From the NCBI GenBank assembly GCA_017461245.1, contig JAFTYW010000047.1, positions 1 through 54,536 of the forward strand: DNA of 54,536 nucleotides, read 5' to 3'. The position numbers and the translations under genes are program-made. The stretch is from Oscillospiraceae bacterium. Its GTDB lineage: Bacteria > Bacillota > Clostridia > Oscillospirales > Ruminococcaceae. Position 1 is the stretch's first letter. Each line of letters starts with the position of its first letter. This document shows, one piece after another, positions 1 through 54,536 of this stretch. The notes under the pieces were generated by a model that saw only the letters and a list, made by a program, of their open reading frames with translations, ran no database searches and was not told the origin of the DNA.

Positions 1-1
1 A

Positions 2-2191
2 GGTGCACAAGGACCGCAGGGCGAAAAAGGCGAGACTGGTGCAACCGGCGCTCAAGGACCTCAGGGCGAGAAGGGCGAGACCGGTGCCACAGGTGCACAG
101 GGACCTCAAGGCGAGAAAGGTGAGCAAGGCGAAAAGGGCGATGATGGCAAGGATGCTATCGCGCCTATAGTTCAGATAAACAGCGAAACAAATAAATGGG
201 AAATCTCCACAGACGGCGGCCAGACCTGGACATCCACCACCGTTAATGCAACAGGACCCAAGGGCGACACAGGCGCACAAGGACCTCAAGGTGAAAAAGG
301 TGAGACCGGTGCCACAGGTGCACAAGGACCTCAAGGTGAAAAGGGTGAGACCGGTGCTACAGGTGCTCAAGGACCTCAAGGTGAAAAGGGCGAGACTGGC
401 GCAACCGGCGCTCAAGGACCCCAGGGCGAGAAAGGCGAACAAGGTGAGCAGGGCCCGCAGGGTGAGAAGGGCGAAACCGGAGCTGCAGGCACTGACGGCA
501 ACGGCATTACAGGAATCACCATTAACGAGAACAACTATCTTGTCATTACTATGAAAGAGGGCGAGCCCATTATCATTGAACAGTCCATTGTCGGACCGCA
601 GGGTGAAAAAGGCGAGAAAGGCGATACCGGAGCGACCGGTGCAACCGGAGCTGCGGGTGCCGACGGAGCAAAAGGTGAGCAAGGCAACGGCATTAAATCG
701 GTAAGACTCACTGCTGACTATAGGCTTATTATCACACTTGATGACGGCACAGAGCTTGCCCCCACTGATTCCATTCGCGGAGCACAGGGCGAAAAAGGCG
801 AAACTGGCGCTACAGGTGCGCAGGGCCCTCAAGGTGAGAAGGGTGAGACAGGTGCAACAGGAGCTACAGGTGCTAACGGTGAGGACGGACTTACTCCCAT
901 TCTCTCTATCGATGCAGACGGCAACCTTTATGTAAAATACGGCGAGGAAGGCACAGCTTCCCTGCTTGCAAACATCAAGGGCCCCAAAGGCGACCAAGGC
1001 GAAAAGGGCGAAACGGGAGCGACAGGTGCTACCGGACCCCAAGGTCCTCAGGGCGAGACAGGTGCAACCGGTGCCACAGGTGCACAAGGTCCTCAAGGCG
1101 AAAAGGGCGAACAAGGCCCCGCAGGACAGGACGGCACAAATGGTACAAACGGCGCTAACGGCAAGGACGGCAGAGGAATTTCCAAGACCGAAATTATAGA
1201 CGGCCACCTTTGGATCACATACACAGATGATTTAGAAAACCCCGTTGATGTAGGTAGGGTTATAGCCGATGACACTATCAAAAACGAAATCAGCCTACTT
1301 TCCTATACAGAATTAGCTGATGGAACATACGGCGCAACACTAAATTCGGCATTTTTAGAAAGCGCCACATCGGTTGCAATACCTAGTGAGTTTAATGGCA
1401 AAGCAGTAACCGCAATTTTAACCAGCGGTTTCAAAAATGCTATTTATCTTTCTCAAATAAGCATTCCTGATAGTGTTACATATATTGGAAGCCACGCGTT
1501 TGAAGGCTGCTCTAATTTAAAATCAATAACATTGCCTAATAACTTAAAAATGTTAGGGACTTCTGCTTTCAAAAATTGTACTGCCTTGGCGGAACCGGTA
1601 ATTATACCCGAATCCACGGAATTTAAATTTTATAGTAACGTTGCCGACATTGGCTCCACAACAGCAACATCATACAACGGAAGTGGTCAATTTAGTGGTT
1701 GTACGTCGCTAAAAGAGGTAATATTTGAATCAACAACAATTGATAGAATACCATATGGCTTTTGCCAAGACTGCACATCACTTGAAAAAATTAATATTCC
1801 AAATAGTGTAACCGAAATTGGCGGTAATGCCTTTAAAAATTGCACAGCATTACCCGATATAATTTTACCAGAATCGCTTATAACAATTGGATCAGAGTCA
1901 TTTTATGGTTGCAGTTCCTTGACAGAAATAACTATACCTGCAAATGTGACTGAAATAAAAATATTAGCGTTTGCAAAGACAAGTATAGTTGAAGCACACT
2001 TTGTAGTAAAGAGCGGTTGGAGCAGAGAGTATCAGCATTATAACTATTCTTATTCAAATACTGCAAAAACATTTACAACAACTGAAGTGAATGATGCATC
2101 GTTGATGGCAACATATTTGACTTCAACAGAATATAGAAGTTATGACAGTTATTACGATTATTATGAGTATTACTTCTATATAAGAGAATAA
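2..2191 (+). CDS. Collagen-like / BspA-type LRR surface protein (5' end outside window)
   Basis: The frame is open from base 2, so the gene begins upstream of the window; the Met at 551 is internal. About 730 residues are visible. The first ~420 are Gly-X-Y triplets (GPQGEKGETGATGA type) broken by 30-35-residue non-collagen modules (for example GNGIKSVRLTADYRLIITL and GRGISKTEIIDGHLWITY). From about base 1290 the protein changes to BspA-type leucine-rich repeats (LRR_5), with units such as IPDSVTYIGSHAFEGCSNL and LPNNLKMLGTSAFKNCTAL. It ends in a Tyr-rich tail with no LPXTG motif. Bacterial collagen-like proteins form extended trimeric stalks, and BspA LRRs are often adhesive, so a surface adhesin is likely. 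The anchor or signal would be in the missing N-terminus. Codon use is GC-rich in the collagen part and AT-rich in the LRR part, which suggests a chimeric origin. Confidence 0.85.
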   Translation, partial: GAQGPQGEKGETGATGAQGPQGEKGETGATGAQGPQGEKGEQGEKGDDGKDAIAPIVQINSETNKWEISTDGGQTWTSTTVNATGPKGDTGAQGPQGEKGETGATGAQGPQGEKGETGATGAQGPQGEKGETGATGAQGPQGEKGEQGEQGPQGEKGETGAAGTDGNGITGITINENNYLVITMKEGEPIIIEQSIVGPQGEKGEKGDTGATGATGAAGADGAKGEQGNGIKSVRLTADYRLIITLDDGTELAPTDSIRGAQGEKGETGATGAQGPQGEKGETGATGATGANGEDGLTPILSIDADGNLYVKYGEEGTASLLANIKGPKGDQGEKGETGATGATGPQGPQGETGATGATGAQGPQGEKGEQGPAGQDGTNGTNGANGKDGRGISKTEIIDGHLWITYTDDLENPVDVGRVIADDTIKNEISLLSYTELADGTYGATLNSAFLESATSVAIPSEFNGKAVTAILTSGFKNAIYLSQISIPDSVTYIGSHAFEGCSNLKSITLPNNLKMLGTSAFKNCTALAEPVIIPESTEFKFYSNVADIGSTTATSYNGSGQFSGCTSLKEVIFESTTIDRIPYGFCQDCTSLEKINIPNSVTEIGGNAFKNCTALPDIILPESLITIGSESFYGCSSLTEITIPANVTEIKILAFAKTSIVEAHFVVKSGWSREYQHYNYSYSNTAKTFTTTEVNDASLMATYLTSTEYRSYDSYYDYYEYYFYIRE

Positions 2192-2265
2192 TAAATTGAA
2201 ATGATAAAATTGATAAGACAAAGAATAATGGAGAGGTTAAAAAAGAATAATAGCTCGGTTTGGAG

Positions 2266-2311
2266 ATATTTCAGGAGCAGCTCTGCGATTAAAACGGCAC
2301 GCAGGAGATGC
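2266..2311 (+). repeat. Duplicated 3' end of azlD (left copy)
   Basis: This 46-nt stretch matches 3200-3247 at about 43 positions in the same orientation. The right copy is the last ~15 codons of azlD (minus strand). The left copy lies between the collagen-like gene and its terminator, so it is a relic of azlD. The pair brackets the Ser-rich lipoprotein gene. The small ORF that could be read across it (2201-2425, plus strand) is therefore probably not a gene. Confidence 0.8.
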
Positions 2312-2340
2312 CGCGAAAAAAATAAAGAGCTTACACAAAA

Positions 2341-2372
2341 AAACGGCAGGTCGCAAAGACCTGCCGTTTTTG
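2341..2372 (+). terminator. Rho-independent terminator (bidirectional)
   Basis: A perfect 12-bp stem (2341-2352 with 2358-2369) and 5-nt loop GCAAA are followed by T residues on the plus strand and preceded by A residues. It can end the collagen-like gene rightward and the lipoprotein gene leftward. Confidence 0.9.
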
Positions 2373-2421
2373 TTGTTTGGTTATCTCACGTGAGGATTGG
2401 CCTGTTAATTAAGCCAGTCTT

Positions 2422-3168
2422 TTAGTCCCACTCGTCTTCGGGCAAAACCACCCCGCCGCCTAACGACGTAGAGGTGCTATACTTTGAAGATGTGCTCTGA
2501 TCTGAAGATGAACTTTTCTTTGAGGACGTGCTATGCTGTGCGGAAGAATTTTTCTTTGAAGATGTACTTTGATGCGCAGAGGAGTTTTTCTCTGAAGAGG
2601 TGCTTTGCTCTGCAGAGGAGCTTTGCTTTGAGGAAGTGCTTTCCTCTTTAGTAGTAGCTGAAGTTTCTGTTTTGCTTTCTGAGGAGCTCTGCGGCTCGCT
2701 ACTATCCGATGAGCTTCCTTTATCATCATCTTTCTTTGAAGATGTGCTTTGCGGATTTTTGCCCTTTGAAGATGTTTCCTTACTATCGTTTGAGCCGGCC
2801 TTACTGCTTGTGCTTGAGGTCGAATTTGAATCAGAATATGGTTTTGAGGCGGAGTTCGAGGTAGAATCCGACTTTGAGGATGATGTTGAGTTTGAATCCG
2901 AGTTCATTTTTGAGCTTGATCCATCTGCAATATCATTGTCATTTTGAACATTGGAGGAAGCTGACCCCACAACACCGCTATTATGCTGAGGGTTGTCAGA
3001 GTTATCGGCATCATCGCCTTGAAGCGAAGACATTTCTGATGAATAACTAACCTCGCTATTTGTTATATCAGAAGGTGCGCCACTACTGTTTTTTTCAGGC
3101 TGACTGCATCCCGAAGCTGTAATTGCAACGGCAAGGATCAATAAAATCAGTATGTTGCTTTTTTTCAT
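2422..3168 (-). CDS. Ser-rich low-complexity lipoprotein
   Basis: The 248-residue protein starts with a lipoprotein signal (MKKSNILILLILAVAI, lipobox ASGC with Cys21). After that it is almost entirely Ser/Lys/Glu/Asp/Thr low complexity, with imperfect repeats of the type STSSKKNSSAQ, and it ends in GGGVVLPEDEWD. A GGGGG-rich ribosome-binding site precedes the ATG at 3168. No catalytic domain is recognisable. The long hydrophilic Ser-rich tract looks like a wall-spanning or glycosylatable stalk on a membrane-anchored protein. The repeats are DNA-level near-repeats, so length variation between strains is likely. The gene is bracketed by the azlD direct repeat, which suggests it was acquired or rearranged here. 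The function is unknown. Confidence 0.75.
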   Translation of the reverse strand: MKKSNILILLILAVAITASGCSQPEKNSSGAPSDITNSEVSYSSEMSSLQGDDADNSDNPQHNSGVVGSASSNVQNDNDIADGSSSKMNSDSNSTSSSKSDSTSNSASKPYSDSNSTSSTSSKAGSNDSKETSSKGKNPQSTSSKKDDDKGSSSDSSEPQSSSESKTETSATTKEESTSSKQSSSAEQSTSSEKNSSAHQSTSSKKNSSAQHSTSSKKSSSSDQSTSSKYSTSTSLGGGVVLPEDEWD

Positions 3169-3193
3169 TTGTTTTCCCCCATAACATAATGGT

Positions 3194-3511
3194 CTATATA
3201 TATTTCAGGAGCAACTCTGCGATTAAAACAGCGACGCAGGAAAATGCAGCGACCTGCACAAGACTTTTTTCAAGGTAGGCGAATATCAGAGCTACCACAA
3301 AGCCTACAAGGGCGGTGAGCCAGCTTGACGAAGCATAAAAAATTGCCGGCACCGTCATAACGCTTAAAACTGCAATAGGGATATAGTGCAGAAACGAAAG
3401 CACAAAGCGGTTTTGAATTTTGCGGCGCACCAAAACAAGCGGTATCATTCTGACTAAATATGTAACTCCCGCCATAACCGCAAGGTAGATAAAAAACTCA
3501 GTGTACGGCAT
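3194..3511 (-). CDS. azlD: AzlD family branched-chain amino acid exporter subunit
   Basis: The 105-residue protein has about four hydrophobic segments and the AzlD length and pattern (FLSFLHYIPIAVLSVMTVPAI). It pairs with the large subunit AzlC encoded directly upstream; the reading frames overlap by 14 bp, so translation is coupled. The AzlCD family exports branched-chain amino acids and confers 4-azaleucine resistance in Bacillus when derepressed. Its last ~15 codons are duplicated at 2266-2311. No Lrp/AsnC-type regulator gene is adjacent. Confidence 0.85.
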   Translation of the reverse strand: MPYTEFFIYLAVMAGVTYLVRMIPLVLVRRKIQNRFVLSFLHYIPIAVLSVMTVPAIFYASSSWLTALVGFVVALIFAYLEKSLVQVAAFSCVAVLIAELLLKYI

Positions 3512-4226
3512 CAGCTTCTACCTCCTCGGTTTCAATTTTTATGGGAGCTACCAGCGCCATTATAACGCTGGCCGCCACGGCGCAGATTATAATAACAAAG
3601 CCGCTGGGAACTGTGTTCAAAACGGGGATATACTTAAAGGCGCAGCTTAAAATAACCGAGATAAACACGCACATTGCCGCCGCTTTGTCGCTCTTTGCCT
3701 GCGGCACGACTATTGCGATAAACATTCCGTAAATGGCAACACCCAGCGAGGTTGTAACAACAGCGGGCAGTATATTTCCTGCAACCGCGCCGATAACCGT
3801 TCCCGCTGACCAGCCTAAGACGGGGGTCAGAATAAGGCCGTACATATATTTATAGCCGACAGTTCCCTTATTTGAAACCGAAACAGCGAAGATCTCGTCG
3901 GTATTTCCAAAGGCCACCAAAAATCTATGTATACCTTTTACATTCGGAGCGAGCTTTTGCGACAGTGACACAGACATCAGCGCGTACCTCGAATTGATGA
4001 CAAGCTGAGAAATAGCAAGCTCGATAAGTCCACCGCCCGCGCAGATGATGGGGACTGCGGCAAGCTGACCCGCCGAGGTCAAGTTTGTCATAGAAATAAG
4101 GAGCGCCTGCAGAACCGTAAGCCCGCTGGCAACCGCGAAAATTCCAAACGCGAAGGAGACCGAAAAGTATCCTACACAAATCGGCAATCCGTCGGTTATT
4201 CCTTTTTTAAAACTGTTTTGTTCCAT
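3498..4226 (-). CDS. azlC: AzlC family branched-chain amino acid permease
   Basis: The 242-residue integral membrane protein has typical AzlC features: an N-terminal FKKGITDGLPICVGYFSVSF segment, a central MTNLTSAGQLAAVPI segment, and a GNTDEIFAVS motif. ATG 4226 is preceded by AGAAGG. It forms a two-gene operon with azlD and is predicted to export branched-chain amino acids or analogues across the cytoplasmic membrane. Confidence 0.9.
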   Translation of the reverse strand: MEQNSFKKGITDGLPICVGYFSVSFAFGIFAVASGLTVLQALLISMTNLTSAGQLAAVPIICAGGGLIELAISQLVINSRYALMSVSLSQKLAPNVKGIHRFLVAFGNTDEIFAVSVSNKGTVGYKYMYGLILTPVLGWSAGTVIGAVAGNILPAVVTTSLGVAIYGMFIAIVVPQAKSDKAAAMCVFISVILSCAFKYIPVLNTVPSGFVIIICAVAASVIMALVAPIKIETEEVEADAVH

Positions 4227-4270
4227 TTAAATGCCTTCTTAAAAGATATTTCCGCAACCCATTTTAGCAC

Positions 4271-4300
4271 AAAAAGCCGCGCTATGCAATAGCGCGGCTT
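4271..4300 (-). terminator. Terminator of glmS
   Basis: A perfect 12-bp stem (4274-4285 with 4289-4300) with a 3-nt loop has a T5 run on the minus strand. It lies 5 bp beyond the glmS stop codon. Confidence 0.9.
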
Positions 4301-4305
4301 TGATT

Positions 4306-6129
4306 TTATTCAACAGTTACAGATTTTGCAAGGTTTCTCGGCTTATCAACATCACAGCCTCTTATGACCGAGGTGTGATAGGCAAAAAGCTGGATAAAGG
4401 GTGCTAAGGCAAGCGGCATAAAAAGGTCTGAGATCTCGGGCATTAGAACAAGGTTGTCATAAACGTCGTCAGCAATGGCGGCATCAGTGCGGCAGACTAA
4501 AGTTACCGCAGCGCCGCGTGCCTTGACCTCTTTTACATTGCTTATCATTTTCTCAAAAAGCGGGGTCTGGGTTGCTATGGCAATGACCGGAACGCCGTCT
4601 GTCACAAGCGAGATCGTGCCGTGCTTAAGCTCACCCGCGGCGTAAGCCTCGCTGTGAATATAGGAAATTTCTTTAAGCTTTAGCGAGCCCTCGACCGAAA
4701 GCGAATAATCCATTCCCCTGCCGATGAAAAAGAGGCTCTCGGTGTTCTTATTCTGCTCAGCAAGCTTTTTGCAGGTGGGGTCAAGGTCACGTATAAGCCT
4801 TTCAATCAGCTTTGGCATAGCGGCAAGCTCAGCGCTCTTCTCAGCGACCTCGTTTTCATTCATTGTACCTTTAACGAGCGCTAAGCGCAGAGCAAAAAGA
4901 TACATAACGGCGCTCTGCACGCTATAGGCCTTTGTGCTTGCCACCGCAATTTCGGGACCCGCCGAGGTAAAGAGTGCGCCGTCCGCCTCTCTTGCGATCG
5001 ACGAGCCGACCACGTTGACAACTGCGAGGGTATACGCCCCCATTTTCTTAGCAAGACGCAGGGCGGCGAGTGTGTCTGCCGTTTCGCCCGACTGGGAAAT
5101 TACAATAACCAGATCGTTTTTATCGACGATGGGATTTACATACCGAAACTCTGAGGCAACGCTGACTTCGACGGGTGTTCTCGCAAGCTTCTCAATGGCA
5201 GTCTTGCCTATAAGCCCCGCGTGCATAGCCGTTCCGCAGCCGACTATGTGAATTTTATTTACCGCCGCAAGTCGTTTATCACCAAGCGAGAGATTTAAAA
5301 CATCGGGCAGACCGCCGATCATATGCGGCGAGATGGTGTTTTTAAGCGCTTCGGGTTCCTCGTATATCTCTTTTAACATAAAATGCTCAAAGCCGCCCTT
5401 TTCGGCAGCCTCAAGGCTCCAATTTGCCTCAAAAACCTCTTTATCTATACTCTCGCCCTCTAAACTGAGCACGCTGACACCGCTTTCTTTGAGCACCGCG
5501 ATTTCGTTTTCGTCAAGAAGATAATAGCGGCGGGTGTATTTCAAGACCGCGGGAATATCCGACGCGACAAAGCTCTCGCCGTTAGACAACCCGACGATAA
5601 GCGGGCTATCGCGGCGCACGGCGTAAATCTCATCTGGGCGGTCTGAGAACAAAATCGCGAGAGCGTACGAGCCGCGTATTTTGCGAGTTAGCTCAGCTAT
5701 CGCCTTTATCGGTTCGCCCTTGTAAAGCCTATCTAAAAGGGCGGCGGCAGTTTCGGTGTCGGTCTCTGAGGCAAAGGTATAGCCGCCCTTTTCAAGATCC
5801 TTTTTAAGCTCAATATAGTTTTCAATAATTCCGTTATGAACTAGTGTAACTCTACCCGCAGAGTGCGGGTGGGAGTTAGCATACGACGGCTCTCCGTGGG
5901 TTGCCCAGCGGGTATGCCCTATTCCGCAGTTGCCATAAGGGGTGCCTGCGCTTTTCATATACTCCTCTAAATCAGAGAGTCTGCCCTTTTCCTTTCGCAC
6001 AGCTATTTCTCCGTCACTGAAAACGGCGATGCCCGCCGAGTCATAGCCGCGATATTCAAGGCGGCGAAGTCCTGAGATAAGGATATCTGCCGCCTCCTTA
6101 CTTCCTACATAGCCCACTATTCCACACAT
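4306..6129 (-). CDS. glmS: Glutamine-fructose-6-phosphate aminotransferase (isomerizing), GlmS
   Basis: This makes glucosamine-6-phosphate from fructose-6-phosphate and glutamine, the first committed step to UDP-GlcNAc, in the cytoplasm. The protein has an N-terminal class II glutaminase domain (MCGIVGYVG, nucleophile Cys2; GHTRWATHG; SETDTE) and two SIS domains (ISQSGETADTLAALR; STKAYSVQ), and ends in PRNLAKSVTVE. At 607 residues it has the usual GlmS length. ATG 6129 is chosen because Cys2 must become N-terminal and AAGGAG lies 8 nt upstream; a TTG two codons earlier sits only 2 nt after that site. It has its own promoter with an operator-like motif shared with the XRE-GlmM operon. No glmS ribozyme was recognised in the roughly 66-nt leader. 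Confidence 0.97.
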   Translation of the reverse strand: MCGIVGYVGSKEAADILISGLRRLEYRGYDSAGIAVFSDGEIAVRKEKGRLSDLEEYMKSAGTPYGNCGIGHTRWATHGEPSYANSHPHSAGRVTLVHNGIIENYIELKKDLEKGGYTFASETDTETAAALLDRLYKGEPIKAIAELTRKIRGSYALAILFSDRPDEIYAVRRDSPLIVGLSNGESFVASDIPAVLKYTRRYYLLDENEIAVLKESGVSVLSLEGESIDKEVFEANWSLEAAEKGGFEHFMLKEIYEEPEALKNTISPHMIGGLPDVLNLSLGDKRLAAVNKIHIVGCGTAMHAGLIGKTAIEKLARTPVEVSVASEFRYVNPIVDKNDLVIVISQSGETADTLAALRLAKKMGAYTLAVVNVVGSSIAREADGALFTSAGPEIAVASTKAYSVQSAVMYLFALRLALVKGTMNENEVAEKSAELAAMPKLIERLIRDLDPTCKKLAEQNKNTESLFFIGRGMDYSLSVEGSLKLKEISYIHSEAYAAGELKHGTISLVTDGVPVIAIATQTPLFEKMISNVKEVKARGAAVTLVCRTDAAIADDVYDNLVLMPEISDLFMPLALAPFIQLFAYHTSVIRGCDVDKPRNLAKSVTVE

Positions 6130-6201
6130 ACACAAATCTCCTTAAGGTGTATTCACTTTTATAATTTTTCCTTTACGCAGTAAATTATACCGTTACGCTA
6201 T

Positions 6202-6267
6202 ATACTATAAAAAACATTGGAGATTTACAACCAACTTGGGCTTGAAATTTTTGCAACCATTGGTTAC
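6202..6267 (-). promoter_or_regulatory. glmS promoter with GGTTGC operator motif
   Basis: On the minus strand, reading toward glmS, the order is GTAACC (6267-6262), 3-nt spacer, GGTTGC (6258-6253), 20 nt, GGTTGT (6232-6227). The last half-site overlaps the -35 box TTGTAA (6230-6225). The -10 box TAGTAT (6207-6202) follows after 17 bp. The same arrangement, 33 of 41 nt identical over the half-sites and intervening bases, is found at 23700-23765 upstream of the XRE-GlmM fusion. The likely reading is an operator overlapping -35, occupied by the XRE domain of that protein. Whether binding represses or activates cannot be told from sequence. Confidence 0.7.
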
Positions 6268-6296
6268 AAGCCTTTTCTAATGTTGCGCAGAATAAT

Positions 6297-6328
6297 AAAA
6301 AACGGCGAGCCGTTCGGCTCGCCGTTTT
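6297..6328 (-). terminator. Terminator of the rpsF-ssb-rpsR operon
   Basis: A 13-bp perfect stem (6299-6311 with 6316-6328), loop GTTC, with a T6 run on the minus strand, starts 6 bp after the rpsR stop codon. Confidence 0.9.
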
Positions 6329-6333
6329 ATTTT

Positions 6334-6576
6334 TTAGTTGTTTACGTAAGGCAGGAATGCAAGGTGTCTTGCACGCTTGATTGCCTTAGTGAGTTCTCTC
6401 TGATGGTATGCGCAGGTTCCTGTTACTCTTCTGGGAATGATCTTGCCGCGCTCTGAAATGTACTTTCTGAGCTTTGCAACATCTTTATAATCGATCTGAG
6501 CTCCAGCCTTATCAACGCAGAATGCGCAAACCTTTTTACGACCCTTACGGCCAAAAGATCTCTCGGTCCTTTCCAT
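6334..6576 (-). CDS. rpsR: 30S ribosomal protein S18
   Basis: The 80-residue basic protein has the S18 core ([25 protein letters not shown], then [12 protein letters not shown]). The N-terminal CAFC pair is part of the zinc-type (C+) form of S18. S18 pairs with S6 on the 30S platform. The gene is last in the conserved rpsF-ssb-rpsR operon. AAGGAGG precedes the ATG. Confidence 0.97.
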
Positions 6577-6619
6577 TGTGGCGACCTCCTTTTTTGGTTT
6601 AGTTAAAGTTTACTTTTTG

Positions 6620-7069
6620 TCAGAACGGAAGGTCATCATCGTCCTGCTCGTTTACTACCTCGAAGTCACCGTTGCTTCCCGAAGAGAAAGCAGTTGCGGG
6701 AACTTCAAACGAAGCAACATTTTCACGGGAAGCAGTACCGCTTTCGGCCTTGCTGCCTGTGAACGAAACGTTGTTTGCAACGACTTCGTATGCTGTTCTT
6801 TTATTTCCGTCCTTATCCTCGTAATTGCGGGTCTGAAGCGAACCTTCGATCGCAATCATACTGCCTTTTCTGAAATATTTGCAGACAAATTCAGCAGTCT
6901 GACGCCAGGCAACGATGGTAATAAAATCGGCCTGTCTTTCGCCTGTTTCCTTGTTTGCAAAATTACGGTCTACGGCAATTCTAAAAGAAGTAACGGAAGC
7001 ACCGTTTGCAGTTTGTTTAAGCTCAGGGTCAGCAACAAGTCTACCCATAAGAACGACAACATTGATCAT
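6620..7069 (-). CDS. ssb: Single-stranded DNA-binding protein
   Basis: The 149-residue protein has an N-terminal OB fold (MINVVVLMGRLVADPEL; DFITIVAWRQTAEFVCKYF; KGSMIAIEGSLQTRNYEDKDGN), a flexible Gly/Ser linker and the acidic tip DDDLPF that recruits partner proteins. It protects ssDNA in replication, repair and recombination. It lies between rpsF and rpsR, its standard place in Bacillota. Confidence 0.97.
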   Translation of the reverse strand: MINVVVLMGRLVADPELKQTANGASVTSFRIAVDRNFANKETGERQADFITIVAWRQTAEFVCKYFRKGSMIAIEGSLQTRNYEDKDGNKRTAYEVVANNVSFTGSKAESGTASRENVASFEVPATAFSSGSNGDFEVVNEQDDDDLPF

Positions 7070-7114
7070 AAAAGAACATCCTTCCTTTTAAGTTAGGGCT
7101 TCTGACGCACCTGA

Positions 7115-7408
7115 TTATTCCTTGCTGATAACAAGTGAACGAAGAACCTCGTCTGTAATATTGCAGACACGGTCAAGCTCAGCAGGGAATTCGGGATTGC
7201 TGGTGAAATTGTAGAGAACATAGTAGCCCTCGGTCATGTCATTGATAGGATATGCGAACTTGCGAACGCCCCATTCATCAACACTTTCCACCGATCCGTT
7301 TGCAGCAATCAGGTTAGTAAACTTCTCGGCGACGGCTTTAACTGCCTCCTCACCGATGCTGTTATCGATAACCAAAAAAGCTTCATACTTTGCTGTTACC
7401 TTCGGCAT
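7115..7408 (-). CDS. rpsF: 30S ribosomal protein S6
   Basis: The protein has the S6 ferredoxin-like fold pattern (YEAFLVIDNSIGEEAVKAVAEKF; WGVRKFAYPINDMTEGYYVLYNF; LRSLVISKE). ATG 7408 is chosen because AAGGAGG lies 8 nt upstream; the GTG three codons earlier is directly adjacent to the ribosome-binding site. This gives 97 residues. It is first in the rpsF-ssb-rpsR operon. S6:S18 autoregulates such operons through the leader in other bacteria; the leader here (7409-7486) is long enough, but I could not confirm the motif. Confidence 0.96.
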   Translation of the reverse strand: MPKVTAKYEAFLVIDNSIGEEAVKAVAEKFTNLIAANGSVESVDEWGVRKFAYPINDMTEGYYVLYNFTSNPEFPAELDRVCNITDEVLRSLVISKE

Positions 7409-7492
7409 TTTGTGCACCTCCTTTTGGACTTTGGCCCCCTAATTTTTTAAGGAGCAAGGATGAATGCCGCACTTTGCGACAATACAACATTG

Positions 7493-7521
7493 ATTATAAC
7501 AATTTAATTTCTTTCTGTCAA
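7493..7521 (-). promoter_or_regulatory. Consensus sigma-A promoter of rpsF-ssb-rpsR
   Basis: TTGACA (7521-7516), a 17-bp spacer and TATAAT (7498-7493) are a perfect consensus match. The -35 box overlaps the TGA stop codon of the upstream AraC gene (7518-7520). Confidence 0.92.
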
Positions 7522-8381
7522 CTATTTTTTAAATTTTGTTTTTTATACTGCGAGGGCGAGAGGCCCATCTGTCGTTTAAATCTTCTTATAAAATAGGAAA
7601 GGCTGTCAAACCCCGTTTCAAGCGCGGTATCGGTCACGCTCATTTTATGGGTTTTTAAAAGTTCGCAGGCCTTTTCTATCCGCAGCCGGTTTACATATTC
7701 AATGGGACTGCATCCCGCCTGCCTGCTGAAAAAGGAGCAGAAATACTTTTCGCTCATATTGGCGCAATCGGACAAGGCTTTAAGAGTCAGTTTTTCGGAA
7801 ATATGCCCGTCTATATAGGCCAAAACCTTCTTTATTATCTCTATATTTTCTGCCTCGCCGCAAGAGACCGAGGACGAAAAAAGTTTTCCTCCCTTATATA
7901 ACACAAGCAGAATTTCATAGAGCGCTATCATCTGCTCGGCGTAAGGAAAATCGGTCTTTTGCGCCGCAATAATTCTGACAAACTGTTTTTTAACCTCGCC
8001 GTAGCAGTCATCGCCTGCTGACAAGCGGCGGGGCATACAGAGTTTCCCCTTTTTGATGGGCTCCAAAACACTGCGCTGAAAGGGGTTCTTGCTCTCAAAA
8101 TCCAAAAGCTGAGGGTAAAAAACCACCGAATGAAAACTGACCGTGCCGTCATTTTGATTCATGGCGTGAAGTTCGCCGCCGTTTATCAAAATTATATCAC
8201 CCGAGGCCGCTCTGAAGCTCTCATTGTTAACAGTAATGGTAAACTCGCCCTTTTCAAGATAGACCATCTCAATTTCGGGGTGCCAATGATATGCAACGTT
8301 TACCACATCGGTCTTAAAGCTATACACATTTAAGGGGAAGTCGGGCGTTCCTCGGTTTACATTTTCTTTGACTGCCTGCAT
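7518..8381 (-). CDS. AraC family regulator (cupin + AraC HTH)
   Basis: This 287-residue protein has an N-terminal cupin sensor domain (YHWHPEIEMVYLEKGEFTITV; GDIILINGGELHAMN) and a C-terminal double helix-turn-helix (LTLKALSDCANMSEKYFCSFF; SVTDTALETGFDSLSYFIRRF; the usual GLSPSQYK end). ATG 8381 is preferred over ATG 8393 because GAGGTG lies just upstream of it. The gene is divergent from a GH31 glycosidase, so it probably activates that gene in response to a sugar bound in the cupin pocket. The effector is unknown. Confidence 0.9.
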   Translation of the reverse strand: MQAVKENVNRGTPDFPLNVYSFKTDVVNVAYHWHPEIEMVYLEKGEFTITVNNESFRAASGDIILINGGELHAMNQNDGTVSFHSVVFYPQLLDFESKNPFQRSVLEPIKKGKLCMPRRLSAGDDCYGEVKKQFVRIIAAQKTDFPYAEQMIALYEILLVLYKGGKLFSSSVSCGEAENIEIIKKVLAYIDGHISEKLTLKALSDCANMSEKYFCSFFSRQAGCSPIEYVNRLRIEKACELLKTHKMSVTDTALETGFDSLSYFIRRFKRQMGLSPSQYKKQNLKNS

Positions 8382-8430
8382 AATGCACCTCATTTGCGAA
8401 AATAGTTCAACTTTTTAAGGAATATTATGG

Positions 8431-8459
8431 TAGTAATGATGCAATAAAAGGGATATAAT
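8431..8459 (+). promoter_or_regulatory. Putative activator-dependent promoter of the GH31 gene
   Basis: TATAAT (8454-8459) is present, but the bases at the -35 spacing (TAGTAA, 8431-8436) match the consensus poorly. This is what is expected if the divergent AraC protein activates the gene. No clear inverted repeat was found in the 148-bp divergent gap. Confidence 0.45.
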
Positions 8460-8529
8460 TCAGTTATAGACACCTTGATTTTACCAAAAGGGTGACAACT
8501 TGTCAAATATATGTGAAAGGATTTTTATT

Positions 8530-10944
8530 ATGAAAAAACTTCCCGAGCATTTAATAGCAAAATACCTTGCTCCCGCCAATGATAAAAACATCGTTTGCGG
8601 CGACAAATACCGCTTTACTGTTCTGACCTCTCAGCTCATTCGCCTTGAATATTGCGAGGACGGCGTTTTTGAGGACGCTACCACACAGTCGGTAGTCTGC
8701 CGCGATTTTGATGATCCCTCTTTTGAGGTTACCGAGAGCGAAGATGAACTTATAATAGAAACTGAGGAGCTTGTTCTTACATACAAGAAAACAGGCAGAT
8801 TTGCCGCCAACAATCTTTCAATTTTATTAAAACGCAATCTAAAGCGCCGCTCGACCCATGCGCTCTGGCAGTTCAGCGACAAGCCAATAACCCTCGGCGG
8901 CACAAGGAGAACACTTGATGATGTAGACGGTGCGGCGGCACTCGGCGACGGTGTTTGCTCAAGGGGAGGATATGCGGTTCTCGACGACAGTAAGTCGGCA
9001 ACACTTTGCGAAAACGGCCTTGTTAAGCCGAGAAAAGAGGGTGTTATCGACCTTTACTTCTTCGGCTACGGATACGAATACTTAAAGGCAGTTCAGGCTC
9101 TTTTCCGCCTTACAGGCGAGCCGCCGCTTCTGCCCGCTTACGCTCTTGGCAACTGGTGGAGCAGATACTACACCTACACCCAGCAGGAATACATAGAACT
9201 TATGGAGCGCTTTACCCGCGAGAATGTTCCCTTTAGCGTTGCCGTTATTGATATGGATTGGCACACAGTCGACATTCCTGCAGAGTTCGGCAGCGGCTGG
9301 ACGGGATACAGCTGGAACAAGGATTTCTTCCCCGATTACAAGGCATTCCTCAAGTGGCTTCATGAGCACAACCTGCGCGTCACCTTAAACCTGCACCCCG
9401 CCCTTGGCGTTAGAGCGCACGAGGATATGTATAAAGAGATGGCAGAGGCGATAGGAGTTGACCCCGAGAGCCGCGAGCCCATAGTTTTTGATATGACCAA
9501 CATCGAATTTATCAAGGCTTATTTTGAGGTTCTGCACAAGCCTTACGAAAAGGACGGCGTTGATTTCTGGTGGATGGACTGGCAGCAGGGCACCAAGAGC
9601 GCCATTAAAGACCTTGACCCCCTCTGGCTGTTAAACCACTATCACACCCTTGACATAATGAAAGACAACAGGCGCCCGATGCTGTTATCTCGCTTTTCAG
9701 GCGCAGGTAGCCAGCGCTATCCCATTGGATTTTCGGGTGACACAAAAATCACATGGGACTCACTTGATTTTCAGCCTTATTTCACCGCAACAGCTTCAAA
9801 TATAGGCTATCCTTGGTGGAGCCACGACATTGGAGGACACTACGGCGGCAAGAGGGATGATATGTTAACTACCCGCTGGGTACAACTCGGCGTTTTTTCG
9901 CCCATTAACAGACTGCACAGTTCTAACAGTCCTTTCAGCAGTAAGGAGCCTTGGAATTACGGCGTTGAGGCAGAAAAATCCATAAAGAAATTCCTTACCC
10001 TGCGCCATCGCCTTTTCCCCTATCTTTACACAATGAACTACCGCACACACAAGGACTTAATCCCCCTTTGTCTACCGCTTTATTACGAGAATTCCGACGA
10101 ATACGAGCCCTACTCCAACAAAAACGCCTTCTATTTCGGAAGCGAGATGCTGGTTTTCCCGATAGCCTCGCCGTCAAGCGCGGTAACAGGTCTCGGAAAG
10201 GCAACAGGATGGCTCCCGCACGGCAAATGGTACGACCTTTTCACCGGCGCTCGCTACGAGGGCGGCAGGCAGGTCGCGCTTCACAGAAACAGCGACGAGT
10301 ACCCAGTTCTCTGCAAGGCGGGCGCCGTTGTTCCTATGAACATTGTTGGCGATCACGACAACACAGTCGGCAGTAAGGCTGATATGGAGCTTTTCGTTTT
10401 CGCGGGAGCTGACAACACCTTTACTCTCTACGAAGATGCAGGTGAGGGCTTTGACTATCAAAACGGCGCATTTGCCACCACCAAGTATACACTCAAGTGG
10501 AGCGACTGCCCTGTTTTTGAAATCAAGGCGGCAGAGGGCAACCCTTCACTCATCCCTGAAAAGCGAAATTACAAGATAAATTTCCGCGGCGTTTCAAAGG
10601 ACACCGCCGTTAAAGTTATCTGCGGCGGCAGGGAGATTGATGCAAAAACCAAGTACGGTGTTAACACAAACACAGTTACGGTTTGTGTAAGAGATATCCC
10701 CGTCGCCGAGGGTGTTCGTTTTGAGCTTTCGAGCGAGTGCGGTTTTATTCCCGACGAGCAGGCCATCTACAACAGGATTTTTGATATTCTGATGCGCAGT
10801 CAGATGGATTACAACCCAAAGAATGACATCTGGCCCACAATGCTTGACAAAAATCTCACCCGCACACAGAAGCTGTCCTCAGTTATAGCAAAGATAGATA
10901 ACAGTGACGTTATCTCGGCTATATGCGAACAACTTAGTCTGTAA
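8530..10944 (+). CDS. Glycoside hydrolase family 31 enzyme (alpha-glycosidase)
   Basis: The 804-residue protein has an N-terminal beta-sandwich followed by a GH31 (beta/alpha)8 barrel: WWSRYYTYTQQEYIELMERF, AVIDMDWH, then the nucleophile strand VDFWWMDWQQG (candidate Asp350) and GFSGDT (candidate acid/base Asp404), then a C-terminal beta domain. Classical alpha-glucosidases of the family carry WxDMNE here, so WWMDWQQG marks a different subfamily and the substrate is not assigned. No signal peptide is seen, so the enzyme is cytoplasmic and acts on imported oligosaccharide. ATG 8530 has AAAGGA upstream; an in-frame TTG at 8500 is less likely. The gene is monocistronic and divergent from an AraC gene. 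Confidence 0.92.
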   Translation: MKKLPEHLIAKYLAPANDKNIVCGDKYRFTVLTSQLIRLEYCEDGVFEDATTQSVVCRDFDDPSFEVTESEDELIIETEELVLTYKKTGRFAANNLSILLKRNLKRRSTHALWQFSDKPITLGGTRRTLDDVDGAAALGDGVCSRGGYAVLDDSKSATLCENGLVKPRKEGVIDLYFFGYGYEYLKAVQALFRLTGEPPLLPAYALGNWWSRYYTYTQQEYIELMERFTRENVPFSVAVIDMDWHTVDIPAEFGSGWTGYSWNKDFFPDYKAFLKWLHEHNLRVTLNLHPALGVRAHEDMYKEMAEAIGVDPESREPIVFDMTNIEFIKAYFEVLHKPYEKDGVDFWWMDWQQGTKSAIKDLDPLWLLNHYHTLDIMKDNRRPMLLSRFSGAGSQRYPIGFSGDTKITWDSLDFQPYFTATASNIGYPWWSHDIGGHYGGKRDDMLTTRWVQLGVFSPINRLHSSNSPFSSKEPWNYGVEAEKSIKKFLTLRHRLFPYLYTMNYRTHKDLIPLCLPLYYENSDEYEPYSNKNAFYFGSEMLVFPIASPSSAVTGLGKATGWLPHGKWYDLFTGARYEGGRQVALHRNSDEYPVLCKAGAVVPMNIVGDHDNTVGSKADMELFVFAGADNTFTLYEDAGEGFDYQNGAFATTKYTLKWSDCPVFEIKAAEGNPSLIPEKRNYKINFRGVSKDTAVKVICGGREIDAKTKYGVNTNTVTVCVRDIPVAEGVRFELSSECGFIPDEQAIYNRIFDILMRSQMDYNPKNDIWPTMLDKNLTRTQKLSSVIAKIDNSDVISAICEQLSL

Positions 10945-10966
10945 GAAGAAGTACAAAATATACTTA

Positions 10967-11046
10967 TGTAGGGACCGGCGTCCCTGACGGTCCACAGAAC
11001 ACTTACCGAACACGACCACGGACCGTCGGGGACGCCGGTCCCTACA
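10967..11046. repeat. TGTAGGG-type intergenic palindrome
   Basis: The 27-nt arms 10967-10993 and 11020-11046 are inverted copies with one G/T difference, ending in TGTAGGG/CCCTACA. This belongs to the same dispersed family as 23007-23083, 26181-26272, 26919-27076 and 42941-43011. It is probably a non-autonomous MITE/REP-like element; no target-site duplication was established. Confidence 0.8.
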
Positions 11047-11073
11047 ATATTCAACAAAGATACTTATAACGAA

Positions 11074-11106
11074 AAAACAGAGATAGCAACTTGCTATCTC
11101 TGTTTT
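11074..11106 (-). terminator. Terminator of the degV-NUDIX genes
   Basis: A perfect 15-bp stem (11074-11088 with 11092-11106) with a 3-nt loop and T-rich flanks on both strands lies 11 bp after the NUDIX stop codon. Confidence 0.9.
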
Positions 11107-11116
11107 CATTTGTACT

Positions 11117-11650
11117 TTATTTTAGCATCAGTTTTACTTTTAAAATCGCGGTTTGGGTCTTGGCGTCGGGGATCTCGCCTGCTAAAACCATTTCAACTGC
11201 CTTTTCAAAGGGTATCTTGACGGTGTCGAGAAACTCGTCCTCGTCAAGCTTTTGCTCGCCGAAAGAAAGCTCCTCTGCGAGATACATTGTTATTATCTCG
11301 CCACAGTAGCCAGGGCTGGGATAGAGCCGACCGAGCGGGGTGCACTTTTTAGCCTCAGCTCCCGTTTCCTCTTTTAGCTCGCGCACAGCGCTCTCAAAGG
11401 GATCCTCACCGAGATTGAGCTTGCCCGCGGGAAGCTCGAGAACTTCCTCTTTATAAGGATAGCGAAACTGCTTTACAAAAATGACCTCGCCACTATCTGT
11501 GAGGGGCAGAACGCAAACTCCGCCGTTGTGGTAAACCACCTCGCGCATAGAAGTGTCACCGTTTTCCAAAAGCACACTATCGTGGCAAACGCGGATAACC
11601 TTTCCGTTAAAAATCTCTTTTGATGAAAGCGTTTTTTCAAAATGCGGCAA
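11117..11650 (-). CDS. NUDIX hydrolase, ADP-ribose pyrophosphatase type
   Basis: The 177-residue protein carries an intact NUDIX box, GX5EX7REUXEEXGU, read as G-KLNLG-E-DPFESAV-RELKEETG-A. The N-terminal strand EVVYHNGGVCVLPLTDSGEV and the overall length match the NudF/ADP-ribose pyrophosphatase group. It is predicted to hydrolyse ADP-ribose or related nucleotide sugars to AMP and a sugar phosphate. It starts 12 bp after degV and is probably co-transcribed with it. Confidence 0.88.
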   Translation of the reverse strand: MPHFEKTLSSKEIFNGKVIRVCHDSVLLENGDTSMREVVYHNGGVCVLPLTDSGEVIFVKQFRYPYKEEVLELPAGKLNLGEDPFESAVRELKEETGAEAKKCTPLGRLYPSPGYCGEIITMYLAEELSFGEQKLDEDEFLDTVKIPFEKAVEMVLAGEIPDAKTQTAILKVKLMLK

Positions 11651-11662
11651 TTTTATTTACCT

Positions 11663-12520
11663 CTATTCAAGATCGTTTTTTCTAAAGAACAGAACACCGA
11701 GCGTATTGGGGCCGCAGTGTGTTGTGATGGTGCAACCTGCGGTTGTTTCAACAAGCTCGTCAAACTTAAAGCAGTCGTTAACTGTATCAATAGCAAGCTT
11801 AACAATATCGTCATCGCACTTGGTGTGGGTTACGAAAACTCTTCTGGGGTCGATAGACTCGGTATCAGCGAGCTTATCCTTGATATACTCGGCGACGCAC
11901 TTTTTGTACTCGCCTCTATACTTCTTGGCAACGCCCATAGCGCCGTCCTTAACCTGAATGCAGGGCTTAAGCTTTAAGAGGTTTGCTCCAAGCTTTGCAA
12001 CGGATGAGCATCTGCCGCCCTTATGTAAATAGGTAAGATCGTCGATAACAAAGCTGGCATCTACTTTAAGCGCGAGAGCCTCAAGCTCCTTGGCGATGCT
12101 CTCAGCCGCCATCCCCTCTTTTGCCATACGGGCAGCCTCTAAAACTAAAAGTCCGCTTCCTGTTGAGAGGTTTGCGGTATCCACAACAAAAACGTTGCTA
12201 TATTCCTCTGCGGCAATTCTGGCATTCTGATGTGTGCTGGAGAACTTGCTACCGAGGTTTAAATGAACAACGTCGTAGCCCTCACTTGTAAGCTCCTTAA
12301 ACAGATCCTCATAAACGCCAACAGGGTTTGCAGACGACGTGGGAAGATTTCCGCTCTCTGCAACATAGGCATAAATATCATCGGGAACGATCTCCTTACC
12401 GTCGTCAGCTAGGGAGCGATCTCCAAGGTTTATATAAAGGGGTACTATTCTGACATTGTTTTCAGCAGCAAGGTGATTTAGGTCCGCTGTGCTATCCGAA
12501 GTAATAATAACTTTTGCCAT
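11663..12520 (-). CDS. DegV family fatty-acid-binding protein
   Basis: The 285-residue protein has the DegV signature TSDSTADL near the N-terminus, the central motif LPTSSANPVGVYEDLFKEL, and VDTANLSTGSGLLVLEAARM, with a C-terminal VFVTHTKC strand. DegV (FakB-like) proteins bind a single fatty acid and, in pairs with FakA kinase, feed exogenous fatty acids into phospholipids. No fakA is in the window. Usual family length. Confidence 0.92.
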   Translation of the reverse strand: MAKVIITSDSTADLNHLAAENNVRIVPLYINLGDRSLADDGKEIVPDDIYAYVAESGNLPTSSANPVGVYEDLFKELTSEGYDVVHLNLGSKFSSTHQNARIAAEEYSNVFVVDTANLSTGSGLLVLEAARMAKEGMAAESIAKELEALALKVDASFVIDDLTYLHKGGRCSSVAKLGANLLKLKPCIQVKDGAMGVAKKYRGEYKKCVAEYIKDKLADTESIDPRRVFVTHTKCDDDIVKLAIDTVNDCFKFDELVETTAGCTITTHCGPNTLGVLFFRKNDLE

Positions 12521-12558
12521 AATTTTTCCTCTTTCTTTTTAAAGTTTCTCTTATTGTA

Positions 12559-14079
12559 TCACAATTTATCCTTTAAGTCAAACTGCGTGTTATAAAACTC
12601 AGAACGCTTTGAAAGCTCGCGGTTCAGATTTTCGTAGCCGTACTTTTCAGTGAGGGTCTGCTTGCCCGAAAAGAGATTTGTTCCAAGTCCGAGCCTATCG
12701 CCCTCAATGATGCAACCCATTGCCGCAAGGGTAGTCGGGAACATATCGCAGGTTATAAACTCACGATTTTTGCTGTTTTCACCGCCTACTGCCGAGTTTA
12801 TAAAGCAGTTGTAAATACGGCGAGTGTAATCCGTATCTGTGTTCTCAACAATATATCTGTAGTCCATTGTGGCGTGGTCGCCTGTTATGATAATGGCCGT
12901 GTTCTCATAAAAGGGTTGCTGCTGGATCCACTTGATAAACTCATAGACCTGCCTATCCGAGCAGGAAAGAACGTTTGAATACTGCTCGTCAAACTCGTCG
13001 TTACAGTATTTGCATTTGTACCCGTCAACGTGATGTGTATCGGCGGTGAGCATAGTAAGGGAGAAAGGCTCGCTGCCGCTCGCCATAGTCGGCAGAACCT
13101 TTTTGGCGTACTCAAAAAGATGGATATCCTCCATACCCCACCACTCCCAATAGTTTTCGGGAACAATGCCGTCTTCATAGGCGGTGTAAATATCGTAAAA
13201 CCTATCCATACCGCGCTTTTCAAAGAACATTTTTCTGCCGCCGTACTCGGCGTTTGAGCCAAAGAGCACCGCTTGATTATAGCCCTGCTCCTCCAAAATC
13301 TCAGTAAGGTTTGTGGCCGATGGCAGAATATCTCCATTTACCTTGCCCTTTACCGAAAGGGGAAAGCGCATAGGGATCCCCGCTGTGTGCGAGACCATTG
13401 CCGCCGAGGTCCAGCTGGCGCCCTCGGTATCTCTACCGCCGCCGACAGATGAGTTTTGCGAGAAGTTTATATTATCAGAGGCGAGTTTGTGTAGGTTAGG
13501 CAGGCAGTTATCCTTATTGGCGCCGCCCATCTCCTGCGAGAAAAAGGTGGTCTCCATCGACTCTAGGAATATGTATATAAGATTTCTCTTTTGCTCGGGG
13601 AAGGTTATATTTGCATCCTCGGGAGCAACGTATTCTTCCTCATAAATATCGGTTTCTGCAAAGAGGTTGCCTATCCAGATATACATATTTGCAAGGCCGC
13701 CCGCGGTGGCAAAAAAGGAAATGAAAACAGCGGCCGCAAGACTCAGAGCCACAGTTCTTATCTTCTTAAACTCTCTCTGCTCCTTGCTTTTGCCCTTTTT
13801 ATAAGGAATGAAAAGCAACAAAAAGAAGCCTGCAACGGTTGCTAAAACGGTAGGCAGCAGACCCCTCAGCGCCCAAGAAATGACAAGCCCGCTCTGAACG
13901 CCGCCCATACCTGCAACGAGGGTGAAAAATAGGCCGTCAAACCCAATATCACCGTAAACAAAGTGATACCAGAGCGCAGAAAAGAACGCCAAAAAGCCCA
14001 CGAACATAAGTAAGGTGAGCAGAATCCTTGAAAATATATATTTTTTATCTCTTTTAGGCAAAGAATAGATAAGTTTCAT
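12559..14079 (-). CDS. LtaS/MdoB-type sulfatase-fold phosphotransferase
   Basis: The 506-residue protein has about four N-terminal membrane segments (to about residue 135) and then an extracytoplasmic alkaline phosphatase/sulfatase domain. Metal and active-site landmarks are IFLESMETTFF, GGRDTEGASWTSAAMVSHTAGI (Thr nucleophile region) and IITGDHATMDY. The family (LtaS, OpgB/MdoB) transfers phosphoglycerol or related groups onto surface glycans or lipids. It is shorter than LtaS (about 640) and nearer the MdoB-like group. It may be co-transcribed with the ABC ATPase upstream (43-bp gap) and degV downstream (38-bp gap). Confidence 0.82.
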   Translation of the reverse strand: MKLIYSLPKRDKKYIFSRILLTLLMFVGFLAFFSALWYHFVYGDIGFDGLFFTLVAGMGGVQSGLVISWALRGLLPTVLATVAGFFLLLFIPYKKGKSKEQREFKKIRTVALSLAAAVFISFFATAGGLANMYIWIGNLFAETDIYEEEYVAPEDANITFPEQKRNLIYIFLESMETTFFSQEMGGANKDNCLPNLHKLASDNINFSQNSSVGGGRDTEGASWTSAAMVSHTAGIPMRFPLSVKGKVNGDILPSATNLTEILEEQGYNQAVLFGSNAEYGGRKMFFEKRGMDRFYDIYTAYEDGIVPENYWEWWGMEDIHLFEYAKKVLPTMASGSEPFSLTMLTADTHHVDGYKCKYCNDEFDEQYSNVLSCSDRQVYEFIKWIQQQPFYENTAIIITGDHATMDYRYIVENTDTDYTRRIYNCFINSAVGGENSKNREFITCDMFPTTLAAMGCIIEGDRLGLGTNLFSGKQTLTEKYGYENLNRELSKRSEFYNTQFDLKDKL

Positions 14080-14122
14080 AGTAAAGTTCCTTTTTTAAAA
14101 CAATATTAAAATTATATCACAC

Positions 14123-14791
14123 TTAATTTGTATAGTCAATTTTTCCATTTGTTAATTTTATGTGTCTATCAGCTTTTTTTGCAACCGACATATCGTGGGT
14201 TACCAGCACAACGCTTCTGCCCGCCCTATTAAACTCCGAAAGCAGCCACATAACCTCGTCGGCGTTCTTGCGGTCGAGGTTACCCGTCGGCTCATCCGCG
14301 AGTATGACCGACGGACTTCCCGCCACCGCCCTTGCGACCGCCACCCTTTGCATCTGGCCGCCTGAGAGCTGACTTGGCAGGTGCTCTTTTCGCCCCATCA
14401 TCCCGACGGCTTCGAGAGCGTTGAGCACCGCCTCTTTTCGCTGCGACGCCGAAATTCCTCTGTAAATTAGCGGCAGCTCAACATTCTCATACGCGGTAAG
14501 GGTTGGAACAAGGCTGAAATTCTGAAAGACAAAGCCTATCTTTCTGCCCCTTACCCTGCCCAGCGCGCTACTCGACAGGCTGCTGACGCTCTTGCCGTCG
14601 ATAAGATAGTCGCCGCTGCTCGCGCTATCAAGGCAACCGAGGATATTAAGTAGGGTCGATTTTCCCGAACCCGACTGCCCGATGATCGACACAAACTCGC
14701 CGTCATCTATCTTTAGGTCTATGCCGCCGAGCGCCTCTATCTGTTTGCCCTCGAGCCTATATATTTTTTTAACATTTCTTAGTTCAAGCAT
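14123..14791 (-). CDS. ABC transporter ATP-binding protein (LolD/MacB type)
   Basis: This 222-residue ATPase has Walker A (GQSGSGKST), the Q-loop (VFQNFSLVPTLTAYENV), the signature LSGGQMQRVAVARA, Walker B (VILADEPTGNLD) and the H-loop (LVTHDM). The layout matches the MacB/FtsE/LolD class that pairs with FtsX-like permeases. No permease gene is adjacent, so its partner must lie elsewhere or it is an orphan. Confidence 0.92.
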   Translation of the reverse strand: MLELRNVKKIYRLEGKQIEALGGIDLKIDDGEFVSIIGQSGSGKSTLLNILGCLDSASSGDYLIDGKSVSSLSSSALGRVRGRKIGFVFQNFSLVPTLTAYENVELPLIYRGISASQRKEAVLNALEAVGMMGRKEHLPSQLSGGQMQRVAVARAVAGSPSVILADEPTGNLDRKNADEVMWLLSEFNRAGRSVVLVTHDMSVAKKADRHIKLTNGKIDYTN

Positions 14792-14892
14792 AAAAACACA
14801 CTCCCGAGGTTATTTTTCACTTTAAGGCCGCTCTTATTCAGCGGCGTTTTGGGTCTGCAGTTTAAAAAAATAAAAAAATTGTCGGTTTTGTC

Positions 14893-14921
14893 TTGACAAG
14901 GCGGGCCTTATTTACTATAAT
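14893..14921 (+). promoter_or_regulatory. Consensus promoter of tRNA-Thr
   Basis: TTGACA (14893-14898), 17-bp spacer, TATAAT (14916-14921): a perfect consensus, 14 bp before the tRNA. Confidence 0.93.
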
Positions 14922-14935
14922 ATGAAAAGTGGTTC

Positions 14936-15011
14936 GCTGCTATGGCTCAGTCGGTAGAGCACATCCTTGGTAAGGATGAGGTCACCAGTTCGATTCTGGT
15001 TAGCAGCTCCA
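14936..15011 (+). tRNA. tRNA-Thr (anticodon GGT)
   Basis: The acceptor stem GCTGCTA pairs with TAGCAGC (15001-15007). The D-arm, a 5-bp anticodon stem with loop TTGGTAA (anticodon GGT, reads ACC), and the T-loop TTCGATT are all present. CCA is encoded. Confidence 0.97.
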
Positions 15012-15044
15012 AAAATCCCGTTCTCGCAAGAGGACGGGATTTTT
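15012..15044 (+). terminator. Terminator of tRNA-Thr
   Basis: The stem 15012-15021/15034-15043 with a T5 run follows the CCA end directly. Confidence 0.85.
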
Positions 15045-15093
15045 ACTTCTTACCTTTTCACTCTTCACTAAAACTTGCATTCAGGATTTTTGG

Positions 15094-15124
15094 AAAGTAA
15101 TAGGTAATAGTGAATAGTGAAGAA
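15094..15124 (-). repeat. Short AT-rich dispersed repeat (copy 1)
   Basis: The reverse complement contains TTCACTATTCACTATTAC followed by CTATTACTT, matching 38612-38638 at 26 of 27 positions. The repeat lies in intergenic DNA beside a tRNA gene in both places. Confidence 0.6.
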
Positions 15125-15149
15125 GTATGGTGTGGCTTTGCCAATGATG

Positions 15150-15220
15150 TTGCACTTGGTGCAAATTTATGCTATAATAGCCTCAAAACTATTGCCAACA
15201 AATTGACATTATGCTATAAT
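15150..15220 (+). promoter_or_regulatory. Tandem promoters of radC-hemW-comF
   Basis: Two promoters occur 42 bp apart: TTGCAC-17-TATAAT (15150-15178) and TTGCCA-17-TATAAT (15192-15220), each with the same extended -10 ATGCTATAAT. The upstream -35 is embedded in a mini-hairpin (TTGCAC-TTG-GTGCAA, 15150-15164) preceded by a second one (15133-15143) after the spacer ATGATG. This is the same unit type as the array at 32868-33042. Confidence 0.75.
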
Positions 15221-15253
15221 TACCCCACACTATTTTAGAAAGGATGCGCAGGT

Positions 15254-15955
15254 ATGCCCAAGGACCAGAAGAACGTTCACGCCGGTCACAGAGAGCGAAT
15301 GAGAAAAAAGTATCTGCGTATCGGTATTGAGGGGTTTGAGGAGCACGAAATTTTAGAGATGCTGCTCTTTTGCTGCTTTGCTCAAAAGGACACCAACGAA
15401 CTTGCCCACGTACTTATCAAGACCTTTGGCTCAATAAACGGCGTTTTGGCCGCCTCGATAGACGAGCTCAAAGCGGTTGATGGAATTGGCGATGTTTCAG
15501 CCTTTAGGCTAAAGCTTATTGGCGACATAGTTGCGCGCGGACAAATTGGTGAGGACAAACGCCCTGTTCTTAACAACTCAGATAAAATAAGCGCATACGC
15601 AAAGCCCTTTTTTGCCTCATCAAAAACCGAAATGGTTTTGGCAATTTCGCTTGACCAAAAGCTGAGGGTCATGAGGACTACAAAAATTCACGAAGGTAGC
15701 TTTGACTCTGTTTCGCTCCCTATTGCGAAAATTGTCAGAAACCTTGTTGCAAGCGGCGCGGCAGCGGTCGTTATTGCCCACAATCACCCATTTGGACTCT
15801 CCTTTCCGTCCATGCAGGACATAAGAGCAACCGAAAAGCTCAAGGCCGCCTTAGAGAGCGTTGGAATTATGTTTGTCGACCATGTTGTTTTTGGTATAGA
15901 CGATTGTGTTTCATTCCGCGACAGCGGCGACAACCTTTATGCATTGGCTCAATAA
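15254..15955 (+). CDS. radC: RadC family JAMM-domain protein
   Basis: The 233-residue protein has the N-terminal UPF0758/HhH region (HRERMRKKYL; LKAVDGIGDVSAFRLKLI) and a C-terminal JAB/MPN domain with the metal motif HNHPFGLSFPSMQD. RadC is named after a repair phenotype later assigned to recG; its biochemical role is uncertain. It starts a three-gene operon with hemW (19-bp gap). Confidence 0.93.
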   Translation: MPKDQKNVHAGHRERMRKKYLRIGIEGFEEHEILEMLLFCCFAQKDTNELAHVLIKTFGSINGVLAASIDELKAVDGIGDVSAFRLKLIGDIVARGQIGEDKRPVLNNSDKISAYAKPFFASSKTEMVLAISLDQKLRVMRTTKIHEGSFDSVSLPIAKIVRNLVASGAAAVVIAHNHPFGLSFPSMQDIRATEKLKAALESVGIMFVDHVVFGIDDCVSFRDSGDNLYALAQ

Positions 15956-15974
15956 TCTTAACCGAGGTTTTGCT

Positions 15975-17087
15975 ATGAACTGTGGGATCTACATTCACAT
16001 TCCCTACTGCATTAAAAAATGCCCCTACTGCGATTTTTATTCGGTTATATACGACGACTGTTCCGCATCTGAATACACAGATGCGGTTATTTCTGTTATA
16101 CAAAGCTATAAAGGCAGGCGCGCCGACACACTTTATTTCGGCGGCGGCACGCCTAATCTTATGGGCGCCGAACGCATAGGCAAAATGATCTCTGCCGCAA
16201 AGGCCTGCTTTGGTTTGTCTGCCGACGCCGAGATAACCCTCGAAGCAAACCCCGAGAGCCTTAGACGGCAGGATATTTCTGCATTCAAAAAGGCAGGCGT
16301 AAACAGGCTTTCTATGGGGCTTCAGTCAGCAAATGAAAATGAGCTCAGCTCTCTTGGCAGGCGGCACACAAACGAGGACGTTGTCTACTGCGTGCGCGAG
16401 GCAAAAAAAGCGGGCATAGATAACATTTCGCTCGATCTTATGCTCGGCACCCAGGGTCAGAGCAAGGCTTCGCTCTTAAATTCCATTGAGTTTTGCGCCG
16501 CTCTTAACGTTTCTCACATATCGGCATATATGCTAAAAATCGAGCCAAACACACCGTTTTACAAAAAGCGTGCCCTCTTAGATCTGCCCGATGACGACGA
16601 GGCGGCAGAGCTTTATCTCTTTGCAGTAAACGAGCTTGAAAGGCGCGGCTACAAGCAGTACGAAATTTCAAACTTTGCACGCGACGGCGCGGTTTCCCGC
16701 CACAACACAAAGTACTGGCGGGGCGAAGAGTACGTCGGCATTGGCGCGGCGGCTCACGGCTTTGAAAACGGCGAGCGCTACTATTACGGTCGCAGTGTAA
16801 AGGATTTTATTGCCTCTCCCCTGTCGCGCACATCTGACGGCGAGGGCGGCGGCTTTGACGAGTTTTTTATGCTTAATATGAGGCTTTGCGAAGGTGTCAG
16901 CCTTTCGGAGCTTGCGCAAAAGTTCGGTGCGGCTTTGCCGCAGAGCTTTTACTCAAAAATTGAAAATTTTGCAAAGGCAGGACTTATAATCAAAAGCGGC
17001 GGCAGAATATCCTTTACACCCAAGGGTTTTCTGATTTCCAACAGCATTATTTCTGACCTGCTTTACGTGCTGGAGAGTTATGATTAA
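15975..17087 (+). CDS. hemW: Radical SAM heme chaperone HemW
   Basis: The 370-residue protein has the radical SAM cluster motif CIKKCPYC near the N-terminus, the SAM-binding FGGGTPN, and the HemW-type RHNTKYWRG motif with a C-terminal winged helix (ISFTPKGFLISN). HemW proteins resemble coproporphyrinogen oxidase HemN but act in heme insertion rather than porphyrin oxidation. ATG 15975 is chosen from homology (the family begins just before IYIHIPYC) and an upstream GAGG; an in-frame ATG at 15906 is inside radC. Confidence 0.93.
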   Translation: MNCGIYIHIPYCIKKCPYCDFYSVIYDDCSASEYTDAVISVIQSYKGRRADTLYFGGGTPNLMGAERIGKMISAAKACFGLSADAEITLEANPESLRRQDISAFKKAGVNRLSMGLQSANENELSSLGRRHTNEDVVYCVREAKKAGIDNISLDLMLGTQGQSKASLLNSIEFCAALNVSHISAYMLKIEPNTPFYKKRALLDLPDDDEAAELYLFAVNELERRGYKQYEISNFARDGAVSRHNTKYWRGEEYVGIGAAAHGFENGERYYYGRSVKDFIASPLSRTSDGEGGGFDEFFMLNMRLCEGVSLSELAQKFGAALPQSFYSKIENFAKAGLIIKSGGRISFTPKGFLISNSIISDLLYVLESYD

Positions 17088-17763
17088 AAAGCTTTTAAAA
17101 CTTTTCTTTATAAACAAATGTGCTCACTGCGGCAAAGAGACCGAAGGCGTTCTCTGCAAAGACTGCGCAAAACCTGTCCGCATTTTAAATTTCGGCCTGT
17201 GCCAGCGATGCGGTAAGCCTATAAAAAGCTGTATCTGCAAGGCTCTTGACAGGACTGTTATTCGCGTGATCTCCGCCTACAAATTTGAGGAGCCTGCAAT
17301 TTGCTCGGTCATCTACAAGCTTAAATCCAAGGGAACTCAAAGGGTTGTAAAATTTCTTTCGGCGGCGATGCTTGAGAAACTCCATGACGAATACAGCGGC
17401 GTCAGCCTAGATTTTGTTACATACACTCCTGTTTCCAACGCAAAGCTTCGACAAAAGGGCTTTGATCACGCCGAGCTTCTCGCTCGCGAGATTGCCGCGG
17501 GTTTGGAGTTGCCTCTTATCTGCCCGCCGTTTAAAAGACTGCACAAGCCAGCTCAGAAATTCCTTTCACGTTTAGGAAGACGCGACAACGCCGAGGGTAC
17601 ATATAAGTTAAAGACTAACCAAAAGGTCAGCGGCACGGCGCTGCTTATCGACGACGTTACAACGACCGGAGCCACCCTATCCGCCTGCGCCAAGCTGCTT
17701 TGCAAGGCGGGTGCTCATAAGGTCTACTGCCTTACCGCCGCAACCTCCGCACTCAAAGATTAA
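17080..17763 (+). CDS. comF: ComF family phosphoribosyltransferase-like protein
   Basis: The 227-residue protein has N-terminal zinc-finger cysteines (CAHCGKETEGVLCKDC; CQRCGKPIKSCIC) and a C-terminal PRTase domain with the PRPP loop LLIDDVTTTGATLSAC. ComF supports DNA uptake in competent bacteria by an unclear role. The start overlaps hemW by 8 bp, indicating coupled translation. Confidence 0.9.
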   Translation: MIKKLLKLFFINKCAHCGKETEGVLCKDCAKPVRILNFGLCQRCGKPIKSCICKALDRTVIRVISAYKFEEPAICSVIYKLKSKGTQRVVKFLSAAMLEKLHDEYSGVSLDFVTYTPVSNAKLRQKGFDHAELLAREIAAGLELPLICPPFKRLHKPAQKFLSRLGRRDNAEGTYKLKTNQKVSGTALLIDDVTTTGATLSACAKLLCKAGAHKVYCLTAATSALKD

Positions 17764-17796
17764 CGGCACACCTTAAAAAAGGTGTGCCGTTTTTTA
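17762..17796 (+). terminator. Terminator of radC-hemW-comF
   Basis: A 13-bp stem (17762-17774 with 17779-17791) followed by T6; it overlaps the comF stop codon. On the opposite strand it can also end the small gene that finishes at 17794. Confidence 0.9.
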
Positions 17797-18006
17797 TCTG
17801 TAATGTGAAAGTTCAAAAAAGTTGTTGGGAAAGAAATAGACCTCGACCCCCGTTTTGTGACTGCCGTCTACAGCGGGAAGTTCTTTCCATACAATGACTT
17901 TATAGGTAAGCGAAGTAAAAGTTCTTGTGCCGCCATCCTTATAGATCTGCACAAAAGGCGTAAAAAGCACCGCCAAAACAACCAAAACTGCAACAAGCTT
18001 TTTCAT
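17794..18006 (-). CDS. Small exported protein downstream of a sensor kinase
   Basis: A 70-residue protein has a single N-terminal signal/anchor helix (MKKLVAVLVVLAVLFTPFV) and a short domain with DGGTRTFTSLTYKVIVWK and VEVYFFPNNF. I do not recognise a named family. It starts 12 bp after the histidine kinase gene and is therefore probably the third gene of the two-component operon, perhaps a target or accessory of the sensor. Confidence 0.7.
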   Translation of the reverse strand: MKKLVAVLVVLAVLFTPFVQIYKDGGTRTFTSLTYKVIVWKELPAVDGSHKTGVEVYFFPNNFFELSHYR

Positions 18007-18018
18007 TTTATCTCCTTA

Positions 18019-19884
18019 CTATGCAAGCGGGAAGATCAGCTCTACCGCAAACAGATCTCCGTCAATTTTAACATCAAGACTGCCGCCTTGAAGCTCGGCA
18101 AGGCTCTTTGCAATGGAAAGTCCCAAGCCGCTTCCTTCGGTGTTTCTCGAGCTGTCGCCCCTTACAAAACGGGCGGTAAGCTCGTCTCCCGAAATGTTAA
18201 GCATATCCCTCGAAATATTTTTAAACCTTATTACCGCAATCCTTGCCTTTTTCTCCAAATCGAGATAGACCCTAGTCTGCTCCTGAGAATACTTGCAGAT
18301 ATTGCCCATAAGATTTTCAAAAACTCTCCACAGTCTTTTGGGGTCGGCGGTTATGAAAACAGGCTCGCTCGGCAGATTTATTACAAGGCTGAGCCTTGCG
18401 CTTTCAAGTCTATCCTCAAACTCGCCCGCCGTCTGATTTAAAAGCACCCCGACGTCACAGCGTGAAAACTCCATTTTAACGTTCCCGCTCGATGCCATTG
18501 CTGCTTCAAAAAGGTCGTCGGTGAGCTTTTTAAGGCGCGCACTCTGGCGGGATAGCACGTCTATGTATTTTTTGGCGTTCTCGCTCTCTATCTCTTCCTT
18601 TTCAAGCAGGTCGACGTAGCTTATTATCGAGGTCAGCGGGGTTTTAAGGTCGTGCGAAACATTTGTGATAAGCTCGGTCTTAAGTCGTTCGCTCTTCATC
18701 CTATCCTTGACCGCCTCTGAAAGCCCCTCGTTTATTCTGTTGATGTCATTTCCCAACACCCTTAAGTCGCCGTAAAGGCGAGAGGTGTCAACACTATGCG
18801 AAAAATCACCTTTTGCGATCTTATCGGTGGCGGCGCCCAGCTGCTTTAGCTTTGCCGCGTGCAAAAGACTGACAACAAAATACACCGCAAGCAAAGCAAG
18901 GACAAGCGTGATATACCTTTCCTCGTATGCATCACAACATACAAGCAAGCCAAGCGCCACACCGCAGACCGCCGAGCACTTTACGGCGGTCAGCCCAATT
19001 CCTCTGCCGTTTTTAAAGCCGTTTACGATAGGGCCAAAAACAAAACTTAAGGCGCGGTAAACAAGTGTAGACCGTGCAAGAGAGCGCAGCTTTAGGTGAA
19101 CTGCGATGCTCTTTAAATAAAGCGAAGCGATAAGGTAGTCGATAACGGCTAAAACGGGCGTAGCAAACAAAACGCCGTAATCTCCAAGGTCATTTGCAAA
19201 GACAAGCGCAACATAATTCATATACACCGCAAACAGCACAAGCAGAGAAAAAACATCGGGCGGTATCTTTTCGGTAATGCCGCCGCTGACTCCCGCTCCC
19301 GCCTTTTTGTATCCTGCCGAGCAGAACAAAAAGACGATTAGCAGCGCAAAAAGCGCCGCTGAAATAAAGGCGATGATATAGACCGCATACCGCATATTGT
19401 ATGCAAGGGCGCAGGCTCTTGACGCATCGTAAAAAGCGTCCTTTTCCTTAAGATCGGAGAGGACATAAAGGGTCACTGTGTAGTAATCCTGCTCTGAAGT
19501 CTGCCCGTCGGTATAATAATGATAAACATTCTTATCCTCAAAGGCAGTCTGACCCTCATAGTTTCCTATAATGAGGTTTCCATCCCTATCCTCTATGGTA
19601 TAGCGCCAGTTTGTTCCCTCGCTCATCTCGTCAACATTCTGCTTTACAAGAGAGGTGAGCGCCGGGTCGTCGTTGTAATCAAGCTCGCAGATTATATCAT
19701 AATGTATAGAACTGCATATCTCTCGGCGCGCCTTTGCCAAAAGCTCCCTCTCGCTCGATCTATAGACATCAGCCTCAAACATCACATAGGCGGCGATAAC
19801 CGAAACCGCAAACAGAATTGCCGCCATAAGACTGCCTGCCCAGGTACACACCTTTACTGCGAAATTATATTTAAGACCTTTCAT
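18019..19884 (-). CDS. Membrane sensor histidine kinase
   Basis: The 621-residue kinase has one N-terminal membrane helix, an external domain of about 110 residues (to about 150), then several more membrane helices, a HAMP-like segment (KLKQLGAATDKIAKGDFSHSVD), HisKA with phosphorylated His411 in NVSHDLKTPLTS, and HATPase_c with the G box GSGLGLSIAKSLAELQGG. The multi-helix middle part is larger than in simple EnvZ-type kinases. ATG 19884 starts 1 nt after the response regulator stop codon; a TTG at 19905 is possible but less likely. The signal is unknown. Confidence 0.93.
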   Translation of the reverse strand: MKGLKYNFAVKVCTWAGSLMAAILFAVSVIAAYVMFEADVYRSSERELLAKARREICSSIHYDIICELDYNDDPALTSLVKQNVDEMSEGTNWRYTIEDRDGNLIIGNYEGQTAFEDKNVYHYYTDGQTSEQDYYTVTLYVLSDLKEKDAFYDASRACALAYNMRYAVYIIAFISAALFALLIVFLFCSAGYKKAGAGVSGGITEKIPPDVFSLLVLFAVYMNYVALVFANDLGDYGVLFATPVLAVIDYLIASLYLKSIAVHLKLRSLARSTLVYRALSFVFGPIVNGFKNGRGIGLTAVKCSAVCGVALGLLVCCDAYEERYITLVLALLAVYFVVSLLHAAKLKQLGAATDKIAKGDFSHSVDTSRLYGDLRVLGNDINRINEGLSEAVKDRMKSERLKTELITNVSHDLKTPLTSIISYVDLLEKEEIESENAKKYIDVLSRQSARLKKLTDDLFEAAMASSGNVKMEFSRCDVGVLLNQTAGEFEDRLESARLSLVINLPSEPVFITADPKRLWRVFENLMGNICKYSQEQTRVYLDLEKKARIAVIRFKNISRDMLNISGDELTARFVRGDSSRNTEGSGLGLSIAKSLAELQGGSLDVKIDGDLFAVELIFPLA

Positions 19885-19885
19885 T

Positions 19886-20581
19886 TTACATTCCCGCCTT
19901 TTCAATTTTATAGCCCTGCGCCCAGACCACCTTTAAGTACTGCGGTGCAGACGGGTCAAACTCTATCTTTTCTCTTAGGTGGCGGATATGTACTGCGACC
20001 GTTCTCTCATTTCCGATAACTGCCTCGTTCCAAACGTTTTCGTAAATTTTAGAAAGCGAGAAGACCTGCCCCGGACTTTGCATAAGTAGCTTTAAGATCT
20101 CAAACTCGGTCGGCGTTAATGAGACCTCGTTGCCGTCGACCGTTACCGTTTTTGCTCTATCGTCAAGCAGGATCGTGCCGACCTTTAAAACGCCGTCGGC
20201 AGCCTCGGCGGCGCCGAGCTTTAGAAAACGCCTGAGCTGCGAGCGGACACGGGCGAGCAGCTCGACGGGGTTAAACGGTTTTGTAATATAATCGTCAGCG
20301 CCGACATTAAGGCCAAGCACCTTATCGGTGTCCTCGCCCTTTGCGGTGAGCAGAATTACGGGAATATTGCTTATCTCTCTTATCTGAGAAAGCGCCGAAA
20401 TTCCGTCGCATACAGGCATCATAACATCCAAGATCGCAAGCTGAACGCTCTGATTTTTTACTATCTCAACCGCCTCGCTGCCATTATATGCGCACAGCAC
20501 CTCGTAACCCTCTGACTGCAGATAAATTTTAAGCGCATTAACTATATCCTTTTCGTCGTCGCAAACAAGAATCTGATTCAT
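19886..20581 (-). CDS. OmpR/PhoB family response regulator
   Basis: The 231-residue protein has a receiver domain (acidic pair DD8-9, phosphoacceptor Asp52 in LAILDVMMP, Lys in LLTAKGEDTD) and a C-terminal winged helix (VSLTPTEFEILKLLMQSPGQVFS; ERTVAVHIRHLREKI). It is the partner of the kinase encoded immediately downstream. Confidence 0.96.
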   Translation of the reverse strand: MNQILVCDDEKDIVNALKIYLQSEGYEVLCAYNGSEAVEIVKNQSVQLAILDVMMPVCDGISALSQIREISNIPVILLTAKGEDTDKVLGLNVGADDYITKPFNPVELLARVRSQLRRFLKLGAAEAADGVLKVGTILLDDRAKTVTVDGNEVSLTPTEFEILKLLMQSPGQVFSLSKIYENVWNEAVIGNERTVAVHIRHLREKIEFDPSAPQYLKVVWAQGYKIEKAGM

Positions 20582-20620
20582 TTTATTTCCTCCGTTTTTG
20601 CGGATTTTGATTACATGCTA

Positions 20621-20679
20621 ATTATAGCAAAATAAATATTAAGATAAAAGTGGCAAAAGTTTTAAGATTGTGTTAAGTT
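20621..20679 (-). promoter_or_regulatory. Promoter and possible autoregulatory repeats of the two-component operon
   Basis: On the minus strand TATAAT (20626-20621) carries the extended -10 TGC; the -35 region is weak. On the plus strand TTAAGAT (20639-20645), TTAAGAT (20662-20668) and TTAAGTT (20673-20679) form direct repeats, the last two at 11-bp spacing. That spacing fits OmpR/PhoB-type boxes, so autoregulation is plausible. Confidence 0.4.
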
Positions 20680-20691
20680 CTTCCAAGAAAG

Positions 20692-20718
20692 AAAAAGCCG
20701 CCCGAGAGGGCGGCTTTT
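20692..20718 (-). terminator. Terminator of the small membrane protein gene
   Basis: An 11-bp stem with loop GAGA and a T5 run on the minus strand lies 12 bp beyond the stop codon. Confidence 0.88.
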
Positions 20719-20730
20719 GTTGTTTAGCTG

Positions 20731-20964
20731 TCAGCTATCGAAGCGGCAGCGGCAGTAGCGGGCTATAAGCCAAATGACAAACAGCACCAGCAGCACGACT
20801 GCAAGGACAATTATTGCGGCGAGGTTAGAAAGGATCAAGCCAAAAAGAACCGCGCCGACAATAAGACCGACAACAAATGTAAGCAGGGCAAAAAGCAATG
20901 CACCGATTATATTGTTGCAAACGCCTCTTATACCGTAACAGCTGTTACAATCTCTGTTACACAT
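20731..20964 (-). CDS. Small two-helix membrane protein with Cys-rich ends
   Basis: A 77-78-residue protein with N-terminal MCNRDCNSCYGIRGVC, two long hydrophobic helices and a C-terminal RYCRCR. The adjacent ATG at 20967 or 20964 may be the start. The paired cysteines on both ends could bind a metal or form disulfides. No family is recognised; it is bounded by its own terminator and so is a separate unit. Confidence 0.65.
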   Translation of the reverse strand: MCNRDCNSCYGIRGVCNNIIGALLFALLTFVVGLIVGAVLFGLILSNLAAIIVLAVVLLVLFVIWLIARYCRCRFDS

Positions 20965-21029
20965 CATACTGCATCTTCCTTTTATATAAATTCCTCGGGA
21001 GGTTTTCCCATTTCATAATATGAAAACAG

Positions 21030-21059
21030 TTTACAAAATGTGCCGCCTTGTGATACAAT
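21030..21059 (+). promoter_or_regulatory. Promoter of the L-serine dehydratase gene
   Basis: TTTACA (21030-21035), 18-bp spacer, TACAAT (21054-21059), 18 bp before the ATG. Confidence 0.6.
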
Positions 21060-21077
21060 ACCCTTGGCGGTGATAAT

Positions 21078-22292
21078 ATGACTGACAATCGTGAAATGTG
21101 CTCCCTTAGGGAGCTTTACAAAATAGGCAGAGGCCCCTCAAGCTCACACACCATAGGGCCTGAGCGTGCCTGCATTTATTTTAAAGAGAAATATCCCGAT
21201 GCCGAGAAATTCAAGGTCATCCTCTACGGCTCGCTGGCATACACAGGCGAGGGGCACGACACAAAGGTGATAATTGCAGATACACTTGCACCGACAGAGG
21301 CCGAAATAGTCTGCGATTTTGAGGAAAAATCACTTCTCCACCCCAACACAATGAAGCTTTTTGCCTATAAGAGCGGCGAGGAGATCGGCGCTGACACCAT
21401 TTACAGCGTAGGCGGCGGGCAGATAAAGATCGAGGGGCAGGAGCTTTCCGAAAACAAGGATATATACAACTTCCATTCTTTTTCTGAGATACTTGATTAC
21501 TGCAAAAAGAACAACCTTCGCATTTGGCAGTACGTAGAAGAAATTGAGGGTAAGGAGATCTGGGAGCATCTTTCGCTTACTTGGCAGACCATGCAGCAGA
21601 GCATTTTGGCAGGTCTTAGCTGTGACGGTGTTTTGCCCGGGCGGCTAAAGGTGCAGAGAAAGGCAAAATTTCTGTTTGAGCAAAACCACATAGACGAGAC
21701 CCGCGAAACCAGAGAAAACCGCCTTGTCTGCGCATACGCCTTTGCGGTAAGCGAACAGAATGCCGCCTGTGAGAGAATCGTTACTGCTCCCACCTGCGGC
21801 GCGAGCGGAGTTTTGCCCGCGGTTTTATACTACCAAAAGCAGAAGCACGATTTCACAGACAAAGAGATACTCAGAGCCCTTGCAACCGCAGGTGTTGTTG
21901 GAAACATTGTTAAGACAAACGCCTCGATAAGCGGCGCAGAGTGCGGCTGCCAGGCCGAGATAGGAACTGCCTGCTCAATGGCCGCCGCGGCGCTCGGCGA
22001 GCTCTTTTCTATGAGCCTTGAGCAGATAGAGTACGCCGCAGAGATTGCATTAGAGCACCACTTGGGGCTTACCTGCGACCCCATATACGGTCTTGTGCAG
22101 ATACCCTGCATTGAGCGAAACGCCGTTGCCGCAATGCGTGCAATAAATGCGGTAAGCCTTGCAAACTTTTTGACCAGCACAAGAAAAATATCCTTTGACC
22201 TTGTTGTTAAAACTATGTACGAAACCGGCAAGGACCTTTCCCGCCGCTACAGAGAGACCAGCGAGGGCGGTCTTGCCAAGCTTTACAAATAG
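21078..22292 (+). CDS. L-serine dehydratase, iron-sulfur type, single chain
   Basis: This deaminates L-serine to pyruvate and ammonia. The 404-residue chain fuses a short beta domain (GRGPSSSHTIGPERA; YGSLAYTGEGHDT) with the alpha domain that carries the 4Fe-4S cluster (APTCGASGVLPAV; SGAECGCQAEIGTACSM; LTCDPIYGLVQIPCIERN). The SSSHTIGP motif is the substrate/regulatory signature. In Bacillus and Clostridium the two domains are usually separate (sdaAB/sdaAA); here they are one chain as in E. coli SdaA, with a shorter beta part. trmO follows after 10 bp. Confidence 0.95.
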   Translation: MTDNREMCSLRELYKIGRGPSSSHTIGPERACIYFKEKYPDAEKFKVILYGSLAYTGEGHDTKVIIADTLAPTEAEIVCDFEEKSLLHPNTMKLFAYKSGEEIGADTIYSVGGGQIKIEGQELSENKDIYNFHSFSEILDYCKKNNLRIWQYVEEIEGKEIWEHLSLTWQTMQQSILAGLSCDGVLPGRLKVQRKAKFLFEQNHIDETRETRENRLVCAYAFAVSEQNAACERIVTAPTCGASGVLPAVLYYQKQKHDFTDKEILRALATAGVVGNIVKTNASISGAECGCQAEIGTACSMAAAALGELFSMSLEQIEYAAEIALEHHLGLTCDPIYGLVQIPCIERNAVAAMRAINAVSLANFLTSTRKISFDLVVKTMYETGKDLSRRYRETSEGGLAKLYK

Positions 22293-22302
22293 AGGTGTAA
22301 AT

Positions 22303-22977
22303 TTGAAGCCGATTGCACACATATACAGCGATTTTGACGAAAAATTCGGCATACCGCGCCAGAGCGGGCGCTGTCCGTCGCTTAATGCAAAAATCGTTTT
22401 TCTGCCCGAATACAGACATCCCGATGCGCTTAGGGAAATCGAAGGCTTTTCTCACCTTTGGCTTATCTTTGATTTTTCGCTCGCTCACCGAGATGGCTTT
22501 ACCCCCACAGTCCGCCCGCCCCGCCTTGGCGGCAACAGGAGAGTCGGCGTTTTTGCAAGCCGTTCCCCCTTTCGCCCCAACAACATCGGTCTTTCGTCGG
22601 TGCGGCTTTTGGAGGTTAAAAAGACCGAAAACGAGGGGACCGTCTTGATAGTTTCGGGCGCCGATCTACTTAACGGAACACCCATTTACGACATAAAGCC
22701 GTATCTCCCCTACACCGACTGCCACACAGACGCCGTCGGCGGCTATGCCGAGGAGTTTGAGGGTTATAGGCTTAAGGTCGATTTCCCCGACGAGCTACTT
22801 AAAACTATTCCCGAGGAAAAGCACGACGCGCTTATCGAGTGCCTTTCAGACGACCCGCGCCCCTCATATCAAGACGATGACGAGAGGGTCTACAGTATGT
22901 TGTTTGCAGGCTTTGATGTAAAATTTCGCGTCAGCGGCGACAAATTAACGGTTATAAAAATTAAAAACGCAGATTAA
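22303..22977 (+). CDS. trmO: tRNA (N6-threonylcarbamoyladenosine37-N6)-methyltransferase TrmO
   Basis: The 224-residue protein has the TsaA/YaeB-like beta-barrel motifs (GIPRQSG; FSHLWLIFDF; PPRLGGNRRVGVFASRSPFRPNNIGLS; DLLNGTPIYDIKPYLPY). TrmO N6-methylates t6A37 in tRNA-Thr using SAM. The start is TTG 22303, with GAGGTG upstream; the in-frame ATG at 22195 lies inside the serine dehydratase gene. The gene is co-transcribed with the dehydratase. Confidence 0.92.
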   Translation: MKPIAHIYSDFDEKFGIPRQSGRCPSLNAKIVFLPEYRHPDALREIEGFSHLWLIFDFSLAHRDGFTPTVRPPRLGGNRRVGVFASRSPFRPNNIGLSSVRLLEVKKTENEGTVLIVSGADLLNGTPIYDIKPYLPYTDCHTDAVGGYAEEFEGYRLKVDFPDELLKTIPEEKHDALIECLSDDPRPSYQDDDERVYSMLFAGFDVKFRVSGDKLTVIKIKNAD

Positions 22978-22997
22978 AAATCTGCGTTTTTTGTTTT
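22963..22997 (+). terminator. Terminator of the serine dehydratase-trmO operon
   Basis: A 13-bp stem (22963-22975 with 22979-22991) with a 3-nt loop and a T-rich tail; it overlaps the trmO stop. Confidence 0.9.
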
Positions 22998-23006
22998 TTT
23001 CAAAAA

Positions 23007-23083
23007 TGTAGGGGACGATGCCTACATCGTCCCGAAAAGTTTTATTGTTGTATAACGGGCGGATGTGGGCATCCGCCCCTACA
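23007..23083. repeat. TGTAGGGG-type intergenic element with two hairpins
   Basis: The 77-bp unit begins TGTAGGGG and ends CCCCTACA. Inside are two perfect hairpins: GGGACGATG-CCTA-CATCGTCCC and GGGCGGATG-TGGG-CATCCGCCC. It is the clearest member of the dispersed family. Confidence 0.8.
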
Positions 23084-23158
23084 GTTATAATTTCAAGCTA
23101 AAACCACGGAATTGATTTGGGTTTTTGGGGCATACTGTTTTTAAAAGGAGGGGTAAAA

Positions 23159-23593
23159 ATGATAGAACATGATACCATAAAGCTACTGCGTGAGTGCGAC
23201 GCGGGAATTAAGATGGGCGTTGCCTCGATTGAGGACGTTATCGACGATGTTAAAAACGAGGACTTTAAAAAGATGCTTGAAAAGAGCGTTGGTCACCACC
23301 AGCAGCTTCAGGACGAAATTCAGGTTTTACTCGACGAATATCACGACGACGGCAAGGAGCCTAACCCTATGGCAAAGGGAATGTCCTTTATAAAGACAAA
23401 CTTCAAGATGGCGGTTGACAAGTCTGACAGCACCATTGCAGACCTTATGACCGACGGTTGCAATATGGGAATAAAGTCACTGACAAAGTATCTAAACGAG
23501 TATGAGGCGGCTGATAAAAAGTCGAAGGACCTTGCAAAAAAGGTTATCGGCCTTGAGGAAAGTCTTGCACAGGACGTTAAAGCCTATCTCTAA
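23159..23593 (+). CDS. Ferritin-like four-helix protein (DUF2383/PA2169-like)
   Basis: The 144-residue, mostly helical acidic protein begins MIEHDTIKLLRECDAGIKMG and has His/Glu positions on the helices (KSVGHHQQLQDEIQ; LTDGCNMG-type third helix) typical of the PA2169/DUF2383 ferritin-like group. A strong AAAGGAGGGG site precedes ATG 23159. The function of the family is not firmly known. The gene is monocistronic with its own terminator. Confidence 0.65.
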   Translation: MIEHDTIKLLRECDAGIKMGVASIEDVIDDVKNEDFKKMLEKSVGHHQQLQDEIQVLLDEYHDDGKEPNPMAKGMSFIKTNFKMAVDKSDSTIADLMTDGCNMGIKSLTKYLNEYEAADKKSKDLAKKVIGLEESLAQDVKAYL

Positions 23594-23595
23594 AC

Positions 23596-23626
23596 AAAAA
23601 ACGGCAGGCGGTTGCCTGCCGTTTTT
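23596..23626 (+). terminator. Terminator of the ferritin-like gene
   Basis: A 12-bp stem (23598-23609 with 23614-23625) and T5. Confidence 0.9.
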
Positions 23627-23699
23627 GCAAATTATATTTTACAAAAACACTGTTGCATTATAAATTTGGTGTTATTTTTTTGCAAAAATTCCCAATTTA

Positions 23700-23765
23700 G
23701 CAACCTTAGGTTGCAAAATTTTCAAGCCTCAGTTGGTTGCAAATATTTTTTACATACTGTACTAT
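23700..23765 (+). promoter_or_regulatory. Promoter/operator of the XRE-GlmM operon (same motif as glmS)
   Basis: A perfect 15-bp palindrome GCAACC-TTA-GGTTGC (23700-23714) is followed after 20 nt by GGTTGC (23735-23740), whose end forms the -35 box TTGCAA (23737-23742). The -10 box TACTAT (23760-23765) follows after 17 bp. The half-site spacing of 26 bp, the 20-nt interval (17 of 20 identical) and the -35/-10 placement all match the glmS promoter at 6202-6267. It is a candidate binding site for the XRE domain encoded directly downstream. Confidence 0.75.
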
Positions 23766-23816
23766 ATTTATCGAAAACGAATATATTACAAATATAGTTT
23801 AATCAAGGAGGGCATT

Positions 23817-25439
23817 ATGAAACTCGGTGAAAAAATAACCCAACTCCGACTTTCAAAAGGTCTGTCGCAGGAATCACTTGCCGAAAAGCTTTCGGTTTCG
23901 CGACAGGCGGTTTCAAAATGGGAAATGGGGCAGGCTCAGCCTCAGATAGACAATGTATTGCAGCTCTGCGCTCTTTTCTCGGTTTCTGCAGACCAGCTCT
24001 TGTTCGACGAGATAGAAATAGAGGGCGCGGGCGGCAAGAAAAGCGCCAAAAACAAATATTTCGGCACAGACGGCTTCAGAGGCGAGGCTAACTTAAACCT
24101 TACCTCAATGCAGGCATACAAGGTCGGCAGATTTTTAGGCTGGTACTACCGCTCTGCCCTTTCCGGATGTCAAAACGCAGGCTACAGGCCGCGCATAGTG
24201 ATAGGAAAGGATACGAGGCGCAGTAGCTACATGCTTGAATACTCGATAGCCGCGGGAATAACGGCATCGGGCGCCGACGCCTATATGCTCCACGTCACCA
24301 CAACGCCGAGCGTATCATACGTTACTCGGCAGGATGAGTTTGACTGCGGCATTATGATAACCGCCTCGCACAATCCTTTTTATGACAACGGAATCAAGGT
24401 TATAAACAAGTACGGCGAAAAGCTTGACGACTCGACTACCGCCTTGATCGAGGCTTACATTGACGGTGATATGTCGGCATTAGGCCTCGGTTGCGGTGAT
24501 CTACCTCTGGCTCACCGAGAAAAGATAGGTTGCATAGTCGACTATGTTTCGGGCAGAAACCGCTATGTCGGTTACCTCATTTCGCTTGCCTCCAACTCCT
24601 ACAAAAAGCTCAAAATCGGACTTGACTGCGCAAACGGAGCTTCTTGGATGATTGCAAAGGCGGTTTTCAACGCGCTCGGCGCACAGACCTATGTTTTGGG
24701 CGACGAACCCGACGGGCTTAATGTAAACTTAGGTTGCGGCTCGACCAGCATAGAAAAGCTTTGTGCCCTTGTTAAAAGGGAGCATCTTGACGTCGGTTTT
24801 GCATTTGACGGCGACGCTGACCGCTGCATTGCAGTTGACGAAAACGGCGACATCGTCGACGGCGACAAAATGATGTATATCCTCGCAAACCGCCTAAAAT
24901 CTAGGGGTATGCTAAGCTCCGACACCGTTGTTGCGACGGTTATGTCAAACAGCGGATTTTTTGCCTCGCTCAAAAAAGCGGGCATAAACTGCGTTCAGAC
25001 CAAGGTTGGCGACCGCTTTGTTTACGAGAAGATGCAAAGTAGCGACTACAGCCTTGGCGGCGAGCAGTCGGGGCACATTATTTTAAAGAAATACGCCACC
25101 ACGGGTGACGGAATTCTCACCGCAATTATGCTGACCGAAGAGATGTGCGACAGAAAGAGCAGCCTTGCAAAGCTTTCTGAGGCAGTTTTCCTCTATCCTC
25201 AGCACACAGTAAACCTCAAGGTCAAGGACAAGGCGGCGGTAAGCGGCGACAAAGAAGTTGTTGCCGCGCTTAAAGAGGTCGAGAGCCTTATCGGCGAAAA
25301 CGGCAGAGCGCTGCTTCGCGAGAGCGGCACCGAGCCTGTAGTGCGTATAATGATCGAGGCAGAAACGCGCGAAAAGTGTGAAAAATACGCCGATATGATC
25401 GCAAAGGCTATTATAGAAAGAGGGCATACTATTGAGTAA
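23817..25439 (+). CDS. XRE DNA-binding domain fused to phosphoglucosamine mutase (GlmM)
   Basis: The 540-residue protein has an XRE helix-turn-helix (residues 5-60: ITQLRLSKGLSQESLAEKL, VSRQAVSKWEMGQ), a short linker, and a full-length alpha-D-phosphohexomutase of the GlmM type from residue 80 (KYFGTDGFRGEAN). All active-site loops are intact: TASHNP with Ser184, DGDADR (331-336), GGEQSGH (414-420) and the phosphate loop RESGTEPVVR (501-510). It should convert GlcN-6-P to GlcN-1-P and bind DNA. ATG 23817 follows AAGGAGG; an in-frame ATG at 23733 lies inside the promoter motif and is rejected. It overlaps the next gene by 8 bp. Ordinary GlmM is about 450 residues with no DNA-binding domain. 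The natural inference is a bifunctional trigger enzyme; a phosphomannomutase activity is possible. Confidence 0.93.
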   Translation: MKLGEKITQLRLSKGLSQESLAEKLSVSRQAVSKWEMGQAQPQIDNVLQLCALFSVSADQLLFDEIEIEGAGGKKSAKNKYFGTDGFRGEANLNLTSMQAYKVGRFLGWYYRSALSGCQNAGYRPRIVIGKDTRRSSYMLEYSIAAGITASGADAYMLHVTTTPSVSYVTRQDEFDCGIMITASHNPFYDNGIKVINKYGEKLDDSTTALIEAYIDGDMSALGLGCGDLPLAHREKIGCIVDYVSGRNRYVGYLISLASNSYKKLKIGLDCANGASWMIAKAVFNALGAQTYVLGDEPDGLNVNLGCGSTSIEKLCALVKREHLDVGFAFDGDADRCIAVDENGDIVDGDKMMYILANRLKSRGMLSSDTVVATVMSNSGFFASLKKAGINCVQTKVGDRFVYEKMQSSDYSLGGEQSGHIILKKYATTGDGILTAIMLTEEMCDRKSSLAKLSEAVFLYPQHTVNLKVKDKAAVSGDKEVVAALKEVESLIGENGRALLRESGTEPVVRIMIEAETREKCEKYADMIAKAIIERGHTIE

Positions 25440-26091
25440 GATAAAAACCCGCGATTTGTTTGACTGCTCAGTCCCCTATTTAAGCAAGCTTTTTGATGGG
25501 TGCGAATATCCTTGGCAGATGCTCCCTAAAATAAAGGATCACATCCTTGCGCTTATAGAAATGGGCATTGAGGGCTTTACCGAGCTTAAAGCGGGCGTTC
25601 TTGTTGGTAAAAACGTTAAAATTGCCGATTTTGTTACCATTGAAGCGCCCGCAATTATCGGGCACAATACCGAAATACGCCCAGGGGCATTTTTGCGGGG
25701 CAATGTTATTACCGGCGAAAACTGCGTTTTGGGAAACTCCTGCGAGTTTAAAAACTGCATACTTTTAAATAATGTTCAGACCCCGCACTACAACTACGTA
25801 GGCGATTCTGTTCTCGGAAACTTTGCTCACATGGGCGCGGGAACTGTTTGCTCAAACCTTAAATCTGACGGCAAGGCAGTTGTTATCCACGCCGACGAGG
25901 AGATAGAAACTTCACTTCGAAAGGTCGGCGGCATTTTGGCCGATAGGGCCGACATCGGTTGCGGCTGCGTTATAAACCCAGGCACGATAATCGGCAGAGG
26001 CACCTCGGTCTATCCCCTTACCTCTCTGCGCGGCGTTTACGGCGAAAACCTTATCGTCAAAGCGCAGGACAAGGCAGTTTTAAGAAGATAA
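25432..26091 (+). CDS. GlmU-like left-handed beta-helix acyltransferase
   Basis: The 219-residue protein has hexapeptide repeats from about residue 55 (IADFVTIEAPAIIGHNTEIRPGAFLRG) and the GlmU C-terminal signature YVGDSVLGNFAHMGAGTVCSN. It lacks the GlmU N-terminal uridylyltransferase. It therefore resembles the glucosamine-1-phosphate acetyltransferase half, using acetyl-CoA to make GlcNAc-1-P from the product of the fused GlmM. Many clostridial homologues are loosely named UDP-GlcNAc pyrophosphorylase. The start is TTG 25432 within the end of the XRE-GlmM gene, indicating coupling. The GlmU Lys/His catalytic residues were not mapped exactly. Confidence 0.82.
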   Translation: MSKIKTRDLFDCSVPYLSKLFDGCEYPWQMLPKIKDHILALIEMGIEGFTELKAGVLVGKNVKIADFVTIEAPAIIGHNTEIRPGAFLRGNVITGENCVLGNSCEFKNCILLNNVQTPHYNYVGDSVLGNFAHMGAGTVCSNLKSDGKAVVIHADEEIETSLRKVGGILADRADIGCGCVINPGTIIGRGTSVYPLTSLRGVYGENLIVKAQDKAVLRR

Positions 26092-26126
26092 TTTTGACAT
26101 TTCCTAATTCCTCGTTTGTATATACT

Positions 26127-26162
26127 AAGGCAAAAGGCACCCGTAAGGGTGCCTTTTGCCTT
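26127..26162 (+). terminator. Terminator of the XRE-GlmM operon
   Basis: A 16-bp perfect stem (26127-26142 with 26147-26162), loop GTAA. The T-tract is weak but the stem is long. Confidence 0.8.
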
Positions 26163-26180
26163 TCACGCATTATTTAATTT

Positions 26181-26272
26181 GTAGGGGCGGATGCCCAGCT
26201 TCGCTTCGCTACTGCATAAATTCCGCTTGCCAAATCAAAGATTTGGAGCGTCATTTAACATCCGCCCGTTTT
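26181..26272. repeat. TGTAGGGG-type intergenic element (enlarged)
   Basis: It begins TGTAGGGGCGGATG and the complementary CATCCGCCC ends near 26270. The middle has an extra palindrome CCAAATCAAAGATTTGG. It abuts the stop codon of the DUF6809-like gene. Confidence 0.6.
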
Positions 26273-26571
26273 TATTCGTTTTCGTAAATTGGGGTGAATT
26301 GTCTTTTTGGTTCTGAAAAAACCTCAAGCATAATCTGCGCCCCAAGCCGAAATCCCTCAACAAAGGTTTCGGTTAGCAATATCTCCTCTTGGCCATATAT
26401 CAGTTCAAGGATTTGCTCAAAAAGTTCCTTTTCCTGCTTGCTTTTTCCTTTTATAAATTTGTTTTCAAGTTCCAACGAGAGTTTATCAAGCCTATCGTAT
26501 TCACTTCCCTTTTTTATGGATCTTTCAACAACATTGATGTTTCCATTGTATAGGTTTTCAAGAATTGTCAT
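26272..26571 (-). CDS. DUF6809-like small helical protein
   Basis: The 99-residue, charged helical protein ends with FVEGFRLGAQIMLEVF, a motif found in the DUF6809 group of Bacillota; I base this on recall. It is divergent from a small XRE regulator, and the promoters of both genes overlap. Genes of this kind are common on mobile elements and are usually of unknown function. A toxin/antitoxin or regulated accessory role is possible but unproven. Confidence 0.6.
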   Translation of the reverse strand: MTILENLYNGNINVVERSIKKGSEYDRLDKLSLELENKFIKGKSKQEKELFEQILELIYGQEEILLTETFVEGFRLGAQIMLEVFSEPKRQFTPIYENE

Positions 26572-26596
26572 AGCTTTATCTCCAATAAATTTATTT

Positions 26597-26667
26597 TACA
26601 CCTAAAAGGTGTATTAAATATATATTACACCTGTTAGGTGTAATTGTCAATACAATTTTTAGGTGTA
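26597..26667. promoter_or_regulatory. Three-operator divergent switch between XRE and DUF6809-like genes
   Basis: Palindromes TACACC-N5-GGTGTA occur at 26597-26613 (O1) and 26626-26642 (O2), with an imperfect third at 26651-26667 (O3, left half TACAAT). The leftward promoter is TTGACA (26650-26645)-17-TAATAT (26627-26622), with O2 filling the spacer. The rightward promoter uses TTGTCA (26644-26649) and TATGAT (26666-26671), with O3 in its spacer. The two -35 boxes share nearly the same bases, so the promoters overlap face to face. This is typical of a repressor switch run by the adjacent XRE protein. Confidence 0.8.
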
Positions 26668-26706
26668 TGATAAAATACAGATAGTTCTATGAGAGGAATG
26701 AATATT

Positions 26707-26916
26707 ATGTATAAAATTAGAGATTTGAGAGAGGATAAAGATTTAAGTCAAGCAGAGATAGCAAAGGTTATAAAAACAACCCAACAGCAATACAGCAAAA
26801 TTGAGACTGGAAAAGCAGATATCAGCGGAGAAAAACTGAAATTATTAGCAAAGTTTTATAATGTTTCAGTTGATTATATTTTAGGGCTTATTGATGAACC
26901 CAAAAAGTTATATTAA
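26707..26916 (+). CDS. Small XRE family repressor
   Basis: The 69-residue protein is a single Cro/cI-type HTH (IRDLREDKDLSQAEIAKVI, TTQQQYSKIETGKADISG, LLAKFYNVSVDYILGL). ATG 26707 has AGGA at 9 nt; the ATGs at 26689 and 26698 are before or on the ribosome-binding site. It probably binds the three palindromes upstream and represses itself and the divergent gene. Confidence 0.9.
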   Translation: MYKIRDLREDKDLSQAEIAKVIKTTQQQYSKIETGKADISGEKLKLLAKFYNVSVDYILGLIDEPKKLY

Positions 26917-26918
26917 AA

Positions 26919-27076
26919 TGTAGGGTGCGGCAGTTTCTGACGCGCCGTTTTTTCGGTTGGTCGCAGAGCGCCCAACCCTACAAACAACTGTTGCCTTATA
27001 TCGTATGGCACGACCTATGTGTCGCGCCGCAAAAACAGGCACCATAAACGGAACGGCACGCAGGCCGTTCCCTACA
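26919..27076. repeat. Cluster of TGTAGGG-type intergenic palindromes
   Basis: One unit runs TGTAGGG (26919) to ACCCTACA (26982). A second ends GGCCGTTCCCTACA (27076) and contains the hairpin GGAACGGC-ACGCA-GCCGTTCC. The gap to 27166 holds no gene. Confidence 0.65.
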
Positions 27077-27165
27077 AAATTAAAACAACCGCTACTTAAA
27101 ATAGGTGGTTTTGCTTTTGCAAAACCTTCCTAACCTCTTCAATATTCACTTTTAACCCTTCACTT

Positions 27166-27197
27166 AAAAAAAGGCACCCCGCGGGGTGCCTTTTTTT
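27166..27197 (-). terminator. Terminator of moxR-DUF58-transglutaminase operon
   Basis: A 15-bp stem with a 2-nt centre (27166-27180 with 27183-27197) and T7 on the minus strand, overlapping the stop codon of the last gene. Confidence 0.9.
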
Positions 27198-29643
27198 ACA
27201 GCTGTTTAAGCATTTTGAATACGAACTTTTTATGGGTGGGCAGGGCGTTATACATTACTTCGGCGTATCTATTTGCATACTCTGCGCAAAGCATTGCCTC
27301 TCCCAGCGTTGCGCCGCTTTGCGAGAAGGCATTTTTGAGAAGCACCGCAAAGAATCTTCTGTTCTGCTCTCTATCGAGGTAGCTCGATTTCTCGGCGCAC
27401 TCATCTGCAAACACCAGATACGAGTGAATGTTCTTGCAGTCAATACCCTCATAGGTTGCAAGCCTTAAGAAGTATTTATAAGCCTCATTTATGACTATGT
27501 TAGCGTCCTTGCTTCCAAGCTTCTTACGACGCACCGATGCGTAGATATAATGGAACGTGATCCAGCCGATGATTGAAAGAACGATAGTTACAACGATCGC
27601 AATAAGTGCCTTTTCTCCGGGGGTCAGCGCTCTGCCGCCGCTGACACCGCCCATTGCACCGACAAAGTTGTCCTCAGGGGGCTGATCGCTGACGTCGGGG
27701 TTATTTACATCGTCGTCCTCGACCTCGTTCTTGGGCTCTTCGGGCTTTTGACCCTCCTCCTTTGCCGAATTGTCGTTTATGTTGTCCTCAAGCTCATCCT
27801 CAAAGAGTCCCGACCAGTAACCAGGGGTTACCTCGACGGGAATCCAGCCGTAAGTAGAGTCGTATATCTCTATCCAAGCGTGAGCATACTTATCGGTAAC
27901 GTCAAATATGAGGTTTCCGTCCTCGTTGATAAACGAGTTGTTCGCCGCTTTCATCGGGATAAAATATCCCTCAACATAACGAGCGGGATATCCCTGCGAC
28001 TGAAGCATAACCGCTGCCGCGGTTGCATAGTGCGTACTGTATCCACGCTGCTCGTCAAACAGGAAATAGTCAACAAAATCCTTGTTTTTAGGGCATTTGT
28101 TGAACTTGTGGCTGTACTTAGTGTTTTCCTTAAGATACGAACGAATTTTGTCAATGAGCTGGTTTCTGCTCTCGGCGTTAAAGCTGTCTGTCAGCTCCTT
28201 AACCGAAGGAGCAACATAGGAATCGGTATATTCCGCCTTTACAAACTCGCCGTATTCCTTCCAAATTTGAGAAACCGTCCTGTCCTTGTAAAGCTCAGAC
28301 TTGGTTATATCGTATATATTGGCAAGTCCGAGATATGTGGTGTAGGAATAGTCAAGCTTGTTGTTAGGCGAAACGCCGAGGTCGTCCTTATACGCTGAAA
28401 ACTTATCGTCAAAAATGCTGCAGTAGGTCTGGAAAGCGTAGTTCTTAACGCGGCGCAGATCATAAATACGCATTTTTGAATACTCATAGGCGTGCCTGCC
28501 CTGATAGGTGCGAAGCAGTTCGCCGTTCATTGCCGCTATCTTATACTGATTTTTCTCTATCTTTTCAAAAAGGTCGGCATACTCATCGTAAGAATCGAGC
28601 TGGCCCCACTCGTTGTTGTTATAGGTAGAGGCGGTGTAACCCTTAAATCTTATATTCTTATTGGTCCACAAGATCGAGGTTTCTACCGAGAAATAGTGTC
28701 TATCCTTGATTTGTCTATCGTCAACCTCTAAGAGCTTACCTTCCTTAAGGCTTCCGTCGTGGTCCTTGCCCGTGATATAGTCGTAAACATCGGTAGCGTA
28801 ATTCTTAGTGTCTTTCCTCAGCTTGTCGATATCCTTGCTTCGCGAAAAGTCGATAACATTCAAAATTTCAGAAACAAAGACAAACAGGCAGATGGTTGCA
28901 AGGGCAATTACGACTGCGCTCGCCGCAAATTTTCCCTTTGCCGCCTCGTCGCGCTTCTTTTTCTTTTTGCCGCCTGCTTTTTTAACCTTGCTTTTTGAGT
29001 TTGAGACCCTCGAGATAGTTAAAACCGCCGCCCAGGTGGCAACCATCATAGAGAAATAGAAAAGCTTAGGCACTGCGCCGAATGCGGCGCCAATTTCAAA
29101 GAACGGGAAGGTTAACAAGAATATCGCTATAAAGCTTGTCTTTACAACTATGAAATACGAAACGAAGGTGCAAAGCAAGACAGAAAAGAGCAGAATAACA
29201 AAGTTTGTAAGGTTGTAGAAGGTGGGCTCCCACTCAAATGTGAGGTCAACATCATCCCACGCCATAAAGTAGCTTATGGTGGTGTGGCCTTGGTCAAAGA
29301 GGAGGATTGTGCCCTTATACACCTCTTCCCAGAAAATAAGCACAAGCAGACCCACGAGGACTGCAGAGCCTATAAAAACAAGCCATCTGCGCTTTTTTAT
29401 AAGCTTATAAAGAACGCCGAATACCGCCGAGAAGACCGCAAGCCAGGGGATAACAACATTGTCCATAACCTCAAGCTGAAGAATGGTAGCAAATGTCATT
29501 ATACTGCCGACCATTGCGATAAAAGTAAGCAGAATCAGCATTATATCGTTGAGAAAGGGTATCTTCACCCTCTCATTGCTGTTTACACGGTAGGAAACCG
29601 AAATGCCGTTATCCACCGTCAGCTTCTTGTTTCTTTTCTTCAT
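27196..29643 (-). CDS. Transglutaminase-like membrane protein with Ser in place of the catalytic Cys
   Basis: The 815-residue protein has N-terminal membrane helices (to about residue 215), another helix near 240, an external transglutaminase-core domain, an acidic linker, one more helix (ALIAIVVTIVLSIIGWITF) and a cytoplasmic tail. The core motif is RGYSTHYATAAAVMLQSQGY: position 536 is Ser (codon AGT) where the family has Cys (TGT would need one base change). His588 (HAWIEIY) and the following PVEVTPGY are kept. The domain may be non-catalytic or a weak Ser enzyme. It sits in the standard order moxR-DUF58-transglutaminase, linked in other bacteria to assembly of surface or peptide products. 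Confidence 0.9.
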   Translation of the reverse strand: MKKRNKKLTVDNGISVSYRVNSNERVKIPFLNDIMLILLTFIAMVGSIMTFATILQLEVMDNVVIPWLAVFSAVFGVLYKLIKKRRWLVFIGSAVLVGLLVLIFWEEVYKGTILLFDQGHTTISYFMAWDDVDLTFEWEPTFYNLTNFVILLFSVLLCTFVSYFIVVKTSFIAIFLLTFPFFEIGAAFGAVPKLFYFSMMVATWAAVLTISRVSNSKSKVKKAGGKKKKKRDEAAKGKFAASAVVIALATICLFVFVSEILNVIDFSRSKDIDKLRKDTKNYATDVYDYITGKDHDGSLKEGKLLEVDDRQIKDRHYFSVETSILWTNKNIRFKGYTASTYNNNEWGQLDSYDEYADLFEKIEKNQYKIAAMNGELLRTYQGRHAYEYSKMRIYDLRRVKNYAFQTYCSIFDDKFSAYKDDLGVSPNNKLDYSYTTYLGLANIYDITKSELYKDRTVSQIWKEYGEFVKAEYTDSYVAPSVKELTDSFNAESRNQLIDKIRSYLKENTKYSHKFNKCPKNKDFVDYFLFDEQRGYSTHYATAAAVMLQSQGYPARYVEGYFIPMKAANNSFINEDGNLIFDVTDKYAHAWIEIYDSTYGWIPVEVTPGYWSGLFEDELEDNINDNSAKEEGQKPEEPKNEVEDDDVNNPDVSDQPPEDNFVGAMGGVSGGRALTPGEKALIAIVVTIVLSIIGWITFHYIYASVRRKKLGSKDANIVINEAYKYFLRLATYEGIDCKNIHSYLVFADECAEKSSYLDREQNRRFFAVLLKNAFSQSGATLGEAMLCAEYANRYAEVMYNALPTHKKFVFKMLKQL

Positions 29644-29651
29644 TTTATCTC

Positions 29652-30833
29652 CTAAATAAACGTTTCGTTAAGGCATTCAAAGACCATACCCTCTTTTACC
29701 GTTACGACCTCGACGTCGTCACTTGTGAGGTTGCCGCCGTCGCTCTCTTTTGGCACAACGTTTACGGCTGTGCAAAGTGCGTTGGGGTTTCTGGAAAATG
29801 CGAGGGCGTCAAGATGGTCAGAGCTGATATTAGGCGAAACATATACAATGTTTGAAATATTAGTCTGATACTGCTCGGGCATTGATGCAAGGTGAGGCTC
29901 ATAATAGTGCTTTGCACTTTCAAAAATGAGCCTTAATGTTGCATACAAGCCGTCATATCCGTTTATCTCCTGAGTGCAGTAGACCTTATCCCTTGGGTTG
30001 TACCAACCGATGCTGTGCTGGATCTCGGCGTCGATAAGTGTATGCGATATTGAAGTCACGATCTCAAAAACAGTATCAACAAGAGCCGCATCAGCGCCGT
30101 TTCCGCTTATAAAAAGCTCGGGAAGGAGCATAACCGATTTGCTTATAGGAAGGCTGTAATCCTTAACGATAAGGCTATCCTGCTTGGAACTTAATTTCCA
30201 ATGGATATGGTTGGGCTTATCTCCGGGCACATAATCTCTTATAGCAAAAACCTCTGACGGATCGTCACCCGGCTTATGCTTTGAAAAGAGATTAGACTCG
30301 CTTAAGCTATGTATATTCTGGTTTACGGCAATATCAAGCTGCTCTGTTTTGGGCAGGAAGGTCACGGTGTATTTTTTCTTTATTCTGACAGGCAGAGAAA
30401 AAATTCCGAAATAGTCAAAAACCTTTGCCTTGGTAACATATACCTCAACATTTCCTGTATGCTCAGAGTCAATTTCTATATCGTGAACATTCTTTGTGAA
30501 AGGCGAAGCATAGAAATTGAGCTCGAGCCTATCGGGCTTTTCAAAAAAGCTGTTCTGGCAGCGGATATAAAGGGTAAGCTGAGTTATGGGGAATATGAAA
30601 TAATTTGACACCTTAAAGGAAAGGTGCGCCTTTTGTCCCGCTGATGCGGCACTCTCCTCACACTCGCAACTGACTCGAAGCCCCAAACGCATTCCGATAA
30701 CTATCAGAAGCAGAAGCACGGGGACCGCCAGAATTACCAAAAACAGTATAAAGGAAAGAATATCCCGATACAGCACAAAAAATGCCGCTGATACTGCCGC
30801 TATGGCAAGATAGATCAATTTAAATATAAGCAT
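29652..30833 (-). CDS. DUF58 domain protein (MoxR-associated)
   Basis: The 393-residue protein has two N-terminal membrane helices and then a DUF58/vWA-like domain with the hallmark VFAIRDYVPGDKPNHIHWK and LIVKDY. It is encoded 2 bp after moxR and 8 bp before the transglutaminase gene. In this family DUF58 proteins work with MoxR ATPases in complex assembly; the target here is unknown. Confidence 0.92.
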   Translation of the reverse strand: MLIFKLIYLAIAAVSAAFFVLYRDILSFILFLVILAVPVLLLLIVIGMRLGLRVSCECEESAASAGQKAHLSFKVSNYFIFPITQLTLYIRCQNSFFEKPDRLELNFYASPFTKNVHDIEIDSEHTGNVEVYVTKAKVFDYFGIFSLPVRIKKKYTVTFLPKTEQLDIAVNQNIHSLSESNLFSKHKPGDDPSEVFAIRDYVPGDKPNHIHWKLSSKQDSLIVKDYSLPISKSVMLLPELFISGNGADAALVDTVFEIVTSISHTLIDAEIQHSIGWYNPRDKVYCTQEINGYDGLYATLRLIFESAKHYYEPHLASMPEQYQTNISNIVYVSPNISSDHLDALAFSRNPNALCTAVNVVPKESDGGNLTSDDVEVVTVKEGMVFECLNETFI

Positions 30834-30835
30834 TA

Positions 30836-31801
30836 TTATTTTCCTTGTGTAAGTTTAGGTGCAGGAACCTTTTCTAAAATGCCTGCAAGGATTTCCTTAG
30901 TAGTTGCGCCCGAGATCTTTGCCTTAGCGCTTACGACAACTCTGTGGGTTGCAACGTCAAAGAAGATAAAGGCAACATCATCGGGGATAACGTAATCTCT
31001 GCCATGCAGGAATGCGACCGCTCTTGCCGCTCTGGCGAGCGCGAGCGAGCCACGGGGACTGAGGCCAAGCTTTAACATTTCGCTCTTTCTGGTCTCGTCA
31101 GAGATAGCGGCGATATACTCGTAGATCTTATCGTCGGTATAGACCTCGCTGACTATATCCTTCATAGCCATAATGTCCTCTTTGGTGGCAACCGCCTTAA
31201 CGTCGTTTAAGGGGTTTACCTTCTGTCTGCCCTTAAGGATGGAGATCTCATCAGCCATTGAGGGATAGCCCATTGAAACGCAGACCATAAATCTATCGAG
31301 CTGAGAGTCGGGCAGCATCTGAGTACCGACAGAGCCGATGGGGTTTTGTGTTGCGATAACAACGTAGGGCTGAGGCAGAGTATGGTTTATGCCGTCAACG
31401 GTAACCTTGCCCTCTTCCATTATCTCGAGCAGAGCCGACTGGGTCTTGGACGAGGTACGGTTTATCTCGTCTGCTAAAAAGAGGTTACAGATAGCAACGC
31501 CCTCTTTGTATATAAAGCTATCGGTCTTTTTGTCGTAGACCGAGAAGCCTGTAACGTCACTGGGCAGAACGTCGGGGGTAAACTGCATTCTGTGATAGTC
31601 CATGCTTGTAGCATAGGAAAATGCCAGCGCGAGAGTTGTTTTACCAACGCCGGGAATATCGTCAAGAAGCACGTGGCCGCCCGCAAGCGCGGTAGCAAGA
31701 ATTTTCTCGATAATATCGTCCTTACCTAAAACTACCTTGCGAACCTCGCTCTGAATTTCCTGCGCGATGGCAGAGTATTTTTGAAGTAAATTGTTGTCCA
31801 T
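30836..31801 (-). CDS. MoxR family AAA+ ATPase
   Basis: The 321-residue ATPase has Walker A (DDIPGVGKTTLA), Walker B (LFLADEINR), sensor 1 (VIATQNP) and arginine finger/sensor 2 (GLSPRGSLALARAARA). ATG 31801 has GGAG upstream; longer in-frame reading to 31867 lacks support and crosses the promoter. MoxR proteins are chaperone-like ATPases. First gene of the operon with DUF58 and transglutaminase genes. Confidence 0.95.
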   Translation of the reverse strand: MDNNLLQKYSAIAQEIQSEVRKVVLGKDDIIEKILATALAGGHVLLDDIPGVGKTTLALAFSYATSMDYHRMQFTPDVLPSDVTGFSVYDKKTDSFIYKEGVAICNLFLADEINRTSSKTQSALLEIMEEGKVTVDGINHTLPQPYVVIATQNPIGSVGTQMLPDSQLDRFMVCVSMGYPSMADEISILKGRQKVNPLNDVKAVATKEDIMAMKDIVSEVYTDDKIYEYIAAISDETRKSEMLKLGLSPRGSLALARAARAVAFLHGRDYVIPDDVAFIFFDVATHRVVVSAKAKISGATTKEILAGILEKVPAPKLTQGK

Positions 31802-31838
31802 AATCTTTTCTCCTATTTTTATGACAAAGTATGTGTTA

Positions 31839-31867
31839 ATTTTATCACATTTCAAGCCTTGAGGCAA
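31839..31867 (-). promoter_or_regulatory. Promoter of the moxR operon
   Basis: On the minus strand TTGCCT (31867-31862), 17-bp spacer, TAAAAT (31844-31839). Confidence 0.55.
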
Positions 31868-31942
31868 TAATCATCATTCCCAAATCGTCTTGAGATTTTT
31901 GTGTATATTTAACAATTTTCGTGAATAAAATTTTAACAAAAT

Positions 31943-31967
31943 AGCGCCCGCCGAAACGGCGGGCGCT
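31943..31967 (-). terminator. Terminator of the lipoprotein gene
   Basis: An 11-bp GC-rich stem (31943-31953 with 31957-31967), loop AAA, with a T-rich tail on the minus strand. Confidence 0.85.
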
Positions 31968-31983
31968 CATAACATACAGGAAT

Positions 31984-32439
31984 TTATATATTACTGTGAA
32001 AATAATAAAGTGTATTTGTTTCTGCATCAAAAAAGCATACATCGTAGTTTGTCAGATAAACATAATCGGGGTCGTCGTAGATATAAACATAATCATCCTG
32101 CGAAACCAGCGATATATCAAAATTGTAATTTAAAACAAGCTCATCCTCGCTGTCGTTTGCCGCTATTGTATCTACCCACTGCTCATAATTTTCAATATGC
32201 TCAATGAATGATTTTTCTCTTTCGTCCGTGATTTTAGAAAAATAACGGCTTTTTGTTATGTCAACATCATCGTAGGTGTACTTGGCATAGTCAGTGTAAT
32301 CCTGTAAACCGCCGTGAGTATAAAATACCTTGGATGAATATTTACCAAGCGAATTTATCGCTTTGTTTCCCTGCCCCACACATCCGACGCATAAGAGCAA
32401 TAATGCAATTGGAATAAGCATAGCTACAAGCTTTTTCAT
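31984..32439 (-). CDS. Hypothetical lipoprotein
   Basis: The 151-residue protein has a lipoprotein signal (MKKLVAMLIPIALLLLCVGC, Cys20). The mature part is rich in Tyr and Asp (DYTDYAKYTYDDVDITKSRYF; DDYVYIYDDPDYVYLTNYD). No family is recognised. It follows the four-helix-bundle gene by 17 bp and may be co-transcribed with it. Confidence 0.72.
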   Translation of the reverse strand: MKKLVAMLIPIALLLLCVGCVGQGNKAINSLGKYSSKVFYTHGGLQDYTDYAKYTYDDVDITKSRYFSKITDEREKSFIEHIENYEQWVDTIAANDSEDELVLNYNFDISLVSQDDYVYIYDDPDYVYLTNYDVCFFDAETNTLYYFHSNI

Positions 32440-32456
32440 AAAATCACCGCCTTTGG

Positions 32457-32813
32457 TTATTTGTTTAATTTGCTTTTAGCAGTTTTGATGGATGCAATCA
32501 ATAAAATACGAATGGTTGAACAGGTTTTATTGATCGACTTATATGTAGCATCATCAATATAATCGGTTTTCAAAAGCATTTCAAGCCATTTTCCTGTTTC
32601 GTTTGCTTCCTTTAAAGCAATTTCAAGTTTAGCAATAAAATCTGCACGACTATGACCGTATTTACTTTCTGCAATATTAGCACAAACACTTGTTGCACTT
32701 CTACCAAGTTGATTGGAAATTATAGTTTCTTTTTTATTTCTGAGTTCTTTCACCAGGTTAAGAACATCGACAGATAATTTCATTGATAAATCAGAAAGCT
32801 TATCCTCTTTCAT
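32457..32813 (-). CDS. Orphan four-helix-bundle protein (23S IVP / bAvd-like), copy 1
   Basis: The 118-residue helical protein has the family core RSATSVCANIAESKYGHSRADFIAKLEIALKEANETGKWLEML. ATG 32813 follows GAGGTG; the longer in-frame reading to 33017 crosses a hairpin array and is rejected. Relatives are encoded in intervening sequences of 23S rRNA and as the Avd accessory protein of diversity-generating retroelements; most stand alone with unknown role, as here. No reverse transcriptase or rRNA is near. Paralog of the gene at 39129-39482. Confidence 0.88.
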   Translation of the reverse strand: MKEDKLSDLSMKLSVDVLNLVKELRNKKETIISNQLGRSATSVCANIAESKYGHSRADFIAKLEIALKEANETGKWLEMLLKTDYIDDATYKSINKTCSTIRILLIASIKTAKSKLNK

Positions 32814-32831
32814 TTTTATCACCTCGCCCAA

Positions 32832-32860
32832 ATTATACAACACATTAACGTAAAGTGCAA
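32832..32860 (-). promoter_or_regulatory. Promoter of four-helix-bundle gene copy 1
   Basis: TTGCAC (32860-32855), 17-bp spacer, TATAAT (32837-32832) on the minus strand, directly below the hairpin array. Confidence 0.75.
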
Positions 32861-32867
32861 CAAGCAT

Positions 32868-33042
32868 TGGGCGCAAGCCCACATCGTTTACGGCACGGCC
32901 GTAACATCGTTTGTGCAAAGCACAACACTGTTTGCGCAAAGCGCAACCTCGTTTTGTGTCCGCAAAGGAAACGGTGTTTTCGCTATGCGAAAAATGATGT
33001 TGACCGCAAGTGGTCAAACGGAGTTGTGTCCTGCGGACACAA
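32868..33042. repeat. Tandem array of eight mini-hairpins with 6-nt spacers
   Basis: Short perfect palindromes recur about every 21-25 nt: 32868-32881, 32888-32904, 32911-32925, 32932-32946, 32953-32971 (imperfect), 32978-32992, 33000-33017 and 33024-33042. Examples are TTGTGC-AAA-GCACAA, TTGCGC-AAA-GCGCAA, TTTCGC-TAT-GCGAAA and TTGTGTCC-TGC-GGACACAA. The stems differ but spacers are similar: CATCGT, CATCGT, CACTGT, CCTCGT, CGGTGT, then less regular. The array lies between tRNA-Leu and the four-helix-bundle promoter. It has no identical repeats, so it is not a CRISPR. Confidence 0.8.
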
Positions 33043-33046
33043 ACAC

Positions 33047-33083
33047 AAAAACAAAAGGACTACCGAAGTAGTCCTTTTGTTTT
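33047..33083 (-). terminator. Terminator of tRNA-Leu (TAA)
   Basis: A 16-bp stem (33047-33062 with 33069-33084) with a 6-nt loop directly follows the CCA end on the minus strand, with a T-rich run. Confidence 0.9.
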
Positions 33084-33170
33084 TGGTGCCGCTGACCGGA
33101 ATCGAACCGGTACGGTGTTGCCACCGAGGGATTTTAAGTCCCTTGCGTCTGCCTGTTCCGCCACAGCGGC
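33084..33170 (-). tRNA. tRNA-Leu (anticodon TAA)
   Basis: A class II tRNA of 87 nt with acceptor GCCGCTG/CAGCGGC, anticodon loop CTTAAAA (TAA, reads UUA), long variable arm, T-loop TTCGATT and encoded CCA. Confidence 0.97.
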
Positions 33171-33179
33171 GCACTTTAT

Positions 33180-33208
33180 ATCATATACAACTTGCCTCAA
33201 ATTGTCAA
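33180..33208 (-). promoter_or_regulatory. Promoter of tRNA-Leu (TAA)
   Basis: TTGACA (33208-33203), 17-bp spacer, TATGAT (33185-33180), 10 bp before the tRNA. Confidence 0.85.
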
Positions 33209-33272
33209 GTATTTTTTAACATATTCCCCCGCCGTTTACAGCATTTTTACAATTTATTTTTTTGTTTTCATC

Positions 33273-33301
33273 TTTACATTATCAGCCAAATATCTTATAA
33301 T
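33273..33301 (+). promoter_or_regulatory. Promoter of the prfB operon
   Basis: TTTACA (33273-33278), 17-bp spacer, TATAAT (33296-33301); 73 bp to the prfB start. Confidence 0.8.
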
Positions 33302-33373
33302 AATATAGATTAAGCTGTTTTAAAATAAAATGGCACCCAATAATTTACTTAGACTCCCGAAAGGAATGTAACT

Positions 33374-34489
33374 ATGCTTGAATTAGACGAACTGAAGCTT
33401 CAGCTCGATGCTATGGCACCAAAGGTTAAGGAAATGTACGAAGCCTGCGGTATTGAAAAGATAACAGGAGAGCTTGCCACTCTTGAGGAAAAGACCACCG
33501 CCGACGGCTTTTGGAACGACACCGAAAACTCCAAGGTCGTCTTAAAGCAGATAAGCACCATCAAAGGCAAGATATCAAGATACAACGCCCTCTCGGAGAA
33601 ATTCGACGATGCGCAGACCATTTTGGAGATCGCCATCGAGGGCGACGATGAGTCGCTTTACCCCGACGCAAAGCAGAGCTACGACGAGCTTGTTTCGGCT
33701 TACGAAAGCCTTAAGCTTGAAACCTTACTCAGCGGAGAGTACGACGCCAACAACGCTATTTTGACCTTGCACGCAGGCGCAGGCGGAACAGAGGCTCAGG
33801 ACTGGGCGCTTATGCTTTACAGAATGTTCTGCCGCTGGGCAGAAAGACACAGCTTCAAGGTCAAGACCCTTGATATGCTCGACGGCGATGAGGCGGGAAT
33901 TAAGAGCGCCGTTATCTCGATAGAGGGTACAAACGCCTACGGCTTTTTAAAATCAGAGTCTGGCGTTCACAGACTTGTGCGCGTTTCGCCCTTTGACTCT
34001 TCGGGAAGAAGGCACACCTCCTTTGCTTCGCTTGAGGTCATGCCCGAAATTGAGGACGATGCTGAAATTGAGATTTCCGACGACGACTTAAAGGTTGACA
34101 CCTACCGCTCAAGCGGCGCAGGCGGTCAGCACGTTAACAAGACCGAGTCGGCAATCCGCATAACACATATCCCGACAGGCATTATCGTTGCCTGCCAGAA
34201 CGAGCGCAGCCAGCATCAGAACAGAGAAATGGCTATGAAAATGCTCAAATCCAAGCTCCTTGAGATCAAAGAGCGCGAGCATCTTGAAAAGATCGAGGAC
34301 ATTAAGGGCGTTCAGAAGGAGATTGCCTGGGGCTCTCAGATACGCTCCTACGTTTTTATGCCCTACACCCTTGCAAAAGACCACCGCACAGGCTTTGAAA
34401 TGGGCAACATTGACGCCGTTATGGACGGCGACATCGACGGCTTTATCAACGCTTACCTAAAGGCATTAAGCCTCGGCGAAATTAAGTAA
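33374..34489 (+). CDS. prfB: Peptide chain release factor 2
   Basis: The 371-residue factor has the RF2 stop-codon-reading SPF motif (VRVSPFDSSGRRHTSFA) and the catalytic GGQ loop (SSGAGGQHVNKTESAIR). RF2 reads UGA and UAA. The frame is continuous from the first ATG, so the autoregulatory +1 frameshift found near codon 26 in many bacteria is absent here. First gene of a run with a PrsA-like gene, tgt and a NagD-like gene (gaps 13, 8 and 12 bp). Confidence 0.97.
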   Translation: MLELDELKLQLDAMAPKVKEMYEACGIEKITGELATLEEKTTADGFWNDTENSKVVLKQISTIKGKISRYNALSEKFDDAQTILEIAIEGDDESLYPDAKQSYDELVSAYESLKLETLLSGEYDANNAILTLHAGAGGTEAQDWALMLYRMFCRWAERHSFKVKTLDMLDGDEAGIKSAVISIEGTNAYGFLKSESGVHRLVRVSPFDSSGRRHTSFASLEVMPEIEDDAEIEISDDDLKVDTYRSSGAGGQHVNKTESAIRITHIPTGIIVACQNERSQHQNREMAMKMLKSKLLEIKEREHLEKIEDIKGVQKEIAWGSQIRSYVFMPYTLAKDHRTGFEMGNIDAVMDGDIDGFINAYLKALSLGEIK

Positions 34490-34502
34490 AGGACGTGTTT
34501 TT

Positions 34503-35555
34503 ATGCTTAAAAAGGCTTTTTCAATTTTAACTGCGGCAGTTGTTTTGGGCGCTGCGCTTTGCTCCTGCGCACCCAAAAACGAGCAGAAAATCACCGTTAA
34601 CGACAAAGGTTATTTTGCGAGCGAAACTGTTTTAAAGATCGGCAGCCACAATGTTGCTCTTGACTTTTACCGTTACTGTTATCTTGCGGTAAAGAGCGGT
34701 ATGCTCACCGAGGACGCCACCCTTGATCTTACCAAAAAGGAAAATGCCAAAAAGCTTACTGACGAGGTTCTGAGCGAAACAAAACGTATGTTCGCAGTTT
34801 TAGACCTTGCCAAAAAGCACGGCTATAAGCTTACTGCAGACGAGCTTGACGAGATCGACAGCACAATGCAAGAGGCCTTTGAAAGCGCAGGAAACGCCAC
34901 CGACTACAACGCTCTTTTAGAGGAAAACAACCTTACAAACGAGGTTTACAAAAAGGCGCTTGAGATCAACACCTTAAGCTCAAAAATGGCCGAGACCCTC
35001 TGCGGAACAGACAAGGAAACGAATAAGATCGTTTTTACTACAGATGAAGCTGTTGAAAATTACAACAAGACCCATACCCGCTTTATGAATATGTACTTCC
35101 CCGCCGCTTATCTTGATGATGCGGGGCAGTCTTTGTCTACTGAGGATTACGAAAAGAACAAAAATGATGCAAAGAAAAAGGCAGATGCCGCACTTAGCGA
35201 AATCAAAAACGGCGCGTCCTTTGCCGACACAATGAAAAAATATATGAGCGAGGACGAGTACGAGGATGACCTGCAGAGCTACTATGATGCTGCGTCAATT
35301 TCTGAATCCTTGGGATATGACTTAACAAAGCTCGAAATCGGTCAGACAAGCGATGTTATTTTCTCGCAGAGTTGCTATTTTATCATTCACAGACTCGAAA
35401 ACGACACTAAATATTTAACCGAAAACGCCGAGAGCGTTGCGGAAGTCTACGCCGAGCAGGTTTATGAAGAGGCTCTTAATGAGATCTCAGACAACCTTGA
35501 GGTCAAGGAAACCGAACTTTACAAGGAAATTGCTTACGATTCGTTTGGAAAATAG
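34503..35555 (+). CDS. PrsA/SurA-like foldase lipoprotein
   Basis: The 350-residue protein has a lipoprotein signal (MLKKAFSILTAAVVLGAAL, lipobox LCSC, Cys22), a helical SurA/PrsA-type N-domain and a C-terminal parvulin-like segment (NGASFADTMKKYMSED; LEIGQTSDVIFSQSCYFIIHRLEN). The parvulin part is degenerate, so isomerase activity is uncertain. It should act as a folding factor on the outer face of the membrane. Confidence 0.8.
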   Translation: MLKKAFSILTAAVVLGAALCSCAPKNEQKITVNDKGYFASETVLKIGSHNVALDFYRYCYLAVKSGMLTEDATLDLTKKENAKKLTDEVLSETKRMFAVLDLAKKHGYKLTADELDEIDSTMQEAFESAGNATDYNALLEENNLTNEVYKKALEINTLSSKMAETLCGTDKETNKIVFTTDEAVENYNKTHTRFMNMYFPAAYLDDAGQSLSTEDYEKNKNDAKKKADAALSEIKNGASFADTMKKYMSEDEYEDDLQSYYDAASISESLGYDLTKLEIGQTSDVIFSQSCYFIIHRLENDTKYLTENAESVAEVYAEQVYEEALNEISDNLEVKETELYKEIAYDSFGK

Positions 35556-35563
35556 GAGAATTT

Positions 35564-36694
35564 ATGTACAAGCTTATCAAACAAAACGGCAGGGCCCGAC
35601 GCGGCGAGTTTGAAACCGTCAAGGGCACAGTCCAGACACCTGCCTTTATGAACGTTGCAACGGCGGGAGCCATAAAAGGCGCCCTCTCCGCCTACGATCT
35701 TCTTAACATTGACTGTCAGGTTCAGCTCTGCAACACCTACCATATGCATCTGCGCCCGGGCGACGAGCTTGTCAGAGAAATGGGCGGGCTTAACAAGTTT
35801 ACAGGTTTTCCCGGCCCTATCTTAACCGACAGCGGCGGGTTTCAAGTCTTCTCACTTTCAAAGCTACGCAGAATTGAAGAGGAGGGCGTGTATTTCCGCT
35901 CCCACCTTGACGGGCATCCTATTTTTATGGGCCCCGAGGAGAGCATGAGGATTCAGTCAAACTTAGGCTCAACCATTGCAATGGCTTTTGACGAGTGTGT
36001 TGAAAATCCCGCTCCCTATGACTACGCCAAGGCTTCCTGCCAGCGCACTACTCGCTGGCTTATGCGCTGCAAGGACGAGATGGCGCGCTTAAACGCCCTG
36101 CCCGACACGGTCAATCCCCATCAGCTTTTATTCGGCATAAACCAAGGCTGCACCTACGACGATCTGAGAGTCGAGCATATGAAAGAGATCGCCAAGCTCG
36201 ACCTTGACGGATATGCAATAGGCGGTCTTGCAGTCGGCGAGAGCGCCGAGGAGATGTACAGGGTAATTTCTGCCGTCGAGCCGCACATGCCCAAAAACAA
36301 GATAAGGTATCTTATGGGCGTTGGAACGCCGCAAAACATCTTAGAAGCAGTAAAGCTCGGCGTTGACCTTTTTGACTGCGTTATGCCTTCTCGTGATGCA
36401 AGGCACGGGCATTTATTTACCTTTAATGGCACAATGAACATTATGAACGCCAAGTATGAGCACGACGACAGACCCATCGACGAAAACTGCAACTGCCCTA
36501 CCTGCCGCCGTCACTCGAGAGCATACGTCCGTCATCTTTTCAAGGCAAAGGAAATGCTGGGTATGCGCCTTGCGGTCACCCACAATCTGTATTTCTACAA
36601 TCATCTGATGGAAGAAATCAGAAAGGCGCTTGACGAGGACAGATTTGACGAGTTTTTTGACAAATATATAGACGTTTTAGGCAAGAGAATTTAA
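35564..36694 (+). CDS. tgt: Queuine/preQ1 tRNA-ribosyltransferase
   Basis: The 376-residue enzyme exchanges guanine-34 for preQ1 in GUN-anticodon tRNAs. It shows NTYHMHLRPG, the Asp motif ILTDSGGFQVFSL, the catalytic region DLFDCVMPSRDARHG, and the zinc site CNCPTCRRHSRAYVRHL. Usual length. It lies near yajC, a common arrangement in bacteria, though here yajC has its own promoter. Confidence 0.97.
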   Translation: MYKLIKQNGRARRGEFETVKGTVQTPAFMNVATAGAIKGALSAYDLLNIDCQVQLCNTYHMHLRPGDELVREMGGLNKFTGFPGPILTDSGGFQVFSLSKLRRIEEEGVYFRSHLDGHPIFMGPEESMRIQSNLGSTIAMAFDECVENPAPYDYAKASCQRTTRWLMRCKDEMARLNALPDTVNPHQLLFGINQGCTYDDLRVEHMKEIAKLDLDGYAIGGLAVGESAEEMYRVISAVEPHMPKNKIRYLMGVGTPQNILEAVKLGVDLFDCVMPSRDARHGHLFTFNGTMNIMNAKYEHDDRPIDENCNCPTCRRHSRAYVRHLFKAKEMLGMRLAVTHNLYFYNHLMEEIRKALDEDRFDEFFDKYIDVLGKRI

Positions 36695-36706
36695 GGAGGG
36701 TAAATT

Positions 36707-37501
36707 ATGCAGATCCCCGAGAATTTCAAAGAAATAATGAAGAGCAAAAAAGGCTTTATAAGTGATATGGACGGCGTTATATATCACGGCAACCGCCTTT
36801 TAGACGGAGTGCAGGAATTTGTTGACTGGTTAAAGGCTGAAAACAAGCAATTCCTGTTTTTAACAAACAGCTCTGAGCGCTCGCCGAAAGAACTTTCGCA
36901 AAAGCTTAAGAGGCTTGGTCTTGATGTCAGCGAGGACCATTTTTACACCTCGGCTATGGCGACTGCATCATTTCTGCAGACGCAATGCCCCGGCGGCAGC
37001 GCCTATGTTATAGGCGAGCCCGGCCTTGTATACGCGCTTTACGAGGCGGGAATCAGCATGAATGACTACAACCCCGATTACGTTGTTGTCGGCGAGACCC
37101 GCTCCTACAATTTTGAAAAGATCGAGCACGCCGTAAGGCTTGTTTTAGGCGGAGCCAAACTTATCGGCACAAACCCCGACCTCACAGGCCCGAGCGAAGC
37201 GGGAATCATCCCCGCCTGCAAGGCGCTTGCCGCTCCTATTGAGATCGCAACCGGTAAGAGCGCATATTTTATCGGCAAGCCCAATCCCCTTATGATGCGC
37301 CACGCTATGAAGAAGATAGGCTGCAAGCGCGCCGAGACTGTCATCATCGGTGACAGAATGGACACCGATATCATCGCAGGTATTCAGACCGAGGTCGACA
37401 CACTGCTGGTTTTATCGGGCGTAACCTCGCTTTCTGAGGTCGACAGCTTCTCCTACCGCCCGCAGTACATTGTCGGCGGTGTTGGCGATATTTGCAGATA
37501 A
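36707..37501 (+). CDS. HAD superfamily hydrolase, NagD-like
   Basis: The 264-residue type IIA HAD phosphatase has motif I (GFISDMDGVIYHG), motif II (LFLTNSSERSP), the Lys in IGKPNPLMM and motif III (VIIGDRMDTDIIAGIQ). NagD-type enzymes dephosphorylate nucleotides or sugar phosphates; the substrate is not predictable. Last gene of the prfB run. Confidence 0.93.
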   Translation: MQIPENFKEIMKSKKGFISDMDGVIYHGNRLLDGVQEFVDWLKAENKQFLFLTNSSERSPKELSQKLKRLGLDVSEDHFYTSAMATASFLQTQCPGGSAYVIGEPGLVYALYEAGISMNDYNPDYVVVGETRSYNFEKIEHAVRLVLGGAKLIGTNPDLTGPSEAGIIPACKALAAPIEIATGKSAYFIGKPNPLMMRHAMKKIGCKRAETVIIGDRMDTDIIAGIQTEVDTLLVLSGVTSLSEVDSFSYRPQYIVGGVGDICR

Positions 37502-37531
37502 ATTGTTTACAGAGTATTAAAAATAAAGCTC

Positions 37532-37560
37532 TTGCATATTACAAAAATATTGTGTATAAT
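37532..37560 (+). promoter_or_regulatory. Promoter of yajC
   Basis: TTGCAT (37532-37537), 17-bp spacer, TATAAT (37555-37560), with GGAGG before the ATG at 37590. Confidence 0.85.
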
Positions 37561-37589
37561 AGAGCTAACTTAATTGGAGGTAGTTTAAA

Positions 37590-37925
37590 ATGTACTTTTT
37601 ACTTGACACAGCATCAAACACATCTTCTCAGGCACAGCAAGGCGGCCTTATGAGCACCCTCACAATGTTCATCCCCCTTATTCTTATGTTCGTTGTTATG
37701 TACTTCTTTATGATCCGTCCTCAGAAAAAGAGAGAAAAAGAAGTTCAGGATATGAGAAGCAACCTTCAGATCGGTGACGAGGTTGTTACAACCGGCGGAA
37801 TCATCGGAATCGTTGCAAGCCTTAAGGAAGACACCGTTGTTATCGAAACCGGCAGCGACAGAAGCAAGGTCAGAATTGCTCGTTGGGCTGTTGCTCAGAA
37901 CAACACCATTCACGACGCTCAGTAA
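37590..37925 (+). CDS. yajC: Preprotein translocase subunit YajC
   Basis: The 111-residue protein has one membrane helix (MFIPLILMFVVMYFFMIRPQKKREKE) followed by the YajC cytoplasmic domain (NLQIGDEVVTTGGIIGIVASL). It associates with SecDF in protein export. Confidence 0.95.
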   Translation: MYFLLDTASNTSSQAQQGGLMSTLTMFIPLILMFVVMYFFMIRPQKKREKEVQDMRSNLQIGDEVVTTGGIIGIVASLKEDTVVIETGSDRSKVRIARWAVAQNNTIHDAQ

Positions 37926-37967
37926 GAAAACTGTTCTGTTTTTGGTGCCTTACGCATATAGTGTATA

Positions 37968-37999
37968 AAAAAGCGCATTGAATCTTCTTTGCGCTTTTT
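37968..37999 (+). terminator. Terminator of yajC
   Basis: A 10-bp stem AAAAAGCGCA/TGCGCTTTTT (37968-37977 with 37990-37999) with a 12-nt loop and T-run. Confidence 0.75.
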
Positions 38000-38025
38000 A
38001 TATTCTTATATAAAGGGGAAGGTTT

Positions 38026-38433
38026 ATGAAAAGAAGAGAAAGCGCTGTGCAGCTTAGTCCTGCCGCAACACTTATTAAATATGTTTTGATCGGAGTCGGG
38101 GCAGCTCTCCTATTGTGCATCGTTTTTTCTCTGCTCGCGGCGTTTGCGCTGACACTTGCCGACCTGCCGCACAAAAGCATTCTCCCTATTTCGATGGCGA
38201 TAATCGGCATTTCGGCCTTTATCGGCTCGTTTATTGCGGGCAAGATGCTTCACAAAAAGGGTCTTGTGCTTGGTGCGCTTATCGGCGCAGGACTTTTCGC
38301 GCTGATTTTTGCCGCAGGCTTTTTCATTCCCGACGAGAGCATTGGAAGCACACTTTTAGGCAAAGCGCTGCTTTGTTTACTCCCCTCTCTGCTCGGCGCT
38401 GTGCTGGGCGTCAACACACGCGCAAAATACTGA
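38026..38433 (+). CDS. TIGR04086 family membrane protein
   Basis: The 135-residue protein has four hydrophobic helices and the family layout (ILPISMAIIGISAFIGSFIAGK; LVLGALIGAGLFAL), and it often lies next to yajC in Clostridia. The function is unknown. Confidence 0.82.
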   Translation: MKRRESAVQLSPAATLIKYVLIGVGAALLLCIVFSLLAAFALTLADLPHKSILPISMAIIGISAFIGSFIAGKMLHKKGLVLGALIGAGLFALIFAAGFFIPDESIGSTLLGKALLCLLPSLLGAVLGVNTRAKY

Positions 38434-38462
38434 TTTTTTTGCCCAAAAACGCCGATTTCGGC

Positions 38463-38491
38463 TTGACAGAATAAAACCTCTGTGATATACT
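38463..38491 (+). promoter_or_regulatory. Strong promoter with no assigned gene
   Basis: TTGACA (38463-38468), 17-bp spacer, TATACT (38486-38491). The nearest downstream gene is tRNA-Leu, about 350 bp on. Confidence 0.75.
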
Positions 38492-38640
38492 CATTTATGC
38501 TCGATTTGAAAAGTTCGAGTATATATGCGGACAAAGCTTAAAGGCTCCGCCTCGGTTAACCTCGCCGTGCAAAAATCAGAGGAACACAAGTGATAAGATT
38601 GGGAATACTTTTTCACTATTCACTATTACTTATTACTTCA
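38492..38640 (+). other. Possible unannotated transcript between TIGR04086 gene and tRNA-Leu region
   Basis: No ORF of note follows the promoter. The region contains CTCGATTTGAAAAGTTCGAG (38499-38518), which can fold, and CTCCGCCTCGG/CCTCGCCG segments. The AT-rich repeat TTCACTATTCACTATTAC (38612-38638) follows. It could be a small RNA or only the leader of the tRNA transcript. I could not match it to a known RNA family. Confidence 0.3.
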
Positions 38641-38667
38641 TATTTGCGGATGTGGCGGAACTGGCAG
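38641..38667 (+). repeat. Duplicated 5' fragment of tRNA-Leu (CAG)
   Basis: These 27 nt, ending GATGTGGCGGAACTGGCAG, are identical to 38835-38861. They cover 5 nt of flank and the first 22 nt of the tRNA-Leu gene. Nothing like the rest of a tRNA follows. The copies are a 194-bp direct repeat enclosing hairpin-rich DNA. Confidence 0.9.
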
Positions 38668-38809
38668 CATTTTGACCGAGCGCTCGCTTAAGCGAGAAGA
38701 AGCGAAGGGAAAAATGGCGCAGCGGTCGAAAATTTGAGCAAAAAGCGAAAAATTTTCGGGCACCGCAAGAGTACCGCGGGGCGCGGCTGCCCCGAAATAA
38801 ACAACAACT

Positions 38810-38830
38810 GAAAAGGCTTTGTGCCTTTTC
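38810..38830 (+). terminator. Weak hairpin/terminator before tRNA-Leu
   Basis: GAAAAGGC-TTTGT-GCCTTTTC, 9 nt before the tRNA. It may end transcripts from the upstream promoter or be a processing signal. Confidence 0.45.
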
Positions 38831-38839
38831 TATATATTT

Positions 38840-38926
38840 GCGGATGTGGCGGAACTGGCAGACGCGCTAGATTCAGGTTCTAGTGGTAGCAATACCGTGT
38901 GGGTTCAAGTCCCTTCATCCGCACCA
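38840..38926 (+). tRNA. tRNA-Leu (anticodon CAG)
   Basis: A class II tRNA of 87 nt: acceptor GCGGATG/CATCCGC, anticodon loop TTCAGGT (CAG, reads CUG), long variable arm, T-loop TTCAAGT and encoded CCA. Confidence 0.97.
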
Positions 38927-38969
38927 AAAAGAAACGACAATTTTCGACAAGGAAGTTGTCGTTTCTTTA
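38926..38969 (+). terminator. Terminator of tRNA-Leu (CAG)
   Basis: A 13-bp stem AAAGAAACGACAA/TTGTCGTTTCTTT with a larger loop directly after the CCA end. Confidence 0.8.
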
Positions 38970-39062
38970 TGTTCTCTTCACTTTTCTCTTTTCGTTCTTC
39001 TCTCTTCTCTCAAATTGTCGTTTCCAGATAATAGATAAGAGAGAAAAGATAACAGAAAAGGT

Positions 39063-39109
39063 GCTTTGCTATGCAAAGCGTTGATTTAAAGAGTGAATTA
39101 TGATATAAT
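39063..39109 (+). promoter_or_regulatory. Hairpin plus promoter of four-helix-bundle gene copy 2
   Basis: GCTTTGC-TAT-GCAAAGC (39063-39079) is directly followed by TTGATT (39081-39086), 17 bp, TATAAT (39104-39109). The layout (mini-hairpin, promoter, AGAGGTG site, ATG about 20 nt after -10) is like copy 1. Confidence 0.75.
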
Positions 39110-39128
39110 TCATTTAGAGGTGAACATA

Positions 39129-39482
39129 ATGAACAGTCCATTACTCAAAAAATCACTTGATTTTGCAACTAAAATAGTTTTATTTTATGAAGATTATTCT
39201 AAAACCAGAAAAGATACAACTATCGCAAAACAATTACTTCGCTCTGCTACGAGTGTTGGCGCAAATATAAACGAAGCAATTTATGGCAACAGTAAAGCAG
39301 ATTTTATATCAAAATTACATATTTCTCTTAAAGAAACAAGTGAAAGCATTTATTGGCTTACGCTTTTAGAAAAGACAAAATTGATTGATTATAATTTTGA
39401 TGATTTGCTTTCACTTGCAGAAGAAATCAAACGAATGTTGATATCTTCAATAAATACAGCCAAAAGCAAACAGATGGAGTAA
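39129..39482 (+). CDS. Orphan four-helix-bundle protein (23S IVP / bAvd-like), copy 2
   Basis: The 117-residue protein has the family core LLRSATSVGANINEAIYGNSKADFISKLHISLKETSESIYWL. ATG 39129 follows AGAGGTG. It shares the core with copy 1 (RSATSVxANI, K/RADFI, KLxIxLKExxE, SIxTAKSK), so the two are paralogs, but much of the rest has diverged. It lies just after a tRNA-Leu gene, like copy 1, and 3 bp before an HNH endonuclease gene. Confidence 0.88.
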   Translation: MNSPLLKKSLDFATKIVLFYEDYSKTRKDTTIAKQLLRSATSVGANINEAIYGNSKADFISKLHISLKETSESIYWLTLLEKTKLIDYNFDDLLSLAEEIKRMLISSINTAKSKQME

Positions 39483-39485
39483 ATA

Positions 39486-40142
39486 ATGAGATTTGAATTA
39501 ACAGAATATCACAAACAAATATCAACGGAAGAATTATTACAAGATTTAAAAGATACAGCACATAAGTTAAATGTTATATCTATGTCTATGCAAGAATATG
39601 ATTTAAACGGCACTTATAGTAGTTCTGCTGTTGTACGTAGATTTGGAAGTTGGAATCATGCCCTAGAATTATCAGGGTTAGAATATAGAAATCGATACTT
39701 TGAAGAAATTGAATTGTTTGAAAATCTTGAAAAAGTATGGATAAAAATAGGCAAACAACCCACGCGCAGAGATATGGACGATAAAAACATTTCAAATATT
39801 TCGAGTGGAGCATATTTAAGAAAGTTTGGCAAATGGTCGGTAGCTTTAAAAAGATTTGTGGAGTTTGTCGATAAAACTTACGATATAAGTAATACAGATG
39901 AACGAACAACTTTCACGCACAAAACCAAGAGAGATGTGAATTTAAGACTTCGATTTTTAGTTATGCAAAGGGATAATTTTAAATGCTGTTCGTGTGGTGC
40001 TTCTCCAGCAAAAGATCCTAACGTAATTTTGCACATAGATCATATAATTTCTTGGTCAAAAGGAGGAGAAACGGTTATCGACAATTTACAAACGCTTTGT
40101 AGTAAGTGTAATTTAGGGAAGAGTAATACCTTCTTTGAATAG
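39486..40142 (+). CDS. HNH endonuclease with homing-endonuclease-associated repeats
   Basis: The 218-residue protein has two N-terminal DNA-recognition repeats (GTYSSSAVVRRFGSWNHALEL; GKQPTRRDMD...YLRKFGKWSVALKRF) and a C-terminal HNH nuclease with CX2C pairs (CCSCGASPAK; CSKCNLGKSN) and HIDHIISWSKGGETVIDNL. Such free-standing HNH enzymes are usually selfish or mobile. The strongly AT-rich coding differs from the flanking genes, which supports horizontal acquisition. Co-transcribed with the four-helix-bundle gene. Confidence 0.87.
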   Translation: MRFELTEYHKQISTEELLQDLKDTAHKLNVISMSMQEYDLNGTYSSSAVVRRFGSWNHALELSGLEYRNRYFEEIELFENLEKVWIKIGKQPTRRDMDDKNISNISSGAYLRKFGKWSVALKRFVEFVDKTYDISNTDERTTFTHKTKRDVNLRLRFLVMQRDNFKCCSCGASPAKDPNVILHIDHIISWSKGGETVIDNLQTLCSKCNLGKSNTFFE

Positions 40143-40213
40143 AATTAAAATATGTAGGAGTTCAAATCCATAAGCCAAAAATTTAAATGGCATCGAATTT
40201 GTGCGACCTTTTC

Positions 40214-40252
40214 AAATTAAAGGATACCCTTTTGGGTATCCTTTAATTTTTT
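40214..40252 (+). terminator. Terminator of the HNH gene
   Basis: A 16-bp perfect stem (40214-40229 with 40234-40249), 4-nt loop, T-rich tail. Confidence 0.9.
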
Positions 40253-40323
40253 ATAATTATGAGGGGACTTGAACTCTAAGAGGGCATTTGCGTTTTCTCG
40301 GGAGCGAGAGCAAAAGCAATCAT

Positions 40324-40357
40324 AAAAAGCTCCTGTGCAAACCACAAGAGCTTTTTT
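40324..40357 (-). terminator. Terminator of the nucleotidyltransferase gene
   Basis: A 14-bp stem with one wobble and a 5-nt loop, T5 on the minus strand, 20 bp beyond the stop. Confidence 0.85.
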
Positions 40358-40376
40358 ATAAATGACTTTACATAGA

Positions 40377-41504
40377 TTATTTTGTTTTTAAATTCTTTAT
40401 TTCTGACAGTCTATATGCAATTGTTCCACGTTTTTTGTTGGCAAATAAAAGTCTTATGCCACGATACACCCAACACAAAACTATTGGATAATTATGCTCT
40501 TTACAAAAGGGATATGAATTATATATATGCTCCTTGCGGGGAAACACCAGCGATATAATTTTTTTCAACTTAAAAAATCTTTTTGCGGTGCCGTCTGCTC
40601 TGTCATATTCATTTTTAAACTCCATCTGTCGCGTTCCGTGATTATTTGATAAAAATATATTTTCCTCAATTTGTGTTAAATCACGACCGCCTTTTAGGTC
40701 ACCAAACCAGATATTTGCAATTTCAAATAAAATATCTGCATCATTTTTGTAGCCGCTCTTTTTAAGCACCTCGTCAATATATTTCAAGTCCACCTTGTCA
40801 CCAAGCCTTGAGCTCAAAATATACATATCCATAACCCTGCGTATACCAACTCCCTTTCTCACGTAATGCTTAATACAATGAAGCAGAGCGTATAAATAAA
40901 AAACAGTCTGACTTGGGGTATATGAGTAGGACCCATCAACGATGGTAGAAGATTCAAAAACATCACTTATTGTCCCGTAAAACACAGAGTCCTTATCAAA
41001 AAAGTCTGTGTGAAGCTCTACAGCTATTGCACCCTTTCCAAAGGCGTCAACTTCACAATCGTTGGAGCTATATATATCATAGTCCAGCTTTTTTAAAATT
41101 TGCTCTGCTGCGTTTAAATTATCCTTATCAATTATAAAATCAATGTCGCTCATCATACGCCATTCGGGCTGAGGATAAAGGGTTTTCATAACAGTTCCCT
41201 GAACCTCAACATTTCTGATGCCCGCCTCATTTAAGGCTGCAACGATAGTATCGCGAGCGGCCATTTGCCTATAATGCCTTTGCATAGAAAGAGCAAAAAT
41301 AGACTTCCATTCTGTATACAGGCTGCTATCGGGCTTGTTTTTTAATTTTTTTACCGAAATAAAGGCTATATTAGCAACCTCGTGTTCCTTTCCGTATTCA
41401 AAAACTGTTTGAAAAGAGAGGTGTTCCGGCATTTCAACGGGTTGCTCATCTCGTAGTGCACAACGAATCAAATGAACAAGATATTGATATTCATTATTAA
41501 ACAT
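40377..41504 (-). CDS. Nucleotidyltransferase family protein (NTP_transf_5)
   Basis: The 375-residue protein has the DxD active-site motif RMMSDIDFIIDKDN preceded by VEVQGTVMKTLYP, and a following AVELHTDFF. This is the MinT-like NTP_transf_5 pattern found near cell-surface glycan or peptide clusters in other genomes. ATG 41504 is preferred (GGAGGG at 9 nt) over ATG 41522. It stands alone in AT-rich DNA, convergent with the HNH gene. The substrate is unknown. Confidence 0.82.
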   Translation of the reverse strand: MFNNEYQYLVHLIRCALRDEQPVEMPEHLSFQTVFEYGKEHEVANIAFISVKKLKNKPDSSLYTEWKSIFALSMQRHYRQMAARDTIVAALNEAGIRNVEVQGTVMKTLYPQPEWRMMSDIDFIIDKDNLNAAEQILKKLDYDIYSSNDCEVDAFGKGAIAVELHTDFFDKDSVFYGTISDVFESSTIVDGSYSYTPSQTVFYLYALLHCIKHYVRKGVGIRRVMDMYILSSRLGDKVDLKYIDEVLKKSGYKNDADILFEIANIWFGDLKGGRDLTQIEENIFLSNNHGTRQMEFKNEYDRADGTAKRFFKLKKIISLVFPRKEHIYNSYPFCKEHNYPIVLCWVYRGIRLLFANKKRGTIAYRLSEIKNLKTK

Positions 41505-41629
41505 CCTTGATATCCCTCCCATATAATTAATATATCATAAACATAAATTAAAAACAATGATTTTAAAACAAAACACATCTAAGATGTTATGCTATGTGTA
41601 ACAAATTCGATTTTTCTTGCAATAAAATA

Positions 41630-41658
41630 TTGAAATTTCAGAGATAAGCATTTATAAT
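41630..41658 (+). promoter_or_regulatory. Promoter of alaA
   Basis: TTGAAA (41630-41635), 17-bp spacer, TATAAT (41653-41658). Confidence 0.75.
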
Positions 41659-41700
41659 ATATTTATCGCGTGAATTAATTTCATTTTAGGAGGCAAAATT

Positions 41701-42909
41701 ATGCTCAACCGCGCAAAAAAACTTGAACACGTTCATTCAGATATAAGAGGCCCGCTTTATACCGAAAGCCAGCGTATGATAAAAGAGGGCATCAGCGTTT
41801 TAAGGCTCAACACAGGAAACCCCGCAACCTTTGGCTTTAAAATGCCCGACAGCGTCAGAAATGCGCTTTTAAATAATGCTGACAAGGCAGTTGGCTACTG
41901 CGACCTTAAGGGTATGCCCGAGGCTCGCCGCGCCATCTGCGAGTATCACAAATCAAAGGGCATACAGGACATTACCCCCGATGACATTTATATCGGAAAC
42001 GGCGTAAGCGAGCTTGTTAGCATGGCGCTCACCGCCCTTTTAAACGACGGCGACGAGATCCTTATTCCCTCCCCCAGCTACTCGCTTTGGACCAACTCGG
42101 CTTACATAGCAGGCGGAAAGCCCGTTTTCTACACCTGCGACGAGCAGTCCGACTGGTTCCCCGACATTGACGATATGCGCTCTAAAATAACAAGCCGCAC
42201 AAGAGCGGTCGTTATCATAAACCCCAACAATCCCACAGGTGCGGTTTATCCCAAGGAGGTTCTTGAGCAGATCATCGACCTTGCAAGAGAGCACGACCTC
42301 ATCATCTTCTCGGACGAGATCTACGACAGACTTCTTATGGACGGCGTCGAGCACATTTCCACCGCCTCGCTCGCTCCCGACAGACTTGTTATTACAATGA
42401 ATGGTCTTTCCAAGTCGCACGTTATCTGCGGTTTCCGCTGCGGTTGGATGGTTATCAGCGGCGCTAAGGGCAAGGCTGACGATTATCTCGAGGGCATTTT
42501 CCAGATGGCAGCTATGCGTCTTTGCTCAAATGCGCTTACCCAGCTTGTTATCCCCGCCGCTCTCGACGATTTTGCCAGCACAAAGGCTATGGTTTCGCCC
42601 GGAGGCAGACTTTACGAGCAGCGCGAAGCCACAATGCGTGAGCTTGAAAAGATCGAGGGAATTTCCTGTGTTAAGAACAAGGCGGCATTCTATGTTTTCC
42701 CCAAGCTTGACGTTAAGAAGTTCAATATCACCGACGACAAGAAGTTTGCTTTCGACCTTTTGCATGAAAAGCACATCTTTATCGTTCCCGGCAGTGGATT
42801 TGACTTCCCCACTCCCGACCATTTCAGAATCGTTATGCTCCCCGAGCCAGAGGAGCTTGCAAAGGCAGTAGCCGACATCGGCGATTTCCTTAAGGATTAT
42901 CGTCAGTAA
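41701..42909 (+). CDS. alaA: AlaA-type pyridoxal-phosphate aminotransferase
   Basis: The 402-residue fold-type I enzyme closely follows E. coli AlaA: LEHVHSDIRGP, LNTGNPATFGF, GNGVSELVSMAL, VIINPNNPTGAVY, DEIYDRLLMDG, the PLP lysine in NGLSKSHVICGFRCGWM, and SPGGRLYEQR. It should transfer the amino group between glutamate and pyruvate to make alanine. GGAGG precedes the ATG. Single gene. Confidence 0.93.
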   Translation: MLNRAKKLEHVHSDIRGPLYTESQRMIKEGISVLRLNTGNPATFGFKMPDSVRNALLNNADKAVGYCDLKGMPEARRAICEYHKSKGIQDITPDDIYIGNGVSELVSMALTALLNDGDEILIPSPSYSLWTNSAYIAGGKPVFYTCDEQSDWFPDIDDMRSKITSRTRAVVIINPNNPTGAVYPKEVLEQIIDLAREHDLIIFSDEIYDRLLMDGVEHISTASLAPDRLVITMNGLSKSHVICGFRCGWMVISGAKGKADDYLEGIFQMAAMRLCSNALTQLVIPAALDDFASTKAMVSPGGRLYEQREATMRELEKIEGISCVKNKAAFYVFPKLDVKKFNITDDKKFAFDLLHEKHIFIVPGSGFDFPTPDHFRIVMLPEPEELAKAVADIGDFLKDYRQ

Positions 42910-42940
42910 ATTCAAGGCAAAACAACACATACATTTACAT

Positions 42941-43161
42941 TGTAGGGGCGACCAATGGTCGCCCGTTTTGCTTTCAGGCGGTTTGAGGGCGACTTAAGAA
43001 TCGTCCCTACAACACAAACGCACATGTCGTTTTTAATCCGTAGTAAGCGACCTGTGTGTCGCTTAGCAATAAAGCAAAGTGAAACTTAAAATAAATAACG
43101 CCGCCTGCGGCGGCTACACCTCACCACCGCCTGCGGCGGAGCCTCTCCTCAAAGGAGAGGC
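42941..43161. repeat. Cluster of intergenic palindromes (no gene)
   Basis: The 357-bp gap between alaA and kdgK holds a TGTAGGG...CCCTACA unit (42941-43011), AAGCGAC-N6-GTCGCTT (about 43043-43065), two copies of CCGCCTGCGGCGG, and GCCTCTCCT-CAA-AGGAGAGGC (43141-43161). I see no coding potential. Confidence 0.7.
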
Positions 43162-43213
43162 CTTTATATTTTTGTTTCAAAAACAAGATAGAAAATAATA
43201 CAAAAAAGAAGCA

Positions 43214-43248
43214 ATGCAAAAAAAAGGCAACCTTTTGGTTTCCGTTTT
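43214..43248 (-). terminator. Terminator of eda-kdgK
   Basis: GGAAACC-AAAA-GGTTGCC on the minus strand (one mismatch) followed by T8. Confidence 0.75.
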
Positions 43249-43266
43249 TGATTTAGATATAGTTAC

Positions 43267-44298
43267 TTATCTCTGAACTCGGCCGCTGCCGTCGCCGCCT
43301 GCTAAGGCCTCGACCTCTGCTCTGGTAACTAAGTTAAAGTCACCGGGGATGGTGTGCTTTAATGCAGAAGCTGCAACGCCAAACTCGAGAGCCTCTTTAA
43401 AGTTCTTGCCATCTAAGAATCCGCAGATGGTGCCGCCGGCAAAGCTGTCGCCGCCGCCGACACGGTCAACAATGGGGTGAACTCTGTACTCCTTGGAGTG
43501 ATAGAACTCCTTGGTGTCTCTACTATAGATACAAGCCGACCAGCCGTTATCGGAGGCAGACTTTGAAACGCGGAGAGAGGAAACAACATACTCGAAATTG
43601 AACTTCTCTACCATCTGCTCAAAGATGCTCTTATAGCCTGCGAGCTCAAGTTCGCCGCTTGTAACATCGGTCTCGCCGGGCTTGAAGCCGAGAACCTTTT
43701 CAGCGTCCTCTTCGTTACCGATACAAACGTCAACGTACTGCATAAGATTTGTCATAACTTTCTGAGCCTTTTCGCTCGACCAAAGCTTCTTTCTGAAGTT
43801 TAAGTCAACCGAAACCTTAACGCCGTGCTTTTTTGCGGCCTTAAGTGCAATTTCGGTAAGCTCTGCAGCCTTATCAGAAACGGCGGGGGTGATTCCTGTA
43901 AAGTGGAACCAATCTGCTCCCTCGAATATTGCGTCAAAATCAAAGTCAGCAGCATCTGCCTCAGAGATCGAGGAATGTGCTCTGTCGTAAACAACGTTTG
44001 AAGCACGCATACTTGCGCCTGTCTCTAAGAAATAGATACCAAGTCTTTCGCCGCCACGGGCAATGTTCTTAGTTTCTACGTTCATTTTGCGAAGTGCGGC
44101 AACTGCGCAGTCGCCGATGGGATTTGCGGGGACCTTTGTTACAAACTCGGCATCGTGGCCGTAGTTTGCGAGCGACACAGCAACATTTGCCTCGCCGCCG
44201 CCATAGCAAACGTCAAACTCGTCTGCCTGAATAAATCTCTCGTTACCGGGAGTAGAAAGTCTGAGCATAATTTCGCCCATTGTTACAACCTTTGCCAT
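43267..44298 (-). CDS. kdgK: 2-keto-3-deoxygluconate kinase
   Basis: The 343-residue PfkB-family kinase has N-terminal GEIMLRLSTPGNERFIQAD, YGGGEANVAVSL, and the C-terminal catalytic RVGGGDSFAGGTICGF with the KDG-kinase signature HTIPGDFN. It phosphorylates KDG to KDPG. It begins 3 bp after eda and is co-transcribed with it. With UxaC, UxaB and UxaA from the divergent operon it completes hexuronate catabolism. Confidence 0.95.
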   Translation of the reverse strand: MAKVVTMGEIMLRLSTPGNERFIQADEFDVCYGGGEANVAVSLANYGHDAEFVTKVPANPIGDCAVAALRKMNVETKNIARGGERLGIYFLETGASMRASNVVYDRAHSSISEADAADFDFDAIFEGADWFHFTGITPAVSDKAAELTEIALKAAKKHGVKVSVDLNFRKKLWSSEKAQKVMTNLMQYVDVCIGNEEDAEKVLGFKPGETDVTSGELELAGYKSIFEQMVEKFNFEYVVSSLRVSKSASDNGWSACIYSRDTKEFYHSKEYRVHPIVDRVGGGDSFAGGTICGFLDGKNFKEALEFGVAASALKHTIPGDFNLVTRAEVEALAGGDGSGRVQR

Positions 44299-44301
44299 TA
44301 T

Positions 44302-44946
44302 TTATGCACCTCTTGCTTCCTTAATTTTTGCAATAAACTCTTTTGCAGTTGCGGTAATAGCAGCATAGTCGCCTGTCTTTGCGCCTGCGGTGAGCGAGGA
44401 GCCTGCGCCTACTGCTACTGCGCCTGCCTTGATCCACTTATCAACGTTAGAAACGTCAACACCGCCTGTGGGCATAAGCTTTGCCTGAGGCAGAGGACCC
44501 TTGATGTCCTTTATAATTGTGGGGCCAAAAAGGTCAGCAGGGAAAATCTTGCAGATGTCTGCTCCTGCTTCCATAGCAGTGATAACCTCGGTAATGGTCA
44601 TACAACCGGGCATATAAGGAACCTGATATCTGCCGCAAAGCTTAGCGGATGCTAAGTTAAAGCCGGGGCTTACGATATAGTTTGCACCCGAGAGAATTGC
44701 AATTCTTGCAGTTTCACTATCAAGAACTGTGCCAGCTCCGAGCATCATCTCGCCTTTATTGTATTTTGCGGCAAGAGCCTCGATAACCTTGTGAGCGCCG
44801 GGAACTGTGAAGGTAAGCTCAATACCTGTGCATCCACCCTCGAGGCATGCATCAGAAATTCTGATTGCCTCCTGTGCGTCCTTTGCACGAACTACGGCAA
44901 CAAGACCGCAGTCAGTAAGTCTTTTAATTACCTGTGATTTTTCCAT
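44302..44946 (-). CDS. eda: 2-keto-3-deoxy-6-phosphogluconate aldolase
   Basis: The 214-residue class I aldolase shows AVVRAKDAQEAIRISDACLEG, GIELTFTVPGA, GAGTVL, the Schiff-base Lys strand CKIFPADLFG and KLMPTGGVD. It splits KDPG into pyruvate and glyceraldehyde-3-phosphate. It is the first gene of the leftward eda-kdgK operon. Confidence 0.95.
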   Translation of the reverse strand: MEKSQVIKRLTDCGLVAVVRAKDAQEAIRISDACLEGGCTGIELTFTVPGAHKVIEALAAKYNKGEMMLGAGTVLDSETARIAILSGANYIVSPGFNLASAKLCGRYQVPYMPGCMTITEVITAMEAGADICKIFPADLFGPTIIKDIKGPLPQAKLMPTGGVDVSNVDKWIKAGAVAVGAGSSLTAGAKTGDYAAITATAKEFIAKIKEARGA

Positions 44947-44963
44947 TTTTGGTCCTCCTTGAA

Positions 44964-44992
44964 TTTATAATTGAACTAAGTTAAGCATACAA
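44964..44992 (-). promoter_or_regulatory. Promoter of eda-kdgK
   Basis: TTGTAT (44992-44987), 17-bp spacer, TATAAA (44969-44964) on the minus strand, close to the AAGGAGG site before eda. The 187-bp gap up to the AraC stop codon could hold regulator sites, none of which is clear. Confidence 0.5.
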
Positions 44993-45133
44993 AACGGGTG
45001 AGCTCTTTTAAATAGAAAAAAGCAACTTAAATATGGATTTTTTTGATAAATCTCCGCTACTTCTCTATTTTTATGGTAACACACTAATGCCCTCTTTTCA
45101 ATAGGATTTAATGTGCTGTTTGTAATGATTTCA

Positions 45134-45943
45134 TTAGTTTTTTGATTTTTTTTGTATTTTTTTCGGCGAAACCCCGAACATCTTTTTAAATCTGACGGAA
45201 AAATAGTTGCTATCGTTAAAGCCGCATTTTTCCGAGACCTCGGTTACGGTGATCTTAGCGTTTTCCTTTAAAAGCTGCTCTGCCTTTTTAAGCCGAAGTA
45301 TATTTACATACTCGCAGAAGCCAAAACCCGTTTCCTTTTTAAACTCTCTTGAAAAATGCTCGGGACTTAACGAGAACATCTTTGCAATATCGGTGAGCGA
45401 AAGCGGCTCGGTGTAATTTTTCTGGACAAAGTTTACCGCCTTTTCAACGTACTCGTTTTTTACCTCTTTATCGTCGTAGGTGTTGGGATTTCTGAGCATT
45501 GTGAAAAAGAGCATACCCGTAAGACAGGATAGAACGTCATCCGAAAACTCGCTGCCCCTTGTGTATTCCTCCTCGATCTCCTTTAAAAGCGAGCATATCT
45601 TTTGGCTCGCCTCTTCATTTCTATAGATATAGGTAAGCTTTTTAAAGCGGGATATTACAGAGGCGGGAATGTAACGTGAGGTGCAGTTAATGAGCATCCT
45701 CGAATACTTACTGTTCTTATATAAGGTGTTGTGGATAACGCCTGCGGGAACAACTGCAATATCTCCCTCTAAAAGCTGATAGGACTTGTTGTCGATAAAA
45801 TAATTGCAGCTGCCTTTTTCGAGATAGTATATCTCAAAAAGGTCGTGATAATGCCTTTGCATTGTCCACTCGCCGCTATCCTCATTCTTTACGTCGTGAC
45901 TGAAAAAGAACGAGGCATTTTCGGGATAATTTACAAGTTTCAT
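45134..45943 (-). CDS. AraC family regulator of hexuronate genes (predicted)
   Basis: The 269-residue protein has an N-terminal cupin (RHYHDLFEIYYLEKGSCNYFI; LLEGDIAVVPAGVIHNT) and a C-terminal AraC HTH pair (LSLTDIAKMFSLSPEHFSREF; ITVTEVSEKCGFNDSNYFSVRF; FGVSPKK). The Met at 45943 is preferred on alignment and an upstream GGTGATGG site; ATG 45973 is possible. It lies between the eda-kdgK and uxaBAC operons and is divergent from uxaB, so it probably controls both. Confidence 0.9.
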   Translation of the reverse strand: MKLVNYPENASFFFSHDVKNEDSGEWTMQRHYHDLFEIYYLEKGSCNYFIDNKSYQLLEGDIAVVPAGVIHNTLYKNSKYSRMLINCTSRYIPASVISRFKKLTYIYRNEEASQKICSLLKEIEEEYTRGSEFSDDVLSCLTGMLFFTMLRNPNTYDDKEVKNEYVEKAVNFVQKNYTEPLSLTDIAKMFSLSPEHFSREFKKETGFGFCEYVNILRLKKAEQLLKENAKITVTEVSEKCGFNDSNYFSVRFKKMFGVSPKKIQKKSKN

Positions 45944-46040
45944 ACCATCACCGTTTTTAAAATAGCATATCATATCAATAAAGTCAAGAAATATTACACA
46001 ATTTGCCGATATTTTAAAGGAAACATATATTTATTTGATA

Positions 46041-46046
46041 TATAAT
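46041..46046 (+). promoter_or_regulatory. Putative -10 box of the uxa operon
   Basis: TATAAT lies 35 bp before uxaB. The bases at the -35 position (AGGAAA, 46018-46023) do not match the consensus, consistent with activation by the divergent AraC protein. Confidence 0.5.
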
Positions 46047-46080
46047 CAAGGTATAAAAGCTTAAAAAGGAGCGATTTATT

Positions 46081-47346
46081 ATGAAAGAAAAAATTATTCA
46101 GTTTGGCGAAGGCGGTTTCCTTCGTGGATTTGTTGATTGGTTTATAAACATTGCTAACGAGAAAGCAGACTTTGGCGGAAAGGTCGTTGTCGTTCAGCCT
46201 ATCGAAAAGGGAATGTGCGATATGCTTACCGCGCAAAACTGCGTTTACACCCACATCTGCCGCGGCAGCGAGGGAGTAGATATTCAGAAAATTGACGTTA
46301 TTTCAAGATGCGTTAAGCCCTACGACGATTTTGACGCTTATATGGCTCTTGCGGAGAACCCCGATTTTCGCTTTATCGTTTCCAACACCACCGAGGCGGG
46401 AATTACCTTTGACGAGCGTGACAGCTTTTCTGACAAGCCTGCCTCCTCTTTCCCCGGAAAGCTTACACAGCTTTTGTTTAAAAGGTTTGAGTTGGGTCTT
46501 AACGGCTTTGTTTTCCTGCCCTGCGAGCTTATTGACAAGAACGGCGCAAACCTTAAAAAGTGCGTTCTTAAGTATGCTGACCTGTGGCAGCTCGGAGATG
46601 CCTTTAAAAACTGGATCGAAAACGAGAACATTTTCTGCAATACATTAGTTGACCGCATCAACACAGGTTACCCCAAGGGCGAGGAGCTAAACCTCGGCTA
46701 CGAGGACAATATGGTTAACACATCGGAGTATTTTCACCTCTGGGTCATCGAGGGATATAACGGCCTATTTGATGAGATTCCCTTTGACAAGTGCGGACTT
46801 AACATTATTCTTACCGACAACCTTGAAATGTACCGCACAAGAAAGGTCCGCATCCTAAACGGCGCCCACACCTCGCTGGTTCCCTACGCTCTGCTTTCGG
46901 GCTTTGACACCGTTAAGTCCTGCGTTGACGACGAAAAGATGCACGAGCACATCAGAAAGTGCGTTTTTGACGAGATAATCCCCACCCTCGATCTGCCCCG
47001 TGAGGAGCTTATCGACTACGCCGAAAACGTTCTCACCCGTTTTGCAAATCCCTACATTAAACATATGCTTGCTTCAATTGCTCTTAACTCTGTAAGCAAA
47101 TTCAAGGTCAGAGTTCTGCCCTCGATCACCGAGTACATAAAGAGATTTAACAAGATGCCCGAAACACTCATCTTCTCGTTTGCAAAGCTTATCGACTTTT
47201 ACAGAACTGATATGACAAACGATGATGCTGAGGTCGTTGCCTTTATGAAGACTGCCTCGGCCCATGACATTCTTAAAAACACTTCTCTTTGGGGAGAGGA
47301 CCTATCCTATCTTGAAAGCGAGATAAGCAAATATGTTAATAAATAA
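46081..47346 (+). CDS. uxaB: Tagaturonate reductase (altronate oxidoreductase)
   Basis: The 421-residue mannitol-dehydrogenase-family enzyme shows QFGEGGFLRGFVDW (nucleotide-binding region), SNTTEAGI, LPCELIDKNG, NTLVDRINTGYP and the active-site RILNGAHTSLVPYALLSG. It reduces D-tagaturonate to D-altronate with NADH. It starts the uxaB-uxaA-uxaC-GH2 operon and overlaps uxaA by 14 bp. Confidence 0.95.
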   Translation: MKEKIIQFGEGGFLRGFVDWFINIANEKADFGGKVVVVQPIEKGMCDMLTAQNCVYTHICRGSEGVDIQKIDVISRCVKPYDDFDAYMALAENPDFRFIVSNTTEAGITFDERDSFSDKPASSFPGKLTQLLFKRFELGLNGFVFLPCELIDKNGANLKKCVLKYADLWQLGDAFKNWIENENIFCNTLVDRINTGYPKGEELNLGYEDNMVNTSEYFHLWVIEGYNGLFDEIPFDKCGLNIILTDNLEMYRTRKVRILNGAHTSLVPYALLSGFDTVKSCVDDEKMHEHIRKCVFDEIIPTLDLPREELIDYAENVLTRFANPYIKHMLASIALNSVSKFKVRVLPSITEYIKRFNKMPETLIFSFAKLIDFYRTDMTNDDAEVVAFMKTASAHDILKNTSLWGEDLSYLESEISKYVNK

Positions 47347-48703
47347 ACTTGATAACGTTGAGGTAAACATCGAAAACGGCCACAAATACGCCATTTGCGA
47401 CATAAAGAAAGGCGAAAACGTTATAAAATACGGCCAGCCTATAGGCCACGCCATTTGCGACATAAAGGCGGGCGAGCACGTTCACACCCACAACATAAAG
47501 ACCAACCTTTCGGATAAGCTTGAATACAGCTACAATCCCGCAGACCTTTCTTTTGAGAAAATCGACTCTGAGCTTACCTTTAAAGGCTACGTCCGTGAAA
47601 ACGGCGATATCGGAATCAGAAACGACATTTGGATCGTAAACACCGTCGGTTGCGTTAACAAGACGGCCGAAAAGCTCGCGCATCTTACGGGGGCAAAGCA
47701 CTTTCCGCACCCCTTTGGCTGTTCACAGCTTGGCGACGATCAGCTTTACACCCAAAAAATTCTTGCCGCAATGGTGCATCACCCCAACGCCGCAGGCGTT
47801 TTAGTTCTCGGTCTTGGTTGTGAAAACAACAACATTGAGGCTTTCAAAAAGGTTTTGGGTGACTATGACAAAAAGAGAGTTAAGTTTTTGGTCGCTCAGG
47901 AGTTTGACGACGAGATCGCCGAGGGCGTAAGGCTTATAAACGAGCTTAAGGAATACGCGGCAGGCTTTGAGAGAGTCGATATTCCCATCTCTAAACTCAA
48001 AGTGGGTCTTAAGTGCGGCGGTAGCGACGGATTTTCGGGCATCACCGCAAATCCCCTCGTTGGCAGATTTTGCGACTCTTTAGTTAAGATGGGCGGCTCC
48101 TGCATTTTAACCGAGGTTCCCGAAATGTTCGGCGCAGAGCATTTACTTATGGACAGATGCGTCGACCGCGAGACCTTTGACAAAACCGTTGCCCTTATCA
48201 ACAACTTTAAGGACTACTATACAAGGCATAATCAGGTTATATACGAAAATCCCTCGCCGGGTAACAAGGCAGGCGGAATTACGACCCTTGAGGAAAAATC
48301 GCTCGGCTGCGTTCAGAAGGGCGGCCTTTCCCCCGTTGTTGACGTTCTTGACTGTGGTGAGAGAATTTCCAAAAACGGTCTTTCGCTTTTAAATGGACCA
48401 GGTAATGACATTGTTGCGGTTACAAACCTTATGGCCTCGGGCGTTCACCTAATCCTCTTTACAACGGGACGAGGAACTCCCTTAGGCTCGGCCGTTCCGA
48501 CGGTCAAAATTGCTACAAACAACGCACTTGCCACCAAAAAATCCTCCTGGATAGACTTTGATGCTTCTCCGGTTTTACAGGGCAAGGAGTTGACGGATGA
48601 GCTTTTAAGCTTTACAATAGAGGTAGCGAGCGGAAAACTTGCTAAAAACGAAGAAAACGGATATGAAGAAATTTCTATATTTAAGGATGGTGTTACACTG
48701 TGA
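47333..48703 (+). CDS. uxaA: Altronate dehydratase
   Basis: The 456-residue protein has a short N-terminal SAF domain (KYAICDIKKGENVIKYGQPI) and the UxaA catalytic part (GDIGIRNDIWIVNTVGCVNKTA; HPFGCSQLGDD; GLGCENNN; LKCGGSDGFSGITANP; TTGRGTPLGS). It dehydrates D-altronate to 2-keto-3-deoxygluconate. It is about 35-40 residues shorter than common UxaA, mainly in the loop between the first SAF strands. The stop overlaps the uxaC start (GTGA). Confidence 0.94.
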   Translation: MLINKLDNVEVNIENGHKYAICDIKKGENVIKYGQPIGHAICDIKAGEHVHTHNIKTNLSDKLEYSYNPADLSFEKIDSELTFKGYVRENGDIGIRNDIWIVNTVGCVNKTAEKLAHLTGAKHFPHPFGCSQLGDDQLYTQKILAAMVHHPNAAGVLVLGLGCENNNIEAFKKVLGDYDKKRVKFLVAQEFDDEIAEGVRLINELKEYAAGFERVDIPISKLKVGLKCGGSDGFSGITANPLVGRFCDSLVKMGGSCILTEVPEMFGAEHLLMDRCVDRETFDKTVALINNFKDYYTRHNQVIYENPSPGNKAGGITTLEEKSLGCVQKGGLSPVVDVLDCGERISKNGLSLLNGPGNDIVAVTNLMASGVHLILFTTGRGTPLGSAVPTVKIATNNALATKKSSWIDFDASPVLQGKELTDELLSFTIEVASGKLAKNEENGYEEISIFKDGVTL

Positions 48704-49920
48704 GTTTTATCAAAGACGATTTTATGCTTAAAAATGAGACCGCAAAGGAGCTTTATTCGGCCGTCAAGGATCTTCCCATCATTGACTACCACTGCCACTT
48801 AGTTCCCAAAATGATTGCCGACAACCACAAGTTCAAAAACGCTTTTGAGCTTTTCCTTGGCGGCGACCACTACAAATGGCGCCAGATGCGCACAAACGGA
48901 GTTGACGAGCGCTTTATCACAGGCGACGCCGACGAGTATGACAAGTGGGTCGAGTTTGCTAAGACCATGCCCATGCTTATCGGAAATCCCCTTTATCACT
49001 GGACTCATCTTGAGCTGAAAAGATATTTCGGCATTGAAGAGGAGCTTTCTGAGAAAACCGCAAAGGATATCTGGGACAAGGTAAACGACTGCCTTAAAAA
49101 AGACGAGTTCAGAGCTCAGGAACTTATAAAGAAGTCAAACGTTGAGGTTATCTGCACCACCGACAACCCCTACGACAACCTTGAATACCACAAAGCCTTA
49201 AAGGGCTTCTCGGCAAAGATACTGCCCACCTTCCGCCCCGACTTATCCGATATCAAGAGCGATATCACCGAGAGAATGGACTATTTTAACGAAAACGGCT
49301 GCCGCCTTTCTGACCACGCCGTAGACGTTCTTGATGACGATATGATCGACAAGCTTGTATTTCTCGGCGAGGAGTACGCAAAGCGCGGCTGGACAATGCA
49401 GCTTCACATCGGCGCGCTGAGAAACAATAACACAAAGATGTTTGAGCGTCTTGGCGCTGACACAGGCTTTGACTCGATAAACGATTTCCAAATTGCAGAG
49501 GGCATTTCAAAGGTTCTCAATGCACTTGAATCCAAAGATATGCTCCCCAAGACCATTCTTTACACCTTAAATCCCAAGGACAACTACGTTCTCGGAACTA
49601 TGCTCGGAAACTTCCAGGGCGGCGGCATCCCCGGCAAGATCCAGTTTGGCTCGGGCTGGTGGTTTAACGACCAGCGCGACGGAATGGAAAGTCAGATGCG
49701 CGCCCTCTCAAACCTCGGTATGATCTCCCGCTTTGTCGGAATGCTTACCGACTCGAGAAGCTTTGTTTCCTATCCCAGACATGAGTATTTCAGACGAATT
49801 CTCTGTAACCTCTTAGGCAAGTGGGTCGAAGAGGGCGAATATCCTAAGGATATGGATACCCTTGTAAAAATCGCAAGCGGCATCTGCTACTACAACGCCA
49901 AAGAATACTTTAAATTTTAA
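48700..49920 (+). CDS. uxaC: Uronate isomerase
   Basis: This 406-residue amidohydrolase-fold enzyme shows DYHCHLVPKMIADN, GNPLYHWTHLELKRYFGI, NVEVICTTDNPYDNL, GCRLSDHAVDV, LHIGALRNNNTKMFERLG and WWFNDQRDGMESQM. It isomerises galacturonate to tagaturonate (and glucuronate to fructuronate). The GTG start at 48700 is supported by AAGGATGG and by the family N-terminus (DDFMLKNETAKELY). It is about 60 residues shorter than typical UxaC; the segment missing between TFRPDLSDI and the FNENGCR helix accounts for most of this. Confidence 0.95.
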   Translation: MSFIKDDFMLKNETAKELYSAVKDLPIIDYHCHLVPKMIADNHKFKNAFELFLGGDHYKWRQMRTNGVDERFITGDADEYDKWVEFAKTMPMLIGNPLYHWTHLELKRYFGIEEELSEKTAKDIWDKVNDCLKKDEFRAQELIKKSNVEVICTTDNPYDNLEYHKALKGFSAKILPTFRPDLSDIKSDITERMDYFNENGCRLSDHAVDVLDDDMIDKLVFLGEEYAKRGWTMQLHIGALRNNNTKMFERLGADTGFDSINDFQIAEGISKVLNALESKDMLPKTILYTLNPKDNYVLGTMLGNFQGGGIPGKIQFGSGWWFNDQRDGMESQMRALSNLGMISRFVGMLTDSRSFVSYPRHEYFRRILCNLLGKWVEEGEYPKDMDTLVKIASGICYYNAKEYFKF

Positions 49921-49941
49921 CTCCTTAAACGAGGTGTAAAT

Positions 49942-52755
49942 ATGTTAATTTATTCTAACGAATTTTTCTACTGCCACGACAGATTTAACGACGGCAAGAA
50001 AAATCACGATTTTTCTGACAACACTCTTATGACCACCGAGCAGAGAGTGGAGTTTTTAAAGGAGTATGCTGACTACCTTGAAAAGTCCTACCTCGTCGCT
50101 AAAGATCCTCAGAAAGTTCTTTCTGAGGAGGATGCCGCAAAAGAGCTTGCCGCTCTTTGCGCTCCCGAGGCTCTGCCGAGGGTAACACGGCGCTTAAATC
50201 TTGCTACTATGCGCGCATCTCTGCAGTCTGTTCCCACCTCTCGCGGCTGGTATCTCTACACTCCGCGTGCGGTAATCGAGGACGAGTGTGTTGTTTTCAA
50301 AAGACACCCCTATCCCCCTTCGCCTGCGGCAGTTTACAACATTGACGGCAACTTAAAGGAATTTACCTTCTCAGTCTACATTGACAGCGAGTACAAATCC
50401 TTTATTTCCAAGGTTATTGACTCGACGACCGCGAGAACTATTGAACTGAGATGCGGTATTTACGATATTTTAAAGCTTCATTTCTATCCTCACGGCAAGT
50501 TTTACGCCTGCCTTGGAAACAAAAACGAGTACATTCTTGACAACCAGTATGTCTGCGACTACGAGTACGACTGCTGGCAGACGGTCACAGTAAAACTGCT
50601 TGGCGACAACTTTGAGGTCACGCTTGGCGGAACGACAAAGGAGTTTCCTTGCACAAACGCCCTCGTACCCGACACACTTTTTGTCGGCAGCGGAATGTTC
50701 CACGTAGGTCAGTGGAGCTTTAAGCCCGTTTCGATGAAGTTTGAAAACGGCGAGGTCACCTCTTTCTTCGACGGCGACGATAAGGCGGCGGGAGAGATAG
50801 AGGAGATCGGCGAGGTTAAGCTCCCATACCGAGTAGGCGGATTTAATAACCGCAACAAAGCGCTTATTTTAGAGAGCGAGTTTGAGTACAGCAACTGCGC
50901 ATCTGCCATTCTTGATTTGGACTCTCTCGACCCGCACGGCACAGTTTACATAAACGGCGTAGAGGTTCTCAAGGCCGACGGCTTTGAGGCTCAGAGTCTT
51001 GATATTACCGACTGTCTTAGAAAAGGCAGTAACAGCATCAAGATAGTTGTTGACCCCCGCGCACCCGAAACCCTCTTTAACTGGCACAGACAGACCGACA
51101 CCTACAACGGTTGGTTCTGTGAAAAGGTTACTGTTACATTTATAAACGAGTATGAGGTTTCGGATGTTCTTGTTGTAACCGAAAAGGTTAAAGAAAAGGT
51201 TGACTTTACCGTTTCGGCAAATCTTGGTAGCAAGAAAGCAAAAATCACCTTGCAAAAGATTTTCCCTCAAAAAGAGGATGAGGTTTATCTCGGTGTTTTC
51301 TTTACCAGCAATTATAAACTTTGCGAGAAGTTCTCGCTCGATGTAGAGCCTTGGTCGGTTGAAAATCCCGTTCTTTACGCGGTAAGAGTTATTGCCGTTG
51401 ACGATAAAGGACGTGAGCTTGACGACGAGGTTATCGAAACAGGCTTCAGAACAATAGAGCAGAAAGACGGCAGAGTTCTCTTAAACGGCGAGCCGCTCGT
51501 TTTAAACGGCGCTCTCATTATGCAGTTTCTGCCCCCGCACGACGAAACCCCTGTCACCCACATCTGCCCGAGAGACGAGCAGATATGGCAACAGGAAAAG
51601 CTTGTCCGTCTTTTAGGCGGCAACACCCTTAGACTTCATATGCTCGGCTACGGAAGCAACGACATCCGTTATGCAAGATATGCTGACAGAATAGGTCTCC
51701 TGCTTATCTGGATAACAAGATTTATCGACAGCGCAGAGCAGATGGCATTTGGCGGCAAGTGGCTGGCCAAGGACGGCTACATTAAGCAGATCTCTGCTCG
51801 CCGAAATCATCCCAGCATCATTATGTGGGAGGGCTCAAACGAATACCACCCCGACTTAAACGACATCAACAACATTTACAAGACCTTTGTTCCTGCCGTT
51901 AAAGAGGTTGACAAGACAAGGCTTATCTGCCCTGTTTCGCATCTTTATTACGCCGCCGACCTTTATCCTTACGAGGGTTGCGGATATTATGATGACAGCG
52001 GAAAATTCGACCACGACGGAAATCCCGCCACCGCCCCTGCCGAGTGGACCGACCCCTTGGTCGTTCGCTCCTCGCACACCTACGAGATACTGCTCGGCTA
52101 CGGAACAGGCTGGGAGAGAATGAGAGAGCAGGACTGGTCGATTCAGCCGGGAATGTTTAACTCCAAAAAGCACGCCTATCTCATAACCGAGTTTGCAGTT
52201 ATCGGCAGACCCAGCCCGTTTGTTCCCGAAGCCAAGGACTTTTTCAACGACAAGTCCTACGAGGTTGGCGACGAGGTGGCTATGGGCTACGATTTCACAA
52301 CTGAAAACTGGCGCGAAAGCCAGGCATATCAGGCAATGTGTGCTAAGATATGCACCCAAGTCCTGCGCCTTAACGACGCGGACGGAATGCTCTGGTGCTG
52401 CCTTATGAGCGGTGCAAACAACGGCTCGTACTTAAAGCCCCCTCTTGACTGCTACGGCTACCCCAAGTACTCCTTCTTTACCTTAAAGGAAGGATACCAG
52501 CAGGACATTGCCCTTTCAAAATCTCTTGACGTTTTAAAGCCGAGAGCTTTTGAGGTCACACCCGTTATTGCAGGTCTTGAAAAAGGCGAGAGCTTTAAAC
52601 TTACCGCCGAGCTTTTGGACCTTAACGAGAATGTTGTTATGAGCACAAGCTACGAGGGTGTTTGCGAGAGCGAAAAGCCCTTTGAGGTCGGCTCCTTTAA
52701 TGCAGAGGTCAAGAGCGACGGATATTACAGCATCCGATATACGTTGGATAAATAA
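49942..52755 (+). CDS. Glycoside hydrolase family 2 enzyme linked to uronate catabolism
   Basis: The 937-residue protein has an unusual N-terminal part (about residues 1-290, including a beta-sandwich GNLKEFTFSVYIDSEYKSF), then a GH2 sandwich (HGTVYINGVEVLKADGFEA) and a TIM barrel (RVLLNGEPLVLNGAL; NTLRLHMLGYG). The acid/base Glu634 is in HPSIIMWEGSNEY and the probable nucleophile Glu750 in AYLITEFAV. No signal peptide is seen, so it is cytoplasmic. As the last gene of the uxa operon it probably removes a beta-linked galacturonate or glucuronate from imported oligosaccharides. It does not look like ordinary LacZ or UidA. Confidence 0.87.
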   Translation: MLIYSNEFFYCHDRFNDGKKNHDFSDNTLMTTEQRVEFLKEYADYLEKSYLVAKDPQKVLSEEDAAKELAALCAPEALPRVTRRLNLATMRASLQSVPTSRGWYLYTPRAVIEDECVVFKRHPYPPSPAAVYNIDGNLKEFTFSVYIDSEYKSFISKVIDSTTARTIELRCGIYDILKLHFYPHGKFYACLGNKNEYILDNQYVCDYEYDCWQTVTVKLLGDNFEVTLGGTTKEFPCTNALVPDTLFVGSGMFHVGQWSFKPVSMKFENGEVTSFFDGDDKAAGEIEEIGEVKLPYRVGGFNNRNKALILESEFEYSNCASAILDLDSLDPHGTVYINGVEVLKADGFEAQSLDITDCLRKGSNSIKIVVDPRAPETLFNWHRQTDTYNGWFCEKVTVTFINEYEVSDVLVVTEKVKEKVDFTVSANLGSKKAKITLQKIFPQKEDEVYLGVFFTSNYKLCEKFSLDVEPWSVENPVLYAVRVIAVDDKGRELDDEVIETGFRTIEQKDGRVLLNGEPLVLNGALIMQFLPPHDETPVTHICPRDEQIWQQEKLVRLLGGNTLRLHMLGYGSNDIRYARYADRIGLLLIWITRFIDSAEQMAFGGKWLAKDGYIKQISARRNHPSIIMWEGSNEYHPDLNDINNIYKTFVPAVKEVDKTRLICPVSHLYYAADLYPYEGCGYYDDSGKFDHDGNPATAPAEWTDPLVVRSSHTYEILLGYGTGWERMREQDWSIQPGMFNSKKHAYLITEFAVIGRPSPFVPEAKDFFNDKSYEVGDEVAMGYDFTTENWRESQAYQAMCAKICTQVLRLNDADGMLWCCLMSGANNGSYLKPPLDCYGYPKYSFFTLKEGYQQDIALSKSLDVLKPRAFEVTPVIAGLEKGESFKLTAELLDLNENVVMSTSYEGVCESEKPFEVGSFNAEVKSDGYYSIRYTLDK

Positions 52756-52760
52756 GCAAT

Positions 52761-52790
52761 AAAAACCACCTGCTATGCGGGTGGTTTTTT
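52761..52790 (+). terminator. Terminator of the uxa operon
   Basis: A 13-bp stem with one wobble (52761-52773 with 52777-52789), loop TAT, T6. Confidence 0.9.
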
Positions 52791-52794
52791 AGTT

Positions 52795-52912
52795 GGCTCC
52801 CCTTGTCAGGGGAGCTGTCGGCAACTGCCGACTGAGGGGTAGTTTTTGTTTTTCTCTCCCTCCGTCTTTTTGCTACGCAAAAATCCACCTCCCTCGTCAG
52901 AGGGAGGCGTTT
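52795..52912. repeat. Intergenic hairpin cluster
   Basis: Contains GCTCCCCT-TGTC-AGGGGAGC, GTCGGCA-AC-TGCCGAC and CCTCCCTCGTCAGAGGGAGG. It is of the dispersed palindrome kind but without TGTAGGG ends. No gene. Confidence 0.65.
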
Positions 52913-52930
52913 ATGTTTATGTTTGCTTTA

Positions 52931-54433
52931 TTATTTTACCATTGGGATAAGAATTTTTTTGTTTTGGCTGAGCCTTTCTTCATTAAGCTCGTTTTGCTCC
53001 ATAACCGCTCTGTAGGAGGTATTGTACCTTTTGGCAATATCAAAGGCGTCCTCGCCCTCTTTTGCAAAGTAGATGGTCATTGCGGTTTTGGGGTCTCGCT
53101 CGGTCTGCTCGGCCGAGATTGCCATATTGTTTATAACAGGCACGCTCTCGTTTTTGAGTATCTTGGCTTCTAACAAGAGTACAACGCAGACCTCGTTTTT
53201 ATTAGGTACACGGCTTGCCGACAAGACCGAAACGTCTCCGTCGCAGTATGAGCCGATATACTCTCTGTCTGCCGCGAGGGAAATTTCAAGCGGCATATTC
53301 TTATCAAAGGTGTTGACCTCGCCATCTCCGTCACGCGCCAGCATTCCCGCGTTCAGATCACATTTTACCATGATCTCGCCGTGCTCATTTGAGGACGCCG
53401 AAACATTTTTAACGTCAGCAAAAACATCTATGATCTCACCCGTGAGGTTATCGAGCGCAACGCAGACTTGATGCGATTTGTTCTCATTCTTATTTAGTGT
53501 GGTGACCGAAATCTCGCCCTTTTCACAGGCTGACTCGCGGCCTATGCAGTAGCAGTCAACCACCGCCTCGACATTTTCTTTCCTTAAGATCTCAGCCGCC
53601 GCCTCAAGCAAGACCTCGATGGCAATTTCACAGCCATCTCTGCCTATCGGCTCAGCGGAAAGGCGGCAGATCTCTAAGCGAAGGTCGGCCCTATCGCCCT
53701 CCTCCGCGCCGTTTACCATCATAAAGTGATTTACAGGCAGGGTAAACTGCGCGGTTTTTACTCCGTCCGCCTCGTCGCTTACATAGACGATATTAAGGTC
53801 GACCTCGCCCTTTATGATAAGCCTGCCCGAAACTATCTTATGCTCCAAGACCTTAGGGTTGGCGCTCATACGAACGACCGAGCTTATGGGGGCGGACAGC
53901 TCATACTCCTCCATAACGGTGAAGTTCTCGCAGACGCAGCAAAGCGGCACCTCGGCCTCAAAGCTCTTTTTCTTACACTCGACGCCATCAGAATCAATAT
54001 CAACCGCAATAGAGAGCGCAGCGCTCACCTGTACCCTAGCCCGCATTAAAAGCGCTCCTCGCAGTTCAATGCGCCTTGGGCTTACCGCAAGGCAGTTTGA
54101 ATACTCGGTTTCAAACCGCACAGTAGCAGCAGGATTTTCGCCGGAAGCTTGCAGGTCGATGTTCTTTGAAAACGGAATCTGTGTTTCAAAGCTTTCGACC
54201 TTGCCGTCAGATGTTATGTAAAGCATTCGCATAAAAGCCATTCCGCCTAATACAAGGCGCTGGCCCTCTATTCTTTTTGATGTTGCCCTTGCTGTAAGTG
54301 AGCATTTTAAAATTTTTTCAATATCCCCCATATAATCGGGGAGAACAAGAGCAGTCTCGACCCCTATCTCGCAGGAGCCGTCATAAATGGTTTTTCTCTG
54401 CATAAGTTCTTTTCTTATAAGGCTTGCATCCAT
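52931..54433 (-). CDS. SipL-like spore coat protein (DUF3794 + LysM)
   Basis: The 500-residue protein has repeated DUF3794/SPOCS-type domains (YDGSCEIGVETALVLPDYMGDIEKIL; HKIVSGRLIIKGEVDLNIVYVSDE) and a C-terminal LysM (YFAKEGEDAFDIAKRYNTSYRAVMEQN, ending KKILIPMV). This is the architecture of SipL, which links SpoIVA to coat assembly in Clostridioides difficile. It indicates a spore-forming lineage. A GGAGG site precedes ATG 54433. Confidence 0.9.
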   Translation of the reverse strand: MDASLIRKELMQRKTIYDGSCEIGVETALVLPDYMGDIEKILKCSLTARATSKRIEGQRLVLGGMAFMRMLYITSDGKVESFETQIPFSKNIDLQASGENPAATVRFETEYSNCLAVSPRRIELRGALLMRARVQVSAALSIAVDIDSDGVECKKKSFEAEVPLCCVCENFTVMEEYELSAPISSVVRMSANPKVLEHKIVSGRLIIKGEVDLNIVYVSDEADGVKTAQFTLPVNHFMMVNGAEEGDRADLRLEICRLSAEPIGRDGCEIAIEVLLEAAAEILRKENVEAVVDCYCIGRESACEKGEISVTTLNKNENKSHQVCVALDNLTGEIIDVFADVKNVSASSNEHGEIMVKCDLNAGMLARDGDGEVNTFDKNMPLEISLAADREYIGSYCDGDVSVLSASRVPNKNEVCVVLLLEAKILKNESVPVINNMAISAEQTERDPKTAMTIYFAKEGEDAFDIAKRYNTSYRAVMEQNELNEERLSQNKKILIPMVK

Positions 54434-54502
54434 TGTTTTTCCTCCTTTTGTACCCTATCTATGACAAATATATTAACAGTTTGTATAAAATATTCCGCTT
54501 TA

Positions 54503-54530
54503 TTGACTTTTGCAGAATTTGGTATAAAAT
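54503..54530 (+). promoter_or_regulatory. Possible rightward promoter at window edge
   Basis: TTGACT (54503-54508), 16-bp spacer, TAAAAT (54525-54530), pointing out of the window, divergent from the SipL-like gene. Confidence 0.4.
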
Positions 54531-54536
54531 ATAATA

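Follow-up and report, generated by a model that had tools for sequence, protein, structure and literature searches.

A predicted operator shared by glmS and a gene for an XRE-GlmM fusion protein in gut Clostridia

The described system closest in position is the glmS ribozyme, a metabolite-sensing RNA that, like the operator predicted in this study, lies between rpsR and glmS; amino-sugar feedback on glmS is presumably the purpose that both share. Whereas the ribozyme is an RNA, a protein and a DNA operator are predicted here, and no match to the ribozyme family (RF00234) was found anywhere in the assembly. Trigger enzymes, such as NadR, BirA, and PutA, carry a DNA-binding domain besides their enzyme part and control their own pathway. 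The XRE-GlmM protein of this locus likewise combines a DNA-binding domain with an enzyme domain whose motifs are intact and has a predicted site at its own operon. NagC and NagR/NagQ, which regulate glmS or nag genes, share with it the transcriptional control of amino-sugar genes, but they are ROK or GntR proteins without a GlmM part, whereas the Pfam and NCBIfam matches of XRE-GlmM were to HTH/XRE and phosphohexomutase models. An XRE-type domain ahead of an enzyme fold also occurs in BzdR, where a shikimate-kinase-like domain has lost its activity and senses benzoyl-CoA (PMC3602430). In contrast to this inactive enzyme part, XRE-GlmM keeps its catalytic motifs, and the assembly showed no second GlmM (next listed match at 26%). 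Among the matches listed in a search of open-access literature, no description of an XRE-GlmM fusion, of its operator, or of any other GlmM-type trigger enzyme was found. A pathway-controlling enzyme with a DNA-binding domain is a known kind; this particular enzyme, its operator, and the exchange of a ribozyme for a protein seem to be new.

The window, i.e., the whole analyzed stretch of 54,536 nucleotides, belongs to an assembly of 1.77 Mb in 56 contigs (88% complete). The arrangement GNAACC-N3-GGTTGC-N20-GGTTGY, which a preliminary description had reported ahead of glmS and xre-glmM, was present exactly twice in the window: at 6267–6227 on the minus strand and at 23700–23740 on the plus strand. 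The two 41-mers were identical at 33 of 41 positions, the figure given originally. Neither a loose pattern nor a 45-nt pattern with up to three mismatches detected further sites in the assembly, and this restriction to two sites supports, by comparison rather than by experiment, the earlier proposal of a two-operon regulon. The glmS gene (4306–6129, minus strand) encodes a glutamine--fructose-6-phosphate transaminase (TIGR01135, 760 bits) and was assigned the ATG at 6129 as its start, in favor of which a TTG at 6135 was set aside. The xre-glmM gene (23817–25439, plus strand) encodes 540 residues, comprising an HTH_3 domain (residues 9–61; PF01381, 51.8 bits vs. a cut-off of 23) and a phosphoglucosamine mutase (residues 80–532) that scored as a complete GlmM (TIGR01455, 489.4 bits vs. 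an equivalog cut-off of 447.55). Its end is overlapped by a gene with a TTG start (25432–26091, plus strand) for a left-handed beta-helix hexapeptide acyltransferase similar to the acetyltransferase half of GlmU.

The catalytic motifs of the mutase part (TASHNP, DGD-DR, GGE-SGH, and R-SGTEP) were invariant in all 42 fusions aligned, out of 82 XRE-GlmM sequences, and those for the serine, metal, sugar, and phosphate aligned with the solved GlmM 7ojr. Matches to 44 solved sequences were obtained, none of which extended over the HTH part; its recognition-helix residues V27–Q30 and S33–E36 were invariant among the aligned fusions. Because the catalytic motifs are intact and accompanied by an HTH, we expect XRE-GlmM to be bifunctional, acting both as an enzyme and as a DNA binder. 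The two other genomes of the genus, G001 and G002, carried unfused GlmMs that were 45 and 44% identical to the mutase part, respectively. The XRE-GlmM query gave 10 matches in all in the window's own assembly, including further HTH matches.

The last half-site of the motif had been taken to form the −35. This was correct with respect to the 17 bp that separate the −35 from the −10, and was refined in that the hexamer, TTGTAA or TTGCAA, begins inside GTTGGTTG. The third element itself belongs to a second dyad, CAA-N6-GTTG, of which it is the right half. The spacing was the usual one in 58 of the 77 XRE-GlmM promoters scoring above 20 bits, and in 39 of these CAA was found nine bases ahead of the second GTTG. 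Fifteen promoters were longer by one base between the elements; CAA was at −9 in six and at −8 in three of them, and none kept it at the old distance from dyad 1. The four promoters with other spacings had no CAA at −9. Since CAA shifts together with the second GTTG, the second element is a unit with the geometry of dyad 1, located about 22 bp away, and a lone half-site was rejected on this pattern. Across the 77 promoters, the −35 was a TTG overlapping GTTGNTTG with the consensus TTGAAA, and the best TATAAT-like −10 was located 17 bp past it in 44, giving a core consensus of TTGAAA-N17-TATAAT with dyad 2 adjoining the −35.

On the minus strand ahead of glmS, predicted dyad 1 (GTAACCAATGGTTGC) spans 6253–6267 and predicted dyad 2 (CAAGCCCAAGTTGG), the unit recognized in the spacing variants, spans 6231–6244; these are followed by the −35 TTGTAA (6225–6230), placed by the 77-promoter consensus, and the −10 TAGTAT (6202–6207), 17 bp further. 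A terminator-like hairpin of the upstream rpsR was read at 6295–6326 on the same strand. The leader of approximately 66 nt reported for glmS is consistent with a transcription start about 7 nt past the −10. The corresponding parts of the xre-glmM promoter, on the plus strand, are dyad 1 (GCAACCTTAGGTTGC, 23700–23714), dyad 2 (CAAGCCTCAGTTGG, 23723–23736), the −35 TTGCAA (23737–23742), and the −10 TACTAT (23760–23765), again with 17 bp in between. Relative to the start, the dyad centers are predicted to fall at about −65 and −43.

The likeness of the two promoters could in principle reflect chance or a neutral copy, which we consider very improbable. The motif had no match in 100 shuffles of the window, and no control site was found in 394 genomes (see below). 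When scored with a weight matrix built from XRE-GlmM promoters, the glmS site, which lies outside the training set, reached 35.5 bits, compared to 12.3 bits for the highest-scoring unrelated position in the window and to a maximum of 26.8 bits (median 13.1) in 60 simulated windows; the window's xre-glmM site, part of the training set, scored 42.1 bits. Chance was rejected on these shuffles, controls, and simulations. Recent copying of one promoter could account for the shared spacer letters, but the TTCAA common to both forms the left half of dyad 2 and is conserved in this role in other species.

The preliminary description had recognized no ribozyme in the glmS leader, and the covariance search it suggested confirmed this: RF00234 gave no match in the window at the Rfam gathering score and none in 6080–6350 at E ≤ 10. 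Together with the assembly search, this led us to reject a ribozyme hidden in the short leader. RF00234 was present in 21 of 61 genomes, including G001 and G002, in both of which it was located between rpsR and glmS, directly upstream of the latter (L049 and L044). The order rpsF-ssb-rpsR-glmS-azlC-azlD was common to the window and G002, with identities of 92, 94, 95, 76, 80, and 80%, respectively; rpsF-ssb-rpsR-glmS was also found in G001, whose contig ends inside glmS. This synteny indicated a single locus, with an RNA control element in G001 and G002 and a predicted DNA one in the window. The proposal that the operator replaces the ribozyme thus gained comparative, not experimental, support, and control of glmS seems to have passed from an RNA to a protein. 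Within one genus, the glmS locus has a metabolite-sensing ribozyme in some genomes and a predicted protein operator in another, which makes it a natural experiment in RNA-to-protein switching. A misbinned contig was considered and rejected, given the 80–95% identity of the glmS flanks to G002. The RF2 gene of the window shared 94% identity with its G002 counterpart and no more than 66% with those of the compared genomes outside the genus, which places the contig in this genus. In G002, no empty site for xre-glmM was found near RF2; the corresponding stretch shares RF2 alone with the window.

Scanning of GTDB species genomes gave 536 related stretches, of which the 80 best were kept. All 80 contained XRE-GlmM fusions (72–80% identity), and 54 of them have record titles that refer to a gut site of goat, deer, sheep, or water buffalo. 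No full-length fusion was found among 43 loci on viral contigs. Two of the 80 loci, L105 and L101, come from contigs of only 3.0 and 5.5 kb, respectively, which are possibly misbinned. Adding the window and G052 gave 82 upstream regions, 21 of which contained the strict core AACC-N3-GGTT. One locus (L106) is cut at the first residues and has no upstream sequence, leaving 81 scorable promoters. A site above 8 bits was present in 80 of these 81 (median 38.3), a count that is descriptive because these promoters had also served to train the matrix. The predicted operator is therefore found at the gene's own promoter across species, as in an autoregulated operon. Conversely, none of 28 loci with an unfused GlmM carried the motif (best score 12.6 bits), including one, L017, with almost no upstream sequence. 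This contrast between fused and unfused promoters supports, at the level of comparison, the claim that the regulon is run by XRE-GlmM. Over both strands of the 80 loci (1.6 Mb), a single unrelated place exceeded 16 bits (20.3, in L069).

The unfused GlmMs of L016–L019, which are among the 28 control loci and come closest to the fusion, were 51–60% identical to the mutase domain of XRE-GlmM and had neither HTH nor operator; they are likely a sister lineage of the fusion's mutase. In L019, a gene for a GlmU-like acyltransferase precedes GlmM. Among the fused loci, the L119 promoter had no site, and those of L089 and L117 had weak ones (13.5 and 14.5 bits), despite unchanged recognition-helix residues; L101 is one of the fusions outside the alignment.

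On balance, we consider it fairly probable that the motif is the operator of XRE-GlmM and that the protein uses it to repress its own operon and glmS when amino-sugar phosphate is plentiful. In this reading, XRE-GlmM combines a phosphoglucosamine mutase, which converts GlcN6P to GlcN1P, with a DNA-binding domain of the lambda-repressor type, and its dimers would bind the two dyads adjoining the −35 of both promoters and hold these down, most likely when GlcN6P, the substrate, or else the product is plentiful. It would be the protein counterpart of the glmS ribozyme of the sister species, and GlmM itself is proposed as a new sensor of amino-sugar supply. Comparison across genomes brought out the predicted operator, its tie to the promoters of xre-glmM and of glmS or nagB, the exchange with the ribozyme at one locus, and the catalytic motifs; direct binding, repression over activation, and the ligand are what we infer. 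This model can be tested directly on the 80 promoters and their spacing variants, and on the three species in which the operator is weak or missing.

The same protein and operator could also work with the opposite sign, XRE-GlmM activating both promoters with dyad 2 bringing it into contact with sigma. At lambda PRM, CI bound at OR1/OR2 activates in this manner, touching sigma next to the −35. Dyad centers near −65 and −43 would suit an activator, as would the imperfect hexamers of the window (TTGTAA/TAGTAT for glmS and TTGCAA/TACTAT for xre-glmM), but the 77-promoter consensus should need no help, and such a near-consensus core promoter speaks for repression. Activation is accordingly regarded as rather unlikely, and a repressor as more likely.

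The gene content behind xre-glmM pointed to a wider regulon. Counting genes on the same strand and close behind, for which a single operon transcript is assumed, nagB was present in 45 of the 80 loci, glmS in three (L116, L121, and L123), both in one (L097), and neither in 24, while seven were too short. In 32 of the 45, nagB comes after the acyltransferase gene. One or both genes were thus in cis at 49 of 80 loci and not in every genome, and the 24 loci with neither had no constant third gene. The operator preceded the best nagB in one of 11 genomes read from this last class. A nagB above the family cut-off was present in 57 of 58 XRE-GlmM genomes, a count that includes both G226 and G069, which have the same coordinates and look like one genome. 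Separate nagB genes with an operator of their own were found in G308 (L233) and, with a weaker site of 26.4 bits, in G089 (L241); the encoded proteins scored 262.5 and 396.7 bits, respectively, against the TIGR00502 cut-off of 236.9.

A genome-wide search for glmS covered 50 of the 80 genomes (G061–G110, i.e., L056–L105) and found it in nine; it was not found in G052 or in six further XRE-GlmM genomes, one of which is the G226/G069 double. Single absences are weak evidence because the genomes are MAGs, some of them far from complete, and the best 80 loci are a selection rather than a census. The motif had been expected before glmS in relatives with XRE-GlmM. This held for L097, where glmS lies in the operon, and failed for the other eight of the nine genomes, in which glmS had no linked operator and, in one case, had a ribozyme. 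Four of these eight carry nagB in the xre-glmM operon (L077, L093, L095, and L098). A strict regulon, with the operator at every glmS of XRE-GlmM genomes, was rejected on these grounds; since glmS was without the operator in eight of nine genomes and nagB is commoner, the wider regulon is better named after the step between Fru6P and GlcN6P, mostly in cis.

XRE-GlmM would, on the best reading, be a trigger enzyme for its own operon and often for the gene linking Fru6P and GlcN6P. The feeder gene under its control would be glmS in the window's species and may in most others be that of an NagB which, in a gut rich in ammonia, works in the aminating direction; operon-encoded NagB is a candidate source of GlcN6P in the many gut species without a detected glmS (41 of the 50 searched). 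We tentatively propose that in this gut Clostridia lineage an active GlmM, loaded with GlcN6P or with the bisphosphate intermediate of its reaction, reports flux to the promoter of the GlcN6P-forming gene, mostly an aminating NagB and here a glmS whose ribozyme has been displaced. In the species lacking glmS, the operon could instead serve amino-sugar salvage, with GlcNAc taken up, NagB burning the surplus, and the operator tuning the use of GlcN6P. This is conceivable, though somewhat short of probable. The near-universal nagB would fit it, as would Akkermansia, which has no GlmS, requires GlcNAc, and has an NagB that makes no GlcN6P under physiological conditions (PMC5902328); a biosynthetic NagB is uncertain for the same reason. 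Against salvage, glmS takes the same place behind xre-glmM in L116, L121, and L123, and the regulated gene in the window is glmS, which only makes GlcN6P.

Scans beyond the XRE-GlmM loci placed the motif in a broader context. A looser motif gave 11 sites in 10 of 61 genomes, with four control hits: two in the window, one at the G052 copy of xre-glmM, five ahead of further XRE genes, whose products have helices of the QAVSKWE or RAVSKWE type, and three elsewhere. A 40-nt pattern with up to three mismatches gave 17 sites in 14 of 394 genomes of the order and no control hits. Seven of the 17 precede xre-glmM, seven other XRE-type genes (two of which, L223 and L224, have frames that leave the domain early), and one each glmS, nagB (G308), and a Gfo/Idh oxidoreductase gene (G338); two of the three that do not precede an XRE-type gene thus precede enzymes interconverting Fru6P and GlcN6P. 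Since the dyad also precedes other XRE regulator genes, it marks an XRE class rather than XRE-GlmM alone. In a further search, whose matches were annotated in part, G066:C6, G081:C22, G087:C2, and three matches in G091 were not xre-glmM promoters, and three control hits were obtained.

These sites, and the further HTH matches in the window's assembly, raise the alternative that both promoters are read by a different XRE regulator of the cell and that the fusion's HTH is one candidate of several. We regard this as quite improbable: the site goes with fused and not with unfused GlmM, and as the assembly holds no third copy, no other XRE gene there bears the operator.

The G338 site is a perfect operator match (L230, 1501–1540) about 210 bp ahead of the Gfo/Idh gene, whose product had UDP-GlcNAc 3-dehydrogenase as its best match, far below the cut-off. 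G338 was also the sole genome of 58 without an nagB match.

A second palindrome, approximately GTAAAY-N4-RTTTRC, was observed about 70 bp upstream of the operator, 174–200 bp before the xre-glmM start. With this pattern, chosen after looking, it occurred in 23 of 78 loci compared to 0.5 expected, 21 of them at 174–200 bp: L056–L060, L066, L070, L071, L075, L077, L079, L082, L089, L091, L093, L096, L100, L110, L119, L132, and L133. An earlier pattern of other spacing had matched in one of 78 loci, and a palindrome of the GTAAAY-N4-RTTTRC type was absent before xre-glmM in the window. It is possibly a distal operator or the site of another regulator. Finally, the contig that carries xre-glmM and glmS also contains, at 43267–49920, a cluster resembling hexuronate catabolism, with ORFs that we take to resemble KDG kinase, KDPG aldolase, tagaturonate reductase, altronate dehydratase, uronate isomerase, and an AraC-type regulator.
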